From assembly GCA_027493955.1 (NCBI GenBank), contig JAOSJT010000001.1, positions 3,335,131 through 3,399,130 of the forward strand: DNA of 64,000 nt, written 5' to 3'. The notes below the pieces were generated by a model, which was given only the letters and a program-made list of their open reading frames with translations, made no database searches and was not told where the DNA came from. The translations under genes and the position numbers were made by a program. This document shows positions 1 to 64,000 of this stretch, piece after piece (positions within the stretch are counted from its first letter, which is position 1; every line of letters starts with the position of its first letter). Source of the DNA: Bacteroidia bacterium. GTDB lineage: Bacteria > Bacteroidota > Ignavibacteria > SZUA-365.

Positions 1-1913
1 TCCTCGAACAAGGTGTAGGACGTCGTATGCAACCGGTGGATTTGCTTGAGTTGCTCGCTGAAGCGAAGGAGGCGTTGTTCGGCAAGTTTGCGCTCACTGA
101 TATCGTAGGAAATGGCGACAATACCGGCGGGCGCTCCGTCTATCACGAGCTGTGTTGCCGTCATGTGCACCCAGAACTCTTCACCCCGGACGGAGATCAA
201 GAGCACGTCGCCTTTCCATGTCCCCGTGGCGACAGTTGCGTACACGTCGTCGCGCAGATTTGCGGGATTGGCGGGAGAGAGCAACACCCGGCCTTGCAGA
301 CCGATCAGTTCATCCCGCGCATAGCCGAGGCGCTCCAGAACCGCGTTGTTGACATACTCGATTTTCCCGTTCAGGTCCATCATGACGATGAGATCGTTGA
401 CGGAGCTGACCACCTGCGCGAGGCGCGTGATCTGTGCGGAGATACTGCGACGTTCCGTGACATCGCGCGTCGTGACCACAATACCCTTGATACTTGGCAG
501 ATGCAGATAATTTTTTGCCACCGCTTCAAGCGTTCGCCAGCTCCCATTCACATGCGCGTGACGGAATTCAATTTTCTCCTCCCGTTCCGGAGCGGAGAGC
601 ACAAGCTTCGAGGTCCTGTACACAAGTTCCACATCATCGGGATGGATGTAGTCGAAGACCAGCCTTCCGAGGCGCTGGCGTGTGCTGAAGCCGGTCATGC
701 GTTCGGCGGCCACGGTCTCGTACTGAATAATACCGTCGCTGTCGAGTACCGTTATGGCGTCACTGAGATTCTGCAGCAACGACCGGTAGCGCCGCTCATT
801 CTCCTGCACCGTCTGTTCGGCGTCGTGACGCGCAAGCCGGCCGCCGAGAATGCCGCTCATGACATGGAGTATCGCTTCCTCTTGCTCTTCCCAAACGCGC
901 ATACCGTGACAGTCGTCAAATCCGATAAACCCCCAGAATTTGTTATCCGAAAACACGGGAACAACCATCATGGAGAGAATGTCCTGCGATCGCAGCATTT
1001 CATGTTCAATCTCGGGAAAAGTCTGAACGTCGCCCTTAACGGCAAGACCCGTGCTGAGGTGCTGATACCATCGCTCCAGTGTCGGCTTGTAGGGGTAGTG
1101 TTGCAGCGAGGTGTTGTCTATCTGTGGTATGATGCCCTCGGCGACCCATTCGTTGATCTGCCGCATGAACAACTCGCCACTCCCGGTATCAGAGTCGTTT
1201 TGAAAGAGATACACGCGATCCACCTTCGTCGCCTCACCGAGCACACGGAGCGCGGAGTTTATAGCGGCATCGAGATCGGGAGAGGCAAGGAGGATGTCGG
1301 AGCAGCGGGCAACGGCTTGCAGCAGTGTGTCGCGTTTCTGCAGTTGCTCTAACGCCCTCACCCGTACCGTGATATTCCTGAGGAAGATGAGGACTTGGCC
1401 TTCAACAGCAGGCACGATACTCGCCTCGAAGAGGATGTCATCCGTTCCGTCTGTGGCGCTGATCTGCCCGCTCACCGGTCCCAATATGTTACGTGCTTGT
1501 GCAAGAAGCTGCGACAGTATCGGATCGGCGACAAAGGATTGCGTCTCCGTCAAAACACGCCCGGTGACGTCCCCGGGATCGGCGGGGAGACCCGGTGACC
1601 TGCCGGCAATTTCGAGAATGGTATTCTCGCCATCCAGTCGGAGAAACACATCCGGGACGTTGTGGCTTATCGCCCGCAGATCCGCTGCGGCATGAAAGAG
1701 CTCCATCGCATTTCTTTCGATGATAGAGCGGAGGGCCGCGATTTCCTCCGCCTGGCGCGAAAACGCATTTTCGACATCCCGGAGAAAGGTTTCCCATTTC
1801 TTACCTGTCGGCGGTGCGCCCTGAAATGCCGTCTCGATCAGTGCGCGCAGCGCCAGTGCGGGATCTCTTTCAGGCATTGTTCCGGATTCACGGATATCAG
1901 GGGAAGCGTCCAT
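1..1913 (-). CDS. Multi-sensor PAS/GAF signalling protein, 3' end outside window
   Basis: An uninterrupted minus-strand frame of about 637 codons runs off the left edge, so the output domain is not seen. Reading from the start, it has a coiled coil (about residues 30-75), a first PAS-like domain (75-180), a GAF-like domain (190-345, with WGFIGFDD), and two PAS domains (about 350-470 and 475-595). Each PAS ends in a typical linker (TTRDVTERR, SYDISERK). The family is usually a cytoplasmic sensor histidine kinase or diguanylate cyclase; no membrane segment is visible here. The start at 1913 (MDASPDIRES) has no clear ribosome site, and an in-frame ATG at 1952 is an alternative. It is transcribed away from the trehalose operon. 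The domain calls are good; the kinase assignment is inference. Confidence 0.8.
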   Translation of the reverse strand, partial: MDASPDIRESGTMPERDPALALRALIETAFQGAPPTGKKWETFLRDVENAFSRQAEEIAALRSIIERNAMELFHAAADLRAISHNVPDVFLRLDGENTILEIAGRSPGLPADPGDVTGRVLTETQSFVADPILSQLLAQARNILGPVSGQISATDGTDDILFEASIVPAVEGQVLIFLRNITVRVRALEQLQKRDTLLQAVARCSDILLASPDLDAAINSALRVLGEATKVDRVYLFQNDSDTGSGELFMRQINEWVAEGIIPQIDNTSLQHYPYKPTLERWYQHLSTGLAVKGDVQTFPEIEHEMLRSQDILSMMVVPVFSDNKFWGFIGFDDCHGMRVWEEQEEAILHVMSGILGGRLARHDAEQTVQENERRYRSLLQNLSDAITVLDSDGIIQYETVAAERMTGFSTRQRLGRLVFDYIHPDDVELVYRTSKLVLSAPEREEKIEFRHAHVNGSWRTLEAVAKNYLHLPSIKGIVVTTRDVTERRSISAQITRLAQVVSSVNDLIVMMDLNGKIEYVNNAVLERLGYARDELIGLQGRVLLSPANPANLRDDVYATVATGTWKGDVLLISVRGEEFWVHMTATQLVIDGAPAGIVAISYDISERKLAEQRLLRFSEQLKQIHRLHTTSYTLFE

Positions 1914-2129
1914 CGATGCTACTCGGCTACAGAGAGGAATAACAATTAACATACGAAAATTCGCGTCCCCAATCAGGATGTCATCCGCTGCGAACCACTG
2001 CATTACCCTATGTGTAGCATACCGCGTCTATATGAGAGTGGCATATACTATATACGATGGAACGATCCGTCCGGTGCGTGTGTTATGCTGAGGGGGATGG
2101 TTCGTTTGTACCACCTGGAGCCTGATGAC

Positions 2130-2807
2130 ATGAGTTCAACCACCACACCAAAACCCTTCCGTATTATGGATTGTTCGCTGGCTGCGATCGCAACCGGCCG
2201 ACGCGCGCAGAACCTGCGGGAGTTGCGTGATCACATCCGTGACGTCGACGTGGACAGCATCTACTATCATTTCTGGGGTTCGCGCCTTCGTCCCCGCTTC
2301 GACGAACCGGAATTCAATAACGATTTTGCGTCCTGGGCGCATCGGGGTCTGCACGATGACGTCACCGCAGAACGTCTGAGTATCATTGATCCCCGCGACT
2401 TTCAAACCCTTGAGGAACTGCGCCATGAAATCGTCGAGGTGATCGATGCACGGCTGGACGAACAGGACTTCATCCCCTGGTCCAAAACGGATCAGCAGTT
2501 CTCCTTTATTCGTTCGCAAATCGTCGTTCTCGACACCGGCGTAACGATTGCCACCGTGGACGAGTTGATTTCGTCCCTCCCCGTCATGAGCACGAGCAGC
2601 GTGTATTACCATTTTATTGACGCACGACGGCGTACCGAAACAGGTCGAGATGATTTTTCTACCTGGCTCGCGGATACCGGAGTCAGATCCTCAACACTCG
2701 TTGACGCGCTTGCCGGAGTGGATCCCTATTTCGTCACCCTGGCGGATTTGCGCTCACATCTTGTCGGCGTCTGCACGGACTGGGCGCAGAGAGGAGTATT
2801 CGCATGA
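2130..2807 (+). CDS. DUF5752-like protein with two internal repeats, first gene of trehalose operon
   Basis: This 225-residue soluble protein has no signal peptide and no recognised catalytic motif. It is built of two similar halves, about residues 14-108 and 128-218. Each half carries S(I/V)YYHF (45-48 and 159-162), then a DF-A/S-S/T-W motif, then DP-x-x-F-x-TL-x-x-LR. I recall a family called DUF5752 found beside glycosyltransferases, but that name is from memory. The start at 2130 follows a TGGAG ribosome site; upstream in-frame ATGs lack one. Its stop overlaps the treT start by four bases (ATGA), so it is probably translationally coupled and works with TreT, perhaps as a regulator or partner. 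The role is unknown. Confidence 0.75.
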   Translation: MSSTTTPKPFRIMDCSLAAIATGRRAQNLRELRDHIRDVDVDSIYYHFWGSRLRPRFDEPEFNNDFASWAHRGLHDDVTAERLSIIDPRDFQTLEELRHEIVEVIDARLDEQDFIPWSKTDQQFSFIRSQIVVLDTGVTIATVDELISSLPVMSTSSVYYHFIDARRRTETGRDDFSTWLADTGVRSSTLVDALAGVDPYFVTLADLRSHLVGVCTDWAQRGVFA

Positions 2808-4054
2808 CAAACATTTTGAACTCGTATGCCGCCGTTGTCGGCCAGGACGTCATCGACAAACTTCGGCGACTTGCCGAGCCCCTTCGCGGGACCAGAGTGG
2901 TGCATGTCAATTCGACGCGCGTCGGCGGCGGCGTGGCTGAAATACTGTACAAGCTCGTCCCCCTGCTGAATGAACTCGGACTGCAAACCGAGTGGGAAAT
3001 CGTCGAGGGAAACACGGAGTTCTACGCCTGCACAAAGAGCTTTCACAATGGTTTACAAGGCGACAGCGTGTCTCTTACCGACGGTCTTCTGCGTAATTAC
3101 GAAAACGTGAATGTGCAGAACGCAGAGCGCCTGCGTCCAAAACTGCAGCATGCGGATTTCGTGTTCATTCACGATCCGCAGCCGGCGCCGCTGCTACGGT
3201 CCATGCCGGACAGAAAGGGAAAATGGATATGGCGCTGCCACATCGATGTCAGCAAACCCTACAGACCGGTATGGAAATATCTTCGTCCTTTCGTCGCGTC
3301 GTATGACGCCAGCATTTTCTCATTGTCGGATTTCGCTCAACCCTTGCCGCATCCGCAATATCTTGTGCCGCCCAGTATTGATCCTTTGAGTGAAAAGAAC
3401 ACCGATCTGGATGCGACAGAGGTTCAAGCGGTAGTGGACAGGTTCGGTCTGGACACGTCGCGGCCTCTGGTGCTGCAAGTGTCGCGCTTCGATCGCTTCA
3501 AGGATCCTGTAGGCGTCATACGCGCGTTCCAGATCGCCCGTCGGGGGATCCCCGGATTACAGCTTGTGCTGGCGGGAGGCAGCGCCGACGATGATCCGGA
3601 GGGTGCCGCGGTCCTGGATGAGGTGCGCAGTGCGGCGGGAAATGATTCTGCTATCCACGTCCTTTTACTCCCCCCCGATGCGCATCGGATTATCAACGCG
3701 CTGCAGCGCGCCAGCGATATCGTGATGCAGAAATCCACCCGCGAGGGATTCGGTCTGACGGTAACGGAAGCCATGTGGAAATCGCGTCCGGTTATCGGAG
3801 GGAACACAGGTGGGATTCGACTCCAGGTGATTGACCACCATACAGGTTTTCTCGTCTCCAGTCCGGAAGGTGCCGCTTTACGCATTCGATATCTGCTGAC
3901 GAACCGCGAGAATCTGATGAAAATGGGTGCCACGGCGCATGCCTTCGCACGCGATAACTTCCTTCTCACGCGCCATATCGCGGAGTATCTGACGTTGATG
4001 CTGCTGCAGCACAACGGTGGCAATCGCGTCGAGCTTCAACGGAGTATCGCATGA
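2804..4054 (+). CDS. treT: Trehalose synthase, TreT-type GT4 glycosyltransferase
   Basis: A 416-residue retaining glycosyltransferase with two Rossmann-like halves. Visible landmarks are VNSTRVGGGVAEIL near residue 36 (acceptor/donor loop), IHDPQP, WRCHID, and the GT4 donor-site block EGFGLTVTEAMW near residue 310, followed by GGNTGGI. The family (TreT, trehalose glycosyltransferring synthase) joins NDP-glucose and free glucose to trehalose in one step in the cytoplasm. It overlaps the genes on both sides by four bases (ATGA), placing it firmly in the operon with otsB and otsA, so the cell appears to have two routes to trehalose. A C7 run lies at about 3670, inside an intact frame. Distinguishing TreT from trehalose phosphorylase-like GT4 enzymes needs a tree. 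Confidence 0.85.
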   Translation: MTNILNSYAAVVGQDVIDKLRRLAEPLRGTRVVHVNSTRVGGGVAEILYKLVPLLNELGLQTEWEIVEGNTEFYACTKSFHNGLQGDSVSLTDGLLRNYENVNVQNAERLRPKLQHADFVFIHDPQPAPLLRSMPDRKGKWIWRCHIDVSKPYRPVWKYLRPFVASYDASIFSLSDFAQPLPHPQYLVPPSIDPLSEKNTDLDATEVQAVVDRFGLDTSRPLVLQVSRFDRFKDPVGVIRAFQIARRGIPGLQLVLAGGSADDDPEGAAVLDEVRSAAGNDSAIHVLLLPPDAHRIINALQRASDIVMQKSTREGFGLTVTEAMWKSRPVIGGNTGGIRLQVIDHHTGFLVSSPEGAALRIRYLLTNRENLMKMGATAHAFARDNFLLTRHIAEYLTLMLLQHNGGNRVELQRSIA

Positions 4055-4827
4055 AAATACTGCGTGAAGGAGTTGATGCCGAAAAATTCTTCCGTTCGCA
4101 ACAAGGATGCAGGCGACGCCTGCTCATGCTCGACTATGATGGCACACTCGCTCCATTTGTTCCCGACCGGGGCCGCGCATATCCCTGGCCGGGTGTGCGA
4201 GAGCGTCTCGATGGCTTGATGAGAGACAGCAGCACCATACTCGCTATAGTCACAGGGCGTGCGGTGCAGGACATTCTATCCTTGCTTGACCTGTCTCCTC
4301 TCCCGGAGATCTGGGGCTCACATGGCTGGGAGCATCGTGACGCGACCGGCGGGTATACGCCGCCCGCTCCAACCGATGAACAGAGGAACGCGCTTGACGC
4401 CCTGCTGCTTGAACTCAGAAGCCACGTGCACGCCCAACACATTGAACGAAAACCTGCCTCCATCGCTGTCCATTGGCGCGGATTGACACCGAGTCGTCAG
4501 GAGACGCTCGCAGCACAATTATCGAGAAACCAAGTGTCACCGGAGGCGGTGCTCGCACTCCACCCATTCGACGGAGGGCTGGAGTGGCGCATACCTGGTC
4601 GGAGTAAAGGCGACGCGGTACGGGCACTGCTCTCCGCGCATCAACCATGCTCTGCGGCATATCTCGGAGACGACCGTACGGACGAAGACGCGTTCGCCGC
4701 TTTGCGAACGCACGGACTCTGCGTGCAGGTACAGAACAACGAAAGTGACACCCTGGCGGATATCAGACTCCATCCCCCGGGCGAATTGTTGACATTCCTC
4801 GATCAATGGCTGGCGGGGTCCGTATGA
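4051..4827 (+). CDS. otsB: Trehalose-6-phosphate phosphatase
   Basis: A 258-residue HAD-superfamily phosphatase that removes phosphate from trehalose 6-phosphate. Motif I is MLDYDGTLAPF with the nucleophile Asp28 and acid/base Asp30. The motif II region is VTGR, the Lys of motif III lies in GRSKGDAV, and motif IV is YLGDDRTDEDAF. The length is normal for OtsB. It overlaps treT upstream and the MscS gene downstream by four bases each, consistent with one transcript and coupled translation. With OtsA two genes later it completes the classical two-step trehalose pathway. Confidence 0.93.
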   Translation: MKILREGVDAEKFFRSQQGCRRRLLMLDYDGTLAPFVPDRGRAYPWPGVRERLDGLMRDSSTILAIVTGRAVQDILSLLDLSPLPEIWGSHGWEHRDATGGYTPPAPTDEQRNALDALLLELRSHVHAQHIERKPASIAVHWRGLTPSRQETLAAQLSRNQVSPEAVLALHPFDGGLEWRIPGRSKGDAVRALLSAHQPCSAAYLGDDRTDEDAFAALRTHGLCVQVQNNESDTLADIRLHPPGELLTFLDQWLAGSV

Positions 4828-5924
4828 GTTTTTTTCAGGAAATCGTGTATGGTAATAGTATTGTCGGCTGGATCATCGCGGCGGGTATTGCCCTTGGCGT
4901 GACGGCGTCTCTGTTTCTTCTCAAGCGATTTCTGGTCGTCCGTTTCAGACGCATGGCGCAGCGGACAAGCACGGATCTTGATGACATGTTCGCGGGTTTG
5001 TTGGAGCGCGTGACAGTCTTTTTTTCTCCGGCAATCGGAATCTATGGCGCATCCTACAGTCTGACGCTGACTACAGGAATGGAGCGCGCGCTGAGCCACA
5101 TGATGTATGCGGTCATTTTGCTGCAACTTGGTATGTGGGGTAACAGCGTCATCGCGTACGTCATCGGAAAAACGCTAAAGCTGGAAGAGTACAGCGATGC
5201 CTCGACACAGACCACAATGTCCGTTTTACGCTTCCTGAGCAAACTCCTGCTCTGGTCTGTGCTTCTGCTGCTCATTCTCGATCATTTCGGTTTTAACATT
5301 ACCGCGCTGATCGCGAGTCTGGGTATCGGCGGTATCGCGATCGCACTGGCCGCGCAGAACATTCTGGGCGACCTGTTCGCTTCACTTTCGATCGCCATCG
5401 ATAAACCCTTCATCATTGGTGATTTCATCATTATTGATTCGTACATGGGGACGATAGAGAAGATAGGTATGCGTACGACACACATTCGCAGCTTGAGCGG
5501 AGAGTTGATTGTCTTCTCCAATACTGACCTGTTGCACAGCCGCGTCAGGAATTTCAAGCGAATGACTGAGCGTCGCATCGTGTTCACTCTCGATGTGGAG
5601 TATGGTACCCCGTATGCACTGGTCGAGGAGATACCCGGGCTCGTTCGCGACGTCATCGAACAGGACGCGATGACACGGTTCGAAAGAGGTCATTTCCACA
5701 AATACGGCGCCACGTCGCTCGTATATGAATTCGTCTATCACGTGACATCTCCGGAGTACAAGGATTTCATGGATGCACAGCAGCGCATCAATCTGGAGAT
5801 TTACCGCCTCTTCGAAGAGCGCGGGATACAATTCGCCTTCCCGACGCAGACCATTCATATCGCCCGGAACGCTGAGATGCATACCGCTCGGGCACTATCG
5901 GAGGTGACGCATGAACAGTCCTAA
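4824..5924 (+). CDS. MscS-family mechanosensitive channel
   Basis: A 366-residue inner-membrane protein with about five hydrophobic segments. The last one before the soluble part (about residues 158-186) is the glycine/alanine-rich pore helix typical of MscS (LGIGGIAIALAAQN), followed by the beta domain (IIGDFIII, then RSLSGELIVFSNTDL). The family opens under membrane tension and releases small solutes on hypo-osmotic shock. The start at 4824 (MSFFQEIV) overlaps the otsB stop by four bases; a longer frame from 4806 is open but would overlap more. It lies between otsB and otsA, so the release valve is co-expressed with synthesis of the solute. Confidence 0.9.
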   Translation: MSFFQEIVYGNSIVGWIIAAGIALGVTASLFLLKRFLVVRFRRMAQRTSTDLDDMFAGLLERVTVFFSPAIGIYGASYSLTLTTGMERALSHMMYAVILLQLGMWGNSVIAYVIGKTLKLEEYSDASTQTTMSVLRFLSKLLLWSVLLLLILDHFGFNITALIASLGIGGIAIALAAQNILGDLFASLSIAIDKPFIIGDFIIIDSYMGTIEKIGMRTTHIRSLSGELIVFSNTDLLHSRVRNFKRMTERRIVFTLDVEYGTPYALVEEIPGLVRDVIEQDAMTRFERGHFHKYGATSLVYEFVYHVTSPEYKDFMDAQQRINLEIYRLFEERGIQFAFPTQTIHIARNAEMHTARALSEVTHEQS

Positions 5925-7380
5925 TCGTATGCTGATCGTATCCAACCGGCTGCCGGTGGTTATCGAGGAGGAGGACGGGGAGTGGAGCCTGCGTCCCGGC
6001 TCGGGAGGATTGGTAACGGCAATGGCGCCGGTATTGCGAAACCGCGGCGGAGTCTGGATTGGCTGGTCCGGCCTGCCGGATGAGAACCCGGAGCACATAG
6101 CGGATCTTCTGAATCAGGCACCGGCCGACACGGGGTACCGACTGTGTTCCGTACCGCTGAGTTCTCATGACGTGGATTTGTATTATCAGGGATTCTCCAA
6201 CGAAGTCATCTGGCCGCTCTTCCATGATTTGCAGTCACTTTGTCATTTTCGGCCGGAATACTGGGACTGCTACCTTTCTGTGAACAGGAGATTCGCATCC
6301 GTGATAGCCGAAGAATATCGCGCGGGTGATTATGTGTGGGTGCATGATTATCATCTCATGCATGTCGGCGAGGAGCTCCGGCGGGAAGGTATTCAAAGCC
6401 CAATCGGCTTTTTCCTGCATATCCCTTTCCCCGCACCGGATATCTTCATGAAGCTTCCCTGGCGTTTTCAGGTGTTGCAGGCGCTGCTACAGTACGATCT
6501 CATTGGGTTTCAGACGGTACGCGACCATCGCAACTTCATCCAGTGCGTCCGCATGCTGATGAAGGATATTCCGATACGCCATGCGCGCGGAATGCACATA
6601 TGTGCGACGGAGCGCGCGGAAGTGCGATTGGGTGTATTTCCGATAAGCATCGATTACGGCGACTTCGAGCGGCAGGCGCGGAGCCGGGAGATTTCCGAGT
6701 CCGCGTGGTACATTCATGAAGCGGTGCAGGACAGACAGATTGTCCTGGGTGTGGACCGTCTCGACTATACCAAAGGGATACCGAACCGGCTCGAGGCATT
6801 TCACCATTTGCTGCAAACGCATCCGGAGCTGCATGAGCGTGTGACCTTCATTCAGGTCGTTGTCCCGAGCCGCGCGGACATTGCACGCTATGATACACTG
6901 AAAACCGAAATCGAGCAGCTTGTCAGTCGCATCAACGGAGAATTCACCCGATCAGGATGGATTCCTGTACACTACATCTACAGACATCTTACACCACGGG
7001 AGTTGCTCGGTTACTATCGCACTGCCGAAGTCGCCTTTGTCACACCCATCAGAGACGGAATGAATCTTGTGGCGAAGGAATACTGCGCCTGCAACATCGA
7101 TGGCAACGGGGTGCTCATACTCAGTGAATTTGCGGGAGCGGTGCAGCAGCTGCATCGCTACGCGCTGGTGGTCAATCCCTATGACGTGTCCGGTGTGGCG
7201 CAGGCGTTGTTTGAGGCATTGTCCATGCCCGCCGACGAACGGCAACGTCGTATGCGGCGTCTGCGGGCCATTGTTCGACGGTATGATATTTTCCGTTGGG
7301 TGGAGACATTTCTTCATGCCGCCATCGAAAAGGATCTTCGAAATTTTCCTTTGCTCGATGAATACATCCCATCTCAGTAA
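5911..7380 (+). CDS. otsA: Trehalose-6-phosphate synthase (GT20)
   Basis: A 489-residue glycosyltransferase that makes trehalose 6-phosphate from NDP-glucose and glucose 6-phosphate. Conserved family blocks are all present: IVSNRLPV at the N-terminus, [56 protein letters not shown] and LSEFAGA. The length is close to E. coli OtsA. The start codon lies inside the end of the MscS gene (14-base overlap), which fits co-translation. It is the last gene of the operon; the next gene (dapF) is 133 bases away with no overlap. I see no obvious terminator in that gap. Confidence 0.95.
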
Positions 7381-7513
7381 GACCATCGTGTCGATGCTTC
7401 CATCACGCCCGCTACGCAGAAATCTGAAATGGTGTGTTGTCGGTACCGCATGCCACAGCTCTGCATTGTGCATTGCACCTGCCGTATTGCCGAAAATATA
7501 TTAGTTTGCTACC

Positions 7514-8374
7514 ATGAAACACATTGCATTCACCAAGGCCGAAGGAGCGCAGAACGATTTCGTCATCGTGGATGATCGCACACGCGTACTGACGGATGAC
7601 GATCGGCGCCGCTTCGCACAGCTCACCGCACATCGCCGCAAAGGTGTGGGATCGGACGGTACGATTATCATCGATGCTTCCGAAACACATGATTTTACGA
7701 TGCATTTTTTCAATCCCGACGGATCCGTGGGCTCGATGTGCGGCAACGGCGGACGCTGCGCCGCCCTCTTTGCCTGGAAAAAGCAAATTGCCGCAGCCAA
7801 CATGTGCTTCGAGGTACTCGGTCGCAGCTATACCGCATCTGTGCAAGGAGATGAGATTACGCTCAGTTTTCCTCCCCCGAGAAGCATCGAAGGGTGGAAG
7901 GATTTGGACCTCAATACGGACACCCTGCGCATATTCGTGATCGACACCGGTGCACCTCATGTCGTCCTGCTCCATGAGCAGCTACCCGAAAGTTTCGCTG
8001 TCGACTTTGAGGAGTTGGATATGCGACGCATCGGCCGCATCGTACGACACCATCAATACTTCGCCCCCGTGGGAGTAAACGTCAATGTTCTGCGCAAACA
8101 CGGGCTGGCTCTCGATATCAGAACTTTTGAAAAAGGTGTCGAGGATGAAACCGAAGCGTGCGGCACAGGCACCATTGCCGCTGCCATCGCGGCGCATATC
8201 CACTATGGCATTGCTCCTCCGCTGGAGTTACACACACATGGCGGTGACACGCTGCATGTGGGATTTTCACCCGCATCCGAGCACAATTTCCTCGACACCC
8301 GATACTACGAAAACGCGTTATTCCTGCATGGACCCGCGCGCCTGGTGTTTGACGGAGAATATGTGCTGGAATGA
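7514..8374 (+). CDS. dapF: Diaminopimelate epimerase
   Basis: A 286-residue enzyme that interconverts LL- and meso-diaminopimelate for lysine and peptidoglycan synthesis. The two catalytic cysteines are visible: Cys76 in GSMCGNGGRC and Cys216 in EACGTGT. The N-terminal KAEGAQNDF and GVGSDG blocks also match the family. No strong ribosome site precedes the ATG. A TAG-TTTG element only about eight bases upstream could be a Bacteroidota -7 box giving a very short leader. The gene is convergent with the histidine kinase to its right. Confidence 0.94.
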   Translation: MKHIAFTKAEGAQNDFVIVDDRTRVLTDDDRRRFAQLTAHRRKGVGSDGTIIIDASETHDFTMHFFNPDGSVGSMCGNGGRCAALFAWKKQIAAANMCFEVLGRSYTASVQGDEITLSFPPPRSIEGWKDLDLNTDTLRIFVIDTGAPHVVLLHEQLPESFAVDFEELDMRRIGRIVRHHQYFAPVGVNVNVLRKHGLALDIRTFEKGVEDETEACGTGTIAAAIAAHIHYGIAPPLELHTHGGDTLHVGFSPASEHNFLDTRYYENALFLHGPARLVFDGEYVLE

Positions 8375-8447
8375 TATTTTTTTGAGAATTCGGCGCCGAC
8401 GAGGGCGAGGAGTTGTTGCCGCTCTCTGTAGAGGGGCTCTCCTTCGA

Positions 8448-10298
8448 TCACGACAGGGGATGCGATGCAGCATCGGCTTGCGGTAGTGTAAACCAGAAGA
8501 GACAGCCTTCCCCCACCGTGCTCTCAACGCCCACGTCTCCCCCGAGGCGCTTCACGATGCGTTCAACGATACTCAATCCCAGGCCATGGCCTTCCGCTTC
8601 GTCGAGATGCAGACGGGTAAAGGGTGTGAACAATCTGGCTCTCTCGCCCTCATTCAGTCCTTTTCCATTGTCTCTAACCCAGAACCGGATCATGCTACCC
8701 TCTGATCCGGGTGAGGCGACGTTGTCCCAGCCAAGTCGTATTTCCATGCGCTTTCCGTCTGCTGTATTTCCGTATTTGAGCGCATTGCCAAGATAATTGC
8801 TCCAGACGTTTTCAATCCACACCGTATGGCCGAGCACTTCAGGACATTGGTCGAAGCCGGAGACATCGGCATTACGGCCGCGGATGCGTTCCGCATGGCT
8901 ACTGAGTACGTCGGTTATGATGGATGGCATATCGAGAACGGAGATGGGGACGTCGCTGTTGCGTCGTACGTTGGCGAGCAGGAGCAGCGCATCGATGATA
9001 CCCTGCATCTTTTTTCCCGCTCCGGAGATGAACGAGAGGTGTTCGCGCACCTCTTCATCACTGAGCAGGTCTCTGAGGTTTTGAAGAGAATCGCTGAAGC
9101 CGATGACTACCGACAACGGTGCGCGGAGGTCGTGTGCTACCGTGTGCGCAAAGGCATCCAGTTCGGCATTGCCCGCTTCAAGTTCTTCTGCGTAGCGTTT
9201 GAGTTCCAGCTCCGCGAGTTTACGGGCGGAGATGTCCCGGAACACGACGAGGCGTCCTCGCTGTCGGTTTTTTTTACCGTGCAACGTAGAGACCCTGACA
9301 TCATACCAGTATTGCTCTTCGATGCATACTTCCGCCTGTGCTTCCGCCGCATCACGGAATTCGTCCAGCACGTCCGCAGGAATGGCGGAGAGCTGATCGA
9401 TTCGCATGCCGATAATCGGACGATCGTCGCGTTGCAGCACCGCAAGAGCGGCGGGATTGACGTCCACGACACGATCGAAAGCGTCCAACACGAGTACACC
9501 GTCGGTCATACGCTCGATGGTAGTACTCCGCGCCACGGGAACGATGTCCAGCATGTGGTAACGGAACATGCCCAAAGCGACCGCTATTCCGCTCAACGCA
9601 AAGGCTATCGGTGTCAAATCCTGATCAGCCCAACGGACCAGCCGCGTGATGTAGAGCACATTCCCAAGCCACGGCAGCGACATCGCGAGCAAAAGAAGGG
9701 CGATTTGCATACGGTACAATTGCTCCGAGCGCACGACAGCCCGGAACAGCAGCACCGTCCCAAGAAACAGGTGCAGATATATCCAGCCAACGGCTAGCCA
9801 GAACACCGGGCCATGTTCATAGCGAACCAGCAGATTGGGTTCCGATTGAAAGGGTAGAACCTGCGGCCAGACCAGACCGTGCTGTTCGTTCGTCGCGGTG
9901 AGGAGCATCAACACGACGGGGACAATCCACAGCAGTATCGAACGTCTCCCGATCCATCGTGATTCAGGATGTGCGTATGAGAGCGCAAAGAGCAGCCACA
10001 ACTGCGGTATGGAGAGGATGCCGAGATAGGAAATTTTGGACCAGAGGATTTTGAGCCAGATGGTCTGACTGAGGAATTCGAAGGTGTTCGTCAGAGCCCA
10101 GAAACCCACCGCACACATCAGCAGGGTAAAATGCAGACCGCCCGGTGCGGTACGTCTCCGGTACACGTACATCGCGACGCCGAAGGAAATGATAGCCGCA
10201 GCGGCGGATATCAACAGATAGGGCGTGTAGTGCCAGTCGGCCAACGCCCGGGTGGCGGTGGTCACAGTAGCGGTATCGTACGGAGCGTGAAGGATCAT
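8448..10298 (-). CDS. Membrane sensor histidine kinase (7TM-PAS-HisKA-HATPase)
   Basis: A 616-residue kinase. Residues 25-250 contain about seven hydrophobic helices of the 7TM histidine-kinase N-terminal type. A PAS domain spans about 262-358 and ends in VVFRDISARK, followed by a coiled linker. The phosphoacceptor is His389 in HDLRAPLS. The ATPase domain has an N box (NYLGNALKYG), a G1 box (DNGKGLN) and a G2 box (GHGLGLSI). There is no receiver domain and no response regulator beside it, so it is an orphan kinase; the ligand cannot be told. It is the last gene of a minus-strand run downstream of the amylase, but a 330-base gap suggests its own promoter. Confidence 0.92.
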   Translation of the reverse strand: MILHAPYDTATVTTATRALADWHYTPYLLISAAAAIISFGVAMYVYRRRTAPGGLHFTLLMCAVGFWALTNTFEFLSQTIWLKILWSKISYLGILSIPQLWLLFALSYAHPESRWIGRRSILLWIVPVVLMLLTATNEQHGLVWPQVLPFQSEPNLLVRYEHGPVFWLAVGWIYLHLFLGTVLLFRAVVRSEQLYRMQIALLLLAMSLPWLGNVLYITRLVRWADQDLTPIAFALSGIAVALGMFRYHMLDIVPVARSTTIERMTDGVLVLDAFDRVVDVNPAALAVLQRDDRPIIGMRIDQLSAIPADVLDEFRDAAEAQAEVCIEEQYWYDVRVSTLHGKKNRQRGRLVVFRDISARKLAELELKRYAEELEAGNAELDAFAHTVAHDLRAPLSVVIGFSDSLQNLRDLLSDEEVREHLSFISGAGKKMQGIIDALLLLANVRRNSDVPISVLDMPSIITDVLSSHAERIRGRNADVSGFDQCPEVLGHTVWIENVWSNYLGNALKYGNTADGKRMEIRLGWDNVASPGSEGSMIRFWVRDNGKGLNEGERARLFTPFTRLHLDEAEGHGLGLSIVERIVKRLGGDVGVESTVGEGCLFWFTLPQADAASHPLS

Positions 10299-10628
10299 GC
10301 GTCGTCGTTACATCCGATCAGATACAGGCGTGCATCGAAGGTCAGTCTCTCAGCTTGAGCAACCTCTCGCCGAAAACATACAGAAAGGGACGATGGAAAC
10401 GAAATGCTGATGTATCGGCTGGTGCATCTGAGGATCCAGCTTCTCGCAATCATCGCGATTAGGTGCACAGGATGTTGTTCAGCACCCGGAGGTTTGCATA
10501 GCAGCATCACAACCCCCGCGCGGGTCATGGTTTTTCGGGATTTTTCTGCACTGTCGCGATGGAAATCGTCCGGTTATGCTCACGCCCGGCCAGCACGTGC
10601 GGACACATCCTGCGCGTGTTCCGTTGTC
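10299..10628. other. Intergenic gap, 330 bp, nothing convincing
   Basis: This separates the histidine kinase start from the amylase stop, both on the minus strand. A 77-codon minus-strand frame (10528-10295) overlaps the kinase start by four bases, but it has no ribosome site and unnatural composition, so I do not call it. No tRNA-like fold, repeat or clear terminator was found by eye. Confidence 0.5.
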
Positions 10629-12464
10629 TCACCGCAGCACGACATACCCATACGGAGGAAGACGGAACTCGGCGCGTACACCTCGCAGGGAGAATTGCCC
10701 TCGCGAAAGTAATTGTTCGCCTTTCAGTGAACCGGGAAGGACCGTGCTTACCTTCGCCTCTTTCGCAGAACAGTTCACCGCTACGACGACCACTTCACTC
10801 CCCAGTCTGCGTGCGAACAGCAGAACGGGCGTCGCTTCCTTGGGGGTCAAGGCGAGCAGTTCACCCCTTCTGGCGGCGTCATGCTCACGCCGTATGCTGT
10901 AGAGACTGCGGTAGAGATCCCTGAAACCGTGCTCATCCTTGCTCCAGTCGATCAGCACGCGCTCGAAGAGATCGAGGGAGGAAAGATTTCCCGTTTCCTG
11001 TCCGTTATACAGTAATGGAACACCCGGCAGCAGAGTCGTGATCACCGCCGCAGCCCGTGCGGCGGCAGGTCCGAACCATTGCGCAGCCGGGGCGTCGTAC
11101 ATGTCCTTGTCGTGATTGGAGGAAAAGCGCAGGCGGAGCGCCCCTTTCGGATAGCGCCAGGTCTCGGCCCGCAGCGAAAAATGAACGTCCTCGGGATTTA
11201 GGTCGCCATTCAACAGCGGTCGCAATATATCGTAGGTGTTCCAGGCGTATGTCATATCGAAGGCGTTGACATGCAGCTTCGGATCGGCGCCTTCCGCCAG
11301 CATCATGACGGGTTTGACGGCACGGAGAGCCGCGATGGCTTCCACCCAGAAATCATGCGGTACGAGTTCGGCCACATCGCAACGGAAGCCGTCGATGCCG
11401 ACGTCGCGCACCCAAAAGAGCATCATGTCCTTCATCCATTGGCGAAGTGCCGGTTGCGTATAATCAAGATCGGCGACGTCGTGCCAATCCTCATTCGGAG
11501 AAACGATGTCGCCCTCGGCGTTGCGTGTGAACCACTCGGGATGTTGCCTGATCAGCACATTATCCCAGGATGTGTGATTCGCCACCAAATCGATGATGAT
11601 GCGCATACCGTTTGCGTGCGCCGATCGTACCAGTGAGCGGAAATCCTCCATACTTCCGAATTCCGGATTGACCGCGTGAAAATCCCTAACCGCATAAGGA
11701 CTTCCGAGGCTGCCCTTCCGCCGCTCCTCGCCGATCGGATGAATCGGCATCATCCACAGCACGGTAACACCGAGATCTTTCAATTCCGGTAGTCGTCGTT
11801 CGATGGCCTTGAAGCTCCCCTCGCGTGAGAAGGAGCGTGGATACACTTCATAGATAACCGCATCGCGCACCCAGTCGGCGCTGCGCACCGGCTCGGCATT
11901 CACATACTCGCCACGCATGAGCTCCTCCTCCGATTCGTATTCCATCAACGAGACGGAGCCGACAAGACCGCCAGGTCCCGCCAGATCTTCGATTCGCAGA
12001 ACCAGCACATTGCCCTTTTCCAGCAGCTTTCCCGTGACGTCAATAAAAAAGCGCTGTCCGTAGCCCGCGTGTGTGCCGATTCGTGCCCCGTTCAACCACA
12101 ATTCGGCATTGTCGTCCACCGCGTCTATCACGAGCGCGGTCTTTGTGCCGGCAAGTTCTTCGGCATCAAAGCGCTGCACATACCACCCAAAGCCGTCGTA
12201 GGACGAAAACTCCCTGTGCTGATCCCAACTGCCGGGGACTGCGAGCGTCATCCACGACGTGTGATCGCTCGCCGGATCGAACCAGCGCTCCGTGAACCCG
12301 ACATTTTCACCATCCACACGGAAATGCCAGGTGCCGTCGAGAGAAAGCGTCCGGGGGAGGTCGCGACGTTCGTTGTCCGTACCGCCGCAAGCGGAGAGAA
12401 AGAGGAAGAGGGAAAGCACAGTAATACGAGGCAGAGTAGAGCAGAAACAGCGACCGTTGGGCAT
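10629..12464 (-). CDS. Alpha-amylase family (GH13) lipoprotein with GH2-like N-terminal domain
   Basis: A 611-residue exported glycoside hydrolase. The signal peptide ends in a lipobox (LFLSAC, Cys26), so it is probably membrane anchored. Residues about 40-175 look like the jelly-roll sugar-binding domain of GH2 beta-galactosidases (LDGTWHFRVDG, VPGSWDQ, AELWLNG). The GH13 barrel follows: YEVYPRSF, DLVANHTS, nucleophile Asp in GFRCDVAE, acid/base Glu in MMLAEGAD, and transition-state Asp in SSNHDKD, then a C-terminal beta domain. The family acts on alpha-glucans such as starch or glycogen; exact specificity is not readable. A GGGGAG site precedes the start, 12 bases after the nitroreductase stop, so these probably share a transcript. 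Confidence 0.88.
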   Translation of the reverse strand: MPNGRCFCSTLPRITVLSLFLFLSACGGTDNERRDLPRTLSLDGTWHFRVDGENVGFTERWFDPASDHTSWMTLAVPGSWDQHREFSSYDGFGWYVQRFDAEELAGTKTALVIDAVDDNAELWLNGARIGTHAGYGQRFFIDVTGKLLEKGNVLVLRIEDLAGPGGLVGSVSLMEYESEEELMRGEYVNAEPVRSADWVRDAVIYEVYPRSFSREGSFKAIERRLPELKDLGVTVLWMMPIHPIGEERRKGSLGSPYAVRDFHAVNPEFGSMEDFRSLVRSAHANGMRIIIDLVANHTSWDNVLIRQHPEWFTRNAEGDIVSPNEDWHDVADLDYTQPALRQWMKDMMLFWVRDVGIDGFRCDVAELVPHDFWVEAIAALRAVKPVMMLAEGADPKLHVNAFDMTYAWNTYDILRPLLNGDLNPEDVHFSLRAETWRYPKGALRLRFSSNHDKDMYDAPAAQWFGPAAARAAAVITTLLPGVPLLYNGQETGNLSSLDLFERVLIDWSKDEHGFRDLYRSLYSIRREHDAARRGELLALTPKEATPVLLFARRLGSEVVVVAVNCSAKEAKVSTVLPGSLKGEQLLSRGQFSLRGVRAEFRLPPYGYVVLR

Positions 12465-12476
12465 GTCATTCTCCCC

Positions 12477-13157
12477 CTATACCTGAAGCATGATCTCGTC
12501 GAGGGATTTCCTTCGCAAATTGGGGACTTCCGCATCTTCGGCGGCATAACCGACCGGGATGAGCACATACGGACGTTCGTTTTTCGGCCGGCCCAGAATT
12601 TCGTTAAGAAAATTCATCGGATTCGGCGTATGCGTCAGCGTAGCGAGTCCTGCATGGTGCAGGGCGGAGAGAAGAATGCCGACAGCAATTCCGACGGATT
12701 CGGTGACGTAGTAATGCTTCGTTCGCATCGGTGGACCGCCGATGGTGTTCAGCCCTACATCCTCGTAGGAAATCTGGAACACGACGATGAGGTAGGGAGC
12801 AGTGCTGAGGTACTCCTTTTTCCAATCCGTTCCCAAGGGCGCGAGCGCCTGTTTCCATTCTGTTGGAAAGCGACGCTCGTAATTCTCCTTTTCTTCCCGC
12901 TCAGCCGCGATACGAATTTTTCGTCTGATGTCCGCATCGGACACAACAACGAATCGCCAGGGTTGTTGATTTGCTCCCGAGGGCGACGATCCAGCAGCTT
13001 TGATACAGGTGGTGATGATGTCAAGCGGGACCGGGTCGGGTGAGAAGTGCCGCACCGACCGCCTTGTGCGCATGCGGTCGTAAAACGCTTCGGCGGCGGC
13101 ACGCTGCGTATCCTCGGAGAGGCGCGGATAGTCAAGTGGGATAAAAGATGTGCTCAT
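12477..13157 (-). CDS. Nitroreductase-family FMN oxidoreductase
   Basis: A 226-residue flavoprotein. FMN-contact motifs are RMRTRRSVRHF near the N-terminus and GSSPSGANQQPWRF, followed by the C-terminal TLTHTPNPMNFL region. The longer subtype with an iodotyrosine-deiodinase-like layout is possible. The family reduces nitro, quinone or other acceptors with NAD(P)H; the natural substrate is unknown. The start at 13157 is chosen because an AGGAG ribosome site lies eight bases upstream; an in-frame ATG at 13184 has none. It lies 16 bases after pfkA and 12 before the amylase gene, so probably one operon. Confidence 0.88.
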   Translation of the reverse strand: MSTSFIPLDYPRLSEDTQRAAAEAFYDRMRTRRSVRHFSPDPVPLDIITTCIKAAGSSPSGANQQPWRFVVVSDADIRRKIRIAAEREEKENYERRFPTEWKQALAPLGTDWKKEYLSTAPYLIVVFQISYEDVGLNTIGGPPMRTKHYYVTESVGIAVGILLSALHHAGLATLTHTPNPMNFLNEILGRPKNERPYVLIPVGYAAEDAEVPNLRRKSLDEIMLQV

Positions 13158-13173
13158 ACTGTTCTCCTGTAAT

Positions 13174-14316
13174 TCAGTCGCCAAAGCTGATGCCGAGATC
13201 CCGTGCGGTGAGGATGGTGTCGCAGTCCAGTGGAACGACCTTCATACGGCTGGTGGCCTGTTTGAGAGGGACGTAGCGCACCGTCGGAGGATCCAACGCG
13301 ACCATGATGCCGTTCTCGCCCGCCTCGAGCGCACGCACCGCAGCTGCTCCGAAACGCAGTGAGAGCAGACGATCAAACGTGGTAGGTGTACCGCCGCGCT
13401 GAAGATGTCCCAGAACGACATGCCGTGCCTCCTGCCCGGTGAGTTGCTGCAGCTGCTTCGCTACTGCTTCGCCGATGCCACCGAGGCGCTCGGCACGGCC
13501 TGTTTCATGCTCGAGGACAAGACGTTCGCCGTCGCGGGGACGTGCGCCTTCCGCGACAACGACGATGGAGAAATTTTTTCCAACGGCAACGCGCTCCTGC
13601 GTTTTCGCGGCGACCTTGTGGATGTCATAGGGAATTTCAGGAATAAGAATCGCATCCGCGGTTCCAGCTACACCGGAATTGAGTGCTATCCAACCGGCAT
13701 AGCGCCCCATGACTTCCACGACCATGATGCGGCGGTGCGCCTCGGCGGTGGAATGCAGTCTGTCGAGACAATCGGTCGCGAAAGAGACGGCCGTATCGAA
13801 ACCGAACGTCGCCACCGTTTTATCAAGATCGTTGTCAATGGTTTTCGGGACACCGACGATGCGAAGCCCTTTTTCGAAGAGCGCTTGTGCGATACTCAGC
13901 GATCCATCGCCACCAATGGCGACCACTGCGTCAATGCGGGCTTTGCGGCACGCACGAATGATTTCACTGCTCCGATCAATAGTACGGATACTTCCGTCTT
14001 TCATCGTCACCGGATACTCCAGAGGATTGCCCTTGTTGGTCGTACCCAGGATGGTGCCGCCCAGATGCGTGATACCACGAACAGTCTGTGCATTGAGGGG
14101 GATCAGGCCTCCTTCAGGGAAATTCTCGGGCATGAGCAAGCCGTTGTACCCGTCGCGAATGCCGACCACCTCCCAGCCGCGCTGCAGAGCGCAGATGGTG
14201 ACGGAGCGGATGACAGCGTTCAGTCCCGGGGCATCGCCACCTCCGGTATTGATAGCTATGCGACGAAGACGCGTGCCGACGCGTGGAGTTCGAGAGGTGC
14301 GTGTGTGAGCGGCCAT
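13174..14316 (-). CDS. pfkA: 6-phosphofructokinase
   Basis: A 380-residue kinase of upper glycolysis. N-terminal GGGDAPGLN binds nucleotide, GGDGS (135-139) is the ATP-type phosphate site, and PKTIDND (157-163) carries the catalytic Asp. In this family Gly after GGD indicates ATP rather than pyrophosphate as donor, while Lys in PKTIDND is shared with pyrophosphate and 'group III' enzymes, so this is the mixed Gly/Lys type. It is longer than E. coli PfkA (about 320 residues) and probably lacks the classic allosteric behaviour (inference). The first gene of the run with the nitroreductase and amylase. Confidence 0.93.
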   Translation of the reverse strand: MAAHTRTSRTPRVGTRLRRIAINTGGGDAPGLNAVIRSVTICALQRGWEVVGIRDGYNGLLMPENFPEGGLIPLNAQTVRGITHLGGTILGTTNKGNPLEYPVTMKDGSIRTIDRSSEIIRACRKARIDAVVAIGGDGSLSIAQALFEKGLRIVGVPKTIDNDLDKTVATFGFDTAVSFATDCLDRLHSTAEAHRRIMVVEVMGRYAGWIALNSGVAGTADAILIPEIPYDIHKVAAKTQERVAVGKNFSIVVVAEGARPRDGERLVLEHETGRAERLGGIGEAVAKQLQQLTGQEARHVVLGHLQRGGTPTTFDRLLSLRFGAAAVRALEAGENGIMVALDPPTVRYVPLKQATSRMKVVPLDCDTILTARDLGISFGD

Positions 14317-14405
14317 GAAGAATCGTGATCATCCATTGTGTGTGGAAATGTTCTGGAAAATAGCATCCAGATCGACGGATGCCAAGTTCCGCCTTGTCCC
14401 GGGAG

Positions 14406-16091
14406 TTACGCTCGCTCTTCGCTTTTAATCAAGGCCAGCAGTTCCACAAACGATTTTGTCTGCAGAACGCGATCCACCACCCGATCAGATCTGAAGAGCT
14501 TGCCGACGTCCGCAAGAAGTTGCAGTTGTACTTTGAAGTCATCTTTGGGAGTGAGGATGAGCAAAACCACACGCGCGGCGTCTCCGTCGGGCGCGTTGAA
14601 ATCTATGCCGTGATGCGAGAACCCAAGAGCGACAAAGGGAGACGAAATGCCATCCACACGTGCATGAGGAATAGCGACACGTCGGCCGATACCCGTAGAC
14701 ATGGTCTTTTCCCGTTCCAACGCCTTTGCAGCAATAAGCTCGGCGGGGATACCGGTAACGGGTCCCAAGCTTTTTGCTAATTCGAGAATGGCGTCGTCGC
14801 TGTTCTCGGAGCGCATCGCCGGAATGAAGGCCTTCGCATTCAAGAAATCCATCAACCGTGGTTGCCGCTTCTGTCCCATCACCCATTGGATCGCCGGGCC
14901 TGCAACGAGAGACGTACTCATCGCCACGATGATTAATGCGACAAACATGTTTTCCCCGATCAGACCTGCTTCCAGAGCAAGAAGGGCGAGAATGATCCCC
15001 ATTGCTCCATAGGTGTTAAGACCAAAGCCGATCGCAAGAGATTCGCGCTGGGTGAAACCCATCAATCTGCTTGCGGTAAAACTTCCGAGGACTTTCCCTG
15101 TTGTCGCCATCATGAGCACAACCAACACCAGAATCGGATCGAAATGTTCGATGACATTTACCCGCAAACCGATTGATGCGAAAAACAGCGGAGCAAAAAT
15201 GAATGAGATAAAGTGATCCAATATTTGTCGTGTTTTTTCGCGGAGATGCGTAGAATCACCGAATGCGACTCCGAACATGAATGCTCCCAGGATGGAATGG
15301 ATACCGATCCATTCCGTGAACGCAGCGGCCAACAATCCCCCGATGATTGCGAAGCCAAGAACACCTCCCGGCCACGAGGTATACGCTTGAAGGGGTGGTA
15401 ATATCGAATCGATCACGAATCTGCCGATTGTTAAGATCAGTATTGTGAATCCCACCGTCATCCCAATGGTGAGCCAAATACTCATTGAACCGCTCCCTGA
15501 ATGCATCAAGCCAATTATGGTTGCGAATAACAACCAACCCGCGATGTCATTGATCACAGCGACCGCGATGAGAATCATCCCGAGATCGGACCGGTACATG
15601 TTTAGATCGATCAGGATTTTTGCGATAACGGGGAGTGCGGTAATCGATAGCGCGGTACCAAGAAAGAGCGCGAAGTAGAGGGACTCTATCTGTGTGCCAC
15701 TTTCAAAGAAAGTTGGAAAGAGCATACCGCTCCCGAAACCCACACTGAAGGGAATCAGAATACCGAAGAGGCTGATGACGAGTGACGCCTTACCTTGACG
15801 AAGGATGGCCGAAAGGTCGACTTCGATACCGGCGACCATGAGGAAGAGGGTGATGCCGAGCGTTGTCACAGCCTGGAGGCCTGCCGTGAATCCCGGAGTC
15901 GACGGAAAGAGACTCGTGAACAATCCTGGGGCAAGTGCGCCGAGTACCGTGGGTCCAAGAAGAACTCCGGCGAGCATTTCTCCGAGCACCGCTGGCAGAT
16001 TGACCAGCCGTGCGAGTTCGCCGAGAACGCGCGCGACAAGAAGGAGAAGGCCAAGCGCCAGAAAAAACGCGGTCAGTTCGGAATGGTCCAT
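14406..16091 (-). CDS. CPA2 cation:proton antiporter fused to PTS EIIA domain
   Basis: A 561-residue membrane protein. The first 390 residues hold about 12 hydrophobic helices of the CPA2 type (LARLVNLPAVLGEMLAGVLLGP, NDIAGWLLFATI, SILGAFMFG). The C-terminal part (about 410-555) is a fructose/nitrogen-type EIIA domain with the phosphorylatable His in VAIPHARVDG. The antiporter exchanges Na+ or K+ for H+; the EIIA domain suggests control by phosphorylation through a PTS, though no EI or HPr is in this window. The start at 16091 is preceded by GGAG inside the end of the stress protein gene four bases upstream, so the two are coupled. Confidence 0.9.
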   Translation of the reverse strand: MDHSELTAFFLALGLLLLVARVLGELARLVNLPAVLGEMLAGVLLGPTVLGALAPGLFTSLFPSTPGFTAGLQAVTTLGITLFLMVAGIEVDLSAILRQGKASLVISLFGILIPFSVGFGSGMLFPTFFESGTQIESLYFALFLGTALSITALPVIAKILIDLNMYRSDLGMILIAVAVINDIAGWLLFATIIGLMHSGSGSMSIWLTIGMTVGFTILILTIGRFVIDSILPPLQAYTSWPGGVLGFAIIGGLLAAAFTEWIGIHSILGAFMFGVAFGDSTHLREKTRQILDHFISFIFAPLFFASIGLRVNVIEHFDPILVLVVLMMATTGKVLGSFTASRLMGFTQRESLAIGFGLNTYGAMGIILALLALEAGLIGENMFVALIIVAMSTSLVAGPAIQWVMGQKRQPRLMDFLNAKAFIPAMRSENSDDAILELAKSLGPVTGIPAELIAAKALEREKTMSTGIGRRVAIPHARVDGISSPFVALGFSHHGIDFNAPDGDAARVVLLILTPKDDFKVQLQLLADVGKLFRSDRVVDRVLQTKSFVELLALIKSEERA

Positions 16092-16095
16092 AGGC

Positions 16096-17058
16096 TCACT
16101 CCGTCCCGCCGTCGGTTTCACCGCGAAAGAGCAGCATGCCACAGGGGAGACTCGTCAATGCCGACTCGGCTGGATGCGTGAAAACCCGGTCCCAGAACGT
16201 CAGCGCACGCGAAGGTGCCTGCGTTATAACCAGGTCTGCACCAATGGAGCGCGCGTACTCCACAATGGCGATCCCTTCGGCACTCTCGTCGAGCACTTGT
16301 ACCTCCACCTCGAAGTCCGTGAGATCGTACACCGAGAGATAGTCCACCAACGCTCGGTGCTGCTCGCTTTCAAATTCCTCACGTTCGCGTTGATCGATGT
16401 AGCGTGCGGCGAGGCGGTCGGCATAGTCTGTTTCCTGCACGATATGCAGTCGATGTTCTCCCGCGGCACGGAGCAAGCCCAAGGTGTATGAGAGCATGGG
16501 AGCAAGATCCTCGTCGAATCGGACACCCAGCACGACATTTTCCAGCCGCGGCACGTGATGGACGTTAAGCGGGATGAGCAGCACGGGACACCCGGCTTTC
16601 CGTGCGATTCGTCGTGCCACGCTGCCGAAAATGCGTTGGAACATCCCTTCCTCTTCGAGGGCGCCTGTTACCATCAGAGTCGCTTGCTGCTCTTCCGCGA
16701 TGGCCAACAACACATCCTCCGGACTGCCGGTGCGCAGGAGTAATTCGCAATCGCTGTCCACTGCGGCGGCACGGAGCACTTCGGCGAGCCGTATCCGCGT
16801 CTCTTCCGCCTCCTCGCCAACATGTACAAACACTGTGCGCGCACCGAGCAAGGCGGAGAAGCTGCTCGCTGTTGCCGCGATAAGTTGCGCATGCGGGGAA
16901 AACGCCACACCCGCCACGACCACTTCTGTCCGATCCGACACGCTGTCCTCCAAATCTTTGCCGTACAATCGTTCGCCGAAAAGTAGTCTCTCCGGGAACA
17001 TGAGGCAAGCGCCGCAGCAGAGCAGCGTGGCAGCGTGTAATGGGTGTTTCTCCAGCAT
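16096..17058 (-). CDS. Tandem universal stress protein
   Basis: A protein of about 320 residues with two UspA-type domains. The first starts near TEVVVAGVAFSPHA and has LMVTGALEEEG and ARKAGCPVLLIP; the second starts near ENVVLGVRFDEDLAP and ends LPCGMLLFRG. The usual G-2x-G-9x-G-S ATP loop is degenerate in both. The start is uncertain: ATG at 17058, ATG at 17001, or TTG at 17106 are all in frame and none has a good ribosome site. It sits four bases before the CPA2-EIIA gene, so a role in stress control of ion transport is a reasonable guess. It diverges from the DUF1800 gene. Confidence 0.8.
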   Translation of the reverse strand: MLEKHPLHAATLLCCGACLMFPERLLFGERLYGKDLEDSVSDRTEVVVAGVAFSPHAQLIAATASSFSALLGARTVFVHVGEEAEETRIRLAEVLRAAAVDSDCELLLRTGSPEDVLLAIAEEQQATLMVTGALEEEGMFQRIFGSVARRIARKAGCPVLLIPLNVHHVPRLENVVLGVRFDEDLAPMLSYTLGLLRAAGEHRLHIVQETDYADRLAARYIDQREREEFESEQHRALVDYLSVYDLTDFEVEVQVLDESAEGIAIVEYARSIGADLVITQAPSRALTFWDRVFTHPAESALTSLPCGMLLFRGETDGGTE

Positions 17059-17120
17059 TTGAATTCTATGTGTCGTCGGTCTATATTCGTACACCCTGTA
17101 TCCCAATTGCCTGGTGTGTC

Positions 17121-18635
17121 ATGAAGCCCGGAGTTCCTTCGCGACAAAAACTACCACCGATGCTGTATGGCGTTCAACGCCGTACCCGCAGTGGTTTGGA
17201 TCCCTACGTTCCTTCACCGTCTCAACCCTGGAATGCGTTGCGTGCCTCACACCTACTACGACGCGCCGCACCTCTCCCGACGTGGGATGAGATAACCGCC
17301 GCAGCGGGGATGTCTCCCGGCGATGTCGTGGACCTGTTGCTGGACGTTCTCCCGGAGCCGTCACCCCCGGGTGCTTGGGTGTCGGAAATCGCGGCCAAGC
17401 CGACAACAGTTGATGAGGACAACGCCTATCGCGCTCAAAACAGCTCGAATATGAACGCCTTGCGAGCATGGTGGGCTGGACTGATGACGTCCTCTGGCAT
17501 GAATATCCGTGAGGTCTTGACGTTGTTCTGGCATGGTCACATCACCAGCGAGGGTGGAATTGTGCTGGTACCACAGTTCATGTATCAGCAAAATGCCCTG
17601 TTCCGCTCTTATGCCCTTGGCAATTTCCGCGATCTGATGAAAGCGGTAAACCATGATCCCGCCATGCTTCGCTATCTCGACGGCGAAATCAACATCGGAT
17701 CCAATCCCAACGAAAATTATGCGCGTGAACTCATGGAACTGTACACCATGGGCGAGGGAAAATACACCGAAGAGGATATTCGGGAGGCCGCGCGCTGTCT
17801 TACCGGTTGGCGCCTCGATGAATTCGTATCCTTCGATGCATCATTCAGCCCGTTGTATCACGACGCCGGAAACAAGACGTTCATGGGACGAACCATTCTC
17901 GGCAAATCCTCTCTCGATGGACGCTTCGAGGGAGATGAGGTTGTGGATATCATCTTCGAGGACCCCGCCGTGGCGAAATTCATTTGCCGTAAGTTGTATC
18001 TCGCTTTTGTGTACAACAACCCTGCGGCAGTGGATGGTGAGATTGTTGATGGTCTCGCACAGATTTTTCGCGAGAGCAATTACGAAATCAAGCCGGTCAT
18101 TGCCGCATTACTTAAAAGCTCCCACTTTTTTGATGTCGTGAACGTGGGAGCGATGATAAAAAGTCCCGCTGTGCTGCAAGTGGGGCTCGCCCGGCAGCTC
18201 GACGCAGATCCGGGCGGGTCGCGTCTGTCCGCCGATATGAAGACTCTTGAACAGAATCTGCTCGACCCGCCGAACGTTGCCGGCTGGGAGGGATATCGTA
18301 CATGGGTGGGCACAACGACGTATCCCTATCGAAAGTCCTTCGCCGAACGCTTCATCACGGGACAAGCTCCGGGGGGGGCATCGCAAACACCTATGAACGT
18401 TGTATCATGGGGAAAGAAATTCGATGAATACAACAATGCGGAAAAACTGATTGACCAGATTCTGACCTTGCTTTTGCCGGTCGCAGTTTCGGATACGCGC
18501 CGCAGCTCGTATCTGCAGACAATGCTCGGCGGGGCGCCGGTGTATGAGTGGAACATTGACGCACCCAATGCCGATACCAATCTGCGCGGCACACTGCAGC
18601 GTATCGTTTCGGCTCCTGATTTTCAGTTACACTAA
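17121..18635 (+). CDS. DUF1800 family protein
   Basis: A 504-residue protein with the features of DUF1800: the N-terminal HLLRRA block, the W-H-x-H core (LTLFWHGHITS), NPNENYARELMELYTMG with EDI-x-EAAR, and a C-terminal LDPPNVAGWEGY. The biochemical role of the family is unknown; it is almost always encoded next to a DUF1501 protein, as here (14-base gap). No typical signal peptide is seen from the start used (17121), so export is uncertain. An in-frame ATG at 17160 is an alternative start. A G8 run at 18371-18378 lies inside the intact frame and could be prone to slippage. Confidence 0.9.
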   Translation: MKPGVPSRQKLPPMLYGVQRRTRSGLDPYVPSPSQPWNALRASHLLRRAAPLPTWDEITAAAGMSPGDVVDLLLDVLPEPSPPGAWVSEIAAKPTTVDEDNAYRAQNSSNMNALRAWWAGLMTSSGMNIREVLTLFWHGHITSEGGIVLVPQFMYQQNALFRSYALGNFRDLMKAVNHDPAMLRYLDGEINIGSNPNENYARELMELYTMGEGKYTEEDIREAARCLTGWRLDEFVSFDASFSPLYHDAGNKTFMGRTILGKSSLDGRFEGDEVVDIIFEDPAVAKFICRKLYLAFVYNNPAAVDGEIVDGLAQIFRESNYEIKPVIAALLKSSHFFDVVNVGAMIKSPAVLQVGLARQLDADPGGSRLSADMKTLEQNLLDPPNVAGWEGYRTWVGTTTYPYRKSFAERFITGQAPGGASQTPMNVVSWGKKFDEYNNAEKLIDQILTLLLPVAVSDTRRSSYLQTMLGGAPVYEWNIDAPNADTNLRGTLQRIVSAPDFQLH

Positions 18636-18649
18636 ACGCAGGGGGCAAC

Positions 18650-20194
18650 ATGAATCGTCGTGACTTTATCGAACGCTCCCTGTACGCTTCCCTCGGTGTG
18701 GCATCTGTCCCCCTGGTGTACGGAGGTATACCGGTACATGCCGGAACGCATCGCTCCATGTCCTCGGGCGCCTTGGCGGAGAACGACAACGTTTTAGTTG
18801 TAGTGCAGCTTTTCGGCGGTAATGACGGTCTGAATTCCTTTATACCGTACACGGATCAGCGTTACTACTCCAGCAGACCCACGCTTGCCATCCCTCCCGC
18901 GCAGGTGTTGAAGATTCCGAATCCTACCATGGGTTTTCACCCGCAGATGACGGGCATGAGCGACCTGTTTCAGTCCGGAAAGCTTGTTGCCGTGCAGGGC
19001 GTGGGATACGAAAACGCCAACCGATCGCATTTTCGCTCCGAGAACATCTGGCTTACCGCCTCGGGAGCAAATGAAGTGCGGGAAACCGGTTGGCTCGGTC
19101 GTTGGCTCGAATACGCGAATCCCAGCTTTCCGCTGAACCTCCCGCCGGATCCTTTCGCCGTGCAGATCGGTGGCACTCTATCGCTCATGCTACAAAGCGC
19201 GAAAGGAAATATGGGTATCACCCTCGCCGACCCGGATACCTTTTTCCGCCTCGGGAGGAATCAACTGGATGAGGTTGTGCAAGGCGGTACCCCCTATGGA
19301 GATGAGTACCTGTTCGTACGCGCAATCAAAGAACAGAGTGATGTCTATTCACTCCGGATAAATGATGCCTTCAACGCCGGAAGGAACATCGGCACATATG
19401 CGAATGCGGGGCTATCGCAACAATTGCGCCTCGTAGCCAGGCTGATTTCCGGCGGGCTCAAGTCGAAGGTATACATGGTGTATCTCGGCGGCTTTGATAC
19501 ACATGCGAATCAGGCAAACGCTCACGCGAATCTGCTACGGACACTCTCCGATGCGATTACACAGTTTACCACAGATCTGCAGAATCAGGGTCTGTCGAAA
19601 AATGTGGTGGGCCTCACCATGTCGGAATTCGGTCGCAGGAACCGCGAAAACGGCAGTCTGGGTACCGATCACGGTGCGGCGTCGGTTCAGTTCGTTTTCG
19701 GAGATCCTGTCAACAGCGGCGTGCTCGGTGCCGATCCCGATTTCGATCGAACGGAAGCGGGAGGCGACCTTCTCTACACATTCGAGTTCCGCCAGCTGTA
19801 TTCCGAGCTTCTGGAAAACTGGCTTGGCGTCCCGAAAGACGATGTGACACAGCTACTTGGCGGACGCTTCACGCCTCTTCCCCTGATCCGCACAAGCACA
19901 CCCGCCACGCAACCAGGTGTGATCAGCGAGTTCGAACTCGGTCAGAATTATCCTAATCCTGTCGCGGCCGCCACTGAAACCACCATTCCGTTCTCAATAC
20001 AAAAAGCATCAGCGATCGATCTCGTTCTTTTCGATGCGCAGGGGCGTCAGCTCGCAGCTTTGGCGTCCGGAGTACTTCCGGCCGGCCGACACACCGCTTC
20101 CTTCACGGCACGCGATCTTCCCGCCGGTACGTATTTCTACCAGCTGCGTGTGGACGGACAGCGTGTGACGCGACGAATGCATGTGACGCGATGA
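18650..20194 (+). CDS. DUF1501 family protein with Tat-like signal and T9SS sorting domain
   Basis: A 514-residue exported protein. The N-terminus MNRRDFIERS has the twin-arginine pattern and is followed by a hydrophobic stretch. The DUF1501 core (sulfatase-like fold) shows VVQLFGGNDGLN, the FRSENIW region, GGFDTHANQ and TMSEFGRR. Residues from about 425 form a type IX sorting domain: ELGQNYPNP, then an Ig-like strand set ending GTYFYQLRVDGQ and RRMHVTR. It therefore seems to cross the inner membrane by Tat and the outer membrane by T9SS. A GGGGG ribosome site lies just before the ATG. It forms an operon with the DUF1800 gene. Function unknown. Confidence 0.9.
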   Translation: MNRRDFIERSLYASLGVASVPLVYGGIPVHAGTHRSMSSGALAENDNVLVVVQLFGGNDGLNSFIPYTDQRYYSSRPTLAIPPAQVLKIPNPTMGFHPQMTGMSDLFQSGKLVAVQGVGYENANRSHFRSENIWLTASGANEVRETGWLGRWLEYANPSFPLNLPPDPFAVQIGGTLSLMLQSAKGNMGITLADPDTFFRLGRNQLDEVVQGGTPYGDEYLFVRAIKEQSDVYSLRINDAFNAGRNIGTYANAGLSQQLRLVARLISGGLKSKVYMVYLGGFDTHANQANAHANLLRTLSDAITQFTTDLQNQGLSKNVVGLTMSEFGRRNRENGSLGTDHGAASVQFVFGDPVNSGVLGADPDFDRTEAGGDLLYTFEFRQLYSELLENWLGVPKDDVTQLLGGRFTPLPLIRTSTPATQPGVISEFELGQNYPNPVAAATETTIPFSIQKASAIDLVLFDAQGRQLAALASGVLPAGRHTASFTARDLPAGTYFYQLRVDGQRVTRRMHVTR

Positions 20195-20328
20195 ACGGGA
20201 TACTTTTCCGATGGCACTACACAAGGAACAGTGCCATCTGTACACCTTTACTTGCCCCAAGCTGATTCGAGCTTTTCGGCACATGCATCGGCCCGGCCCT
20301 GCAACGATCCACTACCACCTGTTGTCGT

Positions 20329-23300
20329 ATGATTGCATCTGTCTTCCCGCGCATCACCATCGTTTGCCTCGCGCTGGCACTGCACGCCGCGCCGGTATGG
20401 GGCCAATCCACCTGCGATACGGATCGCTCGTGTACTGGCAACGCACTGCTCTTTCCCGGCGGGGATTTCGATTATGTAGACGTATTCAATTCACCCGCTC
20501 TGGGCAGAATTGACGTATCGAACGCGCTGTCGGTAACACTCTGGGCCAACGTCTCCCGGCAAAACGGAGTGCAGCAGTTCATTGGCGGCGTGTGGGGTCC
20601 ACGCACCGACAGAGACGATAAGTGGTTACTCTACATCGATGAAACGGACTCACTGACTTTCGAGTTGAGCAACGGCGTCACGAGTTTCGGCCGTTTCGAC
20701 AACACCGTGATCAAGGCGCCAATGACATACGATTCATGGCTGCACATCGCGGTGATGTGGGACGGGGCCACGCAGGAAGCTCTTCTTTACATTGACGGAC
20801 GCCTGTCAGCATCAGGTCGAAATGCCGACTACCCCATCGCCTCGTTGCAAAGCACGGTCAGCTATTTACAGCTCGGCAGTTTCAACGGCATGACGAACGA
20901 TCCGACGCGCACAAAGCCTCTGACGGGGCAGCTCGACGAAATCCGTATATGGGACAGAGTACTGTCCGAAGCCGAGCTTCGTTGTGGCCGTTCGTCATCC
21001 CTTACAGGAAATGAGCCAGGCCTCATCCTGTATTTCCGTTGCAATGAGATCGGTGGTGATATACTCTGCGATGCCTCGCGTTTCAACGGGAGAGGCAACA
21101 GACGCGGTGCGCTTCGTTTTGTCCCGGCTACACGCGTCGTTCCTCAGTCGGTGTTTGTCACGCCTCAGTCCTTCTCCTTTCCCCTCGGTTGCATTTCCGA
21201 CACCACCCTCACGGTAACCCTGACGGACACCTCCGCCTGCGCACAGCAGGTGTCCTTGTCGTTGACGGGAAGGGATGCCTCATCCTTCGTACTGGCAACG
21301 AATACCCTGACGCTCCAACAGAACCAACCTGTGCTCGTTCAATTGCAGACCAACATCCGCATCACCGGAGTCATCAGCGCAAACCTGACTGTCCGTCCGT
21401 TGAATTCCTGCAATCCCGTCACCGTCATCCCGATCAGCATTACCCGCAACACGGAACTGGGCGCGGCTCCGGGCAGGGTGATCTTCGATACATTGTTTGG
21501 ATGCATTGACAAGCGCACGTCCGATACCACCGTTCGGCTGTGCAACAACAGCGGGGCACCACTCACCGTCAACGCTCTCGGGCTTACTTCCCCCGCTTTC
21601 AGTGCACTGCCGTCAGGATGGTCTCTGCCCCTGACGCTGCAACCCGGAGATTGTCGCGACGTGTTGTTGCGCTTTTCGCCGGCTGACACGGGCTCCTATT
21701 TCGACACGCTGCGTATTGTCACTACGGATCCCTGCCCCGGCAGTGGATTGATCCCGCTGTCTGGCCGCAGTGTGCAGATCGCGCGGACAACTATTGCATC
21801 CATAGACTTCGACCAACCCGGTCTGCCGTGCAGACGTTCGCTGAATTTGGCAGAGGAGTTTTTTCTCCGCAATATGAGCGGCGAGAACTTCACCGTGGAG
21901 GCGATAGAGTTCTCTACACCGGAATTCAGTTCTCCCACGACGATGCCATTCACCGCGAGACCGAATACGGCGTACCGCATGTACATCCGCTTCCGCTCAT
22001 CGGTCGAAGGTGTGTACGTGGACACTGCACGCATCAGAATACTTTTCCGTGGTTGTATTGTGTATCGTACGATCCCGGTGCGCGGACGCATCGTCGCGTT
22101 GCGTCTTGCGGCCCGCGACACACTTGTGGATTTCGGCAATGTGGTTGTGGGACGCACGCAAACGCTTCCCGTAACGCTTGACAATAATGGAAACGACGCG
22201 CGGGATATTTTCATGTACCTCAGCTCAGGACGCGCGTTTTCTTTCGCCGGCGGCAACCGTTTCACACTCAACGCCGCTTCTTCGTCAACGGTAAATGTGA
22301 CTTTCCGTCCCCTGAACGTTGCATTCTTTCGCGACACGCTGAACTTTCAGGATGTCGGCTGCCAGGTCATCACACGTGTGCTTGTTCAAGGCAACGGTGT
22401 TGACGGATCCTTGACTTTTTCGCCCGGTTATCTACAGGCGGGCAATGTGATCAATTGCCGATGCAGACAGGATACGGTGACGGTCACGAACAACACAGCC
22501 GCACCGCTGACATTGCGCAACGTGAGTATTGCAGGATCAATAAAATTTACCTTCCTGCCTCCGCTTCCTTCGGTTAACGAGATTCTGCAACCGCTGCAGC
22601 AACGTCGCTTCGTGATTCAATACTGCCCTGCCGGTGCGCCTGATTTCGTGACGGAACGAGCGGATCTCGTATTCGACACGGATGGACCCGACGGGGAGTT
22701 GCGCATGCTGCTCACGGGGACCAACATCGAACCAAAACTCACCATTGACCCAAGCACGGATTTCGGTGACGTGGAGGTTGGCAGCACCCTCACAATGGTA
22801 TTGCGCCTCACCAATCCGAGCCCGACCCCGGTGACCGTTGACAACATACCACCCTTGCCGACGGGCTTTTCCGTTGTCTCCGCCGTGCCGCCACTTGGTT
22901 CCGTTCTGCAGTATCGCGATACCATGCTCGTTACCGTGCAGTTCGCACCCACAAACAACATCACTTATAGCGGACCGATAACGGCAACCTCCACGAACCC
23001 ATGCTCAGTCACTGTGAGCGGAGCGCTGCGGGGGCGCGGTATCATCGTTCCGTTGTTCGTGCCCTGGTCCACCATCGTCTTCAGCGAAGCCACACGCTGC
23101 GACAGTGTGCTTCGCATTATCGGCCTGGTCAACGACGGCAGTGTGCCGATACGCATCGATTCCATCTGGATAGCGGGTCCGGATTCACTGGCGTTTACCT
23201 GGCGGGGGCGCACATTCGCCGGTCTTCCACCGCGGGACACCCCTCCTCATAGCGCCGATAGCATCGACGTGTATTTCCATCCCCGACGCTCGCCTTCGGT

Positions 23301-24408
23301 GCAGACGCAAGCACAATTGCATATTATGGCCACGACACGCCTGGGCCAGCAATTGTTCATCATCAATCTGGTGGGCGGACGCATCGAGCAGTTCATACCG
23401 AGTCTGCTTGGTGTGCTCTTCCCGTCCACGCCGGTACTGAATGTCGCTACACCGGTGAACGTAAGTTTCCAGAACCCGAGTTATCTGGAAACCCTGTACA
23501 TCGACTCTGTTTCTTTTATCCCGGATCAGGGGGTGTTCAGCTTTACCGGCGCTCTGCCTCTGGCCATCGCTCCCCGCCAGTCCCGCAACTTGAGTTTCGG
23601 ATTCAGACCAAGAGCGGCGGTGGACTACAACGCACGCGTCCGATTGGTGACGCGGGTCGGTTGCGTTGAGGTGGATACCACGCTGAGCATTTCAGGCAGT
23701 GGGTACACACCACCATGGCTGGTGACGCTGTGTATTGACAGCACCATCGTGGCAGATATCGGTGACGTGCTGCGTTTGCCGGTCATGTTGAATCGCGATA
23801 TCCCTCAAAATCCTCTGGATATTGACCTGTTCGTGAGCTATCACAGGCGCGCTCTCCAGTACCTCGGGTTCGAACCCGTATTCACAACTGCGTCCGCACG
23901 CGATACACTGCGTCCCGACGGCGTGAAGATTTCGATTCCCGCGAATCAGCATGTCAAGGCCGGGCCGATCGGCTACATCAGCTTCCGTGTGGCCGCTTCG
24001 GACTCCATGCAATTTCTGCTCCGCACGGACAGCATTTCTTTCGCATCGGATTCTGTGCTGTTCATTGCACTGTTCGGAGATGGCTGTTTCAATTCTGTCA
24101 CCATCAACCCGCATTGCGGCATCAGCAGACTGGCGTTCAGCGCAAACCGGTATTCGCTCAGTGCCTGTTATCCCAATCCCGCGGTCGCTCAAACCAGCAT
24201 TGAGTTCGAGACCCTCGAGGATACTCATGTACGCATCGTGCTTCGTGACGCTACGGGACGCAACGTTGCCGTGCTCACGGACGGATTCTACCAGCACGGG
24301 CGTTACGTCTTGAATGTCGACACCTCGGCGCTCTCAGCCGGAGTGTACAGCTACATCATGAGCACAGCAAATTTCTATGCCGCACGTACACTGATAATCA
24401 TTCGCTAG
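20329..24408 (+). CDS. Giant secreted LamG / choice-of-anchor D protein with T9SS sorting domain
   Basis: A 1359-residue protein with an N-terminal signal peptide (ending near APVWGQ). A LamG-like jelly roll spans about 40-235 (LSVTLWANV, SWLHIAVMWDG, GQLDEIRIWDR). Roughly 270-1120 is a string of Ig-like modules of the ASPM/SPD-2/Hydin 'choice-of-anchor D' type, seen by recurring FG-x-V-x-V-G and TVTV-x-F-x-P patterns. About 1125-1255 resembles a cohesin-like domain (VLRLPVMLN, GYISFRV). The last 80 residues are a type A T9SS sorting domain (CYPNPAVAQTS to SAGVYSYIM). It is probably a cell-surface adhesin or envelope protein; the ligand is unknown. No clear ribosome site precedes the start. 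A hairpin at 20210-20238 lies upstream. Confidence 0.88.
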   Translation: MIASVFPRITIVCLALALHAAPVWGQSTCDTDRSCTGNALLFPGGDFDYVDVFNSPALGRIDVSNALSVTLWANVSRQNGVQQFIGGVWGPRTDRDDKWLLYIDETDSLTFELSNGVTSFGRFDNTVIKAPMTYDSWLHIAVMWDGATQEALLYIDGRLSASGRNADYPIASLQSTVSYLQLGSFNGMTNDPTRTKPLTGQLDEIRIWDRVLSEAELRCGRSSSLTGNEPGLILYFRCNEIGGDILCDASRFNGRGNRRGALRFVPATRVVPQSVFVTPQSFSFPLGCISDTTLTVTLTDTSACAQQVSLSLTGRDASSFVLATNTLTLQQNQPVLVQLQTNIRITGVISANLTVRPLNSCNPVTVIPISITRNTELGAAPGRVIFDTLFGCIDKRTSDTTVRLCNNSGAPLTVNALGLTSPAFSALPSGWSLPLTLQPGDCRDVLLRFSPADTGSYFDTLRIVTTDPCPGSGLIPLSGRSVQIARTTIASIDFDQPGLPCRRSLNLAEEFFLRNMSGENFTVEAIEFSTPEFSSPTTMPFTARPNTAYRMYIRFRSSVEGVYVDTARIRILFRGCIVYRTIPVRGRIVALRLAARDTLVDFGNVVVGRTQTLPVTLDNNGNDARDIFMYLSSGRAFSFAGGNRFTLNAASSSTVNVTFRPLNVAFFRDTLNFQDVGCQVITRVLVQGNGVDGSLTFSPGYLQAGNVINCRCRQDTVTVTNNTAAPLTLRNVSIAGSIKFTFLPPLPSVNEILQPLQQRRFVIQYCPAGAPDFVTERADLVFDTDGPDGELRMLLTGTNIEPKLTIDPSTDFGDVEVGSTLTMVLRLTNPSPTPVTVDNIPPLPTGFSVVSAVPPLGSVLQYRDTMLVTVQFAPTNNITYSGPITATSTNPCSVTVSGALRGRGIIVPLFVPWSTIVFSEATRCDSVLRIIGLVNDGSVPIRIDSIWIAGPDSLAFTWRGRTFAGLPPRDTPPHSADSIDVYFHPRRSPSVQTQAQLHIMATTRLGQQLFIINLVGGRIEQFIPSLLGVLFPSTPVLNVATPVNVSFQNPSYLETLYIDSVSFIPDQGVFSFTGALPLAIAPRQSRNLSFGFRPRAAVDYNARVRLVTRVGCVEVDTTLSISGSGYTPPWLVTLCIDSTIVADIGDVLRLPVMLNRDIPQNPLDIDLFVSYHRRALQYLGFEPVFTTASARDTLRPDGVKISIPANQHVKAGPIGYISFRVAASDSMQFLLRTDSISFASDSVLFIALFGDGCFNSVTINPHCGISRLAFSANRYSLSACYPNPAVAQTSIEFETLEDTHVRIVLRDATGRNVAVLTDGFYQHGRYVLNVDTSALSAGVYSYIMSTANFYAARTLIIIR

Positions 24409-24563
24409 GGTCGCGTCGCGATGCGCGTGCATATCGCGCGAACATGTTTCCTCCAGCACGAATCAAAAGACGTGCACTTGAAAGCCGATTTCCCAGCGTT
24501 CCTGCAACAGCACAGCGTCGAGCGTTACCCCGAAGTCGCAATGAACCTTCAAATGATCGAATC

Positions 24564-25487
24564 ATGAACCTGTTTCTCCTTGTTTCAATTCTTCTCGCTC
24601 TCGTTTTAACGTCCCCTATCCTTCAGGCACAAACCGTGCTGCGTCTTGGAGCACACGGCGGCTACCTGCATTCATTTCACGATACAAAACAGAGTGCGCG
24701 GATCGGTGAGGACGGCTGCGGAGCGTTTACCTATGGCACGGGAAACGGACCTGCGTTCGGTCTTAACGGCGAAGTAGAGCTGACACCCTGGCTGCGGGGT
24801 GGCGGACGTTTGACCTACGCACGTCTCGGTGCCACTCTGTCAACAGTATGCGACAACGGCATCATAGTCCCGACCGGCAATGACAACGAATTTGCCTTGC
24901 TGGTAAGGGAATACACAAAAATCACTACACTCGATTATGGTCTGCTTGAGTTGGGGCTGCGCCTCCTGCCGCTGGATGTGCCCATATTTTTCTCCGCGGG
25001 ATTCAGCGTCGGCACTCCCATGTTCGCTGCCAAGTGGGAACAGGACGAGCGCATTGTCTCACCCGAAGGCGCGCTGTTTCCGGGCTTTGTCGCCCGTCGC
25101 AGCAATGGCGGTGGGGATTTTACCGACACGCAGCTCCGCAGCGCTGTCACAGGTGGGATCGGGTATATCCTGAATTACAACGGCAATGTAGAAGTAGCTC
25201 CGGAGATCCTCGTCAGCTATCCGCTGAGCGATGCCACGACAGGATACGAGTGGAAAATCGCCACAGTCGCAGCCAGCATGCAAATCTCCTGGCGCATTGA
25301 CATAATGCCGGAGCAAGAGCTGCCGCAGCCGACAGAGCCGCTTCCCCCCACCTCCGCCTCCGCAGCCCCGCCCACCCGTCGCAAGTATCGGCAGCAGCAC
25401 CGACGCCGCAGTCAACATCACCGAAACCTTTGTGACGGAAACCTTTCCCCTGTTGCCGTATCTCTTTTTCGAAAAAGATTCCGATAA
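24564..25487 (+). CDS. Outer-membrane barrel, N-terminal part of a frameshifted OmpA-type protein
   Basis: From 24564 the frame encodes a signal peptide (LLALVLTSPILQAQ) and about 240 residues of alternating beta-strand sequence typical of an outer-membrane barrel of a porin or OmpA type (GAHGGYLHSF, LRGGGRLTYARLG, GGIGYILNYNG). After a proline-rich start (ELPQPTEPLPP) the frame turns into arginine/glutamine-rich sequence unlike a real protein and stops at 25487. The other frame picks up a natural proline hinge and OmpA domains. One extra C in the C6 run at 25344-25349 would join both into one protein of about 650 residues. An in-frame ATG lies further upstream at 24444; the start used here gives a clean signal peptide. 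Confidence 0.75.
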   Translation: MNLFLLVSILLALVLTSPILQAQTVLRLGAHGGYLHSFHDTKQSARIGEDGCGAFTYGTGNGPAFGLNGEVELTPWLRGGGRLTYARLGATLSTVCDNGIIVPTGNDNEFALLVREYTKITTLDYGLLELGLRLLPLDVPIFFSAGFSVGTPMFAAKWEQDERIVSPEGALFPGFVARRSNGGGDFTDTQLRSAVTGGIGYILNYNGNVEVAPEILVSYPLSDATTGYEWKIATVAASMQISWRIDIMPEQELPQPTEPLPPTSASAAPPTRRKYRQQHRRRSQHHRNLCDGNLSPVAVSLFRKRFR

Positions 25488-26520
25488 GCTCTCCGACAAA
25501 TACATGCGAAGCACTTCCTCAGACGTCACAACCTTCTCTGAACGCGATGTTCCCCGTAAAACACTCGACATCTATTATCACCTCCTCGACATTATGGGAA
25601 GCCGCCTGAAAGGCGATGAAAGCATCCGCATCACGTTGACAGGATCGACGGATGACAAGGACAGCGAGAGAGGGAATGTTTCTCTTGCGCTCCGCCGTGC
25701 GGCTTCTGTCAGGCACTACCTGACCGATGTCTGGAAAATTGACAGCAATCGTATTACACTGGCGACGAGATCGTTACCATCAATCCCTTCCACACCGCTG
25801 TTCGCGGAAGGTGATGCGGAAAACCGTCGCGTTGAGATCTCCTCCGATTCAGATGCTCTCTTCCGACCCATCGTACATGAGCGCCTGAGTGAGTTCGACA
25901 TCACTCCGCCCGTCATGGAGCTTACCCTCGGAGCTCAGACCTCATCCTCCCTGTCGCACTGGTCAATGCGAATACGTCACAACGGCGGGATTATCGCGGA
26001 GTTCAGTAGCGCCGGTGCACCGCCGCCTTCACTGCAATGGCGATTGGACGATGAACTCGCCGCACGTGTGTCGGCGGAGGACTCAGTCAGCGCCACCCTC
26101 GAAATTACCGACCAGCAGGGACTGACGGGCGAAACCAGTATTGCCATCCCCGTGCGCAAGCAGCAGAATTCTTTCGAGGTTGGCCGCCTCAGTCTGATTG
26201 TATTCGATTTCGATCGCTCGGACATTCTCCCGCACAATCAGCGCATGATCCGCCGTTTCGTCGCCGAGGCAATCAAACCGACATCTTCGGTCATAATCAC
26301 CGGATCCACGGATCGTCTAGGTGAAGCGCCACACAATCTGACCTTGTCTGCCGCCCGTGCCGAAAATGTGCGCAGCATTCTTCTCTCCCAAAATCCGAGA
26401 TATGAGAAGCTCGAAGCCCGCGGCATCGGTGAAGCACCGGAGCTCTACGACAATGATCTGCCCGAGGGACGTTTTTACTGTCGCACAGTGGCGGTTGAAG
26501 TTAAGACGCCTATCGAATAA
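25432..26520 (+). CDS. OmpA-like domains, C-terminal part of the frameshifted protein
   Basis: The frame from a GTG at 25432 gives 362 residues, but the same frame is open further upstream and reads a proline-rich hinge, so the true protein very likely continues from the preceding gene. It has two OmpA-like peptidoglycan-binding modules: about residues 50-140 (LTGSTDDKDSERGN, LALRRAASVRHYL, AENRRVEI) and about 265-355 (ITGSTDRLGEAPHNL, SAARAENVRSIL, CRTVAVEV). Between them is an Ig-like stretch. The role would be to tie the outer membrane to the peptidoglycan. There is no signal peptide of its own and no ribosome site at the GTG, so separate export is unlikely. Confidence 0.8.
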   Translation: MTETFPLLPYLFFEKDSDKLSDKYMRSTSSDVTTFSERDVPRKTLDIYYHLLDIMGSRLKGDESIRITLTGSTDDKDSERGNVSLALRRAASVRHYLTDVWKIDSNRITLATRSLPSIPSTPLFAEGDAENRRVEISSDSDALFRPIVHERLSEFDITPPVMELTLGAQTSSSLSHWSMRIRHNGGIIAEFSSAGAPPPSLQWRLDDELAARVSAEDSVSATLEITDQQGLTGETSIAIPVRKQQNSFEVGRLSLIVFDFDRSDILPHNQRMIRRFVAEAIKPTSSVIITGSTDRLGEAPHNLTLSAARAENVRSILLSQNPRYEKLEARGIGEAPELYDNDLPEGRFYCRTVAVEVKTPIE

Positions 26521-26532
26521 TCGGGTCTCGAC

Positions 26533-27885
26533 TCAATTCACCTCTTGCGCCTCCCACTTCCAGGGTGTGAACATCCGCATGCTCAGCAACGCCGGCAGCG
26601 CTCTGGCATACATCCCGACATGCCGCAGACGGAAGCGATTGATGCGTCTTTTAAGCCAATCGATCGGCGTCTGTGGTGAGACGTAAAACTTCGCCTCCCA
26701 CAAATCATCCTCCACGGAGATGATCCCCTCATCGATCGCCCGCTGTTGCAAAGGCGTGCCTGGCTGGATACGCCAGCCAATGCCGAATTCCGTGAAGACC
26801 GCTTTCAGTGATGGCGCAAGTCGCAGCGTCTCCTCGACCGTCGCTCGCGTCTCACCGGGACTGCCGAACGTGGGCATCGCCATAAAAAAGAGGCCTTCCT
26901 CGCGCATCATCGTCGTGTCCCGAAAAATCTCCGCAGTGCCGAAGGACTTCCCGAGAGCTTCGAGCACCGGATCGGAAAGACTCTCGGCAAATAACGTGAA
27001 GCCGACACCCCCGGCCTTTCGGTAAAGCCGAAAAAATTCCCGATCTGCCTCTCCCGGATCGAATACCGCATACAATCGGAGTTGAGCTCCTGTACGGATA
27101 ATCTCGCGTAACACCTCTTTCGCGTGATCCAGCGGACGATTGAATCCGGCATCAACCATCCAGACCGAGCGCGCTTCTCCGAAACGTTTGAGCTTCAGCA
27201 TTTCCGCGGCAATATCGGACGGTTCGCGCAGGATGAAACTTCGCCCGAACGTGGTAAATGTATCGCAGTATGCGCACTTCTCCGGACAGCCCGAACGCGT
27301 AATAATCGCTGCGTCCCAGTAGCACCGTCGATAACGGCGCCGGTCGATAAGCGTATGATAGTCGCAGTGTACTGATGCATAGCCCTCCAGGTGGAATGGA
27401 TTCGTGATCACTGCACCATCATCACCCCGAAATACAAGACCCGGCGTGCTCATATCCGCCGACCCCGCTTCGAGTGAGGCAACAAAACGCGATACTGGAT
27501 CCATCGCGTCCCCCGCTATCCCGTATTCAGCCCCAAGGTATTCGAGCATCCGTTCAGGGAAGGTCGTGAAGGCCGTCCCTCCGAGGAGTGCCGGAGCGCG
27601 GCATACGGCGCGCACCGCTTCGCAAATCTTCTGTATTTCGGGAAGGGGATCGTGATAATCGAGCATCGATTGATTATCCCGATTACGCACAGAATAACAG
27701 ACGAGGTCAGGCTGCAATTCCGCGCTCACCTCTCCGGCAATGGAAGCGGGGTTTTTCTCGCCCATCAGATCGAGGAAGCGGACGCGATGACCATCGGTCT
27801 GCAGCGTCCGGGCTACCATCGCCGCACCGATCGGCAGTGGGACAAGCATGCGGTTGCTGTTTGTCTGGACAAAGAGAATGTTCAT
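26533..27885 (-). CDS. B12-binding-domain radical SAM protein
   Basis: A 450-residue enzyme. The N-terminal 140 residues form a cobalamin-binding-like Rossmann domain (LPIGAAMVARTL, GHRVRFLDLM). The radical SAM core has the 4Fe-4S motif CPEKCAYC in SGCPEKCAYCDTF and a downstream TIM-barrel part (VWMVDAGFN, GVGFTLFAES, GSPGETRATV). Such enzymes often do methylations or ring contractions in lipid, cofactor or antibiotic pathways; the substrate here is unknown. The start at 27885 is preceded by GAGG; earlier in-frame starts are less likely. No biosynthetic partners adjoin it, and it converges with the OmpA-type gene 12 bases away. Confidence 0.87.
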   Translation of the reverse strand: MNILFVQTNSNRMLVPLPIGAAMVARTLQTDGHRVRFLDLMGEKNPASIAGEVSAELQPDLVCYSVRNRDNQSMLDYHDPLPEIQKICEAVRAVCRAPALLGGTAFTTFPERMLEYLGAEYGIAGDAMDPVSRFVASLEAGSADMSTPGLVFRGDDGAVITNPFHLEGYASVHCDYHTLIDRRRYRRCYWDAAIITRSGCPEKCAYCDTFTTFGRSFILREPSDIAAEMLKLKRFGEARSVWMVDAGFNRPLDHAKEVLREIIRTGAQLRLYAVFDPGEADREFFRLYRKAGGVGFTLFAESLSDPVLEALGKSFGTAEIFRDTTMMREEGLFFMAMPTFGSPGETRATVEETLRLAPSLKAVFTEFGIGWRIQPGTPLQQRAIDEGIISVEDDLWEAKFYVSPQTPIDWLKRRINRFRLRHVGMYARALPALLSMRMFTPWKWEAQEVN

Positions 27886-28058
27886 GCGAGCTGCCTCGCC
27901 GCTCTGAAATACGTGTGTAATAACGCAGCGGGTGTGATCGTTGTCCGCAAGGGGATGGATGTCGACACCTGCGTGTTCACAATACGGAAACATCGGCGAC
28001 GCGGGACAGGACCTCGCGTCTTCGCAAGTTCCGTCCGTGCGCCGCCAGTAGGGTTTTT

Positions 28059-28421
28059 CTAGAGTATGCGGCGCATCGAGTCCTCATCGAAACCCACCAC
28101 CATACCCTTCGGGGTGCGGACAACAGGCCGCTTTATGAGCATCGGATCGGCGACCAGCGCGCTTACGATTTCTTCATTGCTCATTCCGGCCACCTTATCC
28201 TTCCACCCGCCATCCTTGTATGAGCCGCCGGAGGTATTGAATACCTTGCGTGGGTTATCCACAACCTTGAGCATTTCCCGAATGAGCGCTTTCGGGACGA
28301 CGGTCTCCCGCACATTCCGATAATCGAATGTGAGGCCCTCGCCTTCCAGAAATTTCACCGCTTTGCGTGTCGTACCGCAGCTGGGTATCCCCCATACTTC
28401 AATCGCAGCTTTTAGGGCCAT
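28059..28421 (-). CDS. ArsC/Spx-family small protein
   Basis: A 121-residue thioredoxin-fold protein with the family layout: IEVWGIPSCGTTRKAVKFL near the N-terminus and RPVVRTPKGMVVGFDE near the C-terminus. Only one Cys is in the active loop (CGTTRKA), as in YffB/ArsC-like reductases, where it would be used with glutathione or another thiol. It could be an arsenate reductase-like oxidoreductase or a Spx-like regulator; no ars genes are nearby. A CGGAG ribosome site supports the start at 28421. The gene is 48 bases downstream of the exonuclease gene on the same strand. Confidence 0.85.
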   Translation of the reverse strand: MALKAAIEVWGIPSCGTTRKAVKFLEGEGLTFDYRNVRETVVPKALIREMLKVVDNPRKVFNTSGGSYKDGGWKDKVAGMSNEEIVSALVADPMLIKRPVVRTPKGMVVGFDEDSMRRIL

Positions 28422-28469
28422 GCACATGCTCCGAATCTGTTATACATGAATACTATGAGAATGTCGTTG

Positions 28470-29297
28470 TTACCCCGCCGGCGCAGTAGGATAGCGGCCG
28501 GAGAGGGCTTCGCGAATCACTTTCTTCGCTGTTTCCGGAAAATTACCACTGATAATCCACTCGAGGTAATCACGATGTGCGCTGACGAGCTGCTGCAATG
28601 TTTTACCTTTGTGCTTGCCGAAACTGATAACCGAGGCTCCGTTCTGCCAGATGAATTTTCCCTCATCGTCTATCCAGCTCGGATCTCGGGGATGTATTAC
28701 GGTCTCGAGTTCAGCGATGTTGCGCGGGAGATCCTCGTATCGCAGGAGCTGCGCGGCAAACACCTCGGCGGTAGCAAGCACATCCGCCAGAGCTCCATGC
28801 GCTCCCGTGTGCTCCTTCGCACAGTAAAAACGATACGCCGCGGTGAGGTCGCGCGGCTCCTTGAGATGAAATATCGTCAGCGAGTCCACCACGTGCCGTC
28901 CGTCCATGTCCCATTCCATTCCGCAGCGCTTGAATTCCTCCTGCAGCATCGGTAAATCGAAGCGCCGTACATTGAAACCGCTCAGATCACAGTCGCGCAG
29001 AAAATCCTGCAGACGCGTCGCCAGTTGGGCAAATGTCGGCTCCAACGCTACATCCGCATCAGAAATTCCGTGCACCGCTGTGGCCTCCTTCGGAATGGGC
29101 ATCTCCGGATTGACGCGGTACGTCAGTTCTTTCATCCCGCCTTTGGGAAGCAGCTTGACCACCGCTATCTCCACAATACGGTCCGTCTGTATGGATACAC
29201 CTGTGGTCTCAAGATCGAAAAACGCGAGCGGGCGCTCGAGCGGAAAAGGCAACTGCGGAATGGATGCATTCATGTGCGCCTGATGTATCTGTGACAT
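28470..29297 (-). CDS. DEDDh 3'-5' exonuclease with C-terminal DUF3820-like domain
   Basis: A 275-residue nuclease of the DnaQ/PolC epsilon type. ExoI is FFDLETTG (metal-binding Asp and Glu), ExoII is SGFNVRRFD, and ExoIII is HGALADVLAT with the catalytic His and Asp. The tail (about 215-265: ISFGKHKGKTL, DYLEWIISG) matches a small domain seen at the end of exonuclease X-like proteins and known as DUF3820. It probably acts in DNA repair or degradation of single-stranded ends; it lacks polymerase-binding signals I would recognise. The start is uncertain between 29297 and 29273; neither has a strong ribosome site. It is divergent from corA. Confidence 0.88.
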   Translation of the reverse strand: MSQIHQAHMNASIPQLPFPLERPLAFFDLETTGVSIQTDRIVEIAVVKLLPKGGMKELTYRVNPEMPIPKEATAVHGISDADVALEPTFAQLATRLQDFLRDCDLSGFNVRRFDLPMLQEEFKRCGMEWDMDGRHVVDSLTIFHLKEPRDLTAAYRFYCAKEHTGAHGALADVLATAEVFAAQLLRYEDLPRNIAELETVIHPRDPSWIDDEGKFIWQNGASVISFGKHKGKTLQQLVSAHRDYLEWIISGNFPETAKKVIREALSGRYPTAPAG

Positions 29298-29338
29298 GGA
29301 AGGACGATGAAAAACGCTCGTGACGGCGGCGTGTTTTC

Positions 29339-29372
29339 ATTGTGGTGTAAATTATGTAATAATGTACCTTTC
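29339..29372 (+). promoter_or_regulatory. Putative Bacteroidota-type promoter for corA
   Basis: ATTG at 29339 and TACCTTTC at 29365 fit the TTG / TAnnTTTG pattern with a spacer of about 22 bases, slightly long. The stretch is AT-rich compared with its surroundings and lies just upstream of the corA start. Assigned by pattern only. Confidence 0.4.
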
Positions 29373-29393
29373 ATCAATGAAATGGAGCGCGCC

Positions 29394-30449
29394 ATGGCGA
29401 AAAGAGGAAAGCAATCCAGAAAACCCGCCGGTCTCTCGCCAGGAACCCTTATCTACATAGGGAACCATGCGGATCACGCTTCCGCCCTCATGCGCATCCG
29501 TTACTCAGCCGATGGGGCACACACTTCCGCGCCTGATCAGATAGACTGTAGCAAACTGCGTGACAGCGAAACGCATTCATGGTATCAGATGACCGGCCTG
29601 AACGATGTCCAGGCTGTCAAGACCATCGGAGACTGCCTCGGTCTGCATCCGCTGCAGATGGAAGACATTGTCAACACAGGGCATCGCACCAAGGTCGAGT
29701 TGTCCGATACGCTGCTGTTCACCATCCTCAAGCATGGTAGCCGTACAGCGGAAGGACTGCGTATGGAACATGTCGTCGTCGTTCTTACTGAGGATACTGT
29801 TGTCAGTTTTACAGAGCACAACGCCGATATTTTCGAACCCGTACGGAAACGCATGCTGGCTCCGCCATCGCGCATGCACAGCCGCGGTACGGACTATCTT
29901 TTCTATGCGCTGCTCGATTGCATTGTCGATTATCATGTGGAGCTGATCGAGGATCTGGATGATGAGATCATCACATTGGAAGAAACGCTTCTGGAGGAAC
30001 CCGGGCAGCAGGTGCTACGACGGATTCACCAGCTGCGCAGGGATACCCTGACTCTGCGAAAGGCGTTGCTGCCTTTGAGGGATATGATGCTCGAACTGCA
30101 TCGTAGCGAGTCCGGACTCCTGACGGCTGAAACGCGCGTGTTCCTTCGCGATGTATCCGACCACATCGTGCATCTGCTCGATACGCTGGAATATGACCGC
30201 GATGTGCTCGGTGCGCTCATCGATCTTTCGATGTCGATGGAAAGCAACAGGATGAACGAGGTGATGAAGGTCCTGACGATGATCGCGACGATATTCATTC
30301 CCCTCACCTTTATCTCCGGTATCTATGGAATGAACTTTCGCACAATGCCGGAACTGAACTATCCCTGGGGTTACCCCGTAACTCTGCTGCTGATGGCAGC
30401 TATAGCCGCGGTTCTGATCCTCTATTTCAGGAAAAAGCGCTGGCTCTGA
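29394..30449 (+). CDS. corA: CorA-type magnesium/cobalt channel
   Basis: A 351-residue divalent-cation channel of the inner membrane. It has a long cytoplasmic alpha/beta part (GLHPLQMEDIVN, TKVELSDTLLF), a helical stalk, and two C-terminal membrane helices with the signature YGMNF in the first loop (ISGIYGMNFRTMPEL). The short basic tail FRKKRW is typical. The start at 29394 follows GGAG seven bases upstream; an open frame from 29307 lacks such a site. Family function: uptake of Mg2+, sometimes Co2+ or Ni2+. It converges on hflX. Confidence 0.94.
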   Translation: MAKRGKQSRKPAGLSPGTLIYIGNHADHASALMRIRYSADGAHTSAPDQIDCSKLRDSETHSWYQMTGLNDVQAVKTIGDCLGLHPLQMEDIVNTGHRTKVELSDTLLFTILKHGSRTAEGLRMEHVVVVLTEDTVVSFTEHNADIFEPVRKRMLAPPSRMHSRGTDYLFYALLDCIVDYHVELIEDLDDEIITLEETLLEEPGQQVLRRIHQLRRDTLTLRKALLPLRDMMLELHRSESGLLTAETRVFLRDVSDHIVHLLDTLEYDRDVLGALIDLSMSMESNRMNEVMKVLTMIATIFIPLTFISGIYGMNFRTMPELNYPWGYPVTLLLMAAIAAVLILYFRKKRWL

Positions 30450-30483
30450 TGTTCGCTCTGCGTCGTTCGAACGCGGAAACCAC

Positions 30484-31938
30484 TCATTCCGCCGTTTCCC
30501 GCACCTTGCCTTCATGCACGTGCAACATGCGCTGCTCCACGTCGCTCGTGAGAACGCAGCGTATCAGAATGCGGTCCTCCTCATAACGCTCCTCCACGAT
30601 GCGCGCCACGCGATGAAACTCGGCACTGATTTTGTAATCCGGTGGTCGTATCTCGAAGGTTTTTTCGCGATGCTGCTCCTCGATCATGAGCAGTATTGCT
30701 GTGTTCAATTCTCCGAGATTGATTCCGCGCGCCGCGGAAATGAACACGCTGTACGAGTACTCGCCTTTGAGACCCACCATCGAGCCAGGATTGTCGAGAC
30801 GGTCAATCTTGTTGAAAACCATTATGGTGGGTTTGTCCGCCGCCCCGAGTTCGCGCAGGGTGTCGCGCACAACCTCGATCTGTTCGCGAAAATGCGGATG
30901 CGACACGTCCACAACATGGAGAATGATATCCGCTTCAACGACCTCGTCCAGTGTGCTCTTGAACGATGCGACAAGACGCGTCGGAAGTTTTCGGATAAAT
31001 CCCACCGTGTCCGAAATCAAAACCGTCCGACCCTCCAGATCGATCCCGCGCACGGTGGAGTCGAGCGTGGCGAAGAGTTTGTCTTCGACCAGAACATCGG
31101 CACCGGTGAGTGTATTGAGCAGCGTGGATTTACCGACGTTGGTGTAACCGACAAGGGAAATGCGATGGGCATCGCTTCGCGACTTCCGCTGTGTCGCACG
31201 CTGCCGGTCGATGCGGCGTAGTTTCTCCTTGAGATGCGCGATGCGGTCGCGCAACATGCGGCGATCGGTTTCGATTTGTGTTTCACCGGGACCCTTGGTT
31301 CCAATGCCGCCGAACTGTTTGGAAAAGTGCGTCCACATCCGCGTGAGTCGTGGCAGCGTGTACTCGAGCTGCGCAAGTTCCACTTGTGTCTTTGCCGTGT
31401 TGCTGCGTGCGTGCATGGCGAAGATGTCGAGTATGAGCGTCGTACGATCAATCACTTTGCGATTGAGCATACGCTCAAGATTGCGCTGCTGCACGGGTGA
31501 CAGATCATCGTCGAAAATCACCGTATGCACTCCGAGATCCTCGCATCGCTCGGCAATGAATTCCGCCTTCCCCTTCCCGATGAAGGTACGGGCATGAATC
31601 GCCTGCCGATTCTGAAAGACCTTTTCCACCACCTCGGCGCCGGCGGTCTCCGTGAGCAACTCAAGCTCCTCCAGATGCTCGTCTGTCTCGAAGCGCAACA
31701 AAGACGGCGGACGTGAAACGCCGACGAGAATAACACGCTCTTGCACAGGCGCCGTGTCGTGCAGTCGCGGGGCTCGCTCCGTGGCTTGCTCTTCCTCTTC
31801 CTCCTCATAGTACTCAAAGATCTCCTCAGAGAAAGGGAGTCCTCCTTCGTCCACAGAACCCGTGTCATCCTGGTCCGGATGCGCCGTTTCAGGGTGGTCG
31901 TCCTTGTAGCCGCCTTTATCGTACTCTGTATCTGACAT
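30484..31938 (-). CDS. hflX: Ribosome-associated GTPase HflX
   Basis: A 484-residue GTPase. After an acidic N-terminal extension rich in Glu (EEEEEEQ, about residues 45-52) it has the HflX N-terminal domain with the glycine-rich linker FGGIGTKGPGETQIETDRR, then the G domain: G1 GYTNVGKSTL, G3 DTVGF, G4 NKID and G5 SAARG. HflX binds the 50S subunit, splits stalled or heat-damaged ribosomes, and hydrolyses GTP. The acidic extension is unusual in length. Starts at 31938 and 31947 are both possible; the AAGGA site fits the first better. Confidence 0.94.
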   Translation of the reverse strand: MSDTEYDKGGYKDDHPETAHPDQDDTGSVDEGGLPFSEEIFEYYEEEEEEQATERAPRLHDTAPVQERVILVGVSRPPSLLRFETDEHLEELELLTETAGAEVVEKVFQNRQAIHARTFIGKGKAEFIAERCEDLGVHTVIFDDDLSPVQQRNLERMLNRKVIDRTTLILDIFAMHARSNTAKTQVELAQLEYTLPRLTRMWTHFSKQFGGIGTKGPGETQIETDRRMLRDRIAHLKEKLRRIDRQRATQRKSRSDAHRISLVGYTNVGKSTLLNTLTGADVLVEDKLFATLDSTVRGIDLEGRTVLISDTVGFIRKLPTRLVASFKSTLDEVVEADIILHVVDVSHPHFREQIEVVRDTLRELGAADKPTIMVFNKIDRLDNPGSMVGLKGEYSYSVFISAARGINLGELNTAILLMIEEQHREKTFEIRPPDYKISAEFHRVARIVEERYEEDRILIRCVLTSDVEQRMLHVHEGKVRETAE

Positions 31939-31973
31939 TTGTGTCATTTTCCTTGAATGGTGGAATCGCGCCG

Positions 31974-34136
31974 TCAGCTCCGCTCCAGATGCTCGGCGTG
32001 CGTGTGTGCTTCGGGCAGCGAACGCTTGCGGTCGCGGGCTACCAGCATTTCAGCCAGCGCACAAAGTAATGCGAGCGCGATCATGTATTTCCACAGCTCC
32101 ACACCGAAACGGACTTCCGTCACGGCTTGCTGTACGCTCTGTGATTGATCAAGCGTCCTGGCGTTTTCTATCCCGAGACGGGAAAAAAATGCGCGTTCTT
32201 CCTCCGTGGATGCCCTGACAAGATTGGATTCTCGGGCATCGACATTGACGACGATATTGCGCAACACGGTGTTCCCCGAGGCAAGAACATATACACCCGG
32301 TGCGTCAGGCGCTTCGATGGAAAACACCAGACCAGAGGGCAGGGCTTTCGGGACGATACGCTGCACTCCACCCTCGGGTGATCGCAATTCGAACAGATCA
32401 TCACCGCCCGGAAGAGATGAGAAGCTTATCTCGGAGCTTTCACCGGCCATGAGTGAGACCGTGTTGTCGTCGCGCGAAGCGAGATAATACATGGACCGCG
32501 TCAGCAAAGGCAGGAACAAACCTTTGAACGCGAAATCGGACCAGCGTGGATCAGGCGACGCACCAAATACCAGCACGCGTCCTTTGCCGTGTTCCGCGTC
32601 GAGCAGAAAGGCGTCCCCTCCGCGCGTCCCGATTACCTGACGCGCCCTCTCGCCGGCGCGCAAACGAACGACAGCACCCAGTTCCGGTGAGTCAACTTCC
32701 GGATTCCGGCCATCCGCCCGCTGTTCGAACAATCCGCGAAAAAGCGGATGATCGAAGTCAATGCTGCCCAGTGTGGTGAAACTGCCGCGATCCTCCAACG
32801 ATCCGTTTAATCCCATCGGACGCGGAATACCGAACAAGGGAAGGAGCGTTGAAGAAAAAGCTCCAAGCGACGCATCGGCATCGGGAAAAAGCAAGGCACT
32901 TCCACCCTGCTCCACCCATGATGCGACTCTCTGTAAAAACGGCTGCGGTAATCCCTCCGCACCGGTGAGAACCAGCACATCGTAACGCTCAAGGTTTTCC
33001 GCAGGCAAGCGACCGCGATCAACGCTCTGTATATTCAACACCTGCGGAGCTTCACTTTCGCCGACGAAGGGATTGAGCGCAAGCGAGACGAGCCGCGTAT
33101 CGCGGCCGCCCGATGGCCCAATGAGCACACGAATCTGCTCCGGAATACTGAAGGCGAAATACCGTCGGTTGTCTTCAGGCAGAGCATCGTCCTCGAGTTC
33201 GACAAACCCCTGCACCCAGCCCGCCTCGCGCGGGGTGATGGTGAAGTCCACATCACGCCTCCCCCCCGCGTCAACGCTCACGCTGTTCTGTGTTACCCGT
33301 TCTCCGTTGAGAAACACCGATACGACCGCATCGGTCAACGCTCCCTCGGATGTATTCGATATGGTGGCCCGCAGGTCCACCGGCTTCCCTGCCTCGAACA
33401 GCGAACTGCGCAATTCCACATTTGCCACCGCGGCGTTGTTGCCGTCTTCGGCGCCCAAAGGGAGCACAAACACCCGCACAGCTTTATCAAGCACAGAGGC
33501 GACCTGCGCAGCCGCGTCGTACGCGTACTGCGAGCGCTGCCTGTCGGTAATGATGTACACTTCTTTGTTGAAGTTGCTGCTTCGCTCCATCAGAGCCCCT
33601 GCTTCCGTCAGCGCCCGCTCGTAATCCCCGTGTATGAAGCTTGTCTCCGTATCCTCGACCTCACGGCGTAATGCGCTGTGCGCTGCGGTAAATTCCTTTG
33701 CTCCGCTGCGAAAATCGGTGGTCAGCAGCACCACGGCCTCGTCGCCTGTGTCGAGAAGATCAATCAATTCATTCGCTTTGCGCTTTGCCTGCGTCAGCAG
33801 AGGTCCCTGACGGTCCGTCATCATCATACTGAACGAATTGTCCAAAATAATGATCACGGAACTCTTCGCAGCGGTCCCCGGAAGGAAGCCAAAACCGCTC
33901 CGCAACGCAGGACGTGTGAACGCCAGAACGATAAACACGATAATCAGCGTACGCAGAGCGAGCAGCAGCCATTGTTTGATCTTGAGTTTGCGTATCTGAC
34001 TACGCTGCAACTCTTTTAAAAACGTGAGCGTGCTGAATTCAATGATCCGCGACTTGCGCAGATTCAGCAAATGCAAAATGATGGGAATGGCAGCGGCTGC
34101 CAAGGCGATCAGGTACAGGGGATTGAGAAAGGTCAT
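31974..34136 (-). CDS. BatA-type membrane protein with vWA domain
   Basis: A 720-residue protein. Residues 1-80 are the BatA N-terminal double-helix module (FLNPLYLIALAAAAIPIILH, then LKIKQWLLLALRTLII). A von Willebrand A-like domain follows (about 92-250) with the MIDAS start ILDNSFSMM. The middle is periplasmic beta-rich sequence with a glutamine amidotransferase-like fold (VLTGAEGLPQPFLQR), and a last helix (LWKYMIALALLCALAEML) returns to the membrane. Bat proteins in Bacteroidetes were linked to aerotolerance and envelope function; partner genes batB-E or a MoxR ATPase are not in this window. It ends 36 bases from hflX on the same strand and may share its transcript. Confidence 0.87.
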   Translation of the reverse strand: MTFLNPLYLIALAAAAIPIILHLLNLRKSRIIEFSTLTFLKELQRSQIRKLKIKQWLLLALRTLIIVFIVLAFTRPALRSGFGFLPGTAAKSSVIIILDNSFSMMMTDRQGPLLTQAKRKANELIDLLDTGDEAVVLLTTDFRSGAKEFTAAHSALRREVEDTETSFIHGDYERALTEAGALMERSSNFNKEVYIITDRQRSQYAYDAAAQVASVLDKAVRVFVLPLGAEDGNNAAVANVELRSSLFEAGKPVDLRATISNTSEGALTDAVVSVFLNGERVTQNSVSVDAGGRRDVDFTITPREAGWVQGFVELEDDALPEDNRRYFAFSIPEQIRVLIGPSGGRDTRLVSLALNPFVGESEAPQVLNIQSVDRGRLPAENLERYDVLVLTGAEGLPQPFLQRVASWVEQGGSALLFPDADASLGAFSSTLLPLFGIPRPMGLNGSLEDRGSFTTLGSIDFDHPLFRGLFEQRADGRNPEVDSPELGAVVRLRAGERARQVIGTRGGDAFLLDAEHGKGRVLVFGASPDPRWSDFAFKGLFLPLLTRSMYYLASRDDNTVSLMAGESSEISFSSLPGGDDLFELRSPEGGVQRIVPKALPSGLVFSIEAPDAPGVYVLASGNTVLRNIVVNVDARESNLVRASTEEERAFFSRLGIENARTLDQSQSVQQAVTEVRFGVELWKYMIALALLCALAEMLVARDRKRSLPEAHTHAEHLERS

Positions 34137-34737
34137 AGGCCGCTTTCCGCCTTGTCCTCATGGTGAAACATCGTGTCCGACGCGCTGCACAAACGGTGCG
34201 TAACTATGAAACATAGAGGCACGGGGCCTCAAAATCAACACCAAAACACGGACAGTACTCAGCGCCGTACTCGGCGACGCGTTTTCACTGCCATTTCATC
34301 GGCGATACACGAAACCGCGCGATGTCCGCAGCGTTGCGCCCGAGCAACTCTGTCTCCAAACACTGCGACCTTCTGCCGCGGATGGTTTGTCACATGGGAA
34401 CGGTGAACAGGGGAGAGAGAGACTGCGTCACTCCCGGTGCAAGCTCCGTGCTTCACCCCAACTCCTCCATTCCTGCACGCTGCGTCCGGCATGCTCTGAA
34501 CCCCGCTTTGAGCCCGGGGGCGACTTGACATATCCGCTCTCCTTGCATACCTTTATTCTACACACCTGATATACCACCTCGCAAGCGAGACGCACCTACC
34601 CCATCGTCTGCACGCTGCCGATCCTGCGCAATGTGCAAGCGCGTTCGTGGACTCGTCTCTCATACGACGCGGCTCCAACAGCAGTTTGCTCGTTGGGACG
34701 CGACATATTCCTTTCAACACAGTTCATTGGAGGACGA
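34137..34737. other. Intergenic region, 601 bp, between divergent genes
   Basis: This separates the BatA-type gene (minus) from the collagen-like gene (plus). Apart from a promoter-like element at 34524-34556 I see no gene, tRNA fold or strong hairpin. The leader from that element to the ATG at 34738 would be about 175 bases. Short plus- and minus-strand frames here lack ribosome sites and look like noise. Confidence 0.5.
34524..34556 (+). promoter_or_regulatory. Putative promoter for the collagen-like gene
   Basis: CTTG/TTGACA at 34524-34530 and TACCTTTA at 34549-34556 fit the Bacteroidota TTG-N19-21-TAnnTTTG pattern (21-base spacer) and also a sigma70-like -35 box. The same TACCTTT core appears upstream of corA. 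It is by pattern only. Confidence 0.45.
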
Positions 34738-36555
34738 ATGAATACCTCGCTTCGCCTGTTGTTCGCCTGCGTCGGTGTATTCGTGCTGTTACTGCATGAT
34801 AACGCACTTGCGCAAACACCGTCGCCCCCCGTGCGCCGCCAGTTTCATTATCAGGGATGCCTGACGGATGCTGCGGGTGTGAAGATCACGGGATCCCGCC
34901 AGGTGCGCTTCGATATCGTGGATCTCGATTCAAATCCGCTTGACGTATTGTTCTCCGAGACGGTACAAAGTCTCACTATCGAGAACGGAATCTTCGAACA
35001 TGTCATCGGAAGTGTGGATACCAGCGGCAATCCTCTTCCACCGCTCATCTTTCAGAAACGCGTCGCGCTTGTACTCACGGTCAACGGCGAAACCCTCGCT
35101 CCTGCTATCCCGATTCATCCCGTACCCGTGGCCATGGTTGCGCTCTATGCCGACTCGCTCAAACAACCACTTCCTCCGGGGCCTCAGGGTCCCGCAGGAC
35201 CGCCCGGACCCGCCGGACCGATGGGTCCCGCCGGATTGAACGGCAAGGATGGGAAAAACGGCATCAACTGCTGGGATACGAATGGCGATGGTGTGAATGA
35301 TCCGGGAGAAGACAGCAACGGCGATGGTGTTTGGGACGCGAATGATTGCAAGGGTCCAAAGGGCGATCCAGGCCCGCCGGGCGGCGGCGGGGACACTGTT
35401 ACCGTGAAGCGCCTGATCGTACTGGAGGGTTCACAGCATGAGGGGAACGAACATTTTCGCCGGGGAATCACCGTCGGAGGGGCGGATAGCACGGGATCCC
35501 TCCTGCAGATCGACTCGACAGGAGAGATCTACGCCCGCAGTCTCCATATCCTCGATCCGCGGCTCCCCGCCGATCACGACAGAAACCGTATCGTCGAGTT
35601 CGACAGCTCGGGCTCCGTCCACCGTAAACCGGAACGCTACATCAGCATCGATACACTCAATCCCTCCGCCTCGGACACCACCGTGATCACCGGCAACGGT
35701 GTCAGGACACCCGAGCTGGTCGTGCGCCATCCCCGGACGGGTCAACCCGTAGCGATATACGACAGCAGCGGATCGAAACATTTTCTTCCGGAGCTATTTA
35801 TCCGTATTGACCCGGACGATCCCACAAAGAGGGATACGTCGGTGGTCCGCGGCGACATGCTACGAACGCCGCGATTCGAAATCCGTGATCCGGCCACCGG
35901 TACGGTGATGGCCAGGATTGATGCCGACGGAGAAGGGTATTTCCGCAGTCTGCATACGGTGGATGAACATGGCATGATAATGACCTCGTTCAACAGCGAC
36001 GGCACATCAATGCACATCGGTGAAGAAACCTACCTCGGCGGCATTATCATCCCGCTCGCGAACGGCAACATCCTTCGCATCAGTCCCGAAGAGGGCATTA
36101 CCATCACCGATCCGCGAACGCCGTCCAATCCCTGGAGAGCCCATATCGATCCAGTGGGTAATAGTCTCTTCGCGGGTCAGAAAAACGCCATCGTGCATAC
36201 GCAACACCATGGAGTGCGGCGTATGTACGCGGAAGAAGCGACCGAGGTCTGGTTCCGCGACCGGGGGCAGGGGAAGCTGGTCAACGGCGAAATCCGTATC
36301 GCTCTCGATCCGGTCTTTCTGGAAACCGCTTGCATAAACGATGAGCATCCGATGATCGTAAAACTTACACCCACTGCCGACTGCAACGGCCTCTTCGTCG
36401 CCGAGAAGCGCGGTGATTCCTTTATCGTCAAGGAATTAATGAAAGGCTGCTCGAATGCCAGCTTCGACTGGGAGGTGTCTGTCAAGCGACGCGATCACCA
36501 GAATGTACGCATGGAACTGTACACGGGACCCGCACGGCAGGAGACGGGGCGATGA
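34738..36555 (+). CDS. Secreted collagen-like fibre protein
   Basis: A 605-residue protein with a signal peptide (LLHDNALAQ). The first 140 residues form a beta-rich domain of the type found in front of tail-fibre-like proteins (FHYQGCLTDAAG, ENGIFEHVIGS). Then comes a short Gly-X-Y collagen-like tract (PGPQGPAGPPGPAGP and on), interrupted by two calcium-binding-like loops (DTNGDGVNDPGED and SNGDGVWDANDC), then another GPKGDPGPPGG. The rest is a series of repeated strand units with DSTGE and DSSGS turns. No T9SS sorting domain is seen. TTGGAGGA precedes the start. Its stop overlaps the next gene (ATGA), whose product does carry a sorting domain, suggesting a surface complex. Confidence 0.85.
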   Translation: MNTSLRLLFACVGVFVLLLHDNALAQTPSPPVRRQFHYQGCLTDAAGVKITGSRQVRFDIVDLDSNPLDVLFSETVQSLTIENGIFEHVIGSVDTSGNPLPPLIFQKRVALVLTVNGETLAPAIPIHPVPVAMVALYADSLKQPLPPGPQGPAGPPGPAGPMGPAGLNGKDGKNGINCWDTNGDGVNDPGEDSNGDGVWDANDCKGPKGDPGPPGGGGDTVTVKRLIVLEGSQHEGNEHFRRGITVGGADSTGSLLQIDSTGEIYARSLHILDPRLPADHDRNRIVEFDSSGSVHRKPERYISIDTLNPSASDTTVITGNGVRTPELVVRHPRTGQPVAIYDSSGSKHFLPELFIRIDPDDPTKRDTSVVRGDMLRTPRFEIRDPATGTVMARIDADGEGYFRSLHTVDEHGMIMTSFNSDGTSMHIGEETYLGGIIIPLANGNILRISPEEGITITDPRTPSNPWRAHIDPVGNSLFAGQKNAIVHTQHHGVRRMYAEEATEVWFRDRGQGKLVNGEIRIALDPVFLETACINDEHPMIVKLTPTADCNGLFVAEKRGDSFIVKELMKGCSNASFDWEVSVKRRDHQNVRMELYTGPARQETGR

Positions 36556-37094
36556 AACAGCTGTATCTTCTCTCGATCTTCTGTGTATGCCTCTCCGTCG
36601 CCGGCCATGCTCAGAGCAGCCAATCTTACATTCTGCTCTTCGACGTATTCGACAGCGGTGGCAGCGGACCCGCAACCTCTTCATCCACGTCCTTCAGGGC
36701 ACTCTCCATCGTGGGCCAGGCAGCGCAGCAGCATACGTCCACGGCCGTTTCCCACATCGCTTCTTCCGGTGCTGCGTGTGTGTTCTGCGAGTTGCTCATC
36801 TCCACCGGTATCGCGCCATCGGTCATTCCGGGTGTGTCGCGGCTACATCAGAATTACCCGAATCCCTTCAATCCGACCAGCACGATACGGTATGAACTGG
36901 AACGCCCGTCGGTGATCGAGGTCGCCGTGTACACGTTGCTTGGACGCAAACTGAAGATTCTCGACAGCGGATTCCGCGATACGGGCATGCACAGCATAGA
37001 TGTGGATGCGGCGGAATTCGGCAGCGGCGTGTACGTGTATCGCTTGCGTACCCCGTTCGGCGCACTCTCCCGAAGAATGGTGGTGCTGCGCTGA
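36552..37094 (+). CDS. Small exported protein with T9SS sorting domain
   Basis: A 180-residue protein with a signal peptide (SIFCVCLSVAGHAQ), a short middle of about 75 residues rich in Ser and with three Cys (ACVFCELL), and a complete type A T9SS sorting domain from LHQNYPNPFNPTST to GVYVYRLRT and RRMVVLR. The middle part is too short for a known catalytic domain. Its start overlaps the end of the collagen-like gene by four bases, so the two are likely made together. Possible roles are an anchor or a partner for the fibre; this is inference. Confidence 0.85.
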   Translation: MKQLYLLSIFCVCLSVAGHAQSSQSYILLFDVFDSGGSGPATSSSTSFRALSIVGQAAQQHTSTAVSHIASSGAACVFCELLISTGIAPSVIPGVSRLHQNYPNPFNPTSTIRYELERPSVIEVAVYTLLGRKLKILDSGFRDTGMHSIDVDAAEFGSGVYVYRLRTPFGALSRRMVVLR

Positions 37095-37150
37095 TACGCG
37101 ACAGATCCCATTTCCACATGGAATAGAATGGAGAATCGCATCAATGTCAT

Positions 37151-37178
37151 GCAGGCAGTCCGGACACGGACTGCCTGC
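37151..37178 (+). terminator. Strong hairpin terminator between convergent genes
   Basis: A perfect 12-base-pair stem (37151-37162 with 37167-37178) and a 4-base loop, followed by TTTGCCTT on the plus strand. It lies 57 bases past the small T9SS-sorted gene and just beyond the end of the convergent ABC-F gene. The T stretch favours plus-strand use. Confidence 0.75.
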
Positions 37179-37184
37179 TTTGCC

Positions 37185-39158
37185 TTACTCAGAAGATGCG
37201 CTCATGTTCTCGATTTCGGCCTGCAGAATCTCCCACTCGCGGTACAAGTCGGCAAGTTGCTTTTGCACTTCAGGATACCGGGAGTTGAGCTCCTTAATCC
37301 TCGTTTCATCCCTGTACGTCTCTTCGAGGCCCAGCGCGGTCTCGATTTCCACCTTTTCCTGTTCACAGGTTTCGATCTGCTGCTCGACGCGAGCCACCTT
37401 GTTTTTCAGGGGTTTGAGCAGCTTGTACAATTCCTGTCGTCGTGCGGCTTCTTCGCGCTTGCGCTCCTTGTCGCTGTGCGCCGCGCTGCGCTTCTGTGCC
37501 TCGCGGCCCGCGGGGTCGCGCCGTTGTGTATCCTCTTCGATTTCCGAGGCACGCTTGCGCAGGTAATCGCTGACCGTGCCAAGCGTCATGCGAAGCTGGC
37601 CGTCCCGGAAATCAACGCATTTGTTCACCAGAGGCTCAAGAAAATCGCGGTCGTGCGACACGATAACCATGGATCCATCGTAACGGGACAAAGCGTCCTG
37701 CAGTACGACCTTCGAACGCATATCGAGGTGGTTGGTGGGTTCGTCGAGAATCAGCAGGTTGGATGGCGTCAACAGCATACGCGCGAGGGCGAGGCGGCTT
37801 TTCTCGCCACCGGAGAGCACGCTGACGAGCTTATTCACTGTGTCTCCCGAAAACATGAAACACCCGAGAAGTGTGCGAAGACGTTTCCGGATTTCACCGA
37901 CTGCCGCATCATCCAGTGTTTGCAGCACGGTCTTGTTCGACTGCAGCTCCTCGGCCTGATTCTGCGCGTAATAGCCGATCAGGACATTATGGCCCGGTCT
38001 GCGTTCTCCCGACTGGAAGGGCTCGATACCCGCAATGATACGAGCGAGTGTGGACTTGCCCGCACCATTGACGCCAAGAAACGCGATGCGGTCGCCACGT
38101 TCAATCGTAAAATCGAGATTCTCGAAAATGTTCAGAGCACCGTAGGACTTCGCAACGCCTTGAAGTTCCATGAGAACGCGTCCCGGTGGCGGCGGGGGAG
38201 GGAAATCGAAAGAAATGCCGCCTTCCTCGTCTTCGATTTCCACGAGTTCCATCTTGTCCAGTAGCTTGATTCGACTCTGCACCTGTCGCGCCTTGGTGGC
38301 TTTATATCTGAACCGATCAATGAACTGCCTGGTCTGCTTGATCTGCTGCTGCTGATTCTCATAAGTGGAACGGAGTTGCTCGGATCGCAACGCCTTTTCG
38401 TCAAGAAAAAAGCTGTAATTGCCGCTGTATTCCGTAAGCTTCCCGAGTGAGATTTCTATCGTCCGTTTCACCAGGGTATCGAGGAATCGGCGGTCGTGCG
38501 AAATGAGAACAATGGAATGCTCGTAACCACGCAGATACTCCTCCAACCACTGCAAGGATTCGATGTCGAGGTGATTGGTAGGCTCATCGAGGAGGAGAAT
38601 CGTCGGTTCACGCAGGAGCAATTTTGCGAGGGCAATACGCATCTGCCATCCACCGCTGAATTCCTCCGTTCCCCGATGAAAATCCTTCTCTGCAAATCCG
38701 AGTCCGGAGAGCACCTGCCCGACTTTCGCCTGTATGTTGTACCCCTCGCGATGCTCCAGCAAATGTTGCGCCTCCCCGAGCTCGGCAACCAATTTCTGCA
38801 TTTCAGGAGCGTCCGGCGCACAGGTTGCGGATAGTCTGCTCAACTCCTCACTGATCATGTCTACCTGGTCGTGCAGCGCGATGATGTCGTCGAACGCGGT
38901 GCTCGCCTCCTCGAACAAGGTTCGTCCTGCATGCATCACGCCATCCTGCGGCAGATACCCGACGGTGTTGGATCGCGACCGGGCGATCTCTCCCGTATCC
39001 GGCTCGATATGCCCCGTGATGATATTCATCAGCGTGGACTTCCCCGCGCCATTGGAGCCCACTATCGCCACGCGCTCATTGTCACCGATGCGCAGTGAAA
39101 CGTCGCGAAAAAGGTAACGTCCGTTGTATTGCTTCGAAATGCTGTTGAGAGAGATCAT
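37185..39158 (-). CDS. ABC-F family ATPase
   Basis: A 657-residue soluble protein with two ABC domains and no membrane segment. Domain 1: Walker A GSNGAGKST (about 35), signature FSGGWQMR, Walker B ILLLDEPTNHLD. Domain 2: Walker A GVNGAGKST, signature LSGGEKSR, Walker B LLILDEPTNHLD. A linker of basic/coiled type (RSTYENQQQQIKQTR) separates them, and the C-terminal 90 residues are charged coiled coil. This is the architecture of Uup/YdiF-like ABC-F proteins, which act on the ribosome in translation or antibiotic tolerance. The subfamily cannot be fixed by eye. No ribosome site is obvious before the start. Confidence 0.93.
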   Translation of the reverse strand: MISLNSISKQYNGRYLFRDVSLRIGDNERVAIVGSNGAGKSTLMNIITGHIEPDTGEIARSRSNTVGYLPQDGVMHAGRTLFEEASTAFDDIIALHDQVDMISEELSRLSATCAPDAPEMQKLVAELGEAQHLLEHREGYNIQAKVGQVLSGLGFAEKDFHRGTEEFSGGWQMRIALAKLLLREPTILLLDEPTNHLDIESLQWLEEYLRGYEHSIVLISHDRRFLDTLVKRTIEISLGKLTEYSGNYSFFLDEKALRSEQLRSTYENQQQQIKQTRQFIDRFRYKATKARQVQSRIKLLDKMELVEIEDEEGGISFDFPPPPPPGRVLMELQGVAKSYGALNIFENLDFTIERGDRIAFLGVNGAGKSTLARIIAGIEPFQSGERRPGHNVLIGYYAQNQAEELQSNKTVLQTLDDAAVGEIRKRLRTLLGCFMFSGDTVNKLVSVLSGGEKSRLALARMLLTPSNLLILDEPTNHLDMRSKVVLQDALSRYDGSMVIVSHDRDFLEPLVNKCVDFRDGQLRMTLGTVSDYLRKRASEIEEDTQRRDPAGREAQKRSAAHSDKERKREEAARRQELYKLLKPLKNKVARVEQQIETCEQEKVEIETALGLEETYRDETRIKELNSRYPEVQKQLADLYREWEILQAEIENMSASSE

Positions 39159-39528
39159 GGGTATCGTAATTCGTGAGTCTCACACACTGTAATAAATGGG
39201 ATTTGCGCACGACCCGCAACCTCTGCCAACCGATGCGGAGTACCCTTGTGGAAGCGTCCGCACCCTTCCCAACGGAAAACAGGAATGACCGAAACGTTTA
39301 CGGAAATGCGTGGTACCACGCATAAAAATAGGTGGAAACACCCATTGCGCCACAGGGGATAATTCAGCTAATTGCTATCGTCAATGTTCCATACATCCCA
39401 TGGTCATGTGCCTGCGCCGGCTGACGTAACCGGCATCAGTACGCAAAGATGGTGTTTGAAGTTCGAAGCACGGATTTTCGAGATGATGTATGGCTATGCA
39501 AGATTACGCTCTGCTGACGGAGGTTGTT
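39159..39528. other. Intergenic region, 370 bp, with perfect palindrome and small hairpin
   Basis: This lies between the divergent ABC-F and small exported-protein genes. An 18-base perfect palindrome lies at 39306-39323, followed by an A/T tract and a GGTG-GAAA-CACC hairpin at 39331-39342. I see no gene; the short frames here have no ribosome site. Confidence 0.5.
39306..39323. promoter_or_regulatory. 18-bp perfect palindrome, possible operator
   Basis: The sequence ATGCGTGGT-ACCACGCAT is its own reverse complement over all 18 bases. It lies about 160 bases upstream of the ABC-F start and 205 upstream of the small exported gene, in the divergent promoter region. It could bind a dimeric regulator or be a weak hairpin; it is not repeated elsewhere that I can see. 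Confidence 0.4.
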
Positions 39529-39942
39529 ATGAAATGGCTCATGGTAATCACACTGCTGCTCCTGGCGTGCGTGTGCAGCGCCCAGATGACGAACGAGAGT
39601 GCGCAACCACTGACGCTGCGCACCTGTGAAGGCGACGTCGTGATTTGCGATCAGAGCATGACGTTTCGTGGATACAAATTCGTCGCCGACAAGGTGCTCG
39701 GTGATGAAAAAATCGCTCTGAAATCACAAGATGGTACGGTGACGGCGATACTGGACCTACAGGCCGATGAAAATATCTTCCTCACCATACATGAAGGAAG
39801 CATTTCCATGAAGGTCAAGTCCTGCGTACGTCAGATTCTTCGTGGAGACGAGCCGGTTGTTGCTTCATTCCTCGATCGAGCCGGTCGTTGTCGTGAGGCT
39901 AAAACCATTCTCCGGCAGGGTCTCCTGGCGGTCAATATGTAA
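39529..39942 (+). CDS. Small exported protein of unknown function
   Basis: A 137-residue protein with a signal peptide (MVITLLLLACVCSAQ). The Cys in LLACVCSAQ could also serve as a lipobox, but the fit is poor. The mature part looks like a small beta domain (DVVICDQSMTFRGYKF, EKIALKSQDGTVTAIL), with a C-terminal helical tail. The start at 39529 follows GGAGG at about seven bases; an ATG at 39490 in frame lacks this. I do not recognise a family. It is monocistronic and may end at the terminator at 40243. Confidence 0.7.
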   Translation: MKWLMVITLLLLACVCSAQMTNESAQPLTLRTCEGDVVICDQSMTFRGYKFVADKVLGDEKIALKSQDGTVTAILDLQADENIFLTIHEGSISMKVKSCVRQILRGDEPVVASFLDRAGRCREAKTILRQGLLAVNM

Positions 39943-40338
39943 TGATGCGGCATTCTCCGGCGCTGATGATGATGAATGTATGCGCCGGATGTGAGCCGGC
40001 CCGCGGTGAGCGTACATCGTGCCGGGTAAGTGACGAAAACGAGCAGCTATGGATTCCGACACGAATGAGAAGAAGCTGTCCCGGCGCATTACGCCACCGC
40101 GGGTACAATAAAAAAAGGAGGATCGGAATAGGAAAAGGTACAGGGTACGGCAGCCCCTGTACATACGCTGCCGACGCACAATCGCCGCATCCGTGGCGTA
40201 TTCCTCCGGGGATTTCCGTGAAATCCTCTGGGTGAATACGACAGAGGCCACCCGAAAGGATGGCCTCTTTTTTCTCACGATTTTCGTTCTGCTCCTGCAC
40301 GCTTCTTGCGTGCCGTGTTCAGACCCGGTGCTGCAATC
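39943..40338. other. Structured intergenic region, possible untranslated RNA
   Basis: No gene. Between 40100 and 40275 on the plus strand several stems are visible: GTACAGGG (40138-40145) with CCCTGTAC (40155-40162); GGATTT (40210-40215) with AAATCC (40221-40226); a long-range pairing GGAGGA (40117-40122) with TCCTCC (40202-40207); and the terminator at 40243-40273. No known riboswitch core was recognised. It could be a long 3' UTR or a small RNA. Confidence 0.45.
40243..40273 (+). terminator. Rho-independent terminator
   Basis: An 8-base-pair perfect stem (40243-40250 with 40261-40268), a 10-base loop, and a run of six T at 40268-40273. It has the classic form for the plus strand and would end transcripts from the small exported gene or a small RNA upstream. 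The minus strand has no T run. Confidence 0.8.
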
Positions 40339-42483
40339 CTATGGCTTGAGATGCTTTGTAAACCATTTCGCAAATTCTGCATACCAGAGCTGCGAATTCT
40401 TCGGCTTCAGGACGAGATGCCCTTCGTCGGGGAAATAGAGGAACTGGCTTTCAATGCCCTGGCGCTGCAGTGTGCTGAAAAGCTGCATACCTTGCTCCAC
40501 CGGTACGCGAAAATCAAGCTGTCCATGCGAAACGTAGGTCGGCGTCTTGAAATTCTTCGCAAGACGACTCGGCGACCAACGTTCGTACATCTTCGGATTG
40601 CTCCACGGGGTACCACGGAACTCCCACTCAGGGAACCACAGCTCCTCCGTGCCGCCGTACATGCTCACCAGGTCATAAACCCCGGCATGATTGAACAGCG
40701 CCTTGAAACGCGTCGTGTTACCGAGGAACCAGCTCATCATGTACCCGCCGTAGGATGCACCCGCCGCTCCGATGCGATCTTTGTCGATAAAAGGCATGTT
40801 CTTCAAAAGATGGTCGAGACCTTTCATCAAATCCTTGTATGGCGCTCCACCCCAACTGCCGTTCACACCATCGGTGAAGGCCTGACCGAAACCGACAGAG
40901 CCCCTGCAATTCACCGCCGCGACGACAAAACCGGGTGCCGCGAAAAGCTGCATGTTCCAACGATAGTGAAAATCGTCTCCCCACACGCCCTGCGGACCGC
41001 CGTGCACAAGGTAGATCATCGGATATTTTTTCGACGGATCGAAACCCGGTGGCACGAGAATCCAACCCTGCACTTCGACACTGTCGAAACTCTTGAAAGT
41101 GAACGACTCTCCCTCCGGCATGTCCAGCGTCTTGATGAGCTCGGCGTTCGTGGTCGTGAGCTGCCGCATATTTCCGATACGGTCCCCTTCGTACTCCACG
41201 GACATCACTTCCGTCGGGTAATTCATCCGCTGACCAAGAAACACGAGGGACTTGCCGTCGGGGTGCACCCGGAAATCCGTCCTGTACGTCCCCAGATCAA
41301 GATTTTTCACCGATTGACGGTCGGCATACTGCAGCGTAATGACACCCTTGAGAACGCGTAACACGTCGCCACCCTTCGCGGGAACATCGAACAACGCGAT
41401 GTAGGGACCGTCATGTGCGGTGAAGAGCAAACGCTCTCCGTTCTTGTGCCATAGTACTTCGTCCACCGAACGATCAACGCCTTCAGTCAGCGTGCGGGTC
41501 TTCCCGGTTTCACGGTCATAAATCTTGAGGTCATACTTGTCCGCTTCGTAGCCGGCGCGGGCCATGCTGCGATACGCGATGTACCGCCCATCAGGTGAGT
41601 AGATCGGTTGATTGTCGTTTCCTTTGTTCGAGGTGGTGATACAACGAGGATTCGAACCGTCGATGCCCACCAACCATATGTCATTGTTCGTGCTGGCCGC
41701 CACGAGCTTGTCGGTATTTTTCACAAAAGCGACCTCGCGGCCGTCAGGCGACACGACAAAATCCTGATGGCCACCCAAATCGATGGGAGGGGTGTCGAAC
41801 GCGCCCGGTGTCAGGTCCTCGGCAATTCCTCCCGCAGCCGGGATGGCGAAAACATGACTGAATTTGTCATCCTTCCACGAATTCCAAACACGATACGGCA
41901 ACGTGCTTATCCGCCGTGCTTTTACAGGATCAGCCTCTCTCTGTTCGTCCCTGATGCGGTTGCACTCGTCCGTCGGACAATCCGGATAGACTTGCGATGA
42001 AAACAGGAAATGCGTCCCGGTGGGTGACCACACGAATCCGTCGATACCGGTGGAGATATTGGTAACCCGCTGCTGCCGGCTCCCGTCTGGCAGCATGGAC
42101 CAGATTTGTGATCCATTCTCACGTGTTGAGATGAATGCTATGCTCTTCCCGTCCGGCGACCAGCGGGGATGGCGATCCGCTTTGGGGGTATCGGTGAGGC
42201 GCACCGCTTCACCTCCTTCGAAAGGCACCGCATAGATATCGCTGTTGGAATTATTATTCTCCAAACTGAACCAGGTCACGACATAAAGAATGGTTTTCCC
42301 ATCCGGCGAGACCTGGGGATCGGAAACCCGACCCATCGCATACATGTCTTCAAAAGTGATCGGCCTCCGTGGTTCGTCAGGCACCGTGGATACACCCTGC
42401 AGTTGCGCTTGCGCCGACAGAGTGAAAACAAAAAGCAGCAGGAATAACGAGAAGGCATTCATGGCGATTCGAAAGTTGTGCAT
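40339..42483 (-). CDS. S9 family prolyl oligopeptidase / acylaminoacyl-peptidase-like, exported
   Basis: A protein of about 714 residues with a signal peptide (LLLFVFTLSAQAQ). The N-terminal part is a WD-like beta-propeller with TolB-type repeats (DPQVSPDGKTIL, HPRWSPDGKSIAF, QPIYSPDGRYIAY). The C-terminal alpha/beta hydrolase has the nucleophile Ser in GASYGGYM, the Asp in GQLDFRVP and the His in DEGHLV. The family hydrolyses small peptides, here probably in the periplasm. The start at 42483 gives the best signal peptide; upstream starts at 42516 and 42561 are in frame. Confidence 0.92.
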   Translation of the reverse strand: MHNFRIAMNAFSLFLLLFVFTLSAQAQLQGVSTVPDEPRRPITFEDMYAMGRVSDPQVSPDGKTILYVVTWFSLENNNSNSDIYAVPFEGGEAVRLTDTPKADRHPRWSPDGKSIAFISTRENGSQIWSMLPDGSRQQRVTNISTGIDGFVWSPTGTHFLFSSQVYPDCPTDECNRIRDEQREADPVKARRISTLPYRVWNSWKDDKFSHVFAIPAAGGIAEDLTPGAFDTPPIDLGGHQDFVVSPDGREVAFVKNTDKLVAASTNNDIWLVGIDGSNPRCITTSNKGNDNQPIYSPDGRYIAYRSMARAGYEADKYDLKIYDRETGKTRTLTEGVDRSVDEVLWHKNGERLLFTAHDGPYIALFDVPAKGGDVLRVLKGVITLQYADRQSVKNLDLGTYRTDFRVHPDGKSLVFLGQRMNYPTEVMSVEYEGDRIGNMRQLTTTNAELIKTLDMPEGESFTFKSFDSVEVQGWILVPPGFDPSKKYPMIYLVHGGPQGVWGDDFHYRWNMQLFAAPGFVVAAVNCRGSVGFGQAFTDGVNGSWGGAPYKDLMKGLDHLLKNMPFIDKDRIGAAGASYGGYMMSWFLGNTTRFKALFNHAGVYDLVSMYGGTEELWFPEWEFRGTPWSNPKMYERWSPSRLAKNFKTPTYVSHGQLDFRVPVEQGMQLFSTLQRQGIESQFLYFPDEGHLVLKPKNSQLWYAEFAKWFTKHLKP

Positions 42484-42582
42484 AGTCTTGAATCCGTGTT
42501 TCGTTTCCGTTGTCATTGTGAAATTCCGGCTTTTACCCGTCAACATCATCGCGGCACACACTCCCCCAGGCGACGCGGTCGG

Positions 42583-43566
42583 CTACTTTGCTCGTCGAAC
42601 AACGAACTCCGCAAGCTCCGTGAGAGAAGCTCTGGCAGCTGAGTCGGGGACTGTCCCGAGTTGCGCGACCGCTCTCCTGCGATAATCCTCCGCAACTGCT
42701 TCGGCGTAGGTGATGCCGCCAAACTCCTGCACAAAGGCGACGATCGTGTCAATGTCGCGCCGTCCGACTCCGTTCTTCATGAGGCGGACAATACTCTTCC
42801 TGCGGGAGGCGGGAGCGTTGCCGAAGGCATGAATCAAAGGAAGAGTAAACTTTTTCTCCTTGAGATCTCCGCCTACCGGTTTCCCGATCGCGCTTTGCGT
42901 TCCGGTGAAATCCAGTATATCGTCGCGTATCTGAAATGCGATTCCCAGTGCTTCGCCGTATTCGCGCATGGCGACGACAATGCCCGTGTCGTCGGTCGCG
43001 CTCAGTGCACCGATTTCACAACAGGTGGCCAGCAGAGAGGCGGTTTTGTCTCCGATGATGCGAAAATACGTGTCCTCGTCGTTCCGGAGCTGTCGTGACT
43101 TCTGAATTTGAAGCAGCTCACCTTCGCTCATGCGTTTCACCGCCCGCGAGGTGGAATGCAGAAAGGCGACGTCGTTGTGATCGAGCGATAACAGGAGTCC
43201 CCGCGACAGAACGTAATCTCCCATCAACACGGCTACTTTATTTTTCCAGATTGCATTGATCGATGGCCAGCCGCGCCGTGTATCGGCTTCGTCCACCACG
43301 TCGTCGTGTATCAACGTGGCTGTGTGCAGCAGTTCCACAAGAGCGGCGCCTCTGAAGGTGCGTTCGGTGATGCCCCCGCTTGCAGCAGCAGCCAACATGA
43401 CAAGCGCCGGCCGCAACTGCTTTCCCTTGCGCTTCACAACATAGCGGACCACTGTATCGACTATACCGATATTGGATTTCAGTGCGTTCTTGAAATGCGC
43501 TTCAAAGTCCTTGAGCTCTCTTTGAACCGGAGCGAGAATTCCGTCGAGTTTCATCGTTGCTTTCAT
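42583..43566 (-). CDS. Polyprenyl diphosphate synthase
   Basis: A protein of about 327 residues of the trans-isoprenyl synthase family. The first aspartate-rich motif is HDDVVDEAD and the second IRDDILDF, with RRG after the first and the GGDLKEKKFTLPL region near residue 230. It adds isopentenyl units to make long-chain prenyl diphosphates, likely for the quinone side chain. The chain length is not readable. It lies four bases after tatC on the same strand. GAGGCGG about ten bases upstream supports the start at 43566. Confidence 0.93.
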   Translation of the reverse strand: MKATMKLDGILAPVQRELKDFEAHFKNALKSNIGIVDTVVRYVVKRKGKQLRPALVMLAAAASGGITERTFRGAALVELLHTATLIHDDVVDEADTRRGWPSINAIWKNKVAVLMGDYVLSRGLLLSLDHNDVAFLHSTSRAVKRMSEGELLQIQKSRQLRNDEDTYFRIIGDKTASLLATCCEIGALSATDDTGIVVAMREYGEALGIAFQIRDDILDFTGTQSAIGKPVGGDLKEKKFTLPLIHAFGNAPASRRKSIVRLMKNGVGRRDIDTIVAFVQEFGGITYAEAVAEDYRRRAVAQLGTVPDSAARASLTELAEFVVRRAK

Positions 43567-43570
43567 TGCG

Positions 43571-44341
43571 TTATTCCGCCTCGGTCCGTCGTTTCTTCTG
43601 ACTAAACCGCGAAATCCAGATACTGACTTCATAGAGAAACACCAACGGTATCGCCATCAGAAGCATGCTTATCGGATCCGGTCCGGGTGAGAGCAGCGCC
43701 GCTGCGATCGCGCTGACAACCATGGCGTGGCGCCAGTATCGCCGCATTAATTTCGGTGTCACAATGCCGAGACGGGAAAGAAAAAATGCGAGCATGGGGA
43801 GCTCGAAAACGGCCCCGGCTCCGAGCATCAGCGTAAGAATGAATTCGAAATAGTAGTCGATCGCGATTACGTTTTCGATGGTAGCCGAACCGAAACCGAC
43901 GAAAAATTTGAGTGCAGCCGGCAATATCGCGAAATAGGCAAAAGCGACTCCGCCCAAGAAGCAGAGCGACGTGAACACAATGATGCGCGTCGCATATTTG
44001 CGTTCGTGCGGATACAAACCGGGTGCGACAAATTTCCAGATCTGATAGATGATGTTCGGGATGCTGATGACAATTCCACCGAATATCGCCACCTGCATGT
44101 ACAGAAACACCTGCCCGAAGGGTCGCAGATTCTGAAGCTTCATATCGTACAGCTTCGCTGGTCGGAGGAGGATGTGCTCCATAACCGGATCAATGAACAC
44201 CCACAATGCTATCGCTGCAACGACGATGCCGATCATCGCGTAGATGATGCGCCAGCGAAGTTCCTCGAGGTGATCGAGAAACGACATCTCGCTTTCGCCG
44301 GTCTTGGGCCGAATATCTTCTTCCTTCTGTTCCTGATCCAT
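43571..44341 (-). CDS. tatC: Sec-independent translocase TatC
   Basis: A 256-residue inner-membrane protein with six hydrophobic helices. The N-terminal FLDHLEELRWRI motif is diagnostic, with the PFGQVFLYMQVAIFGG region after the first helix and FFVGFG in the middle. TatC is the receptor for twin-arginine signal peptides and moves folded proteins across the membrane. No tatA/B is adjacent. The start at 44341 (MDQEQKEED) is chosen because it follows the divergent region; longer frames to 44392 lack support. A Tat-like cargo (DUF1501) is encoded at 18650. Confidence 0.94.
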   Translation of the reverse strand: MDQEQKEEDIRPKTGESEMSFLDHLEELRWRIIYAMIGIVVAAIALWVFIDPVMEHILLRPAKLYDMKLQNLRPFGQVFLYMQVAIFGGIVISIPNIIYQIWKFVAPGLYPHERKYATRIIVFTSLCFLGGVAFAYFAILPAALKFFVGFGSATIENVIAIDYYFEFILTLMLGAGAVFELPMLAFFLSRLGIVTPKLMRRYWRHAMVVSAIAAALLSPGPDPISMLLMAIPLVFLYEVSIWISRFSQKKRRTEAE

Positions 44342-44541
44342 GGACGTAAAAACTGCGCACATGCCGCAAATATGAAAGATACGAAATTCCACTGTTCATC
44401 GTCCAGTGCGATGCGGTATTTCCGCGGCCATCCCTGTGGGACCTGCATGGCGTCCCTCGCAGCACCGGACTTATACGTTCTGTTCGTGCGTCATGCAATC
44501 TGTCGTACATTGCAGAGAGTTTCAGACGAGAGGTTTGTTCT

Positions 44542-46722
44542 ATGTCTTTCAGTACCGTCACAAGTTCCCGCACCTATCTGCCACTGACGCTGGGGATAGT
44601 AATCCTCGCGCTGCTTCGCATGCTTCCGCTGCTGTTCCCGGAGGGACGTCTCTGGGGGCTGGATGCGGGGATATATCTCGATCCCGTCGTGCATGCCTTC
44701 CTGACGCTGTTCCTGCTCCTCCTTGCCCTTCCTGCCGTGCAACGACACGTCGCTCAGTGGGTGGACGCCGGGGATCGAAAGCGCTGGAGTGCGCGTACCC
44801 GCGTTCTCGCATCGATCCTTTTTCTGGCGGCCATACTCTTCCCTATGGGCACCTTTTTCTATGGTGACGGCGGGAACCTGGTCAGTGAAGTGTATAAAAT
44901 TGGAGCCCGGAAGGAATATATAAGCGACATCCTTCTCAATCTTCAGTCCGCTCCACTGGCGGGCGGGATACTGCATGGTCTGGCCATGGGTATTCCTTCC
45001 GCCATGTTCGCGGTGGGAATGACGCCGCCGGCAACGCCCATGTTCCCATTCTTCGCCCTGGCCCTGCTCGGTGTTATCGGTGTGTATTTCGCTGTCCGGT
45101 TGCGTCAAGACCCGAAAGCGCGATTTGCCGATCTCCTGCTCATCTCGGGAAGCGCTGCTGCGCTGCTGTTTTTTTCCTATGTCGAAATGTATCTCACGGT
45201 CACTGTTGCGATAACGGCATTTTTACTGGCGGGACAACGCGCGCTCCGGGGAGAGCTCCCGCGTATCGTTGTCGTTCTCTTGTACGTGATCGCTTTGGCC
45301 GCGCACTACATGACACTCGCCTTACTGCCGGCTCTCCTTTTTCTTTTGTTCGAGAAAAGCAGCTTCGTCGCGAGATTGGCCGGAACACGACGCGCGCTGC
45401 TCACGACCTGGCTCGCGAGCGTCGGCATCTTCGCGATTCTGTACTGGTTTCTCGGCTTCGCCTCGTCGGACAGTCGCATCGTCATGCCGCTGTTCGAGCA
45501 ACGTTCTGACGCCGGTACGCTTTCCTACACGCTGCTCTCTTCGGCACATCTGCTGGATTTCGTCAATCTGCTCCTCTTGCTCGGATCGCTCCCGCTGCTG
45601 ATCGTACTGGCGAGCGTTATTTTCAGGAGAGGCACTATGTGGACCACGGAGCGGGGTTTTCTGCTTCTTGCTCTTCTGTATTTCGGAACTTTCATCTTTT
45701 TTTCAAACACCTCTCTCGGGTTGGCACGCGATTGGGACATCGCCGCGCCTCTCTCCATCATCTTTGTCCTGCTCGCAGCGCATACGTTGTCGGACGGCGA
45801 GACCGGTGAGCGAAGCTCCCTTCCCGTCGTTCTGGGCTGCGCATCGCTCATCGCCGTTCTGCCCTGGTTGTTCGTGAATATTGACGACGACACGGCAGCG
45901 CAACGCTTCGAGTCCGTGATACAACTCGACGACGAACATATGTACGGCGACTATGCACTGAGCGGATACGAAGCACTGCGGAAATATTATCTCCATCACG
46001 GTCGCCTCGATGAAGAAGCCCGCATCCTGTATCGCATGGTGGATCTCGTCGGATACCCCGAACAGTACCGGCTCCTGCTCGTCAACTCCATCGCGCGCTT
46101 CCATACCGATAGAAATGCCAGTCTGCAAACCCAGTTATGGATGCTCGATCGCCTCGGAAGAGCCTCCGACGCAATGATCCTCGCTGGCAAGGCTGATAGC
46201 TACGCCATCAGCCGATGGGAAATCGATTCCCTCGTCGCTGTGATTTCCGTTGAATCCATCACGAACTCCACCATGCAACAGGTTTTCACCCCGGTGAAGA
46301 ACATGGTGGACCGTGGGGGACTGAAATTGGGTCACGACATTCTTATCGGTGCAGGGTGGTATCTCGACGAGCGCTTTTTCGAGGCTTCGGAGGCCTTACG
46401 GACAGTTTGGGAAAGTCGCTTTCGCGATGCGCGTGTTGACGGGATGTACGGGAGCTCCTTGTCTCTGTCTGGCCTGCCTGACATCGGCGACGCAGTATTT
46501 CAGGAGGCATCGCAATGGCATGGAGAGCATCCGCAGTTCCTGTTCTTCTTCGCCATAACCCAACTTCGGCTGGACCGGCAAGCTGGTGCCGCAAAAACGG
46601 CATTACAACTCGCTTTGACCTACAATCCGCCCGCATCCGCGCGCGAGCAAATCGAGGAGATTCTGGCCTCGATTCCGGAGGTTGCTCCCACGCCGCTCCC
46701 GTGGTCTTCAAAGCAGCCGTAG
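44542..46722 (+). CDS. Large polytopic membrane protein with helical C-terminal domain
   Basis: A 726-residue protein. Residues 1-445 hold about 11-12 hydrophobic helices with charged loops (RLWGLDAGIYLD, MGTFFYGDGGN). This layout recalls GT-C-type glycosyltransferases, but I do not see a clear catalytic motif. Residues about 450-726 are soluble and helical, with TPR-like repeats (LDEEARILYRMVDLVGYPEQY, ITQLRLDRQAGAAKTAL). It could be a lipid-linked sugar transferase or a membrane complex scaffold; this is inference. GAGAGG precedes the start. It is divergent from tatC. Confidence 0.78.
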   Translation: MSFSTVTSSRTYLPLTLGIVILALLRMLPLLFPEGRLWGLDAGIYLDPVVHAFLTLFLLLLALPAVQRHVAQWVDAGDRKRWSARTRVLASILFLAAILFPMGTFFYGDGGNLVSEVYKIGARKEYISDILLNLQSAPLAGGILHGLAMGIPSAMFAVGMTPPATPMFPFFALALLGVIGVYFAVRLRQDPKARFADLLLISGSAAALLFFSYVEMYLTVTVAITAFLLAGQRALRGELPRIVVVLLYVIALAAHYMTLALLPALLFLLFEKSSFVARLAGTRRALLTTWLASVGIFAILYWFLGFASSDSRIVMPLFEQRSDAGTLSYTLLSSAHLLDFVNLLLLLGSLPLLIVLASVIFRRGTMWTTERGFLLLALLYFGTFIFFSNTSLGLARDWDIAAPLSIIFVLLAAHTLSDGETGERSSLPVVLGCASLIAVLPWLFVNIDDDTAAQRFESVIQLDDEHMYGDYALSGYEALRKYYLHHGRLDEEARILYRMVDLVGYPEQYRLLLVNSIARFHTDRNASLQTQLWMLDRLGRASDAMILAGKADSYAISRWEIDSLVAVISVESITNSTMQQVFTPVKNMVDRGGLKLGHDILIGAGWYLDERFFEASEALRTVWESRFRDARVDGMYGSSLSLSGLPDIGDAVFQEASQWHGEHPQFLFFFAITQLRLDRQAGAAKTALQLALTYNPPASAREQIEEILASIPEVAPTPLPWSSKQP

Positions 46723-46986
46723 CTCGACGGGAAGCACTACCAGAGGTCTGAGAGTCTGGGCCGCAGAGTTTCTTCTACACGTGAGGGACCGGATCTTGCG
46801 GTATCGTGCGTACTGTCCTCTTCGTTCAGGCATCATAAATATTCTCGAATGTGCCTGTGACAGGTGTTCCGTCCTTGCGACAATGATATTCTGGGCGACC
46901 GCTGCGCTCTGCCAGCTTTCCAGACAACCTGAATACTCGTAGATTAGAGGTATCTCTTTCCATCGACTTTGTACAAGGATTTCATC

Positions 46987-47766
46987 ATGAGCGAAAACCT
47001 GGACGAACGCGAAGGCATGGGCACTACTGAAGAAATGGTGTCACAATCCGAGCCTCTTTCTCTTACAGACAAATTCATCGGTGTCATCACCGAACCAGCG
47101 GACACCTTCGCCATTATCCGGGCTGCTGGACCAAAGACATCCGACTGGATCGTTCCTCTGCTTGTCATGGCGATCATTCTCGGCATTTCCATGTTCGTGC
47201 GCTTTTCCAATCCCGAGACGGCCGCGCAAATGCAGCAGCAACAAGAGATGGCGATTCAGAAACGGGTGGATGCGGGACAAATGACGCAGGAGCAAGCTGA
47301 TCAGACTATCGAGCAAATGGAGCAATTCGGCGGGATGACGAAGATATTCGCACCGATTGGTGCCGTACTTGGTTATGTCGCGATATTCTTTCTCCTCTGT
47401 CTGTTTTACTGGCTGATTGTCCGTTTCATCATGAAGGGCGACACGAACTATTCTTTCATCCTCTCCGTGGTAGGATTATCCGCCTTCATTTCCGCTATTG
47501 ATCAGATCATCTCCATATTGCTCATGGTCGTGACGGGTAACGCTATGGCGAATCTGAGCCCGGCGCTGTTCGTGGACAGCCAAGCTGCGGGAAAAACCTT
47601 TTACCTGCTCATGGTCCTTGCCCCGATCTCCCTTTGGGCGCAGTATGTCATCGGAATCGGATTCGCAAAGACGGCGAATATCAGCACCGCAAAAGGGGTG
47701 ATCGCCTCTTTCATCGTCTGGTTGTTGTTCGCCTTGCTGACGGTGACGACGGGCTTCGGCGCCTGA
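46987..47766 (+). CDS. Yip1-family membrane protein
   Basis: A 259-residue protein with a hydrophilic N-terminus (about 55 residues), then five hydrophobic helices. The LTDKFIGVITEPADTFAII start and the helix set match Yip1-like proteins of Bacteroidota. A glutamine/methionine-rich amphipathic segment (about residues 80-115) lies between the first and second helix. The role is not known in bacteria. AAGGA precedes the ATG at 46987. A strong hairpin lies 20 bases past the stop. Confidence 0.82.
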   Translation: MSENLDEREGMGTTEEMVSQSEPLSLTDKFIGVITEPADTFAIIRAAGPKTSDWIVPLLVMAIILGISMFVRFSNPETAAQMQQQQEMAIQKRVDAGQMTQEQADQTIEQMEQFGGMTKIFAPIGAVLGYVAIFFLLCLFYWLIVRFIMKGDTNYSFILSVVGLSAFISAIDQIISILLMVVTGNAMANLSPALFVDSQAAGKTFYLLMVLAPISLWAQYVIGIGFAKTANISTAKGVIASFIVWLLFALLTVTTGFGA

Positions 47767-47786
47767 GACAAGCATGCACTTTCATA

Positions 47787-47822
47787 CACAGGCCGGTGAA
47801 CGTCAAAATTCACCGGCCTGTG
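47787..47822. terminator. Long perfect hairpin between convergent genes
   Basis: A perfect 14-base-pair stem (47787-47800 with 47809-47822) and an 8-base loop, between the Yip1-like gene (plus) and rpiB (minus). Neither side has a T run, so it is not a classic intrinsic terminator. It could stabilise mRNA ends or work with Rho in both directions. Confidence 0.55.
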
Positions 47823-47904
47823 GCATTGTCAGCACTACGCGTAGAAAGAGTGGATGAGTCCCGTCGCGATCTATGGCGTGTGACGCGGGGAGCGAGAAGT
47901 ACTC

Positions 47905-48333
47905 TTACTCCAGTTCGATTTTATCTATGCGTCTCTGATGACGCCCGCCTTCGAATGGTGTTTCGAGCCAGACACGTATCATTTCTTCCGCGGTTTCCCA
48001 GGAGATGAGCCGCTCTCCCAGAGCCAGCACATTCGCGTCATTGTGAAGGCGCGACATTCGTGCGGCTTCCACCACCTGGCAGGCAGCAGCTCTTATGCCT
48101 TTATGTCTGTTCGCCGCGAGACTGATGCCGATACCGGTGCCGCACACGAAGATTCCCCTGTCACATTCGCCTTGGACGATCGATTCAGCGGCGGCGTGTG
48201 CAAAATCGGGGTAATCCACGCTCTCGCCCGAGTCTGTCCCGAAATCTTTCCACAAAACACCGAGCGCATCAAGCAATCGCTTGATGCGCTCCTTGAACTC
48301 GTAACCGCCGTGGTCCGATGCCAGCGCGATCAT
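47905..48333 (-). CDS. rpiB: Ribose-5-phosphate isomerase B
   Basis: A 142-residue enzyme interconverting ribose 5-phosphate and ribulose 5-phosphate in the pentose phosphate pathway. Conserved blocks are ALASDHGGYEFK, DYPDFAHAAA, GIFVCGTGIGISLAANR (phosphate loop with catalytic Cys) and LHNDANVLALG. The start at 48333 follows AAGGA; the frame continues upstream but without support. It lies 14 bases after the TPR gene, at the end of a five-gene minus-strand run. Confidence 0.94.
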   Translation of the reverse strand: MIALASDHGGYEFKERIKRLLDALGVLWKDFGTDSGESVDYPDFAHAAAESIVQGECDRGIFVCGTGIGISLAANRHKGIRAAACQVVEAARMSRLHNDANVLALGERLISWETAEEMIRVWLETPFEGGRHQRRIDKIELE

Positions 48334-48347
48334 CACACACCCGGTCC

Positions 48348-49634
48348 TTACGGCGTGACGCTGCGGCCTATCCAGCCGTAGCAATCTTTGTTGATCATGT
48401 AGGAGCTGCCCTTCGGTATCTTGTTCACGAAAAGGTCTTCCGAGGACGGCGTCAGTGAACTTAACGCTCCGGAGCGGCTTCTGGCCTGATCTGCAAACTG
48501 TGGATCACGCGCGGCACGGGAGTATTCGGTTTGTGCGAGCAGGTAGACCATTTTGTCAATGACCTTCATCTTGTCCCAACCGCCGCGAGTTCTTTCCACG
48601 CAGCGCTGCACAGCGGCTTCATAGGCCTGAGCGATAACCATTCTCGGGGCACCCCAGGCGGGATCAAGTTCTGATGCTTTCTCTGCGTATGTACGAGCTT
48701 CGGCGAGTTGCCCTTCCTGCACAACGGCACGTGCGAGATTCAACCACGACTCCTTGGATTCGGGATCGAGTTCCGTCATTTTCTTGTACGCTTTGCTTGC
48801 GCCTGAGTAGTTGCCGACATAGAGATAGCTCGCTCCGAGACGTTCCCAGTAATTCTTGACAGTGGCATCGATAGCGATGAGTTTGTTGAAATAGACAATA
48901 GCGCTGTCATATTCCTGCACCAGCTCATAGAAACCGTTCGCGAGCTCGTACAGCTTCTGCCTGTTGGTCTGATCGGCATAGTAGGAGTCCCGGAGTATGC
49001 CCACGTACTCTGCGGGGTCACTGATCAGATTCCTCAACACTCCCTGTGCCAGAGCATTGTTCGCGTCGAGCGCAAGAATTGCCTGACAAACGGCGATGCA
49101 TTTCATCTTCATCTCCGGGATTTGCGAGGTCAGAACGGCAATACGCTCGTAATAATACATATCGGCAGCGTTGGTGTACACTCCCCCGACCCCGGATTCA
49201 TAGGAAGCGATCGCGTCGCTTTCCCGGCCGGTGAACTGCCTTTCGTAATGATATCCCTTCATTTTGTAGAATTCCGCCGAGCGATCAGGAAAGGTCTTTA
49301 TCGCGTGGTCAAGAATGAGCTCGATGGTGTCACCATACGCTTGCTTGAGCTCTGCGGATACTTCATTCGTGGCGAGTGTATCATATAACTCCACGAGTTT
49401 CGAGTGCAGCGTTTTGAAACGGGCGGGATCGAGATCCATAATAGCCCAGCCGGCTTTCTTGGCCGCCTTGTAATCCGCTGTTTTGAAATACTCGAGAAAA
49501 AGGCTCCAGTTGCGCCGGAGCAGACGTTCTGTTTCATCGTTTCCCCCATCCTGCTGTGCGTGCAGCACGAGGGGCTGTGCAAGCAGCGCCACAAGAATCA
49601 GCGGAAAAGTGAAACGTGAGATGTGCCGAAGCAT
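48348..49634 (-). CDS. Exported TPR-repeat protein
   Basis: A 428-residue protein with a signal peptide (LVALLAQPLVLHAQ). The rest is helical with several TPR motifs, clearest in YWERLGASYLYVGNYSGASK, SWLNLARAVVQEGQLAEAR and EKASELDPAWGAPR. It probably sits in the periplasm as a protein-protein scaffold. A strong GGAGG lies eight bases before the start. It lies 31 bases after the outer-membrane protein gene, so a shared transcript is likely. The client is unknown; the neighbouring outer-membrane proteins are natural candidates. Confidence 0.82.
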   Translation of the reverse strand: MLRHISRFTFPLILVALLAQPLVLHAQQDGGNDETERLLRRNWSLFLEYFKTADYKAAKKAGWAIMDLDPARFKTLHSKLVELYDTLATNEVSAELKQAYGDTIELILDHAIKTFPDRSAEFYKMKGYHYERQFTGRESDAIASYESGVGGVYTNAADMYYYERIAVLTSQIPEMKMKCIAVCQAILALDANNALAQGVLRNLISDPAEYVGILRDSYYADQTNRQKLYELANGFYELVQEYDSAIVYFNKLIAIDATVKNYWERLGASYLYVGNYSGASKAYKKMTELDPESKESWLNLARAVVQEGQLAEARTYAEKASELDPAWGAPRMVIAQAYEAAVQRCVERTRGGWDKMKVIDKMVYLLAQTEYSRAARDPQFADQARSRSGALSSLTPSSEDLFVNKIPKGSSYMINKDCYGWIGRSVTP

Positions 49635-49665
49635 GATATCCTCCAAGATGGAAATCGTTATGCGC

Positions 49666-50871
49666 TTATTCTCTGTTGCGGATGAACCAGGATTCGCCGA
49701 CACTGACGCCGAGCGAAACGCGAACTACTTGTTGAGAACCCAGCGGTGCTGTATCAGAACCACGCCAACCGTAACTGATGGCCAGGTCCGCGCGACTGCT
49801 GCCGAATATCGGGAAACCGGTGCCAGTAGTAAACATGAACTCACGGTCGCGGTCATCCTCTAATGATGTATATCGCTGCGTCATCGCCACTCCGAATCTG
49901 AACACCGTTTTGCTGAGAATTCGCGCATCAACCTGTCGTAAAAATGGTTGCCACTCGAAACCCACACCAAGAGTATACGCCGCACCGAGTTGGGATTGTT
50001 TCTGATCGAATACCATTGCATCCGTCCAATCCTGTGCGCTGTACTCTGCGGCAACAAGCAATTCGTCGTTCATCTGCCATCCCGCACCGAGTCTGAATTC
50101 CAACGGAAGTTCCTGGCTGCCTGAAGCACCGCTGACAGTGGAATCGAAGGTGCTGTACGAAAACACCATGCTCCTGCTGGCGGCAAGTGACACTTTTGGT
50201 GATATGGCGGCACCGATACTGATACCTTCGGGACCACGGTAATGCAGGCCAAACGTGAATCCGGAGCCGGAATGATTTGTGGAACGGCGTTGTGAGCCCG
50301 AAAAATACCCACTGTTCTCGAAGTTCAACTCCCAGCTCTGCTCAAGCGTCCCAAAATAGTACTGATAGGCGGCACCGATACTTATCCTGTCTATGGGCGC
50401 GAAGGCAATCCCCGCCCGAAACAAAGAAAGTCCTCCGCTTCCGTTGTACAGGACGCTGTATTTCTCGTCGCCCAGAGACTGTGTCCCGATAGCCGAATAC
50501 TCAGACCGACTGTAGGGCAAAACGCCTGCGGAAAGTCGCAGCCGGAAAGTCTCCTCCAGCGGAAGGACAAATTGAAAACCCTTGATTGAGCCTGTGGACA
50601 CGCCATTCGATGTCTTCGACAGGGCGATGTGCTCAAAGGTCATACCTGTTGTCAGGCGCAACTGATTGATTCCTGTCCAGGTCGCCGGGTTGGCTTGACT
50701 CACGTCGTACTCCGACTGCAGCGCCACGCCGCTGCCACCCATGCCGCGCTGGCGTGCGGTGCTCAGCGAATTCAGCTCGCCGATGCCAAAACGGGACTCG
50801 ACCGTACCCCCGTTTTGGGCGACTGCCGAGGCAGCGCAAAGACAAATCGCTATGGCTGTTATCCATCTCAT
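49666..50871 (-). CDS. Outer-membrane beta-barrel protein (FadL/OMPP1-like)
   Basis: A 401-residue protein with a signal peptide (AICLCAASAVAQ) and strand-rich sequence throughout. Pattern features of the FadL/OMPP1 type are the early GMGGSGVALQ and SQANPATW. It ends with an aromatic-containing final strand (VGESWFIRNRE). Substrate unknown. It follows the lipoprotein gene by six bases, so the two probably form a pair. The same barrel type in T9SS organisms can act with secreted proteins; this is inference. Confidence 0.83.
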   Translation of the reverse strand: MRWITAIAICLCAASAVAQNGGTVESRFGIGELNSLSTARQRGMGGSGVALQSEYDVSQANPATWTGINQLRLTTGMTFEHIALSKTSNGVSTGSIKGFQFVLPLEETFRLRLSAGVLPYSRSEYSAIGTQSLGDEKYSVLYNGSGGLSLFRAGIAFAPIDRISIGAAYQYYFGTLEQSWELNFENSGYFSGSQRRSTNHSGSGFTFGLHYRGPEGISIGAAISPKVSLAASRSMVFSYSTFDSTVSGASGSQELPLEFRLGAGWQMNDELLVAAEYSAQDWTDAMVFDQKQSQLGAAYTLGVGFEWQPFLRQVDARILSKTVFRFGVAMTQRYTSLEDDRDREFMFTTGTGFPIFGSSRADLAISYGWRGSDTAPLGSQQVVRVSLGVSVGESWFIRNRE

Positions 50872-50877
50872 GCGGCA

Positions 50878-52035
50878 TCAGGGTTGTGTGGTATAGGTGA
50901 CAATCAATCGAGGTCGAAGGTCTTTGGAGGCAGTCCCGTCATACACGACGAGGCGGTCGAGATCACTTAACTCCGCAGCTTTTATCAGGATCAATCCGTT
51001 GTTTCCTCTTCGATTGACCCAGTTCTGCACTGCTTGTATGAGGATGGTCCCCTGAGCAGTAAGAAGAGTAGGATCTGACACGCTCTGACTGGTCATGATT
51101 CCGCTGGACGAAGGTACGTTCCTCGCACTGTCGAGATTGATGTGAACCAGCAGAGAATCAATTCCACGGTACAGTTTCGTGCTCAGATCACGATCTATCC
51201 GGAATTGCACCGACACGTGATTGATGATACTGTTCGCCGGTATGGCGCTCACATCGAAAAAGAGTCTGCCACGAACGCTTGAGCCACCCTGAACAACGAT
51301 ACGGCCGGGATACGCCGGTACCGCTTTCCTGGCGACGTAGGTGTCTTCCAGGTTCTGACCAGCGAGAGTATCTTGTTTCCCGTTCTGCTCGATGACGATC
51401 TCAAGTGTCGGCGGTTTCGATCCCTCTGCCGATTGGAAGGACCGTATATTGCCACCAGAGGAGCTCTGGAGCAGCAAACCGCGAAGCTCAGTGAAGCGAC
51501 CACTGTTGGCCTTGCGCAGCCACTCGCGCACCATCGTCGTATCGAGGGGAATGTCAATCGAGTCTGTATCCGCCAGACTTCGCGTCACGCTCCCTTTCAC
51601 TTCCGGCAGCACCTCGAGGCGTGTCAAACTGTCGGAACTGAATGTAAAAGAACTCCAGAAGCTCGTTATCTCGCGAACCTCCAGTGCCACCGGTCCATTG
51701 TCGCCTATCCTGTAAGGGAGTGAGTGCAGACGCATGCGCGCGGAGATGATTCTCCCGCCGCCACCGACACTGTCCGCGAGATACAACCAGCGGATAAGTG
51801 CGCTCGCGTCGAAGCCGTCCGCTTGTCCCACGGAGAGCATGGACGAAGAATAGGGAAGAAGTTTCGTTTCGAATCCGTCGCTGCTGATTTGAACCGAATC
51901 GGTCTGCGAGTCGAATCGCACTGCACCGACAAGGTCTTCATCGGGAATGATTCCGACGCTGGTAGGATCCGGATCGTTCTGACACGCTGCGAGCAAGAGC
52001 AGCGGCAGGGCGAGAAGAACGGTGTGTCTGAGCAA
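50878..52035 (-). CDS. DUF4270-like lipoprotein
   Basis: A 385-residue protein with a lipoprotein signal if translation starts at a TTG (52035): LLALPLLLLAAC gives the lipobox and modified Cys. An in-frame ATG at 52131 would add a 32-residue tail that spoils the signal. The mature start CQNDPDPTSVGIIPDEDL resembles DUF4270 proteins, and the gene lies next to glgA, an arrangement I recall from Bacteroidota. The rest is beta-rich with repeated DNRLRE-like patterns (RGRLFFDVSAIP). Function unknown. AGAGGA lies about 12 bases before the TTG. Confidence 0.75.
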   Translation of the reverse strand: MLRHTVLLALPLLLLAACQNDPDPTSVGIIPDEDLVGAVRFDSQTDSVQISSDGFETKLLPYSSSMLSVGQADGFDASALIRWLYLADSVGGGGRIISARMRLHSLPYRIGDNGPVALEVREITSFWSSFTFSSDSLTRLEVLPEVKGSVTRSLADTDSIDIPLDTTMVREWLRKANSGRFTELRGLLLQSSSGGNIRSFQSAEGSKPPTLEIVIEQNGKQDTLAGQNLEDTYVARKAVPAYPGRIVVQGGSSVRGRLFFDVSAIPANSIINHVSVQFRIDRDLSTKLYRGIDSLLVHINLDSARNVPSSSGIMTSQSVSDPTLLTAQGTILIQAVQNWVNRRGNNGLILIKAAELSDLDRLVVYDGTASKDLRPRLIVTYTTQP

Positions 52036-52196
52036 TTCGGGTAAGTGTCCTCTGTAAGGGGGAAAGCCGGCCAGTCCTGCGGCCGCCGGTACCAAGCAAG
52101 TAAAATACGTGGAACTACAGGTATCCGGCAAGGGAGAATTTTCTGCCTACGCTCAACGTGCGGCAGATTTTTGTTAGAAGTTTGTTCGCGCTCGGT

Positions 52197-53684
52197 CTAT
52201 TTTTTCTTCAGCAGCGATTTATACAGTTCGATGTACTTGTTTGCGGATGCGTCCCAGGAATTATCCTTCGCCATGGCGCGCTTCATCGCCGATTGCCAAG
52301 CCGGCGTATCCTCATACAGCTTCAGTGCCGCCTTGATGGCTTTCATCATTTCTTTCGCACTGTATTTCTCGAACACAAAGCCTGTGCCCAGTTTCGGCTT
52401 CTGTACGAGATCCTCAACGGTATCCGCAAGTCCGCCGGTCGCACGCACAATAGGCAGCGTTCCATAACGCAGACTGTACATTTGGTTGAGACCGCAGGGC
52501 TCATACTTCGACGGCATGAGAAACATATCGCTGCCTGCTTCGATCAGATGCGCGAGATCCTCATCGAACCCTATATGCGCACCCATCTTTTTCTTGTACT
52601 TCTTCGCAGCCTTGCTGAAGAGCTCTTCGTAGCGCTTTTCACCCGATCCGAGAACCACCATTTGCAGCGGCATTCCCATGAGTTCCGGTAATGCTTCGTT
52701 GATGAGATCAAAACCTTTCTGATCCGCGAGGCGGGATACTATACCGATCACGGGAGTGGCGGGATCGTACGGCAAACCGAAATGCTTGCAGAGAGCTTTC
52801 TTGTTCTCGGCTTTCCCCTCAAGTTTTTCAGCGGAGTAGGTCTGCGCGATCAATTTGTCCACTTCAGGATTCCAGACGGTGGTATCCATTCCATTGAGTA
52901 TACCGACCGTTTTCCTGGCTTTCTTCTTGAATACCCCTTCGAGGCCGTAGCCGTATTCTTCACCACTGCGGATTTCTTTCGCGTAGGTCGGACTGACCGT
53001 CGTGATCATATCCGCAAACATCAGCCCTGCTTTCATCAAGTTGATCTGGTCGAAAAATTCAACACCGTCCGCCTTGAACATTTTCTCCGAAAGCCCGGTC
53101 TTAATGAACGACGTCTTCGGGAAAATGCCCTGATAGGCCGCGTTATGCACCGTAAAAACCACCTTCGTATTTCTGAACAAGGGCTCGTCGGCGTATTCGG
53201 TTTTTATCAGCGCCGCAATCAGACCCGTCTGCCAGTCGTTGAGGTGAATGATGTCAGGCTTCCAACCGAGAAGGATCAGCGTTTCAATGACCCCGCGGCA
53301 AAAGAACATGAAGCGGTCGTCGTTGTCCGGCCAAGCTTCCTTCGTCTTGGGATCCACATAGAGGTCGGGCCGGCAGTACAGTATATCGTTGCTGATGAAA
53401 TAGACCTGTACCTTTGTCTTGATATTCGTCAGAAAGGAGGACTTCACGCTTGCGAGATAGGTCTTTTCTCCCAGCTCTATCGGCATATCCGTGAGTCGCT
53501 TGATATCGTGAATCTTGAACTTACGATCACTGACAGCCGCGAACTTCGGCATGATGATACGAATATCATGACCCAGCTCGCGTACGACCTGCGGAAGCGC
53601 AGCGGAAACGTCCGCCAATCCACCGGTTTTCGCGAAGGGAACAACCTCGCTCGAAACGAACAGGATGCTCAATGGTTTCGCCAT
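52197..53684 (-). CDS. glgA: Glycogen/starch synthase
   Basis: A 495-residue GT5 glycosyltransferase adding glucose from ADP-glucose (or UDP-glucose) to alpha-1,4-glucan. The N-terminal PFAKTGGLADVSAALP holds the KxGGL sugar-nucleotide motif; the C-terminal domain has PSKYEPCGLNQMYSLRYGTLPIVRATGGL. The start at 53684 follows GGAGAA; the upstream open frame to 53768 is AT-rich and is better read as promoter. It begins a run with the lipoprotein, barrel, TPR and rpiB genes. No glgB, glgC or glgP is in the window. Confidence 0.95.
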   Translation of the reverse strand: MAKPLSILFVSSEVVPFAKTGGLADVSAALPQVVRELGHDIRIIMPKFAAVSDRKFKIHDIKRLTDMPIELGEKTYLASVKSSFLTNIKTKVQVYFISNDILYCRPDLYVDPKTKEAWPDNDDRFMFFCRGVIETLILLGWKPDIIHLNDWQTGLIAALIKTEYADEPLFRNTKVVFTVHNAAYQGIFPKTSFIKTGLSEKMFKADGVEFFDQINLMKAGLMFADMITTVSPTYAKEIRSGEEYGYGLEGVFKKKARKTVGILNGMDTTVWNPEVDKLIAQTYSAEKLEGKAENKKALCKHFGLPYDPATPVIGIVSRLADQKGFDLINEALPELMGMPLQMVVLGSGEKRYEELFSKAAKKYKKKMGAHIGFDEDLAHLIEAGSDMFLMPSKYEPCGLNQMYSLRYGTLPIVRATGGLADTVEDLVQKPKLGTGFVFEKYSAKEMMKAIKAALKLYEDTPAWQSAMKRAMAKDNSWDASANKYIELYKSLLKKK

Positions 53685-53726
53685 GATATTCTCCGCAACA
53701 TTGTGATGAATGCCGATTCTAAAAAG

Positions 53727-53758
53727 TAAAAATACGAATATTATCAAAAACCTACAAT
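53727..53758 (-). promoter_or_regulatory. Putative Bacteroidota-type promoter for glgA
   Basis: On the minus strand ATTG (53758-53755) and TATTTTTA (53734-53727) are separated by 20 bases, matching the TTG / TAnnTTTG spacing. The region is strongly AT-rich and is about 45 bases upstream of the glgA start. Pattern-based. Confidence 0.5.
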
Positions 53759-53825
53759 TTACGCCCATTCATTGCGGTGATCCTTCCCGCTTACGGATGC
53801 TCAGATGAAAGCGGGATGATCTACT

Positions 53826-55100
53826 TCAGTACATCGTCCGCAACCGTGTTCCAGGAAAATAGGCCTGAAGAATACGTTCCGGGGACTGCCCTTCTCTCGA
53901 CCGCGAAATGGCACCCCACTGGCACATTCCCACCCCATGTCCATTTCCCCCACCATCGATACGAATGAGGCTGATCCAGCGCTGCGCGTTCCGCTCAAGG
54001 TGGATGTCAAACAACGTGCTGCGGAGAGGTGTCCCGTCGGGTCGCCGGAGAGCCCGCCGTATTCTGTCCGCATGGACATAGTAGGATCTCTGTTGTGCCC
54101 GGTTTCCCATGACTATTTGAACGGTTGTCACGCGACCGGACTGAGACCGCTTCAGGAGATTGATGTCAAGTAAGTACCAGTTTTCTCCGGGAATGTCCGT
54201 CTCCTTGATCGCTTCATTGGCGGACGGTAACCACGTTCGCAGCACATTCTCCATAGCACTGCGGGTATAAATCTCTGTCCAGCGAAAAGAGGGAGAAATG
54301 GCACAGAAGCTCCTGCGCTTCTCTTTGTCACGGATGCCTGTCAGATGACCGGCGGACTGATGTCTACTCCAGACATTCGAGGGGTGTTCGGTACTCCCTC
54401 CGCAGGTGGAATGATAATAGCACTCTGCAGGCTGACCATTTTGCGTGACGACGAGTCCCCTCGTTTTCTGCACCGCTGCCGTGCTTGTCGGATCCTGCGC
54501 ACCCTTTCCGGAGAACACCTGGTCTCTCGCGTCATCATAGACGTCAAAAAGTCTTGTGAGTGGAAGACGGATCTTATTCAGGGCATAAGTCCGTGCAAGA
54601 ATTGCCTGCGCTTCCACCGCCGCAATATCAGAGGGCTTACGATTCCTGCCTATTTCGTTCGGAAGCACCCCGTACAGATAACGTTCCAACGGGAGAATAT
54701 TGATGAGATAGAGACGTTCACCATCAGTGGCCAGAAGCAGAGTGTCTGAGTACTCACGTTTTTCGAAGGAAATACTTCCGTCGTGAACTTTCGTATACAT
54801 TCGGAGTGCTCCCCCGACGGTTACGGTATCCCCTGAAGCGGACCGAAGTTCGATTCGCCCATCGTCGTTGACGGAGCAGCTCATTGTCACCGGGTTTTCG
54901 AACACCGCGCGCCTACCCGGTGCAAGCACAATCACAGCGCTACCTGCTTCGAACAGCAGTTCACCCGTGCTCTCGCTCAGGCACACTCGAATGGACGGTT
55001 CGACTGCTCCGGGACGCGCACGTCCACCCGGCCCGGCACAGGAGGCAAACAGTATCCCAAGCAGCAGCAACGCGACGATTCCAACACTATGCTTACACAT
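53826..55100 (-). CDS. SpoIID/LytB-domain lipoprotein
   Basis: A 424-residue protein with a lipoprotein signal (LLLLGILFASC). The SpoIID domain covers about 150-420: INILPLERYLYGVLPNEIG, AQAILARTYAL, YYHSTCGGSTE and GHGVGMCQWGA. In Firmicutes SpoIID is a lytic transglycosylase; the Glu in PNEI corresponds to the catalytic region. In a Gram-negative it is likely involved in cell-wall turnover. The start at 55100 has only a weak ribosome site. It follows the small FN3-like gene, but a terminator between them separates transcripts. Confidence 0.9.
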   Translation of the reverse strand: MCKHSVGIVALLLLGILFASCAGPGGRARPGAVEPSIRVCLSESTGELLFEAGSAVIVLAPGRRAVFENPVTMSCSVNDDGRIELRSASGDTVTVGGALRMYTKVHDGSISFEKREYSDTLLLATDGERLYLINILPLERYLYGVLPNEIGRNRKPSDIAAVEAQAILARTYALNKIRLPLTRLFDVYDDARDQVFSGKGAQDPTSTAAVQKTRGLVVTQNGQPAECYYHSTCGGSTEHPSNVWSRHQSAGHLTGIRDKEKRRSFCAISPSFRWTEIYTRSAMENVLRTWLPSANEAIKETDIPGENWYLLDINLLKRSQSGRVTTVQIVMGNRAQQRSYYVHADRIRRALRRPDGTPLRSTLFDIHLERNAQRWISLIRIDGGGNGHGVGMCQWGAISRSREGQSPERILQAYFPGTRLRTMY

Positions 55101-55119
55101 GTACCTGAGCGTTGCTCCG

Positions 55120-55149
55120 AAAAAAATGGGCAAGCCATCAGGCCTGCCC
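55120..55149 (-). terminator. Rho-independent terminator of the small FN3-like gene
   Basis: On the minus strand a 9-base-pair stem with one G-T pair (55149-55141 with 55136-55128) and a 4-base loop is followed by a run of seven T (55126-55120). It lies 28 bases past the stop of the gene at 55178, just before the SpoIID gene start. Confidence 0.85.
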
Positions 55150-55177
55150 ATACCGATTCGTTGTTGACACGCCACGT

Positions 55178-55579
55178 TCAGCGAAACATCGCTTTGATAC
55201 TTCCCCAAGTGCGCTTTACGCTGTTCACACTATGCGTAATCGACACTTCGTTGGAATATGATGGCGTGCCGGACGCTTCCACTATCCTGAGTCGATAAAT
55301 GTAGAGACTTCCGGCATCCTTGTACGCGGAACGGTCAATATAGCTGTAGGATGAGTTCGATCCCTTGGGCGATACCGAAGCCAGCGTGATAAAATCCCCA
55401 TTGTTTCCAGCTTTTCGTTGCACTTCGTATCGAAGGACGTTCGATTCGGCCCTCGTTCTCCACTCGAGCGTGACGTTATCACCATCACTGCTTCCGTTGA
55501 AGAATTCCAGAAATGCCCCGCCCGTGGCCGTCGCTGCGCACAGCAGGATGAGTATCAGGAATTTAGATGCGTGTTTCAT
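55178..55579 (-). CDS. Small exported fibronectin-III-like protein
   Basis: A 133-residue protein with a signal peptide (FLILILLCAATATGG), then one domain of about 90 residues with an FN3-like pattern (VTLEWRTRAESNVLRYEVQRK, SYSYIDRSAYKDAG, YIYRLRIVEASG). Such domains are common in T9SS organisms near sorting domains, but no sorting domain is present. The longer open frame upstream to 55900 is out of character and lacks a start site. Probably monocistronic. Confidence 0.78.
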   Translation of the reverse strand: MKHASKFLILILLCAATATGGAFLEFFNGSSDGDNVTLEWRTRAESNVLRYEVQRKAGNNGDFITLASVSPKGSNSSYSYIDRSAYKDAGSLYIYRLRIVEASGTPSYSNEVSITHSVNSVKRTWGSIKAMFR

Positions 55580-55843
55580 AACGGAGTACCAGTTGTAGTC
55601 AGGGAAAAATATACCGTGAATTTCACTGGAAATCAAGGTCAATTCTCCATGGGACAAAATATCGAGTGGAGACGGGCAGCGAGTGGGTTCATCCGTCCGT
55701 CGAGACACCGCGTTCGGCGCAAAGCCCGGAAATGAAGAAATCCGAAAGACCAGGGCATTTTTTTTTCCTGTACTGCCATTGTCACTGTATCGCTTCATGT
55801 TCCTGGGTAGTTTGTTGAGCGTTTTACTTTCTATGGGAGACAC

Positions 55844-57541
55844 ATGAAACGGATTTTTGTTCCCTGGTCGGTACTGTTTCTGACATTTTTTTTCCTGCAA
55901 TCGGCCTTCGCGCAGGACATCATCATCAATGAGTTCCTTTTCGCACCCGGAAGTGGCGAAGCCGAATGGATAGAGCTCTGGAACGGAAGCGGGAGCACCA
56001 TCTCCTTACAGGGCTGGTACATCACGGATGCCACCCATAATCCGGTCCGGGTAACCTCCGAAACGGTGATACTGGCAGCGGATGAGTACCTTGTCCTCGC
56101 GAGCTCCCTTCCACTGGCCTCGCGCTGGGAGCAGTTGGCTGTTCGCGTGCTTGTTGTGCCGGGCTTTCCTTCCCTGAACAATACCGGTGACGAAATCATC
56201 TTGCGTGATTCCACGGGAAGGACCATTGATTCCTTGCGCTATGAAGCCTCATGGAATGCAAAAAAAAGCTCGAGCGTGGAGCGCCGACGACCACGGCTGC
56301 CGTTCGATCAAGTCAATGCCCGAGCGACGCTGCATCCAGATGGTGGCACACCTGGCGCAAGGAATTCCCAGACACCTCCGGATTTCGATCTCGCGCTCGA
56401 CTCACTGATCGTCAGGGAGAACGGTTTCACTGTTCGTGTGAAAAACATCGGTTTGCGTACCCCGGAAAGCGCCGACATATACATGCTATGTTGTACCGCA
56501 GGAGGAGATTCGGCGTTGAAGCACATTCCGGTCATGCCGCCAGAATCCGATGAGACGCTTTTCCTCGACATCGAGCTGTCCTGTGAGAGGGCGGTTTCTG
56601 TACTGGCTGTCCTGCGCTGTGCGCAGGACGCCAATAACGGCAACGACAGTCTCTATCGTGAGCTGCATCCGCCCATGCGAAGGAGAGACGTGCAATTCAA
56701 CGAGATCATGGCTGCGCCGCTCGGCGGCAGGGCGGAATGGGTGGAGCTCATAAACCGTGCAGAGTCGCCGATACGTCTCGACGGCTGCTCACTTGCCGGA
56801 GCCTTTGGAAGCAACGGCCTGCGCCGTCTGTTGCGACTGCCGAACAATCTCCCCTTGCTGCCTTCGGGAGGGTATCTGCTTATCACTTCCGATTCGGGTG
56901 TTTTCGTGGATTGGCCAAACCTGCGCGAAGAACAATCCTGCGTCGTGGCATCTCTTGGCAGAACGTCGCTGGATCTGGGGAATACCGGCGATGAACTCGT
57001 GTTCCTCGATGCTCTCGGGAACGTCGTCGACAGTATGGTGTATTCCGAGACATGGCATCACCCGCTTGCGGCCAGCACTGCCGGCAGATCACTGGAACTG
57101 ATCCATGCGGATTTGTACACTCAAGGGGCTTCCGCCTGGACGACCTGCGTTCATTCTTCCGGAGGTACGCCGGGTCGGCGTAATTCCGTTTGGTCAGAGA
57201 CCGGTGCTTCCGGTCATTCTTCGGAGCACCTTCTTTGCACTCCCAATCCGTTCTCGCCGGACGGTGATGGGTACGAAGATCACACCCTCATTTCATGGAC
57301 GCTCCCTTCAACCGCCTCTCTTCTCCGTCTGCGTGTCTATGATGCCGCCGGACGCTGTATTCGGACGCTGTTGAACAACGACGTCGCGGGGAGGCAAGGT
57401 GTCACGGTTTGGGATGGATTGGACAGAGAAGGCCGAAGAGCCCGCGTGGGTGTGTATGTGGTACTCGCCGAGGCGCTCGACGCATGGACGAATACCGTCG
57501 CCGTCGCGAAAACCGCAGTGGTGCTCGCTACCAGATTGTGA
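55844..57541 (+). CDS. Secreted lamin-tail-domain protein with FlgD-like C-terminus
   Basis: A 565-residue protein with a signal peptide (FLQSAFAQ). It has two lamin-tail domains (about 25-130 and 280-400), each with an NEF/NEIM start, W-x-E-L-x-N and G-D-E strands (INEFLFAPGSGEAEWIEL; FNEIMAAPLGGRAEWVEL). Between them is a CARDB-like stretch. The C-terminal 95 residues (TPNPFSPDGDG, ISWTLP, YDAAGRCIRTL, GVYVVLAEAL) resemble FlgD-type Ig domains that act as sorting domains in this group. GGGAG precedes the start. It is convergent with the hybrid kinase, only two bases apart. Confidence 0.85.
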   Translation: MKRIFVPWSVLFLTFFFLQSAFAQDIIINEFLFAPGSGEAEWIELWNGSGSTISLQGWYITDATHNPVRVTSETVILAADEYLVLASSLPLASRWEQLAVRVLVVPGFPSLNNTGDEIILRDSTGRTIDSLRYEASWNAKKSSSVERRRPRLPFDQVNARATLHPDGGTPGARNSQTPPDFDLALDSLIVRENGFTVRVKNIGLRTPESADIYMLCCTAGGDSALKHIPVMPPESDETLFLDIELSCERAVSVLAVLRCAQDANNGNDSLYRELHPPMRRRDVQFNEIMAAPLGGRAEWVELINRAESPIRLDGCSLAGAFGSNGLRRLLRLPNNLPLLPSGGYLLITSDSGVFVDWPNLREEQSCVVASLGRTSLDLGNTGDELVFLDALGNVVDSMVYSETWHHPLAASTAGRSLELIHADLYTQGASAWTTCVHSSGGTPGRRNSVWSETGASGHSSEHLLCTPNPFSPDGDGYEDHTLISWTLPSTASLLRLRVYDAAGRCIRTLLNNDVAGRQGVTVWDGLDREGRRARVGVYVVLAEALDAWTNTVAVAKTAVVLATRL

Positions 57542-57543
57542 GG

Positions 57544-59220
57544 TTACGCCGTCCCAAGCAGGTTCATCATGCTCGCTTTCAATTCCTCGATTTGAAAGGG
57601 TTTGGAGAAATACGCGTTACACCCTGCTTCAAGACTTTGGATGCGATCTTTCGGAAATGCGTGGGCCGTAACTGCGATAATCGGGACAGTGGAAAATCGC
57701 TCGTCACTGCGAATTCGCTTGGTGAGCGAAATCCCATCTTCGTCTCCCTGCAAGGAAAGATCCATCAGCACGAGATCGATACGTTCGCCCTCAATAATAG
57801 CCCAGGCGGCGGCGGCATTGGACGCCATGCGCAGATTATACTGTTTCGACAACAGTGAGGACATATATTCCTGTGTCTCCTCATCATCTTCTACGAACAG
57901 GACGGTACGGTTCCCTTCGACGTCTCTCGATGGTTGAACCGCATGCACAACCGGCATAGGCTTGCCGAAACCATCGTCGAATACATGTGCATCCTCCACG
58001 ACATCCGCGAGAAACTGCAGGGTAAACGTCGAGCCTTTTCCCTTCCTGCTTTTCACCGTGATGGATCCCCGGTTCAACTCGACATAGCGCTTGGTGAGCG
58101 ACAAGCCAAGCCCGAGGCCGTCAAAGGGCCGTGTATAGCCCGTGGCTTCTTGGGAAAATACGCTGAACACTTTCGGAAGATAGTCGGGGGACATTCCGAT
58201 ACCCGTGTCGGCGATTTCTATGCAGACACGCCGATCCACATTGTAGACGCGAACATTCACCTCTCCGTGCTTAGTGAACTTGATCGCGTTGTCAATGACA
58301 TTCGACACCGCCTGATCTATGCAGTATCGGTCCGCGTACACGATCGCGGCGGGGCACTCGGTTGTGAAGTTGAGGGCAAGACCCTTTTTCTGGGCAAGCG
58401 ATTGTAGTTCCTGTACAAGCTCTTCAACGCGCTCCGACACACGCACTTCCTCCGGACGCACCTGAAACGTCCCTACTTGTATGCTCGAAATATTCAGGAT
58501 GTGCTCCACGGTGCGCATCAGACGCTGGCTCCCGCGCCGTATGGCCTGGAAATAGGTTTCCATCTCCGGGTACATCTTGCCGACCAACTCACCGGTAATG
58601 AGATTACCGTAACCGATGATGATGTGCAGCGGTGTGCGGATTTCATGGGAGATATTGGCAATGAATGCGTCCTTCAGTTTGTCGGACTGCTCGGCGCGCT
58701 CCTTCGCATGAATGAGTTCCGCCTTCTGCCGCTCCTGCATCGTGATGTCTCTGATCACGATATGTTTTGCGTTCATTTCATCGAACAGCATCGGCACGGC
58801 CGTCAGTTCGATATCGATGATGGAGCCATCAAGACGTTCAAGTTGTCCCTTGATATCGGCAATTTCCATATCGGATTCGAGCTGCTCCTGCATACGGTTG
58901 AGATCCGGCCTGTCGAAATTCGTCTGCATGAAGTCATACACCGATCGGGTGAGAAGATCCTCCTCGTTGATCGCGCCGAACAGTTTCATGCACGCGTCAT
59001 TGACAAAGTGGATGCGACCACCGACAGTCACAATCAGTGGGAAAGGCGAAAGCTTGACCAGGCGCCGATAGCGCTTTTCGCTCTCGGCAAGCTTTTCGAG
59101 ATTCTGATGCTGAATAAGAAATACCTTCCGCTGCTGGAAGATGATGACAGCAATGATTCCCAGAGCGAGTGTCAGTAGGACGACAGTCCCGCCGATGATG
59201 AGGAGATACGTGTCCGACAT
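57544..59220 (-). CDS. Hybrid sensor histidine kinase with C-terminal receiver
   Basis: A 558-residue kinase. One N-terminal membrane helix (about 8-28) and a short coiled linker lead to a PAS domain (about 45-160, ending IVIRDITMQER). The HisKA phosphoacceptor is His192 in SHEIRTPLH; the ATPase domain has NVIDNAIKF, DTGIGMS and GLGLGLSL. The last 125 residues are a receiver with phosphoacceptor Asp in LVLMDLSL, Thr in VTA, and Lys in FSKPF. The start at 59220 follows GGAGG; it overlaps the membrane protein gene upstream by 49 bases. The receiver suggests a phosphorelay whose partner is not nearby. Confidence 0.93.
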   Translation of the reverse strand: MSDTYLLIIGGTVVLLTLALGIIAVIIFQQRKVFLIQHQNLEKLAESEKRYRRLVKLSPFPLIVTVGGRIHFVNDACMKLFGAINEEDLLTRSVYDFMQTNFDRPDLNRMQEQLESDMEIADIKGQLERLDGSIIDIELTAVPMLFDEMNAKHIVIRDITMQERQKAELIHAKERAEQSDKLKDAFIANISHEIRTPLHIIIGYGNLITGELVGKMYPEMETYFQAIRRGSQRLMRTVEHILNISSIQVGTFQVRPEEVRVSERVEELVQELQSLAQKKGLALNFTTECPAAIVYADRYCIDQAVSNVIDNAIKFTKHGEVNVRVYNVDRRVCIEIADTGIGMSPDYLPKVFSVFSQEATGYTRPFDGLGLGLSLTKRYVELNRGSITVKSRKGKGSTFTLQFLADVVEDAHVFDDGFGKPMPVVHAVQPSRDVEGNRTVLFVEDDEETQEYMSSLLSKQYNLRMASNAAAAWAIIEGERIDLVLMDLSLQGDEDGISLTKRIRSDERFSTVPIIAVTAHAFPKDRIQSLEAGCNAYFSKPFQIEELKASMMNLLGTA

Positions 59221-59867
59221 GCGAGAAAACCTCCGAGAAAGAGGAGATTCTTTATGACGTTGAGCAGCGAGTGCAACACCCAGATCCATTTCGAGTCTAT
59301 CGTATCCTGCTGCAGCGTAGGTGCGAGGGCGAACAGAATCAGGTTTCCGGCAAAGTACACTACGAGTGCGGAAGATACCCAAAAAATTGGATTTTTCTGC
59401 ACGGGTATGGTATCTCTCATCATAGAGCGGAAGAGCGTTCCCACCGCGATAATCACGAGCAGGACACTTTCCACCGTCAAAATGACGTTGTCGAGGTTGT
59501 GCGGTGTGGATATTGCCTGGGTGATGATCCAGAACAACAGAAACACAGGGATCAAAATACCGATGATTCTTTTTTCCGTTTTTCCGTCATGCCAGGTAAA
59601 AAACATCAATCCCAGAAGCAGGAATTCAACGGGCGGGAAGGCATTGTAAATCCTGGCATTCGGCTCTTTCAGAATAATTCCAACATAGTAACCTGCCAGA
59701 TCGAACAGCAGGGTAATCGCCAGAAATAGAAGAAGCAAACGAAGCCAGGTTTTCTCGTTGCGGAACTGCCACAATCCGACTCCCAGTGGCAGGAGAGGGA
59801 GAAGCAGGGATATCCAGGTGACAACTTCTCTTACGTCTTGTAGTTTGTCTTGCATGCCCGCAGCCAT
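59172..59867 (-). CDS. Seven-helix membrane protein, likely partner of the hybrid kinase
   Basis: A 231-residue protein with about seven hydrophobic helices and short loops. No family motif is seen with certainty. Its 3' end overlaps the kinase gene by 49 bases, so they are almost surely co-expressed. Because the kinase has only one membrane helix and no large sensor domain outside, this protein may supply the sensing part. Starts at 59867 and 59855 are both possible. Confidence 0.75.
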   Translation of the reverse strand: MAAGMQDKLQDVREVVTWISLLLPLLPLGVGLWQFRNEKTWLRLLLLFLAITLLFDLAGYYVGIILKEPNARIYNAFPPVEFLLLGLMFFTWHDGKTEKRIIGILIPVFLLFWIITQAISTPHNLDNVILTVESVLLVIIAVGTLFRSMMRDTIPVQKNPIFWVSSALVVYFAGNLILFALAPTLQQDTIDSKWIWVLHSLLNVIKNLLFLGGFLACRTRISSSSAGLSSY

Positions 59868-59972
59868 GATTCCAGGCAGAATAGTGGATCCGATGTCACC
59901 GGCAGGCGCCTTTTCGGATCAAGGATAACATCCTACTCAAATTACAATATTTCACACCCCGCAACAAACCAG

Positions 59973-60008
59973 CGCCCGCACGCTGCGCGTTTTCGCAGCG
60001 AGCGGGCG
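59973..60008 (-). terminator. Very stable hairpin after the tandem gene array
   Basis: Two 7-base-pair stem blocks (59973-59979 with 60002-60008, and 59981-59987 with 59994-60000), separated by one mismatch, with a 6-base loop. On the minus strand it lies 20 bases past the last gene of the array and is followed by CTGGTTTGTTG, a weak T-rich tail. It likely ends the array transcript before the membrane/kinase pair. Confidence 0.7.
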
Positions 60009-60028
60009 ACTGGCGATATCTCCAATCT

Positions 60029-60469
60029 TCAGGAGTTTAACGGGTTTGACTCGGCATGGAATCTCGAGATCGGGAGTGGACGACCGAAAATGAATCCTTC
60101 GTCCAGGTCCTGCCCCAATCCATTGACGCCAACGAGCACCATCTCCTGCTTTCCTTCAGCGTCAATACCGTAGTAGTAGCGAATTCCGACGGTATCTTCC
60201 TGTGCGAGCAGTTGCTCAATCGCGGCGCGACTGAAAAACTTGCCCTTAACCGATCCGTTTGCTGCGCTCTGACGGTAATTCCGTGTCAGACTGCTCGCTT
60301 CCTCCAGGCTGATCGAATGATCTTCCATCCCGGTAAACACAGGCCTGCTGCGTTCGATCCGATGAGGCTGCGCCGGAGCGATGGGAGCGTCAACATAGAG
60401 ATCTGCTCCTGCGTATGGCTTTTTCGCCTCTTCACTGGCGTCTTGACGCCGAAAAATATTCTCAAACAT
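60029..60469 (-). CDS. Tandem family protein, divergent copy A
   Basis: A 146-residue soluble protein, the most divergent of five neighbouring paralogues and last in the array. It shares YVDAP-APAQP, EDHSIS-EEAS-LTRNYR, FF-RAAIEQ-L-QE, VGIRYYY, LVGV and the end NPLNS with the others. It differs in a longer N-terminus (MFENIFRRQDASEEAKKP) and in having no Cys in the tail (GRPLPISRFHAE in place of the Cys-rich CPPYCG). No signal peptide or membrane helix. AAAGGA seven bases upstream supports the start. I do not recognise the family. See copies B to E. Confidence 0.8.
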   Translation of the reverse strand: MFENIFRRQDASEEAKKPYAGADLYVDAPIAPAQPHRIERSRPVFTGMEDHSISLEEASSLTRNYRQSAANGSVKGKFFSRAAIEQLLAQEDTVGIRYYYGIDAEGKQEMVLVGVNGLGQDLDEGFIFGRPLPISRFHAESNPLNS

Positions 60470-60512
60470 AGTTTTTTCCTTTCATGTATTATCGGTCACT
60501 GACACACGAGAA

Positions 60513-60931
60513 TCAGCTGTTGAGCGGGTTGAAGCTGCCACAGTACGGCGGGCACGGAACCGCGCGCTCGCACACGAAGCCTTCGTAAAGATCCTTGCCG
60601 TTCTCGTCGACGCCCACCACGATCAGCACCGGGCGATCATTGTTCTCTTTCGCGTAGTAGTAGCGAATGCCCACAACACCTTCCTGCGAGACCTGCTCGA
60701 TGGCCGCGCGGCCGAAGAATCCTCCTTGATCGCGCCGGCGCCCGCCTGCATACGATAGTTGCGCGTCAGAGCGCTCGCTTCTTCGATGGAAATGCTGTGA
60801 TCCTCCAGACCTGTGTATACCGGACGCGTGCGTTCGCGTACTTCCGGCTGCGCCGGGGCGACCGGGGCGTCCACATACAGCTTGTCAATGACTTGCGAGG
60901 GGATGATCTGGGTGGTTTCGTTCGTCTTCAT
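60513..60931 (-). pseudogene. Tandem family copy B, frameshifted
   Basis: Nearly identical to copy D along its whole length, but with a loss of one codon (Leu, near 60690) and a loss of one C in a C run near 60724, which shifts the frame. The remaining frame ends at 60623 after 102 residues with unrelated sequence. The stop region of the normal frame (ending NPLNS, 60513) is still intact, so the break is recent. Ribosome site and spacer are kept. Confidence 0.85.
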
Positions 60932-61010
60932 GATATGGCTCCTGTGTATTTGCTTCGTGTGTGTGTGTGTCTGGTTGACTGTTGAAGGTTCGACGCGCTT
61001 TGGATGGATT

Positions 61011-61433
61011 TCAGCTGTTGAGCGGGTTGAAGCTGCCGCAGTACGGCGGGCACGGAACCGCGCGCTCGCACACGAAGCCTTCGTAGAGATCCTTGCCGTT
61101 CTCGTCGACGCCCACCACGATCAGCACCGGGCGATCGTTGTTCTCTTTCGCGTAGTAGTAGCGAATGCCCACAACACCTTCCTGCGAGAGCACCTGCTCG
61201 ATGGCCGCGCGGCCGAAGAATCCTCCCTTGATCGCGCCGGCGCCCGCCTGCATGCGATAGTTGCGCGTCAGAGCGCTCGCTTCTTCGATGGAAATGCTGT
61301 GATCCTCCAGACCTGTGTATACCGGACGCGTGCGTTCGCGTACTTCCGGCTGCGCCGGGGCGACCGGGGCGTCCACATACAGCTTGTCAATGACCTGCGA
61401 GGGGATAATCTGGGTGGTTTCGTTCGTCTTCAT
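61011..61433 (-). CDS. Tandem family protein, copy C
   Basis: A 140-residue protein beginning MKTNETTQIIPSQVIDK. Key parts are YVDAPVAPAQP (19-29), EDHSISIEEASALTRNYR (43-60), GGFFGRAAIEQVL (70-82), VGIRYYY (88-94) and a Cys-containing tail (Cys122, Cys128, Cys132, with CPPYCG), ending NPLNS. It is acidic to neutral, has no signal peptide, and has the ribosome site AGGAG eight bases before the ATG. The frame is open further upstream into copy D's spacer, but the ATG at 61433 matches the other copies. Almost identical to copy E at marker bases. Function unknown. Confidence 0.85.
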   Translation of the reverse strand: MKTNETTQIIPSQVIDKLYVDAPVAPAQPEVRERTRPVYTGLEDHSISIEEASALTRNYRMQAGAGAIKGGFFGRAAIEQVLSQEGVVGIRYYYAKENNDRPVLIVVGVDENGKDLYEGFVCERAVPCPPYCGSFNPLNS

Positions 61434-61510
61434 GATATGGCTCCTGTGTATTTGCTTCGTGTGTGTGTGTCTGGTTGACTGTTGAAGGTTCGTCGCGCTT
61501 TGGATGGATT

Positions 61511-61933
61511 TCAGCTGTTGAGCGGGTTGAAGCTGCCGCAGTACGGCGGGCACGGAACCGCGCGCTCGCACACGAAGCCTTCGTAAAGATCCTTGCCGTT
61601 CTCGTCGACGCCCACCACGATCAGCACCGGGCGATCATTGTTCTCTTTCGCGTAGTAGTAGCGAATGCCCACAACACCTTCCTGCGAGAGCACCTGCTCG
61701 ATGGCCGCGCGGCCGAAGAATCCTCCCTTGATCGCGCCGGCGCCCGCCTGCATACGATAGTTGCGCGTCAGAGCGCTCGCTTCTTCGATGGAAATGCTGT
61801 GATCCTCCAGACCTGTGTATACCGGACGCGTGCGTTCGCGTACTTCCGGCTGCGCCGGGGCGACCGGGGCGTCCACATACAGCTTGTCAATGACTTGCGA
61901 GGGGATGATCTGGGTGGTTTCGTTCGTCTTCAT
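61511..61933 (-). CDS. Tandem family protein, copy D
   Basis: A 140-residue paralogue with the same protein sequence pattern as copy C (SISIEEAS, KGGFFGRAA, YYY, CPPYCG tail). Silent marker bases (such as ACTTGC at the DKL-VI region and ATAC in the Met-Arg region) agree with copy B rather than with C or E. Own AGGAG ribosome site and 79-base upstream spacer. No signal peptide. Confidence 0.85.
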   Translation of the reverse strand: MKTNETTQIIPSQVIDKLYVDAPVAPAQPEVRERTRPVYTGLEDHSISIEEASALTRNYRMQAGAGAIKGGFFGRAAIEQVLSQEGVVGIRYYYAKENNDRPVLIVVGVDENGKDLYEGFVCERAVPCPPYCGSFNPLNS

Positions 61934-62012
61934 GATATGGCTCCTGTGTATTTGCTTCGTGTGTGTGTGTGTCTGGTTGACTGTTGAAGGTTCGACGCGC
62001 TTTGGATGGATT

Positions 62013-62435
62013 TCAGCTGTTGAGCGGGTTGAAGCTGCCGCAGTACGGCGGGCACGGAACCGCGCGCTCGCACACGAAGCCTTCGTAGAGATCCTTGCCG
62101 TTCTCGTCGACGCCCACCACGATCAGCACCGGGCGATCGTTGTTCTCTTTCGCGTAGTAGTAGCGGATGCCCACAACACCTTCCTGCGAGAGCACCTGCT
62201 CGATGGCCGCGCGGCCGAAGAATCCTCCCTTGATCGCGCCGGCGCCCGCCTGCATGCGATAGTTGCGCGTCAGAGCGCTCGCTTCTTCGATGGAAATGCT
62301 GTGATCCTCCAGACCTGTGTATACCGGACGCGTGCGTTCGCGTACTTCCGGCTGCGCCGGGGCGACCGGGGCGTCCACATACAGCTTGTCAATGACCTGC
62401 GAGGGGATGATCTGGGTAGCGGTTGGGTTTTTCAT
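62013..62435 (-). CDS. Tandem family protein, copy E, first of the array
   Basis: A 140-residue paralogue; the first nine residues differ (MKNPTATQII), the rest matches copy C. Its leader is different from the other copies: an AAGGA ribosome site and an AT-rich upstream region with TATTTTTG at 62537-62530, matching a Bacteroidota -7 box. This makes it the likely promoter-proximal gene of the whole array. It has the Cys-containing tail and the NPLNS end. Confidence 0.85.
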   Translation of the reverse strand: MKNPTATQIIPSQVIDKLYVDAPVAPAQPEVRERTRPVYTGLEDHSISIEEASALTRNYRMQAGAGAIKGGFFGRAAIEQVLSQEGVVGIRYYYAKENNDRPVLIVVGVDENGKDLYEGFVCERAVPCPPYCGSFNPLNS

Positions 62436-62529
62436 ACCATGTTCCTTGTGATGAGTGGTAGATGTTGATAGTCGTTCATATCTGTCGCTTCGAAAACGCT
62501 AACTTTAGTAAATACAATACGTTAAATTA

Positions 62530-62537
62530 CAAAAATA
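62530..62537 (-). promoter_or_regulatory. Putative -7 box for the tandem array
   Basis: TATTTTTG on the minus strand matches TAnnTTTG exactly, about 95 bases upstream of copy E in AT-rich DNA. A TTTG lies 16 bases upstream of it, which is short for the -33 element (19-21 expected), so the assignment is tentative. Confidence 0.4.
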
Positions 62538-63081
62538 CCGACCATTAATTCTGCAAATAGAATTTTACTTTCCGTTGCTCGGCTCCCACTTGCACCGCAA
62601 CCGCATCCGAAGCGCGGCATATCAGGAGAGCAATATTTCTGTTATAGTGGTTGTTCGCTGAAACATATGCAGGCATACGCGAACGGTTACCCGTCCGCGC
62701 AACAGTACTCTCTCTCCTGCGAACAGCGATGATGTACGATGTGACCAATGCGGAAATCACCCATTGCCGCCTCGCCAGGCGACGGGCTTCGTCCGGATGA
62801 TCAATCCTCCTGCGATTGGTGATACAATAGAGACCGAATCGTCAGAATATTTCGAGCAAGACTCACAATCGGAGTTGGACAACCTCTGCTACACCGATTG
62901 CCGAGAATATACTAAATTTTTTCTTACAACAACATTAAAAATAAGTAACATGGGCCATGATGCAGGGAGCCGACGCCTTATATCCGTTAGATTTCACTTT
63001 ATATTGTATTGATATAATACACTTGCGAGAAGGCCAAAAAACCTGCAAAGCATTGATATATACGATGTTACGAGAGACGTT

Positions 63082-63099
63082 TAAAGATGTACATCTTTA
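63082..63099. promoter_or_regulatory. 18-bp perfect palindrome, possible operator
   Basis: TAAAGATGT-ACATCTTTA is its own reverse complement. It lies about 230 bases upstream of the T9SS-plug-like gene in AT-rich DNA. Could be an operator for that gene or for a minus-strand transcript. No second copy was seen. Confidence 0.4.
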
Positions 63100-63327
63100 G
63101 TACACCAATCAGAATTTTTCATATGGATCAGCCCTCCCTTGTTTGAAGATTTTTTTCCCTAAGTGGATACAAACGATCTACTTACCGCCTGAAGTGACGG
63201 ATAACGTGCTCTCCGGGCGCAGCGGACAGACGAAAGGGACCGTTGATACCGGTCAGGAGGGTGAGCCGCTCACGGGAAATATCCTTACGCATTGGAAGTT
63301 ATACCCTGCGGACGTAGTTTCATTTTT

Positions 63328-64000
63328 ATGAAAAGTATCGTGTTTCTGCTCCTCTCTTTTCAAGCGATAGCGTCGTTCGCGCAAGCGCAGCCGGATCCGT
63401 GCCCGACTCCGCCATTCATTCGGGGCCTTCGCGTGTTCGGCGGAAGCGATGAACGAAACCTACCCGTACTCGCGAAAGCGGACAGCGGAAGAACGACCGC
63501 CTCCTCAACCCTGCCTGATTTCATCACGATTCGATTCGATGTGGAGGAACAGGCACCACCACGATTGAAGATCCGCTTCCGGCATTGCGACAAGGATTGG
63601 AACATCGATACCGACCTGTTCGTCCGCGACGATTTTTTTACGTTCACGCGTACGCTGTTTTACGAGCCATCAATTGCCGGCGATAGAGGGTTTTCCTGGA
63701 GATTTGAGAATCGTTTCCCGAGCGTGGATCATCCTTTCGTCCGCTTTCTGTATTCGGGAAACTGGATCTTTGAGATCACGGATGAATTTGACGATTCACA
63801 GGTCTACGCCTCGGGGCGTTTCATTTGCGTCGAACCCATTGTTCGCTGCGGGCTGCAGGTCTACAACGATTTCTGGACGGACTTCGATTCGCCTCTGGAT
63901 CAGGTGCACCGGCTACGGCTCCACATCGATGTGCCGGACCGGTTATTTGCTGATTTTGTACGGACTGCGGATTTCTACAAGAATTTTAACCTGTTCGACG
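63328..64000 (+). CDS. DUF5103 / T9SS plug-like protein, 3' end outside window
   Basis: The frame is open for 224 codons to the right edge. It begins with a signal peptide (LLLSFQAIASFAQ). The mature part has the pattern of DUF5103 proteins: LKIRFRHCDKDW (compare 'IQHCNADW' in the family), a strand set around FTRTLFYEP, FVRFLYSGNWIFEI and GRFICVEPIV. DUF5103 is now linked to the T9SS plug, which closes the SprA translocon. The match is from memory and no C-terminal part is visible. No strong ribosome site precedes the ATG. It fits the T9SS cargo in this window. Confidence 0.65.
   Translation, partial: MKSIVFLLLSFQAIASFAQAQPDPCPTPPFIRGLRVFGGSDERNLPVLAKADSGRTTASSTLPDFITIRFDVEEQAPPRLKIRFRHCDKDWNIDTDLFVRDDFFTFTRTLFYEPSIAGDRGFSWRFENRFPSVDHPFVRFLYSGNWIFEITDEFDDSQVYASGRFICVEPIVRCGLQVYNDFWTDFDSPLDQVHRLRLHIDVPDRLFADFVRTADFYKNFNLFD

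Follow-up and report, generated by a model that had tools for sequence, protein, structure and literature searches.

A make-and-vent model of trehalose metabolism has been published for the msc-gt-tpsp operon of the archaeon Thermoproteus tenax (Zaparty et al., 2013; PMC3634074), and that paper states this operon type to be unique to Thermoproteus and Pyrobaculum. There, an MscS-type channel, a GT4 glycosyltransferase (GT) and a trehalose-6-phosphate synthase/phosphatase (TPSP) are encoded together in one operon; the TPS and TPP parts are fused, and the GT is described as closest to PimA and acts as an activator. For S. acidocaldarius, PMC7688234 describes several trehalose routes in one organism, with TreY/TreZ and a GT4-type TPS at separate locus numbers and a TreT that works in vivo, deletion of treT resulting in less trehalose. 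An archaeal TreT has been crystallised from Thermoproteus uzoniensis (PDB 6ZJ4; organism as given in PMC11046441). In E. coli, otsB and otsA overlap in that order, and TreT, DUF5752 and MscS are absent from the 8 kb stretch viewed around otsBA. The T. tenax protein OrfY (PDB 4CSO, PF19027) was deposited as a transcription factor; among open-licence PMC papers none was found on OrfY, none names DUF5752, and none has 4CSO as the structure.

Gene layout and proposed function

The window, a 64,000-nucleotide stretch of a bacterial genome of 5.24 Mb, contains five ORFs between positions 2130 and 7380, all on the plus strand, in the order DUF5752, TreT, OtsB, MscS, OtsA. Overlaps occur at each junction (4, 4, 4, and 14 bases in order, taking the MscS start as 4824). 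The five genes and end-to-end overlaps of 4–14 bases described in an earlier sequence-only reading are thus confirmed, with all ORFs present and Pfam scores above cut-offs; the channel gene, which that reading placed between TreT and OtsAB, lies instead between OtsB and OtsA. An alternative MscS start at 4806 would extend the OtsB/MscS overlap to 22 bases, and 4824 is preferred because, in homologues from the same class (loci L034, L035, and L037), the first residue corresponds to Met7 of the longer ORF. GGAG-type ribosome-binding stretches precede DUF5752, TreT, OtsB, and OtsA, and MscS has only GGCGGGG in front. Upstream, a divergent intergenic stretch (2004–2129) separates DUF5752 from a minus-strand PAS/GAF gene whose longest start is at 2003, and, judging from gene orientation alone, the operon promoter probably lies there. 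A promoter scan returned 3 sites versus 5.2 in shuffled sequence, none of them reported within 2004–2129, and a terminator scan returned 6 versus 5.4, so that neither scan gave a signal beyond the shuffled background. The overlaps suggest that the five genes are carried on a single transcript.

Conservation was assessed in two samples: the best 80 of 587 confirmed relatives, which for that reason lean toward the TreT of the window and whose phylum labels are taken from record titles, and 296 genomes of the phylum, in which 10 TreT clusters were found. The grouping of the genes exceeds chance, since among the best 80 of 587 DUF5752 adjoins TreT in 78 loci and OtsA and/or OtsB flank 41. A search for the same gene order, proposed along with the sequence-only reading, recovered the exact five-gene arrangement in only 4 of these 80 loci.

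Our preferred reading, to which we assign a probability of roughly 0.6, is a trehalose operon for osmoprotection or stress protection in which TreT with a regulatory DUF5752 and the OtsA/OtsB pair would supply trehalose and MscS would vent it. TreT would join NDP-glucose with free glucose to give trehalose in a single step; DUF5752 would be its dedicated regulator, probably as a bound subunit; and after a fall in outside osmolarity membrane tension would open MscS and let solute, including trehalose, leave the cell. The make-and-vent idea as such, also put forward in the sequence-only reading, is not new, having already been published for T. tenax (PMC3634074). The bacterial clusters found here are comparable to that operon type, differing in the window by separate OtsA and OtsB, by a GT that is a TreT, by the added DUF5752, and by gene order. 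Fused TPS-TPP proteins do occur in relatives from the same class (L034, L035, L037, L038, and L055).

Predicted trehalose enzymes

TreT (2804–4054, plus strand, 416 aa) is a GT4 trehalose glycosyltransferring synthase with both domains over cut-off, the N-terminal PF21269 (TreT_GT1) at 190.7 bits and the C-terminal GT4 domain PF00534 at 81.5 bits, and it is the only PF21269 match in the genome. The E-x7-E motif is present as E314 and E322. Compared with the T. uzoniensis structure 6ZJ4 (E 4.4e-127), it is 50.8% identical (198/390), and of 89 residues invariant across ten relatives 84 are identical in the archaeal enzyme. The score against NF041139, the curated Thermococcales TreT equivalog, is 398.3 bits and falls under the cut-off of 775; that model is limited to Thermococcales, so the low score rules out membership in that subgroup alone. 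The predicted substrates are NDP-glucose and free glucose.

OtsA (5911–7380, plus strand, 489 aa), a GT20 trehalose-6-phosphate synthase, matches PF00982 with 487.7 bits, the only such match in the genome, and lies narrowly below the cut-off of equivalog TIGR02400 (548.2 versus 564.85 bits). It agrees with E. coli OtsA at 18 of 19 positions examined, taken as substrate-binding, the exception being D340, replaced here by T361. Assignment as a glucosylglycerol-phosphate synthase was considered and rejected on the lower score of that model (352.2 versus a cut-off of 569). OtsB (4051–4827, plus strand, 258 aa), a trehalose-6-phosphate phosphatase, is likewise the only match in the genome to its family, PF02358 (Trehalose_PPase, 80.1 bits), and passes equivalog TIGR00685 (93.5 bits versus 68.05). 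Among the motifs given in PMC3634074, DxDx(T/V) and K(x)16-30(G/S)(D/S)xxx(D/N) are present, and the second motif reads TG instead of SG. The pair shares the otsB-before-otsA order with E. coli, to whose proteins OtsA is identical at 177 of 461 and OtsB at 63 of 243 aligned residues. Trehalase (GH37) and GH65 have no match in the 5.24 Mb genome, and TreY and TreS have only matches below their own cut-offs.

Of the best 80 of 587 loci, 63 have a second trehalose route, full or partial, no more than 10 kb away: OtsA and/or OtsB flank 41, TreY/TreZ 23, and both one. Mutual exclusion of OtsBA and TreYZ, suggested by this single co-occurrence (Fisher p 3.4e-08), was rejected after correction for kinship (median p 0.625, 6 pairs), and the separation is retained as a pattern only.

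The MscS-type channel

The MscS-type mechanosensitive channel (4824–5924, plus strand, 366 aa, or 372 aa from 4806) scores over cut-off for the TM2/3, beta, and C-terminal domains (PF21088, PF00924, and PF21082), the beta-domain reaching 58.9 bits, and can be aligned with E. coli MscS through the hydrophobic segments and the pore-helix region (77 of 277 aligned residues identical). Five MscS-domain matches, this one included, occur in the genome. The MscS proteins of several clusters are 44–57% alike, and a trehalose-specific subfamily was considered. It was rejected: the subfamily has 41 members in the 296 phylum genomes, and 35 of them have no trehalose gene within about 7 kb on each side, two of these stretches (L191 and L202) ending at a contig edge on one side. 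Release of trehalose by this channel, as claimed in the sequence-only reading, therefore has no tie to trehalose in the sequence of the protein, its subfamily being generic, and passage of trehalose through MscS is put forward here as a probable function.

The generic subfamily is equally what would be expected if MscS were a bystander, a general channel with no special trehalose role, and this view fits the finding that any MscS flanks only 9 of the best 80 of 587 TreT loci, as well as the scarcity of the exact gene order. Against this view, 7 of the 10 TreT clusters from the phylum genomes include an MscS, one of them (L036) carrying a different MscS type with 24% identity to that of the window, and five copies per 5.24 Mb would place one in a given 20 kb by chance with a frequency of only about 0.02. 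The T. tenax operon (PMC3634074) also holds an MscS. We regard the bystander view as a serious alternative, somewhat less credible than a venting role. The absence of GH37 and GH65 from the genome is compatible with disposal by a channel, and for the same reason trehalose would be cleared either by venting or by TreT running in reverse.

Direction and role of TreT

Of the two synthesis routes proposed in the sequence-only reading, TreT and OtsAB are both present by sequence, and TreT may work either towards synthesis or towards reclaiming. Some archaeal TreTs are reversible. If TreT worked mainly in reverse, OtsAB would make trehalose, and TreT with DUF5752 would use NDP to cleave it to NDP-glucose and glucose after stress, so that the operon would make, reclaim, and vent. 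Searches of the genome turned up no alternative enzyme for reclaiming trehalose, given the GH37, GH65, and below-cut-off TreS results, and the frequent second route near DUF5752-TreT (63 of the best 80 of 587 loci) implies that TreT is often dispensable as the sole maker. Against this, treT deletion lowers trehalose in S. acidocaldarius (PMC7688234), the TreT of T. tenax has been reported to work in one direction only, and in 4 of 9 genomes with no second route near TreT, whose completeness is not given, no GT20 gene was seen elsewhere either. Reclaiming as the main task of TreT is unlikely on this balance.

Still less probable is that TreT serves chiefly as an activating subunit that binds OtsA/OtsB and turns on the GT20 route, its own catalysis being secondary. 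The precedent is that T. tenax TPSP yields trehalose only with the GT of the same operon (PMC3634074), and TreT, OtsB, and OtsA are neighbours here and in many relatives. However, that GT is described as closest to PimA, whereas the protein encoded here resembles TreT closely and keeps conserved residues; the T. tenax activation required a fused TPSP, whereas OtsA and OtsB are separate here; and 39 of the best 80 of 587 DUF5752-TreT loci have neither OtsA nor OtsB in their flanks.

DUF5752 as a proposed partner of TreT

The first gene of the operon (2130–2807, plus strand) encodes a 225-aa DUF5752 or OrfY-like protein that matches PF19027 with 273.8 bits, above the curated cut-off. It consists of two tandem repeats of about 95 residues (approximately residues 7–104 and 121–214) whose halves align with each other (99.1% probability, E 1.6e-18). 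The sequence matches PDB 4CSO with E 5.6e-26, and the predicted model (pLDDT 94.1) shares the OrfY fold (Foldseek E 2.8e-13, TM about 0.8, 31% identity over 212 alignment columns); apart from 4CSO, Foldseek gave no match at E ≤ 0.001. The protein is acidic in all 78 relatives measured, with a median pI of 4.97 (range 4.51–6.35) and a median charge of −12.4. Single copies of the repeat are present in receiver-PPDK_N proteins: in large proteins of the phylum, of which this genome has two, the same His/FSxW repeat lies between the receiver and the PPDK_N nucleotide-binding domains, and a Pfam scan of eight proteins of this type placed DUF5752 over cut-off in 5, the receiver in 6, and PPDK_N in all 8. 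Weak DUF5752 matches to proteins of about 1000 aa had been considered chance hits to RND pumps, an explanation rejected on their Pfam composition, receiver plus PPDK_N. By way of its repeated His and (N/D)-x-F-x-x-W sites, DUF5752 would probably sense a small ligand or signal.

DUF5752 was only named in the sequence-only reading and omitted from its mechanism, though TreT has no better conserved partner. In 78 of the best 80 of 587 relatives, from 16 phyla by record title, the gene immediately preceding TreT, in the same orientation, encodes DUF5752, and the two loci outside this count are both cut by contig ends. A start giving the 4-base DUF5752/TreT overlap is available in 44 of the 78 adjacent pairs, and no fusion of the two was found among 89 loci. 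In a TreT tree of 88 rows, a starred branch (SH-aLRT 99) separates the DUF5752-linked TreTs from the five that have no neighbouring DUF5752. TreTs lacking DUF5752 occur in two genomes of the phylum (G195 and G200) and on haloarchaeal and Streptomyces plasmids; the S. acidocaldarius genome, in a control search, also matches DUF5752. Among six protein pairs compared over 35 loci, pairwise distances of DUF5752 track those of TreT most closely (r 0.879, partial 0.644), and they also track OtsA (r 0.848, partial 0.525), so the distance test is not specific to TreT. Taken with the linkage, we infer a DUF5752-TreT complex and propose that DUF5752 is a regulatory partner of TreT rather than a transcription factor. 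That it is instead a transcription factor controlling the operon, as the header of 4CSO, its position as first gene, and a helix-turn-helix annotation on the gene preceding a DUF5752-free TreT in Natrialba magadii might suggest, is improbable given its uniform acidity, the lack of further Foldseek matches, its constant position and orientation relative to TreT in a neighbourhood that otherwise varies, and the occurrence of its repeat in receiver-PPDK_N proteins.

The link of DUF5752 to TreT and the repeat common to receiver-PPDK_N proteins come from this analysis. More tentatively, and at slightly under even odds, TreT and DUF5752 may together form a two-protein trehalose synthase, with DUF5752 as the regulatory subunit, and the repeat may be a signalling domain of general use in bacteria; TreT with DUF5752 would then be a switchable add-on beside a main route, OtsBA or TreYZ, and the operon would unite switch, maker, and vent. 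Bacteria, too, hold trehalose clusters of MscS, GT4, and TPS/TPP, a type that the 2013 paper regarded as confined to two archaeal genera. DUF5752, so far an unnamed Pfam family, gains a testable job as TreT partner, with a structure (4CSO), strict linkage across 16 phyla by record title, and the repeat also seen in receiver-PPDK_N proteins. If the partner role is true, one-step trehalose synthesis in many bacteria would be a regulated two-protein system.

Gene content and layout of the trehalose operon

The operon comprises five plus-strand open reading frames, encoding DUF5752 (2130–2807), TreT (2804–4054), OtsB (4051–4827), MscS (4824–5924) and OtsA (5911–7380), with all five names backed by Pfam. 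Given the MscS start at 4824, which is preferred because homologues favor it, the four successive junctions overlap by 4, 4, 4, and 14 bases, and the ORF coordinates and Pfam matches thus bear out the sequence-only reading of five same-strand genes overlapping end to end by 4–14 bases. Downstream, dapF follows on the plus strand 133 bases after the OtsA gene. Upstream and divergent, a PAS/GAF sensor gene (3–2003, minus strand) runs past the window edge; its product, which may be a stress sensor, points away from the operon. A GH13 alpha-amylase-type protein having a GH2-type sugar-binding N-terminal domain (10629–12464, minus strand, ∼3 kb from the operon) scores under every trehalose-enzyme cut-off tried.

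TreT shares 50.8% identity with the crystallized T. uzoniensis enzyme, in which 84 of 89 family-invariant residues are also present, and is classed by sequence as TreT-like but outside the Thermococcales subgroup because it scores 398 bits against the curated Thermococcales model (cut-off 775). OtsA matches E. coli OtsA at 18 of 19 positions checked; its equivalog score of 548.2 bits is slightly short of the cut-off of 564.85, and the glucosylglycerol-phosphate synthase model fits it worse (352.2 bits, cut-off 569). OtsB scores above its equivalog cut-off, with motif 2 reading TG where the published pattern is SG. All three MscS domains are found by Pfam.

In the whole host genome (5,237,942 bases, single contig), PF02358, PF21269, and PF00982 each have a single match. 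The best matches to TreY (58.1) and TreS (95.4) fall far under the respective cut-offs of 498.65 and 678.35. As far as searched, among TreT, OtsA, OtsB, TreY, and TreS, trehalose production would depend on this operon, because TreT, OtsA, and OtsB are single-copy and TreY and TreS score below cut-off. The trehalase search, confined to the GH37 and GH65 profiles, returned zero matches for either. MscS-domain matches number five.

The interpretation of the operon as a trehalose make-and-vent module largely holds but is of a known kind; the same model has already been proposed for the msc-gt-tpsp operon of T. tenax (PMC3634074). There, Northern blotting indicates one transcript, TPS activity depends on GT, and the organization was called unique to Thermoproteus and Pyrobaculum (PMC3634074). 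PMC7688234 shows that TreT of S. acidocaldarius is functional in vivo and that several trehalose routes act together; the TreT reaction and structures are treated in PMC11046441, and one passage of PMC3189178 does not mention TreT.

Persistence of the DUF5752-TreT pair and turnover of the second route

Scanning named genomes with the TreT alignment confirmed at least 587 relatives, of which the best 80, spanning 16 named phyla by record title, were kept with flanks of up to 10 kb per side. A same-strand DUF5752 gene lies immediately 5′ of TreT in 78 of these best 80; in the remaining two fetched loci, L092 and L129, the contig starts at TreT. Among the same best 80 of at least 587, the pair stands alone in 34, is followed by OtsB-OtsA in 22, is flanked by OtsB before and OtsA behind in five, and is preceded by OtsA-OtsB in two; TreT is alone in two, and 11 have single other orders. 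The exact five-gene order recurs in four of the best 80 (L057, L063, L069, L123), and order varies across the phylum sample.

OtsA and/or OtsB accompany 41 of the best 80 (both in 37) and TreY and/or TreZ 23, with both routes in one and neither in 17; five of nine checked "neither" loci have a GT20 gene elsewhere in the genome. A second route is nearby in 38 of the 45 named loci with at least 4.5 kb of flank on both sides. Where OtsBA is not adjacent, TreZ is often behind the pair and TreY often ahead: 38 such loci hold the TreZ family in 20 and the TreY family in 18 (e.g., L117:4224–6149, L099:6395–9211), identities resting on NCBIfam scores above cut-off for one representative each. In Thioalkalivibrio thiocyanoxidans (L102:11345–12925), OtsB is fused after a second HAD-type phosphatase domain, adjoining DUF5752-TreT.

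The 93-row TreT tree has a well-supported branch with the 88 DUF5752-linked TreTs, counting both contig-cut loci, on one side and, on the other, five TreTs without a neighboring DUF5752 (phylum genomes G195 and G200, two haloarchaeal plasmids, and one Streptomyces plasmid), whose long branches make their own grouping unsure. A tblastn search of the plasmid collection with DUF5752 gave zero matches. In Natrialba magadii (L137, 7244–7891), the gene directly before the DUF5752-free TreT is of similar size and annotated helix-turn-helix. On the tree of the 45 well-flanked loci, OtsBA linkage needs ∼12 changes and TreYZ nine, and by this count the second route turns over while the DUF5752-TreT pair persists. 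The exact five-gene order with MscS needs four changes on the best tree, and well-supported branches are still compatible with a single origin.

Relatives within the phylum and the MscS channel

TreT exceeds its cut-off in 10 of 296 sampled phylum genomes and full-length DUF5752 is present in eight, adjacent to TreT in all eight; the 10 TreT clusters include OtsA in nine. Three loci (L034, L035, L037) have the order MscS-DUF5752-TreT-fused OtsA/OtsB, and OtsA/OtsB are unfused in L036, L039, and L040. In L039 (6854–9115) and L040 (7288–9555) the GT20 protein (OtsA) carries ∼270 additional N-terminal residues matching no Pfam family at E 0.001. Cross-phylum transfer of the cluster would fit these data, because the window's proteins are closer to other phyla than to their own class. 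TreT is 64–70% identical to its 14 best relatives, against 42–49% within the class, and L057, a Bacteroidetes MAG, is the top match for TreT, OtsA, and MscS and tied for OtsB.

MscS placement recurs in seven of the 10 phylum clusters and in nine of the best 80 of at least 587 named loci, as well as in the operon of T. tenax. The tie of MscS to trehalose is one of gene position and not of a special channel, because six of the 41 members that its subfamily has among the sampled phylum genomes (at E 6.6e-63 or better) sit in trehalose clusters, and the fetched stretches around the other 35 hold zero TreT, OtsA, OtsB, or DUF5752 genes.

DUF5752 as a putative partner of TreT

The closest solved relative of DUF5752 is OrfY of T. 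tenax (PDB id: 4CSO, labeled "transcription factor"), which is also the only hit of a structure search at E ≤ 0.001 with the AlphaFold model (pLDDT 94.1). The protein consists of two repeats, whose halves align at an hhalign probability of 99.1%, with near-invariant residues H47 and N64-D65-F66-x-x-W69 in repeat 1 and H161 and D174-D175-F176-x-x-W179 in repeat 2. An acidic DUF5752 was found in each of the 78 relatives measured (among the best 80 of at least 587 loci). Across 35 loci the distances of DUF5752 track those of TreT best (r 0.879, partial 0.644), followed by OtsA (r 0.848, partial 0.525). We infer that DUF5752 is a regulatory partner of TreT, with the complex and ligand putative.

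One copy of the repeat also occurs in ∼1000-residue proteins, two of them encoded by the window's genome, with the His and F-S-x-W kept in 22 of 22 loci fetched. Eight of these proteins were scanned: PPDK_N was found in all eight, and the receiver and DUF5752 exceeded cut-off in six and five, respectively. Phylum-wide, the single repeat lies between receiver-like and PPDK_N domains (L028 1–2775, minus strand; G000:C1:139750–139968; L010–L031). The most useful outcome is the DUF5752-TreT linkage together with the repeat common to DUF5752 and the receiver-PPDK_N proteins.

Follow-up and report, generated by a model that had tools for sequence, protein, structure and literature searches.

This locus raises the question of why a bacterium should carry, side by side, several near-identical genes for a small protein that belongs to no assigned family, and what such a protein might do. 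The genes lie in a 64,000-nucleotide stretch of a Bacteroidota genome (hereafter the window), where five adjacent copies, as assembled, were found on the minus strand at positions 60029-62435. The position, the adjacency and the shared motifs given in the initial annotation were borne out, as was its assignment of a ribosome-binding site to every gene (an AGGAG/AAGGA-type site preceded each ATG). Copy 1 (62013-62435, transcribed first), copy 2 (61511-61933) and copy 3 (61011-61433) each encoded a 140-aa protein of the CPPxC type; the six N-terminal codons of copy 1 were unlike those of copies 2 and 3, and the mechanical ORF at copy 3 (61011-61571) began too far upstream. Copy 4 (60513-60931) was of the same type; compared with the adjacent copies it had deletions of 1 nt and 3 nt, with the frame lost after residue 69 and the open frame limited to 60623-60931 (102 aa); one G of a GGG run was missing, together with three bases close by. 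It is either a pseudogene or the result of a sequencing error. Copy 5 (60029-60469, 146 aa) was a divergent paralogue of 58% identity that lacked the CPPYC motif of the others and ended in SRFHA..NPLNS, not PCPPYC..NPLNS. The first four copies were spaced 502, 500 and 502 nt (approximately 500 nt apart). Copies 1-3 were 97-100% identical at the protein level, with identical 102-residue cores, and, codons 3-6 aside, every difference between them was synonymous. Since copy 4 is frameshifted, the array originally described as five genes of 140-146 residues, four of them nearly identical, consists of four intact genes, three of which are nearly identical, and one copy that is broken or mis-sequenced.

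An assembly artefact, a possibility that had been raised at the outset, does not account for the array as such: the source genome is a single 5.24-Mb contig, and intact arrays were found within long contigs of independent relatives. No small-protein match was found in the source genome outside the array. Counting copies and neighbours in related genomes, as the initial annotation had proposed, showed that arrays recur with a conserved gene order; several genera had 2-4 genes, the CPPxC copies being near-identical and the closing paralogue shared, and these counts are lower limits, since many draft assemblies of relatives are interrupted by a contig end within the array. Among genomes with at least two complete CPPxC copies, to which the comparison was limited, the window, G003 and G006 each had identical CPPxC cores and G010 nearly identical ones, and the cores differed from one genome to another. 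Judged by these sequences, the array copies are under concerted evolution. The last paralogue formed a single clade across three genera (100/100 support) and closed the array in relatives; on this phylogeny it is a separate, old paralogue without CPPxC.

Selection for dose and recent amplification had both been suggested as reasons for the near identity. Amplification with near identity is what was found, and the concerted-evolution pattern fits selection for dose combined with ongoing duplication or conversion; the contribution of dose is one that we infer. It is highly improbable that the array is a tandem duplication that brought no benefit and was evened out by recombination, next to an otherwise ordinary two-component operon. 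The broken copy 4 would be expected under such a scenario, and synonymous states common to copies 1 and 3 and to copies 2 and 4 suggest the duplication of a two-gene block, but the recurrence of 2-4-gene arrays in several genera with the same closing paralogue, and the purely synonymous differences between intact copies after codon 6, both argue against neutrality.

The description of the protein as unassigned held in every family library searched. Matches in Pfam, NCBIfam, PHROGs, PADLOC and PDB sequences were at chance level at most, and a fold search of the predicted structure against the PDB returned nothing under E 0.4, although the core of approximately 100 residues was modelled with confidence (pLDDT 88 overall and above 90 over most of the core; pTM 0.67). 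Plasmid and phage records contained no relative, and no viral-contig candidate could be confirmed; a mobile-element origin was rejected on the basis of these empty searches. A role in anti-phage defence was also rejected, as PADLOC gave no match for the small protein or for the membrane protein described below, and the hits of the kinase were generic. The small protein was present in each of the eleven further genomes sampled from the host's bacterial family, in 50 of 294 genomes sampled from its class and in 47 of 395 sampled from its phylum, the sensitive profile having been applied to Bacteroidota genomes only. The copies in the window had no signal peptide, while other members began with a membrane anchor or a lipoprotein signal. 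Two small-protein domains within one polypeptide were observed at L051:8147-8938, L093:4381-5133 and L129:1156-1890, and in G014 two such domains were fused in one 263-aa protein.

The clearest signature of the family was its C-terminus, which read PCPPxC..N(P)LNS in the host's family and PCPPYGDP.SPLN or RPSPPYGDP elsewhere. A CX3-5C pair was present in 62 of 91 distinct C-termini, some of the remaining 29 being merely cut at contig ends. A pair this frequent could sense an oxidant or a metal and signal via the membrane protein, and a small redox-sensing accessory protein has a precedent in HbpS-SenS-SenR (PMC4991794). In a set of homologues with one or both cysteines replaced, however, the prolines were retained (PCPPYGDP, RPSPPYGDP), as was a PP tail with (S/N)PLN where the cysteines were lost, and the conserved last paralogue has neither cysteine. 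With cysteine loss so common and the prolines retained, redox or metal sensing is unlikely to be the general role, and we regard this explanation as improbable; over evolution the tail has tolerated the loss of its cysteines more readily than that of its prolines, which favours a recognition tail over a redox switch.

The initial annotation attached no function to the array. Its gene neighbourhood now narrows the choice, as the small-protein gene almost always adjoins a gene for a seven-helix membrane protein, and a histidine kinase gene usually lies nearby too. In the window, the membrane protein (59172-59867, minus strand, 231 aa) was the one member of its family in the source genome, and it was followed on the same strand by a membrane-bound hybrid histidine kinase (57544-59220) with one transmembrane helix, PAS, HisKA, HATPase_c and receiver domains, and no large external sensor domain. 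The likely start of the kinase, Met 59220, places a 49-nt overlap with the membrane-protein gene (the mechanical ORF begins at 59382). By domain content the window holds a predicted two-component system, with HisKA and HATPase_c in the kinase and the receiver fused to it. Kinases at other loci had HisKA_3 or HisKA with HATPase_c, and outside the host's family a separate REC and GerE (LuxR-type) regulator was next in line. Two further neighbours conserved in the host's family, a convergent gene for a lamin-tail-domain protein with a FlgD-like C-terminus (55844-57541, plus strand) and a divergent gene for a type IX secretion plug protein (63292-63999, plus strand, cut by the window end), are not thought to be part of the module.

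In every larger Bacteroidota locus whose contig reached far enough, the small-protein gene or genes led directly into the membrane-protein gene, then usually a kinase gene and, outside the host's family, one for a response regulator. This order was seen in many Bacteroidota families, the membrane protein sometimes being present in two or three copies, and membrane-protein genes lay directly downstream of the small protein also in loci outside the training set of the membrane-protein profile. Upstream of 104 distinct membrane-protein genes we found a recognisable small protein in 75 cases, another membrane-protein copy in 10, an ORF with a CxC/PP tail in 14 (most of them small-protein-like, and one or two, for example that at L196, looking like chance ORFs) and none of these in 5; the upstream proteins of several membrane-protein genes bore a lipoprotein signal or membrane anchor. 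Downstream, among the 78 membrane-protein genes with room, a kinase followed in 61 and another membrane-protein copy in 7, and the membrane-protein and kinase ORFs overlapped in 35 of 66 pairs. Outside the host's family the small-protein gene was usually single, with a gap to the membrane-protein gene of a few nt to approximately 30 nt in most loci. At L194:2368-2664, L203:3521-3739 and L210:3564-3818, short proteins (72-98 aa) with a CPxPPGC-type tail preceded the seven-helix gene, their membership of the family being barely or not recognisable. At L202:3444-4984 the seven-helix protein was followed by a kinase and regulator that were LytS/LytTR-like by inspection, against the usual HisKA_3/LuxR type, and at L206:2954-4447 and L209:1752-3897 a lipoprotein stood with one or two seven-helix proteins and no kinase was recognised alongside. 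As the pair is kept in these last two loci, the small protein and the membrane protein form the most constant pair. From the conserved gene order, the small protein very probably belongs to a module with the seven-helix protein and the kinase.

The membrane protein was found in 60 of 296 sampled genomes. Nearly all of its 231 residues fell within seven membrane helices, with the N-terminus predicted outside by the positive-inside rule, and it was without a Pfam family or a sequence match in the PDB. Its model was of high confidence (pLDDT 92, pTM 0.88) and receptor-like in fold: the best Foldseek matches in the PDB were almost all GPCRs, together with a microbial rhodopsin and GPR155. The GPCR matches had probabilities near 1 and TM-scores up to 0.59, but E-values of 0.01-0.1, and seven-helix bundles are mutually alike. 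The protein resembles 7TMR-DISM (PF07695), a seven-helix bacterial membrane module with the N-terminus outside that feeds histidine kinases, and differs from it in being freestanding, with no DISMED domain and no fusion to an output domain. The PF07695 profile touched one of 55 members (E 4.5e-4) and left the member in the window unmatched, and the 7TMR-DISM_7TM profile gave nothing above the cut-off over 12 genomes of the host's family. Membership was rejected on the grounds of the unmatched profile and of the missing extracellular DISMED domain and fused intracellular output. At most by analogy, the membrane protein may act like a receptor module.

Between the array and the membrane-protein gene, the strong hairpin previously reported after the last copy was present (59968-60014, minus strand; centroid -43.7 kcal/mol, z -3.5), but it does not close the cluster, which runs on into the membrane-protein and kinase genes of the same strand. 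With its weak U tract it may be a partial terminator; it matched no RNA family in Rfam. Scans for sigma-70-type promoters and terminators scored no higher on the real sequence than on shuffles. A candidate Bacteroidota-type promoter, off-consensus, was found at 59937-59968 (minus strand; TTTG-N20-TAATTTGA), and an intergenic TTTG/TTG-N19/20-TATATT-type motif, in agreement with the Bacteroidota promoter consensus (PMC7366714), preceded the membrane-protein gene in most host-family relatives having the closing paralogue. In seven relatives (L039, L040, L041, L043, L044, L045 and L048) a conserved hairpin lay downstream of the motif, and 5 of its 17 predicted pairs were altered on both sides; the window differed from these in that the hairpin stood ahead of an imperfect promoter motif, not after it. 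A promoter motif before the membrane-protein gene, together with a hairpin, points at the level of sequence to separate control of the array and the receptor-kinase genes. Upstream of the arrays at L039, L040, L041, L044, L047, L049 and L050, an GCTCTTTGAAATA-type element (boxA-like) was observed between -200 and -234; six of these seven loci also had an inverted repeat, xGATAT-N11-ATATCC, 82-83 nt further downstream. Neither the GCTCTTTGAAATA-type element nor the inverted repeat was present in the array leader of the window itself.

If the small protein were an output of the kinase, the kinase would control the transcription of small proteins that are bulk effectors with a job of their own, and the adjoining regulator would serve autoregulation. 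An upstream region of the array distinct from the candidate promoter of the membrane-protein gene would suit this, as would the leader footprint with its fixed 82-83 nt spacing in six relatives, and bulk products often come from multicopy genes. Outside the host's family, however, a single gene is usually packed tightly against the membrane-protein gene, and the persistence of the pair without a recognised kinase ties the small protein to the membrane protein, not to the regulator. An output role is therefore unlikely in our judgement, though it ranks first among the alternatives.

The reading that we favour, with a confidence of about one half, is that the array supplies an input or ligand-like subunit of the seven-helix-kinase module and acts through tail recognition. 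The module would comprise the small protein, the freestanding receptor-like seven-helix protein, the histidine kinase and the response regulator (in the window, the receiver fused to the kinase). A small soluble protein, its folded core displaying the proline-rich C-terminal tail (PCPPxC...NPLNS), would engage the seven-helix protein through that tail, and the engaged seven-helix protein would set the activity of the kinase. Amplification and homogenisation of the CPPxC gene would place the small protein in excess over one receptor-kinase pair, and the final paralogue without CPPxC may be a second, perhaps competing, ligand. We infer from gene context and conservation the binding of the two proteins, the contact through the tail, the direction of input over output and the effect of dose. 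Against an input role, the signal-less copies of the window and the anchored or lipoprotein members elsewhere give conflicting membrane sides for the contact; a first-in-operon position is equally compatible with output; and L206 and L209 keep the pair with no recognised kinase.

In agr-type quorum sensing, genes for a precursor, a polytopic membrane protein, a kinase and a regulator stand in a row. The gene order here is similar, and the tail of the small protein might be cut off and exported, perhaps as a ring closed by the CX3C cysteines, and the seven-helix protein and kinase would then sense it. Across the host's family, the three positions that separate CPPFC from N(P/E)LNS ranked among the most variable alignment columns and were flanked by invariant residues, and array amplification would raise the yield of peptide. 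The 100-residue body is a confidently folded, highly conserved domain, not a leader, however; no protease or exporter gene was seen to recur when the neighbourhoods were inspected; many members lack the cysteines; and the polytopic protein is receptor-like. We consider a peptide precursor quite unlikely, as the folded core and the inspected neighbourhoods do not match the short precursor with a cleavable tail and the dedicated protease of agr-like quorum sensing. It ranks below an output role and above, in falling order, a redox sensor and neutral amplification.

For the favoured role as an input subunit, the closest functional analogies were three described systems. In RocA-CsrS of group A Streptococcus, the seven-TM accessory protein RocA binds the sensor kinase in the membrane and alters its output; RocA differs in having a cytoplasmic domain; it is described as an orphan regulator, and no small partner like the array protein is described with it (PMC6635533). 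In HbpS-SenS-SenR of Streptomyces, the genes for a small accessory protein, a membrane kinase and a response regulator occur together; HbpS, likened here by description only, is secreted and redox-sensing, and its system as described has no seven-helix protein or gene array (PMC4991794). In BtsS, a LytS-type kinase, seven TM helices with a periplasmic N-terminus form the kinase input; a single polypeptide combines receptor and kinase, and pyruvate takes the place of a protein ligand (PMC10653868). The combination of a small protein, a freestanding seven-helix protein and a kinase was absent from all three as described in these sources. A literature search, covering open-access papers and few subscription papers, returned no description of the module, the CPPYC motif or seven-helix-kinase operons in Bacteroidota. 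On this basis we class the module as a newly seen form of two-component signalling.

More tentatively, and well short of an even chance, split receptors of this kind may be used across the phylum, with a proline/cysteine-tail ligand, a freestanding GPCR-shaped seven-helix protein and a kinase, the host's family tuning the signal by amplifying and homogenising the ligand gene beside an antagonist-like paralogue. The gene context links two unnamed protein families of many Bacteroidota with one another and, in most cases, with a sensor kinase, and may give a handle on kinases without a sensor domain of their own. With one to four small-protein genes per receptor, these genomes would also provide a natural gene-dosage series in which to study the ratio of ligand to receptor.
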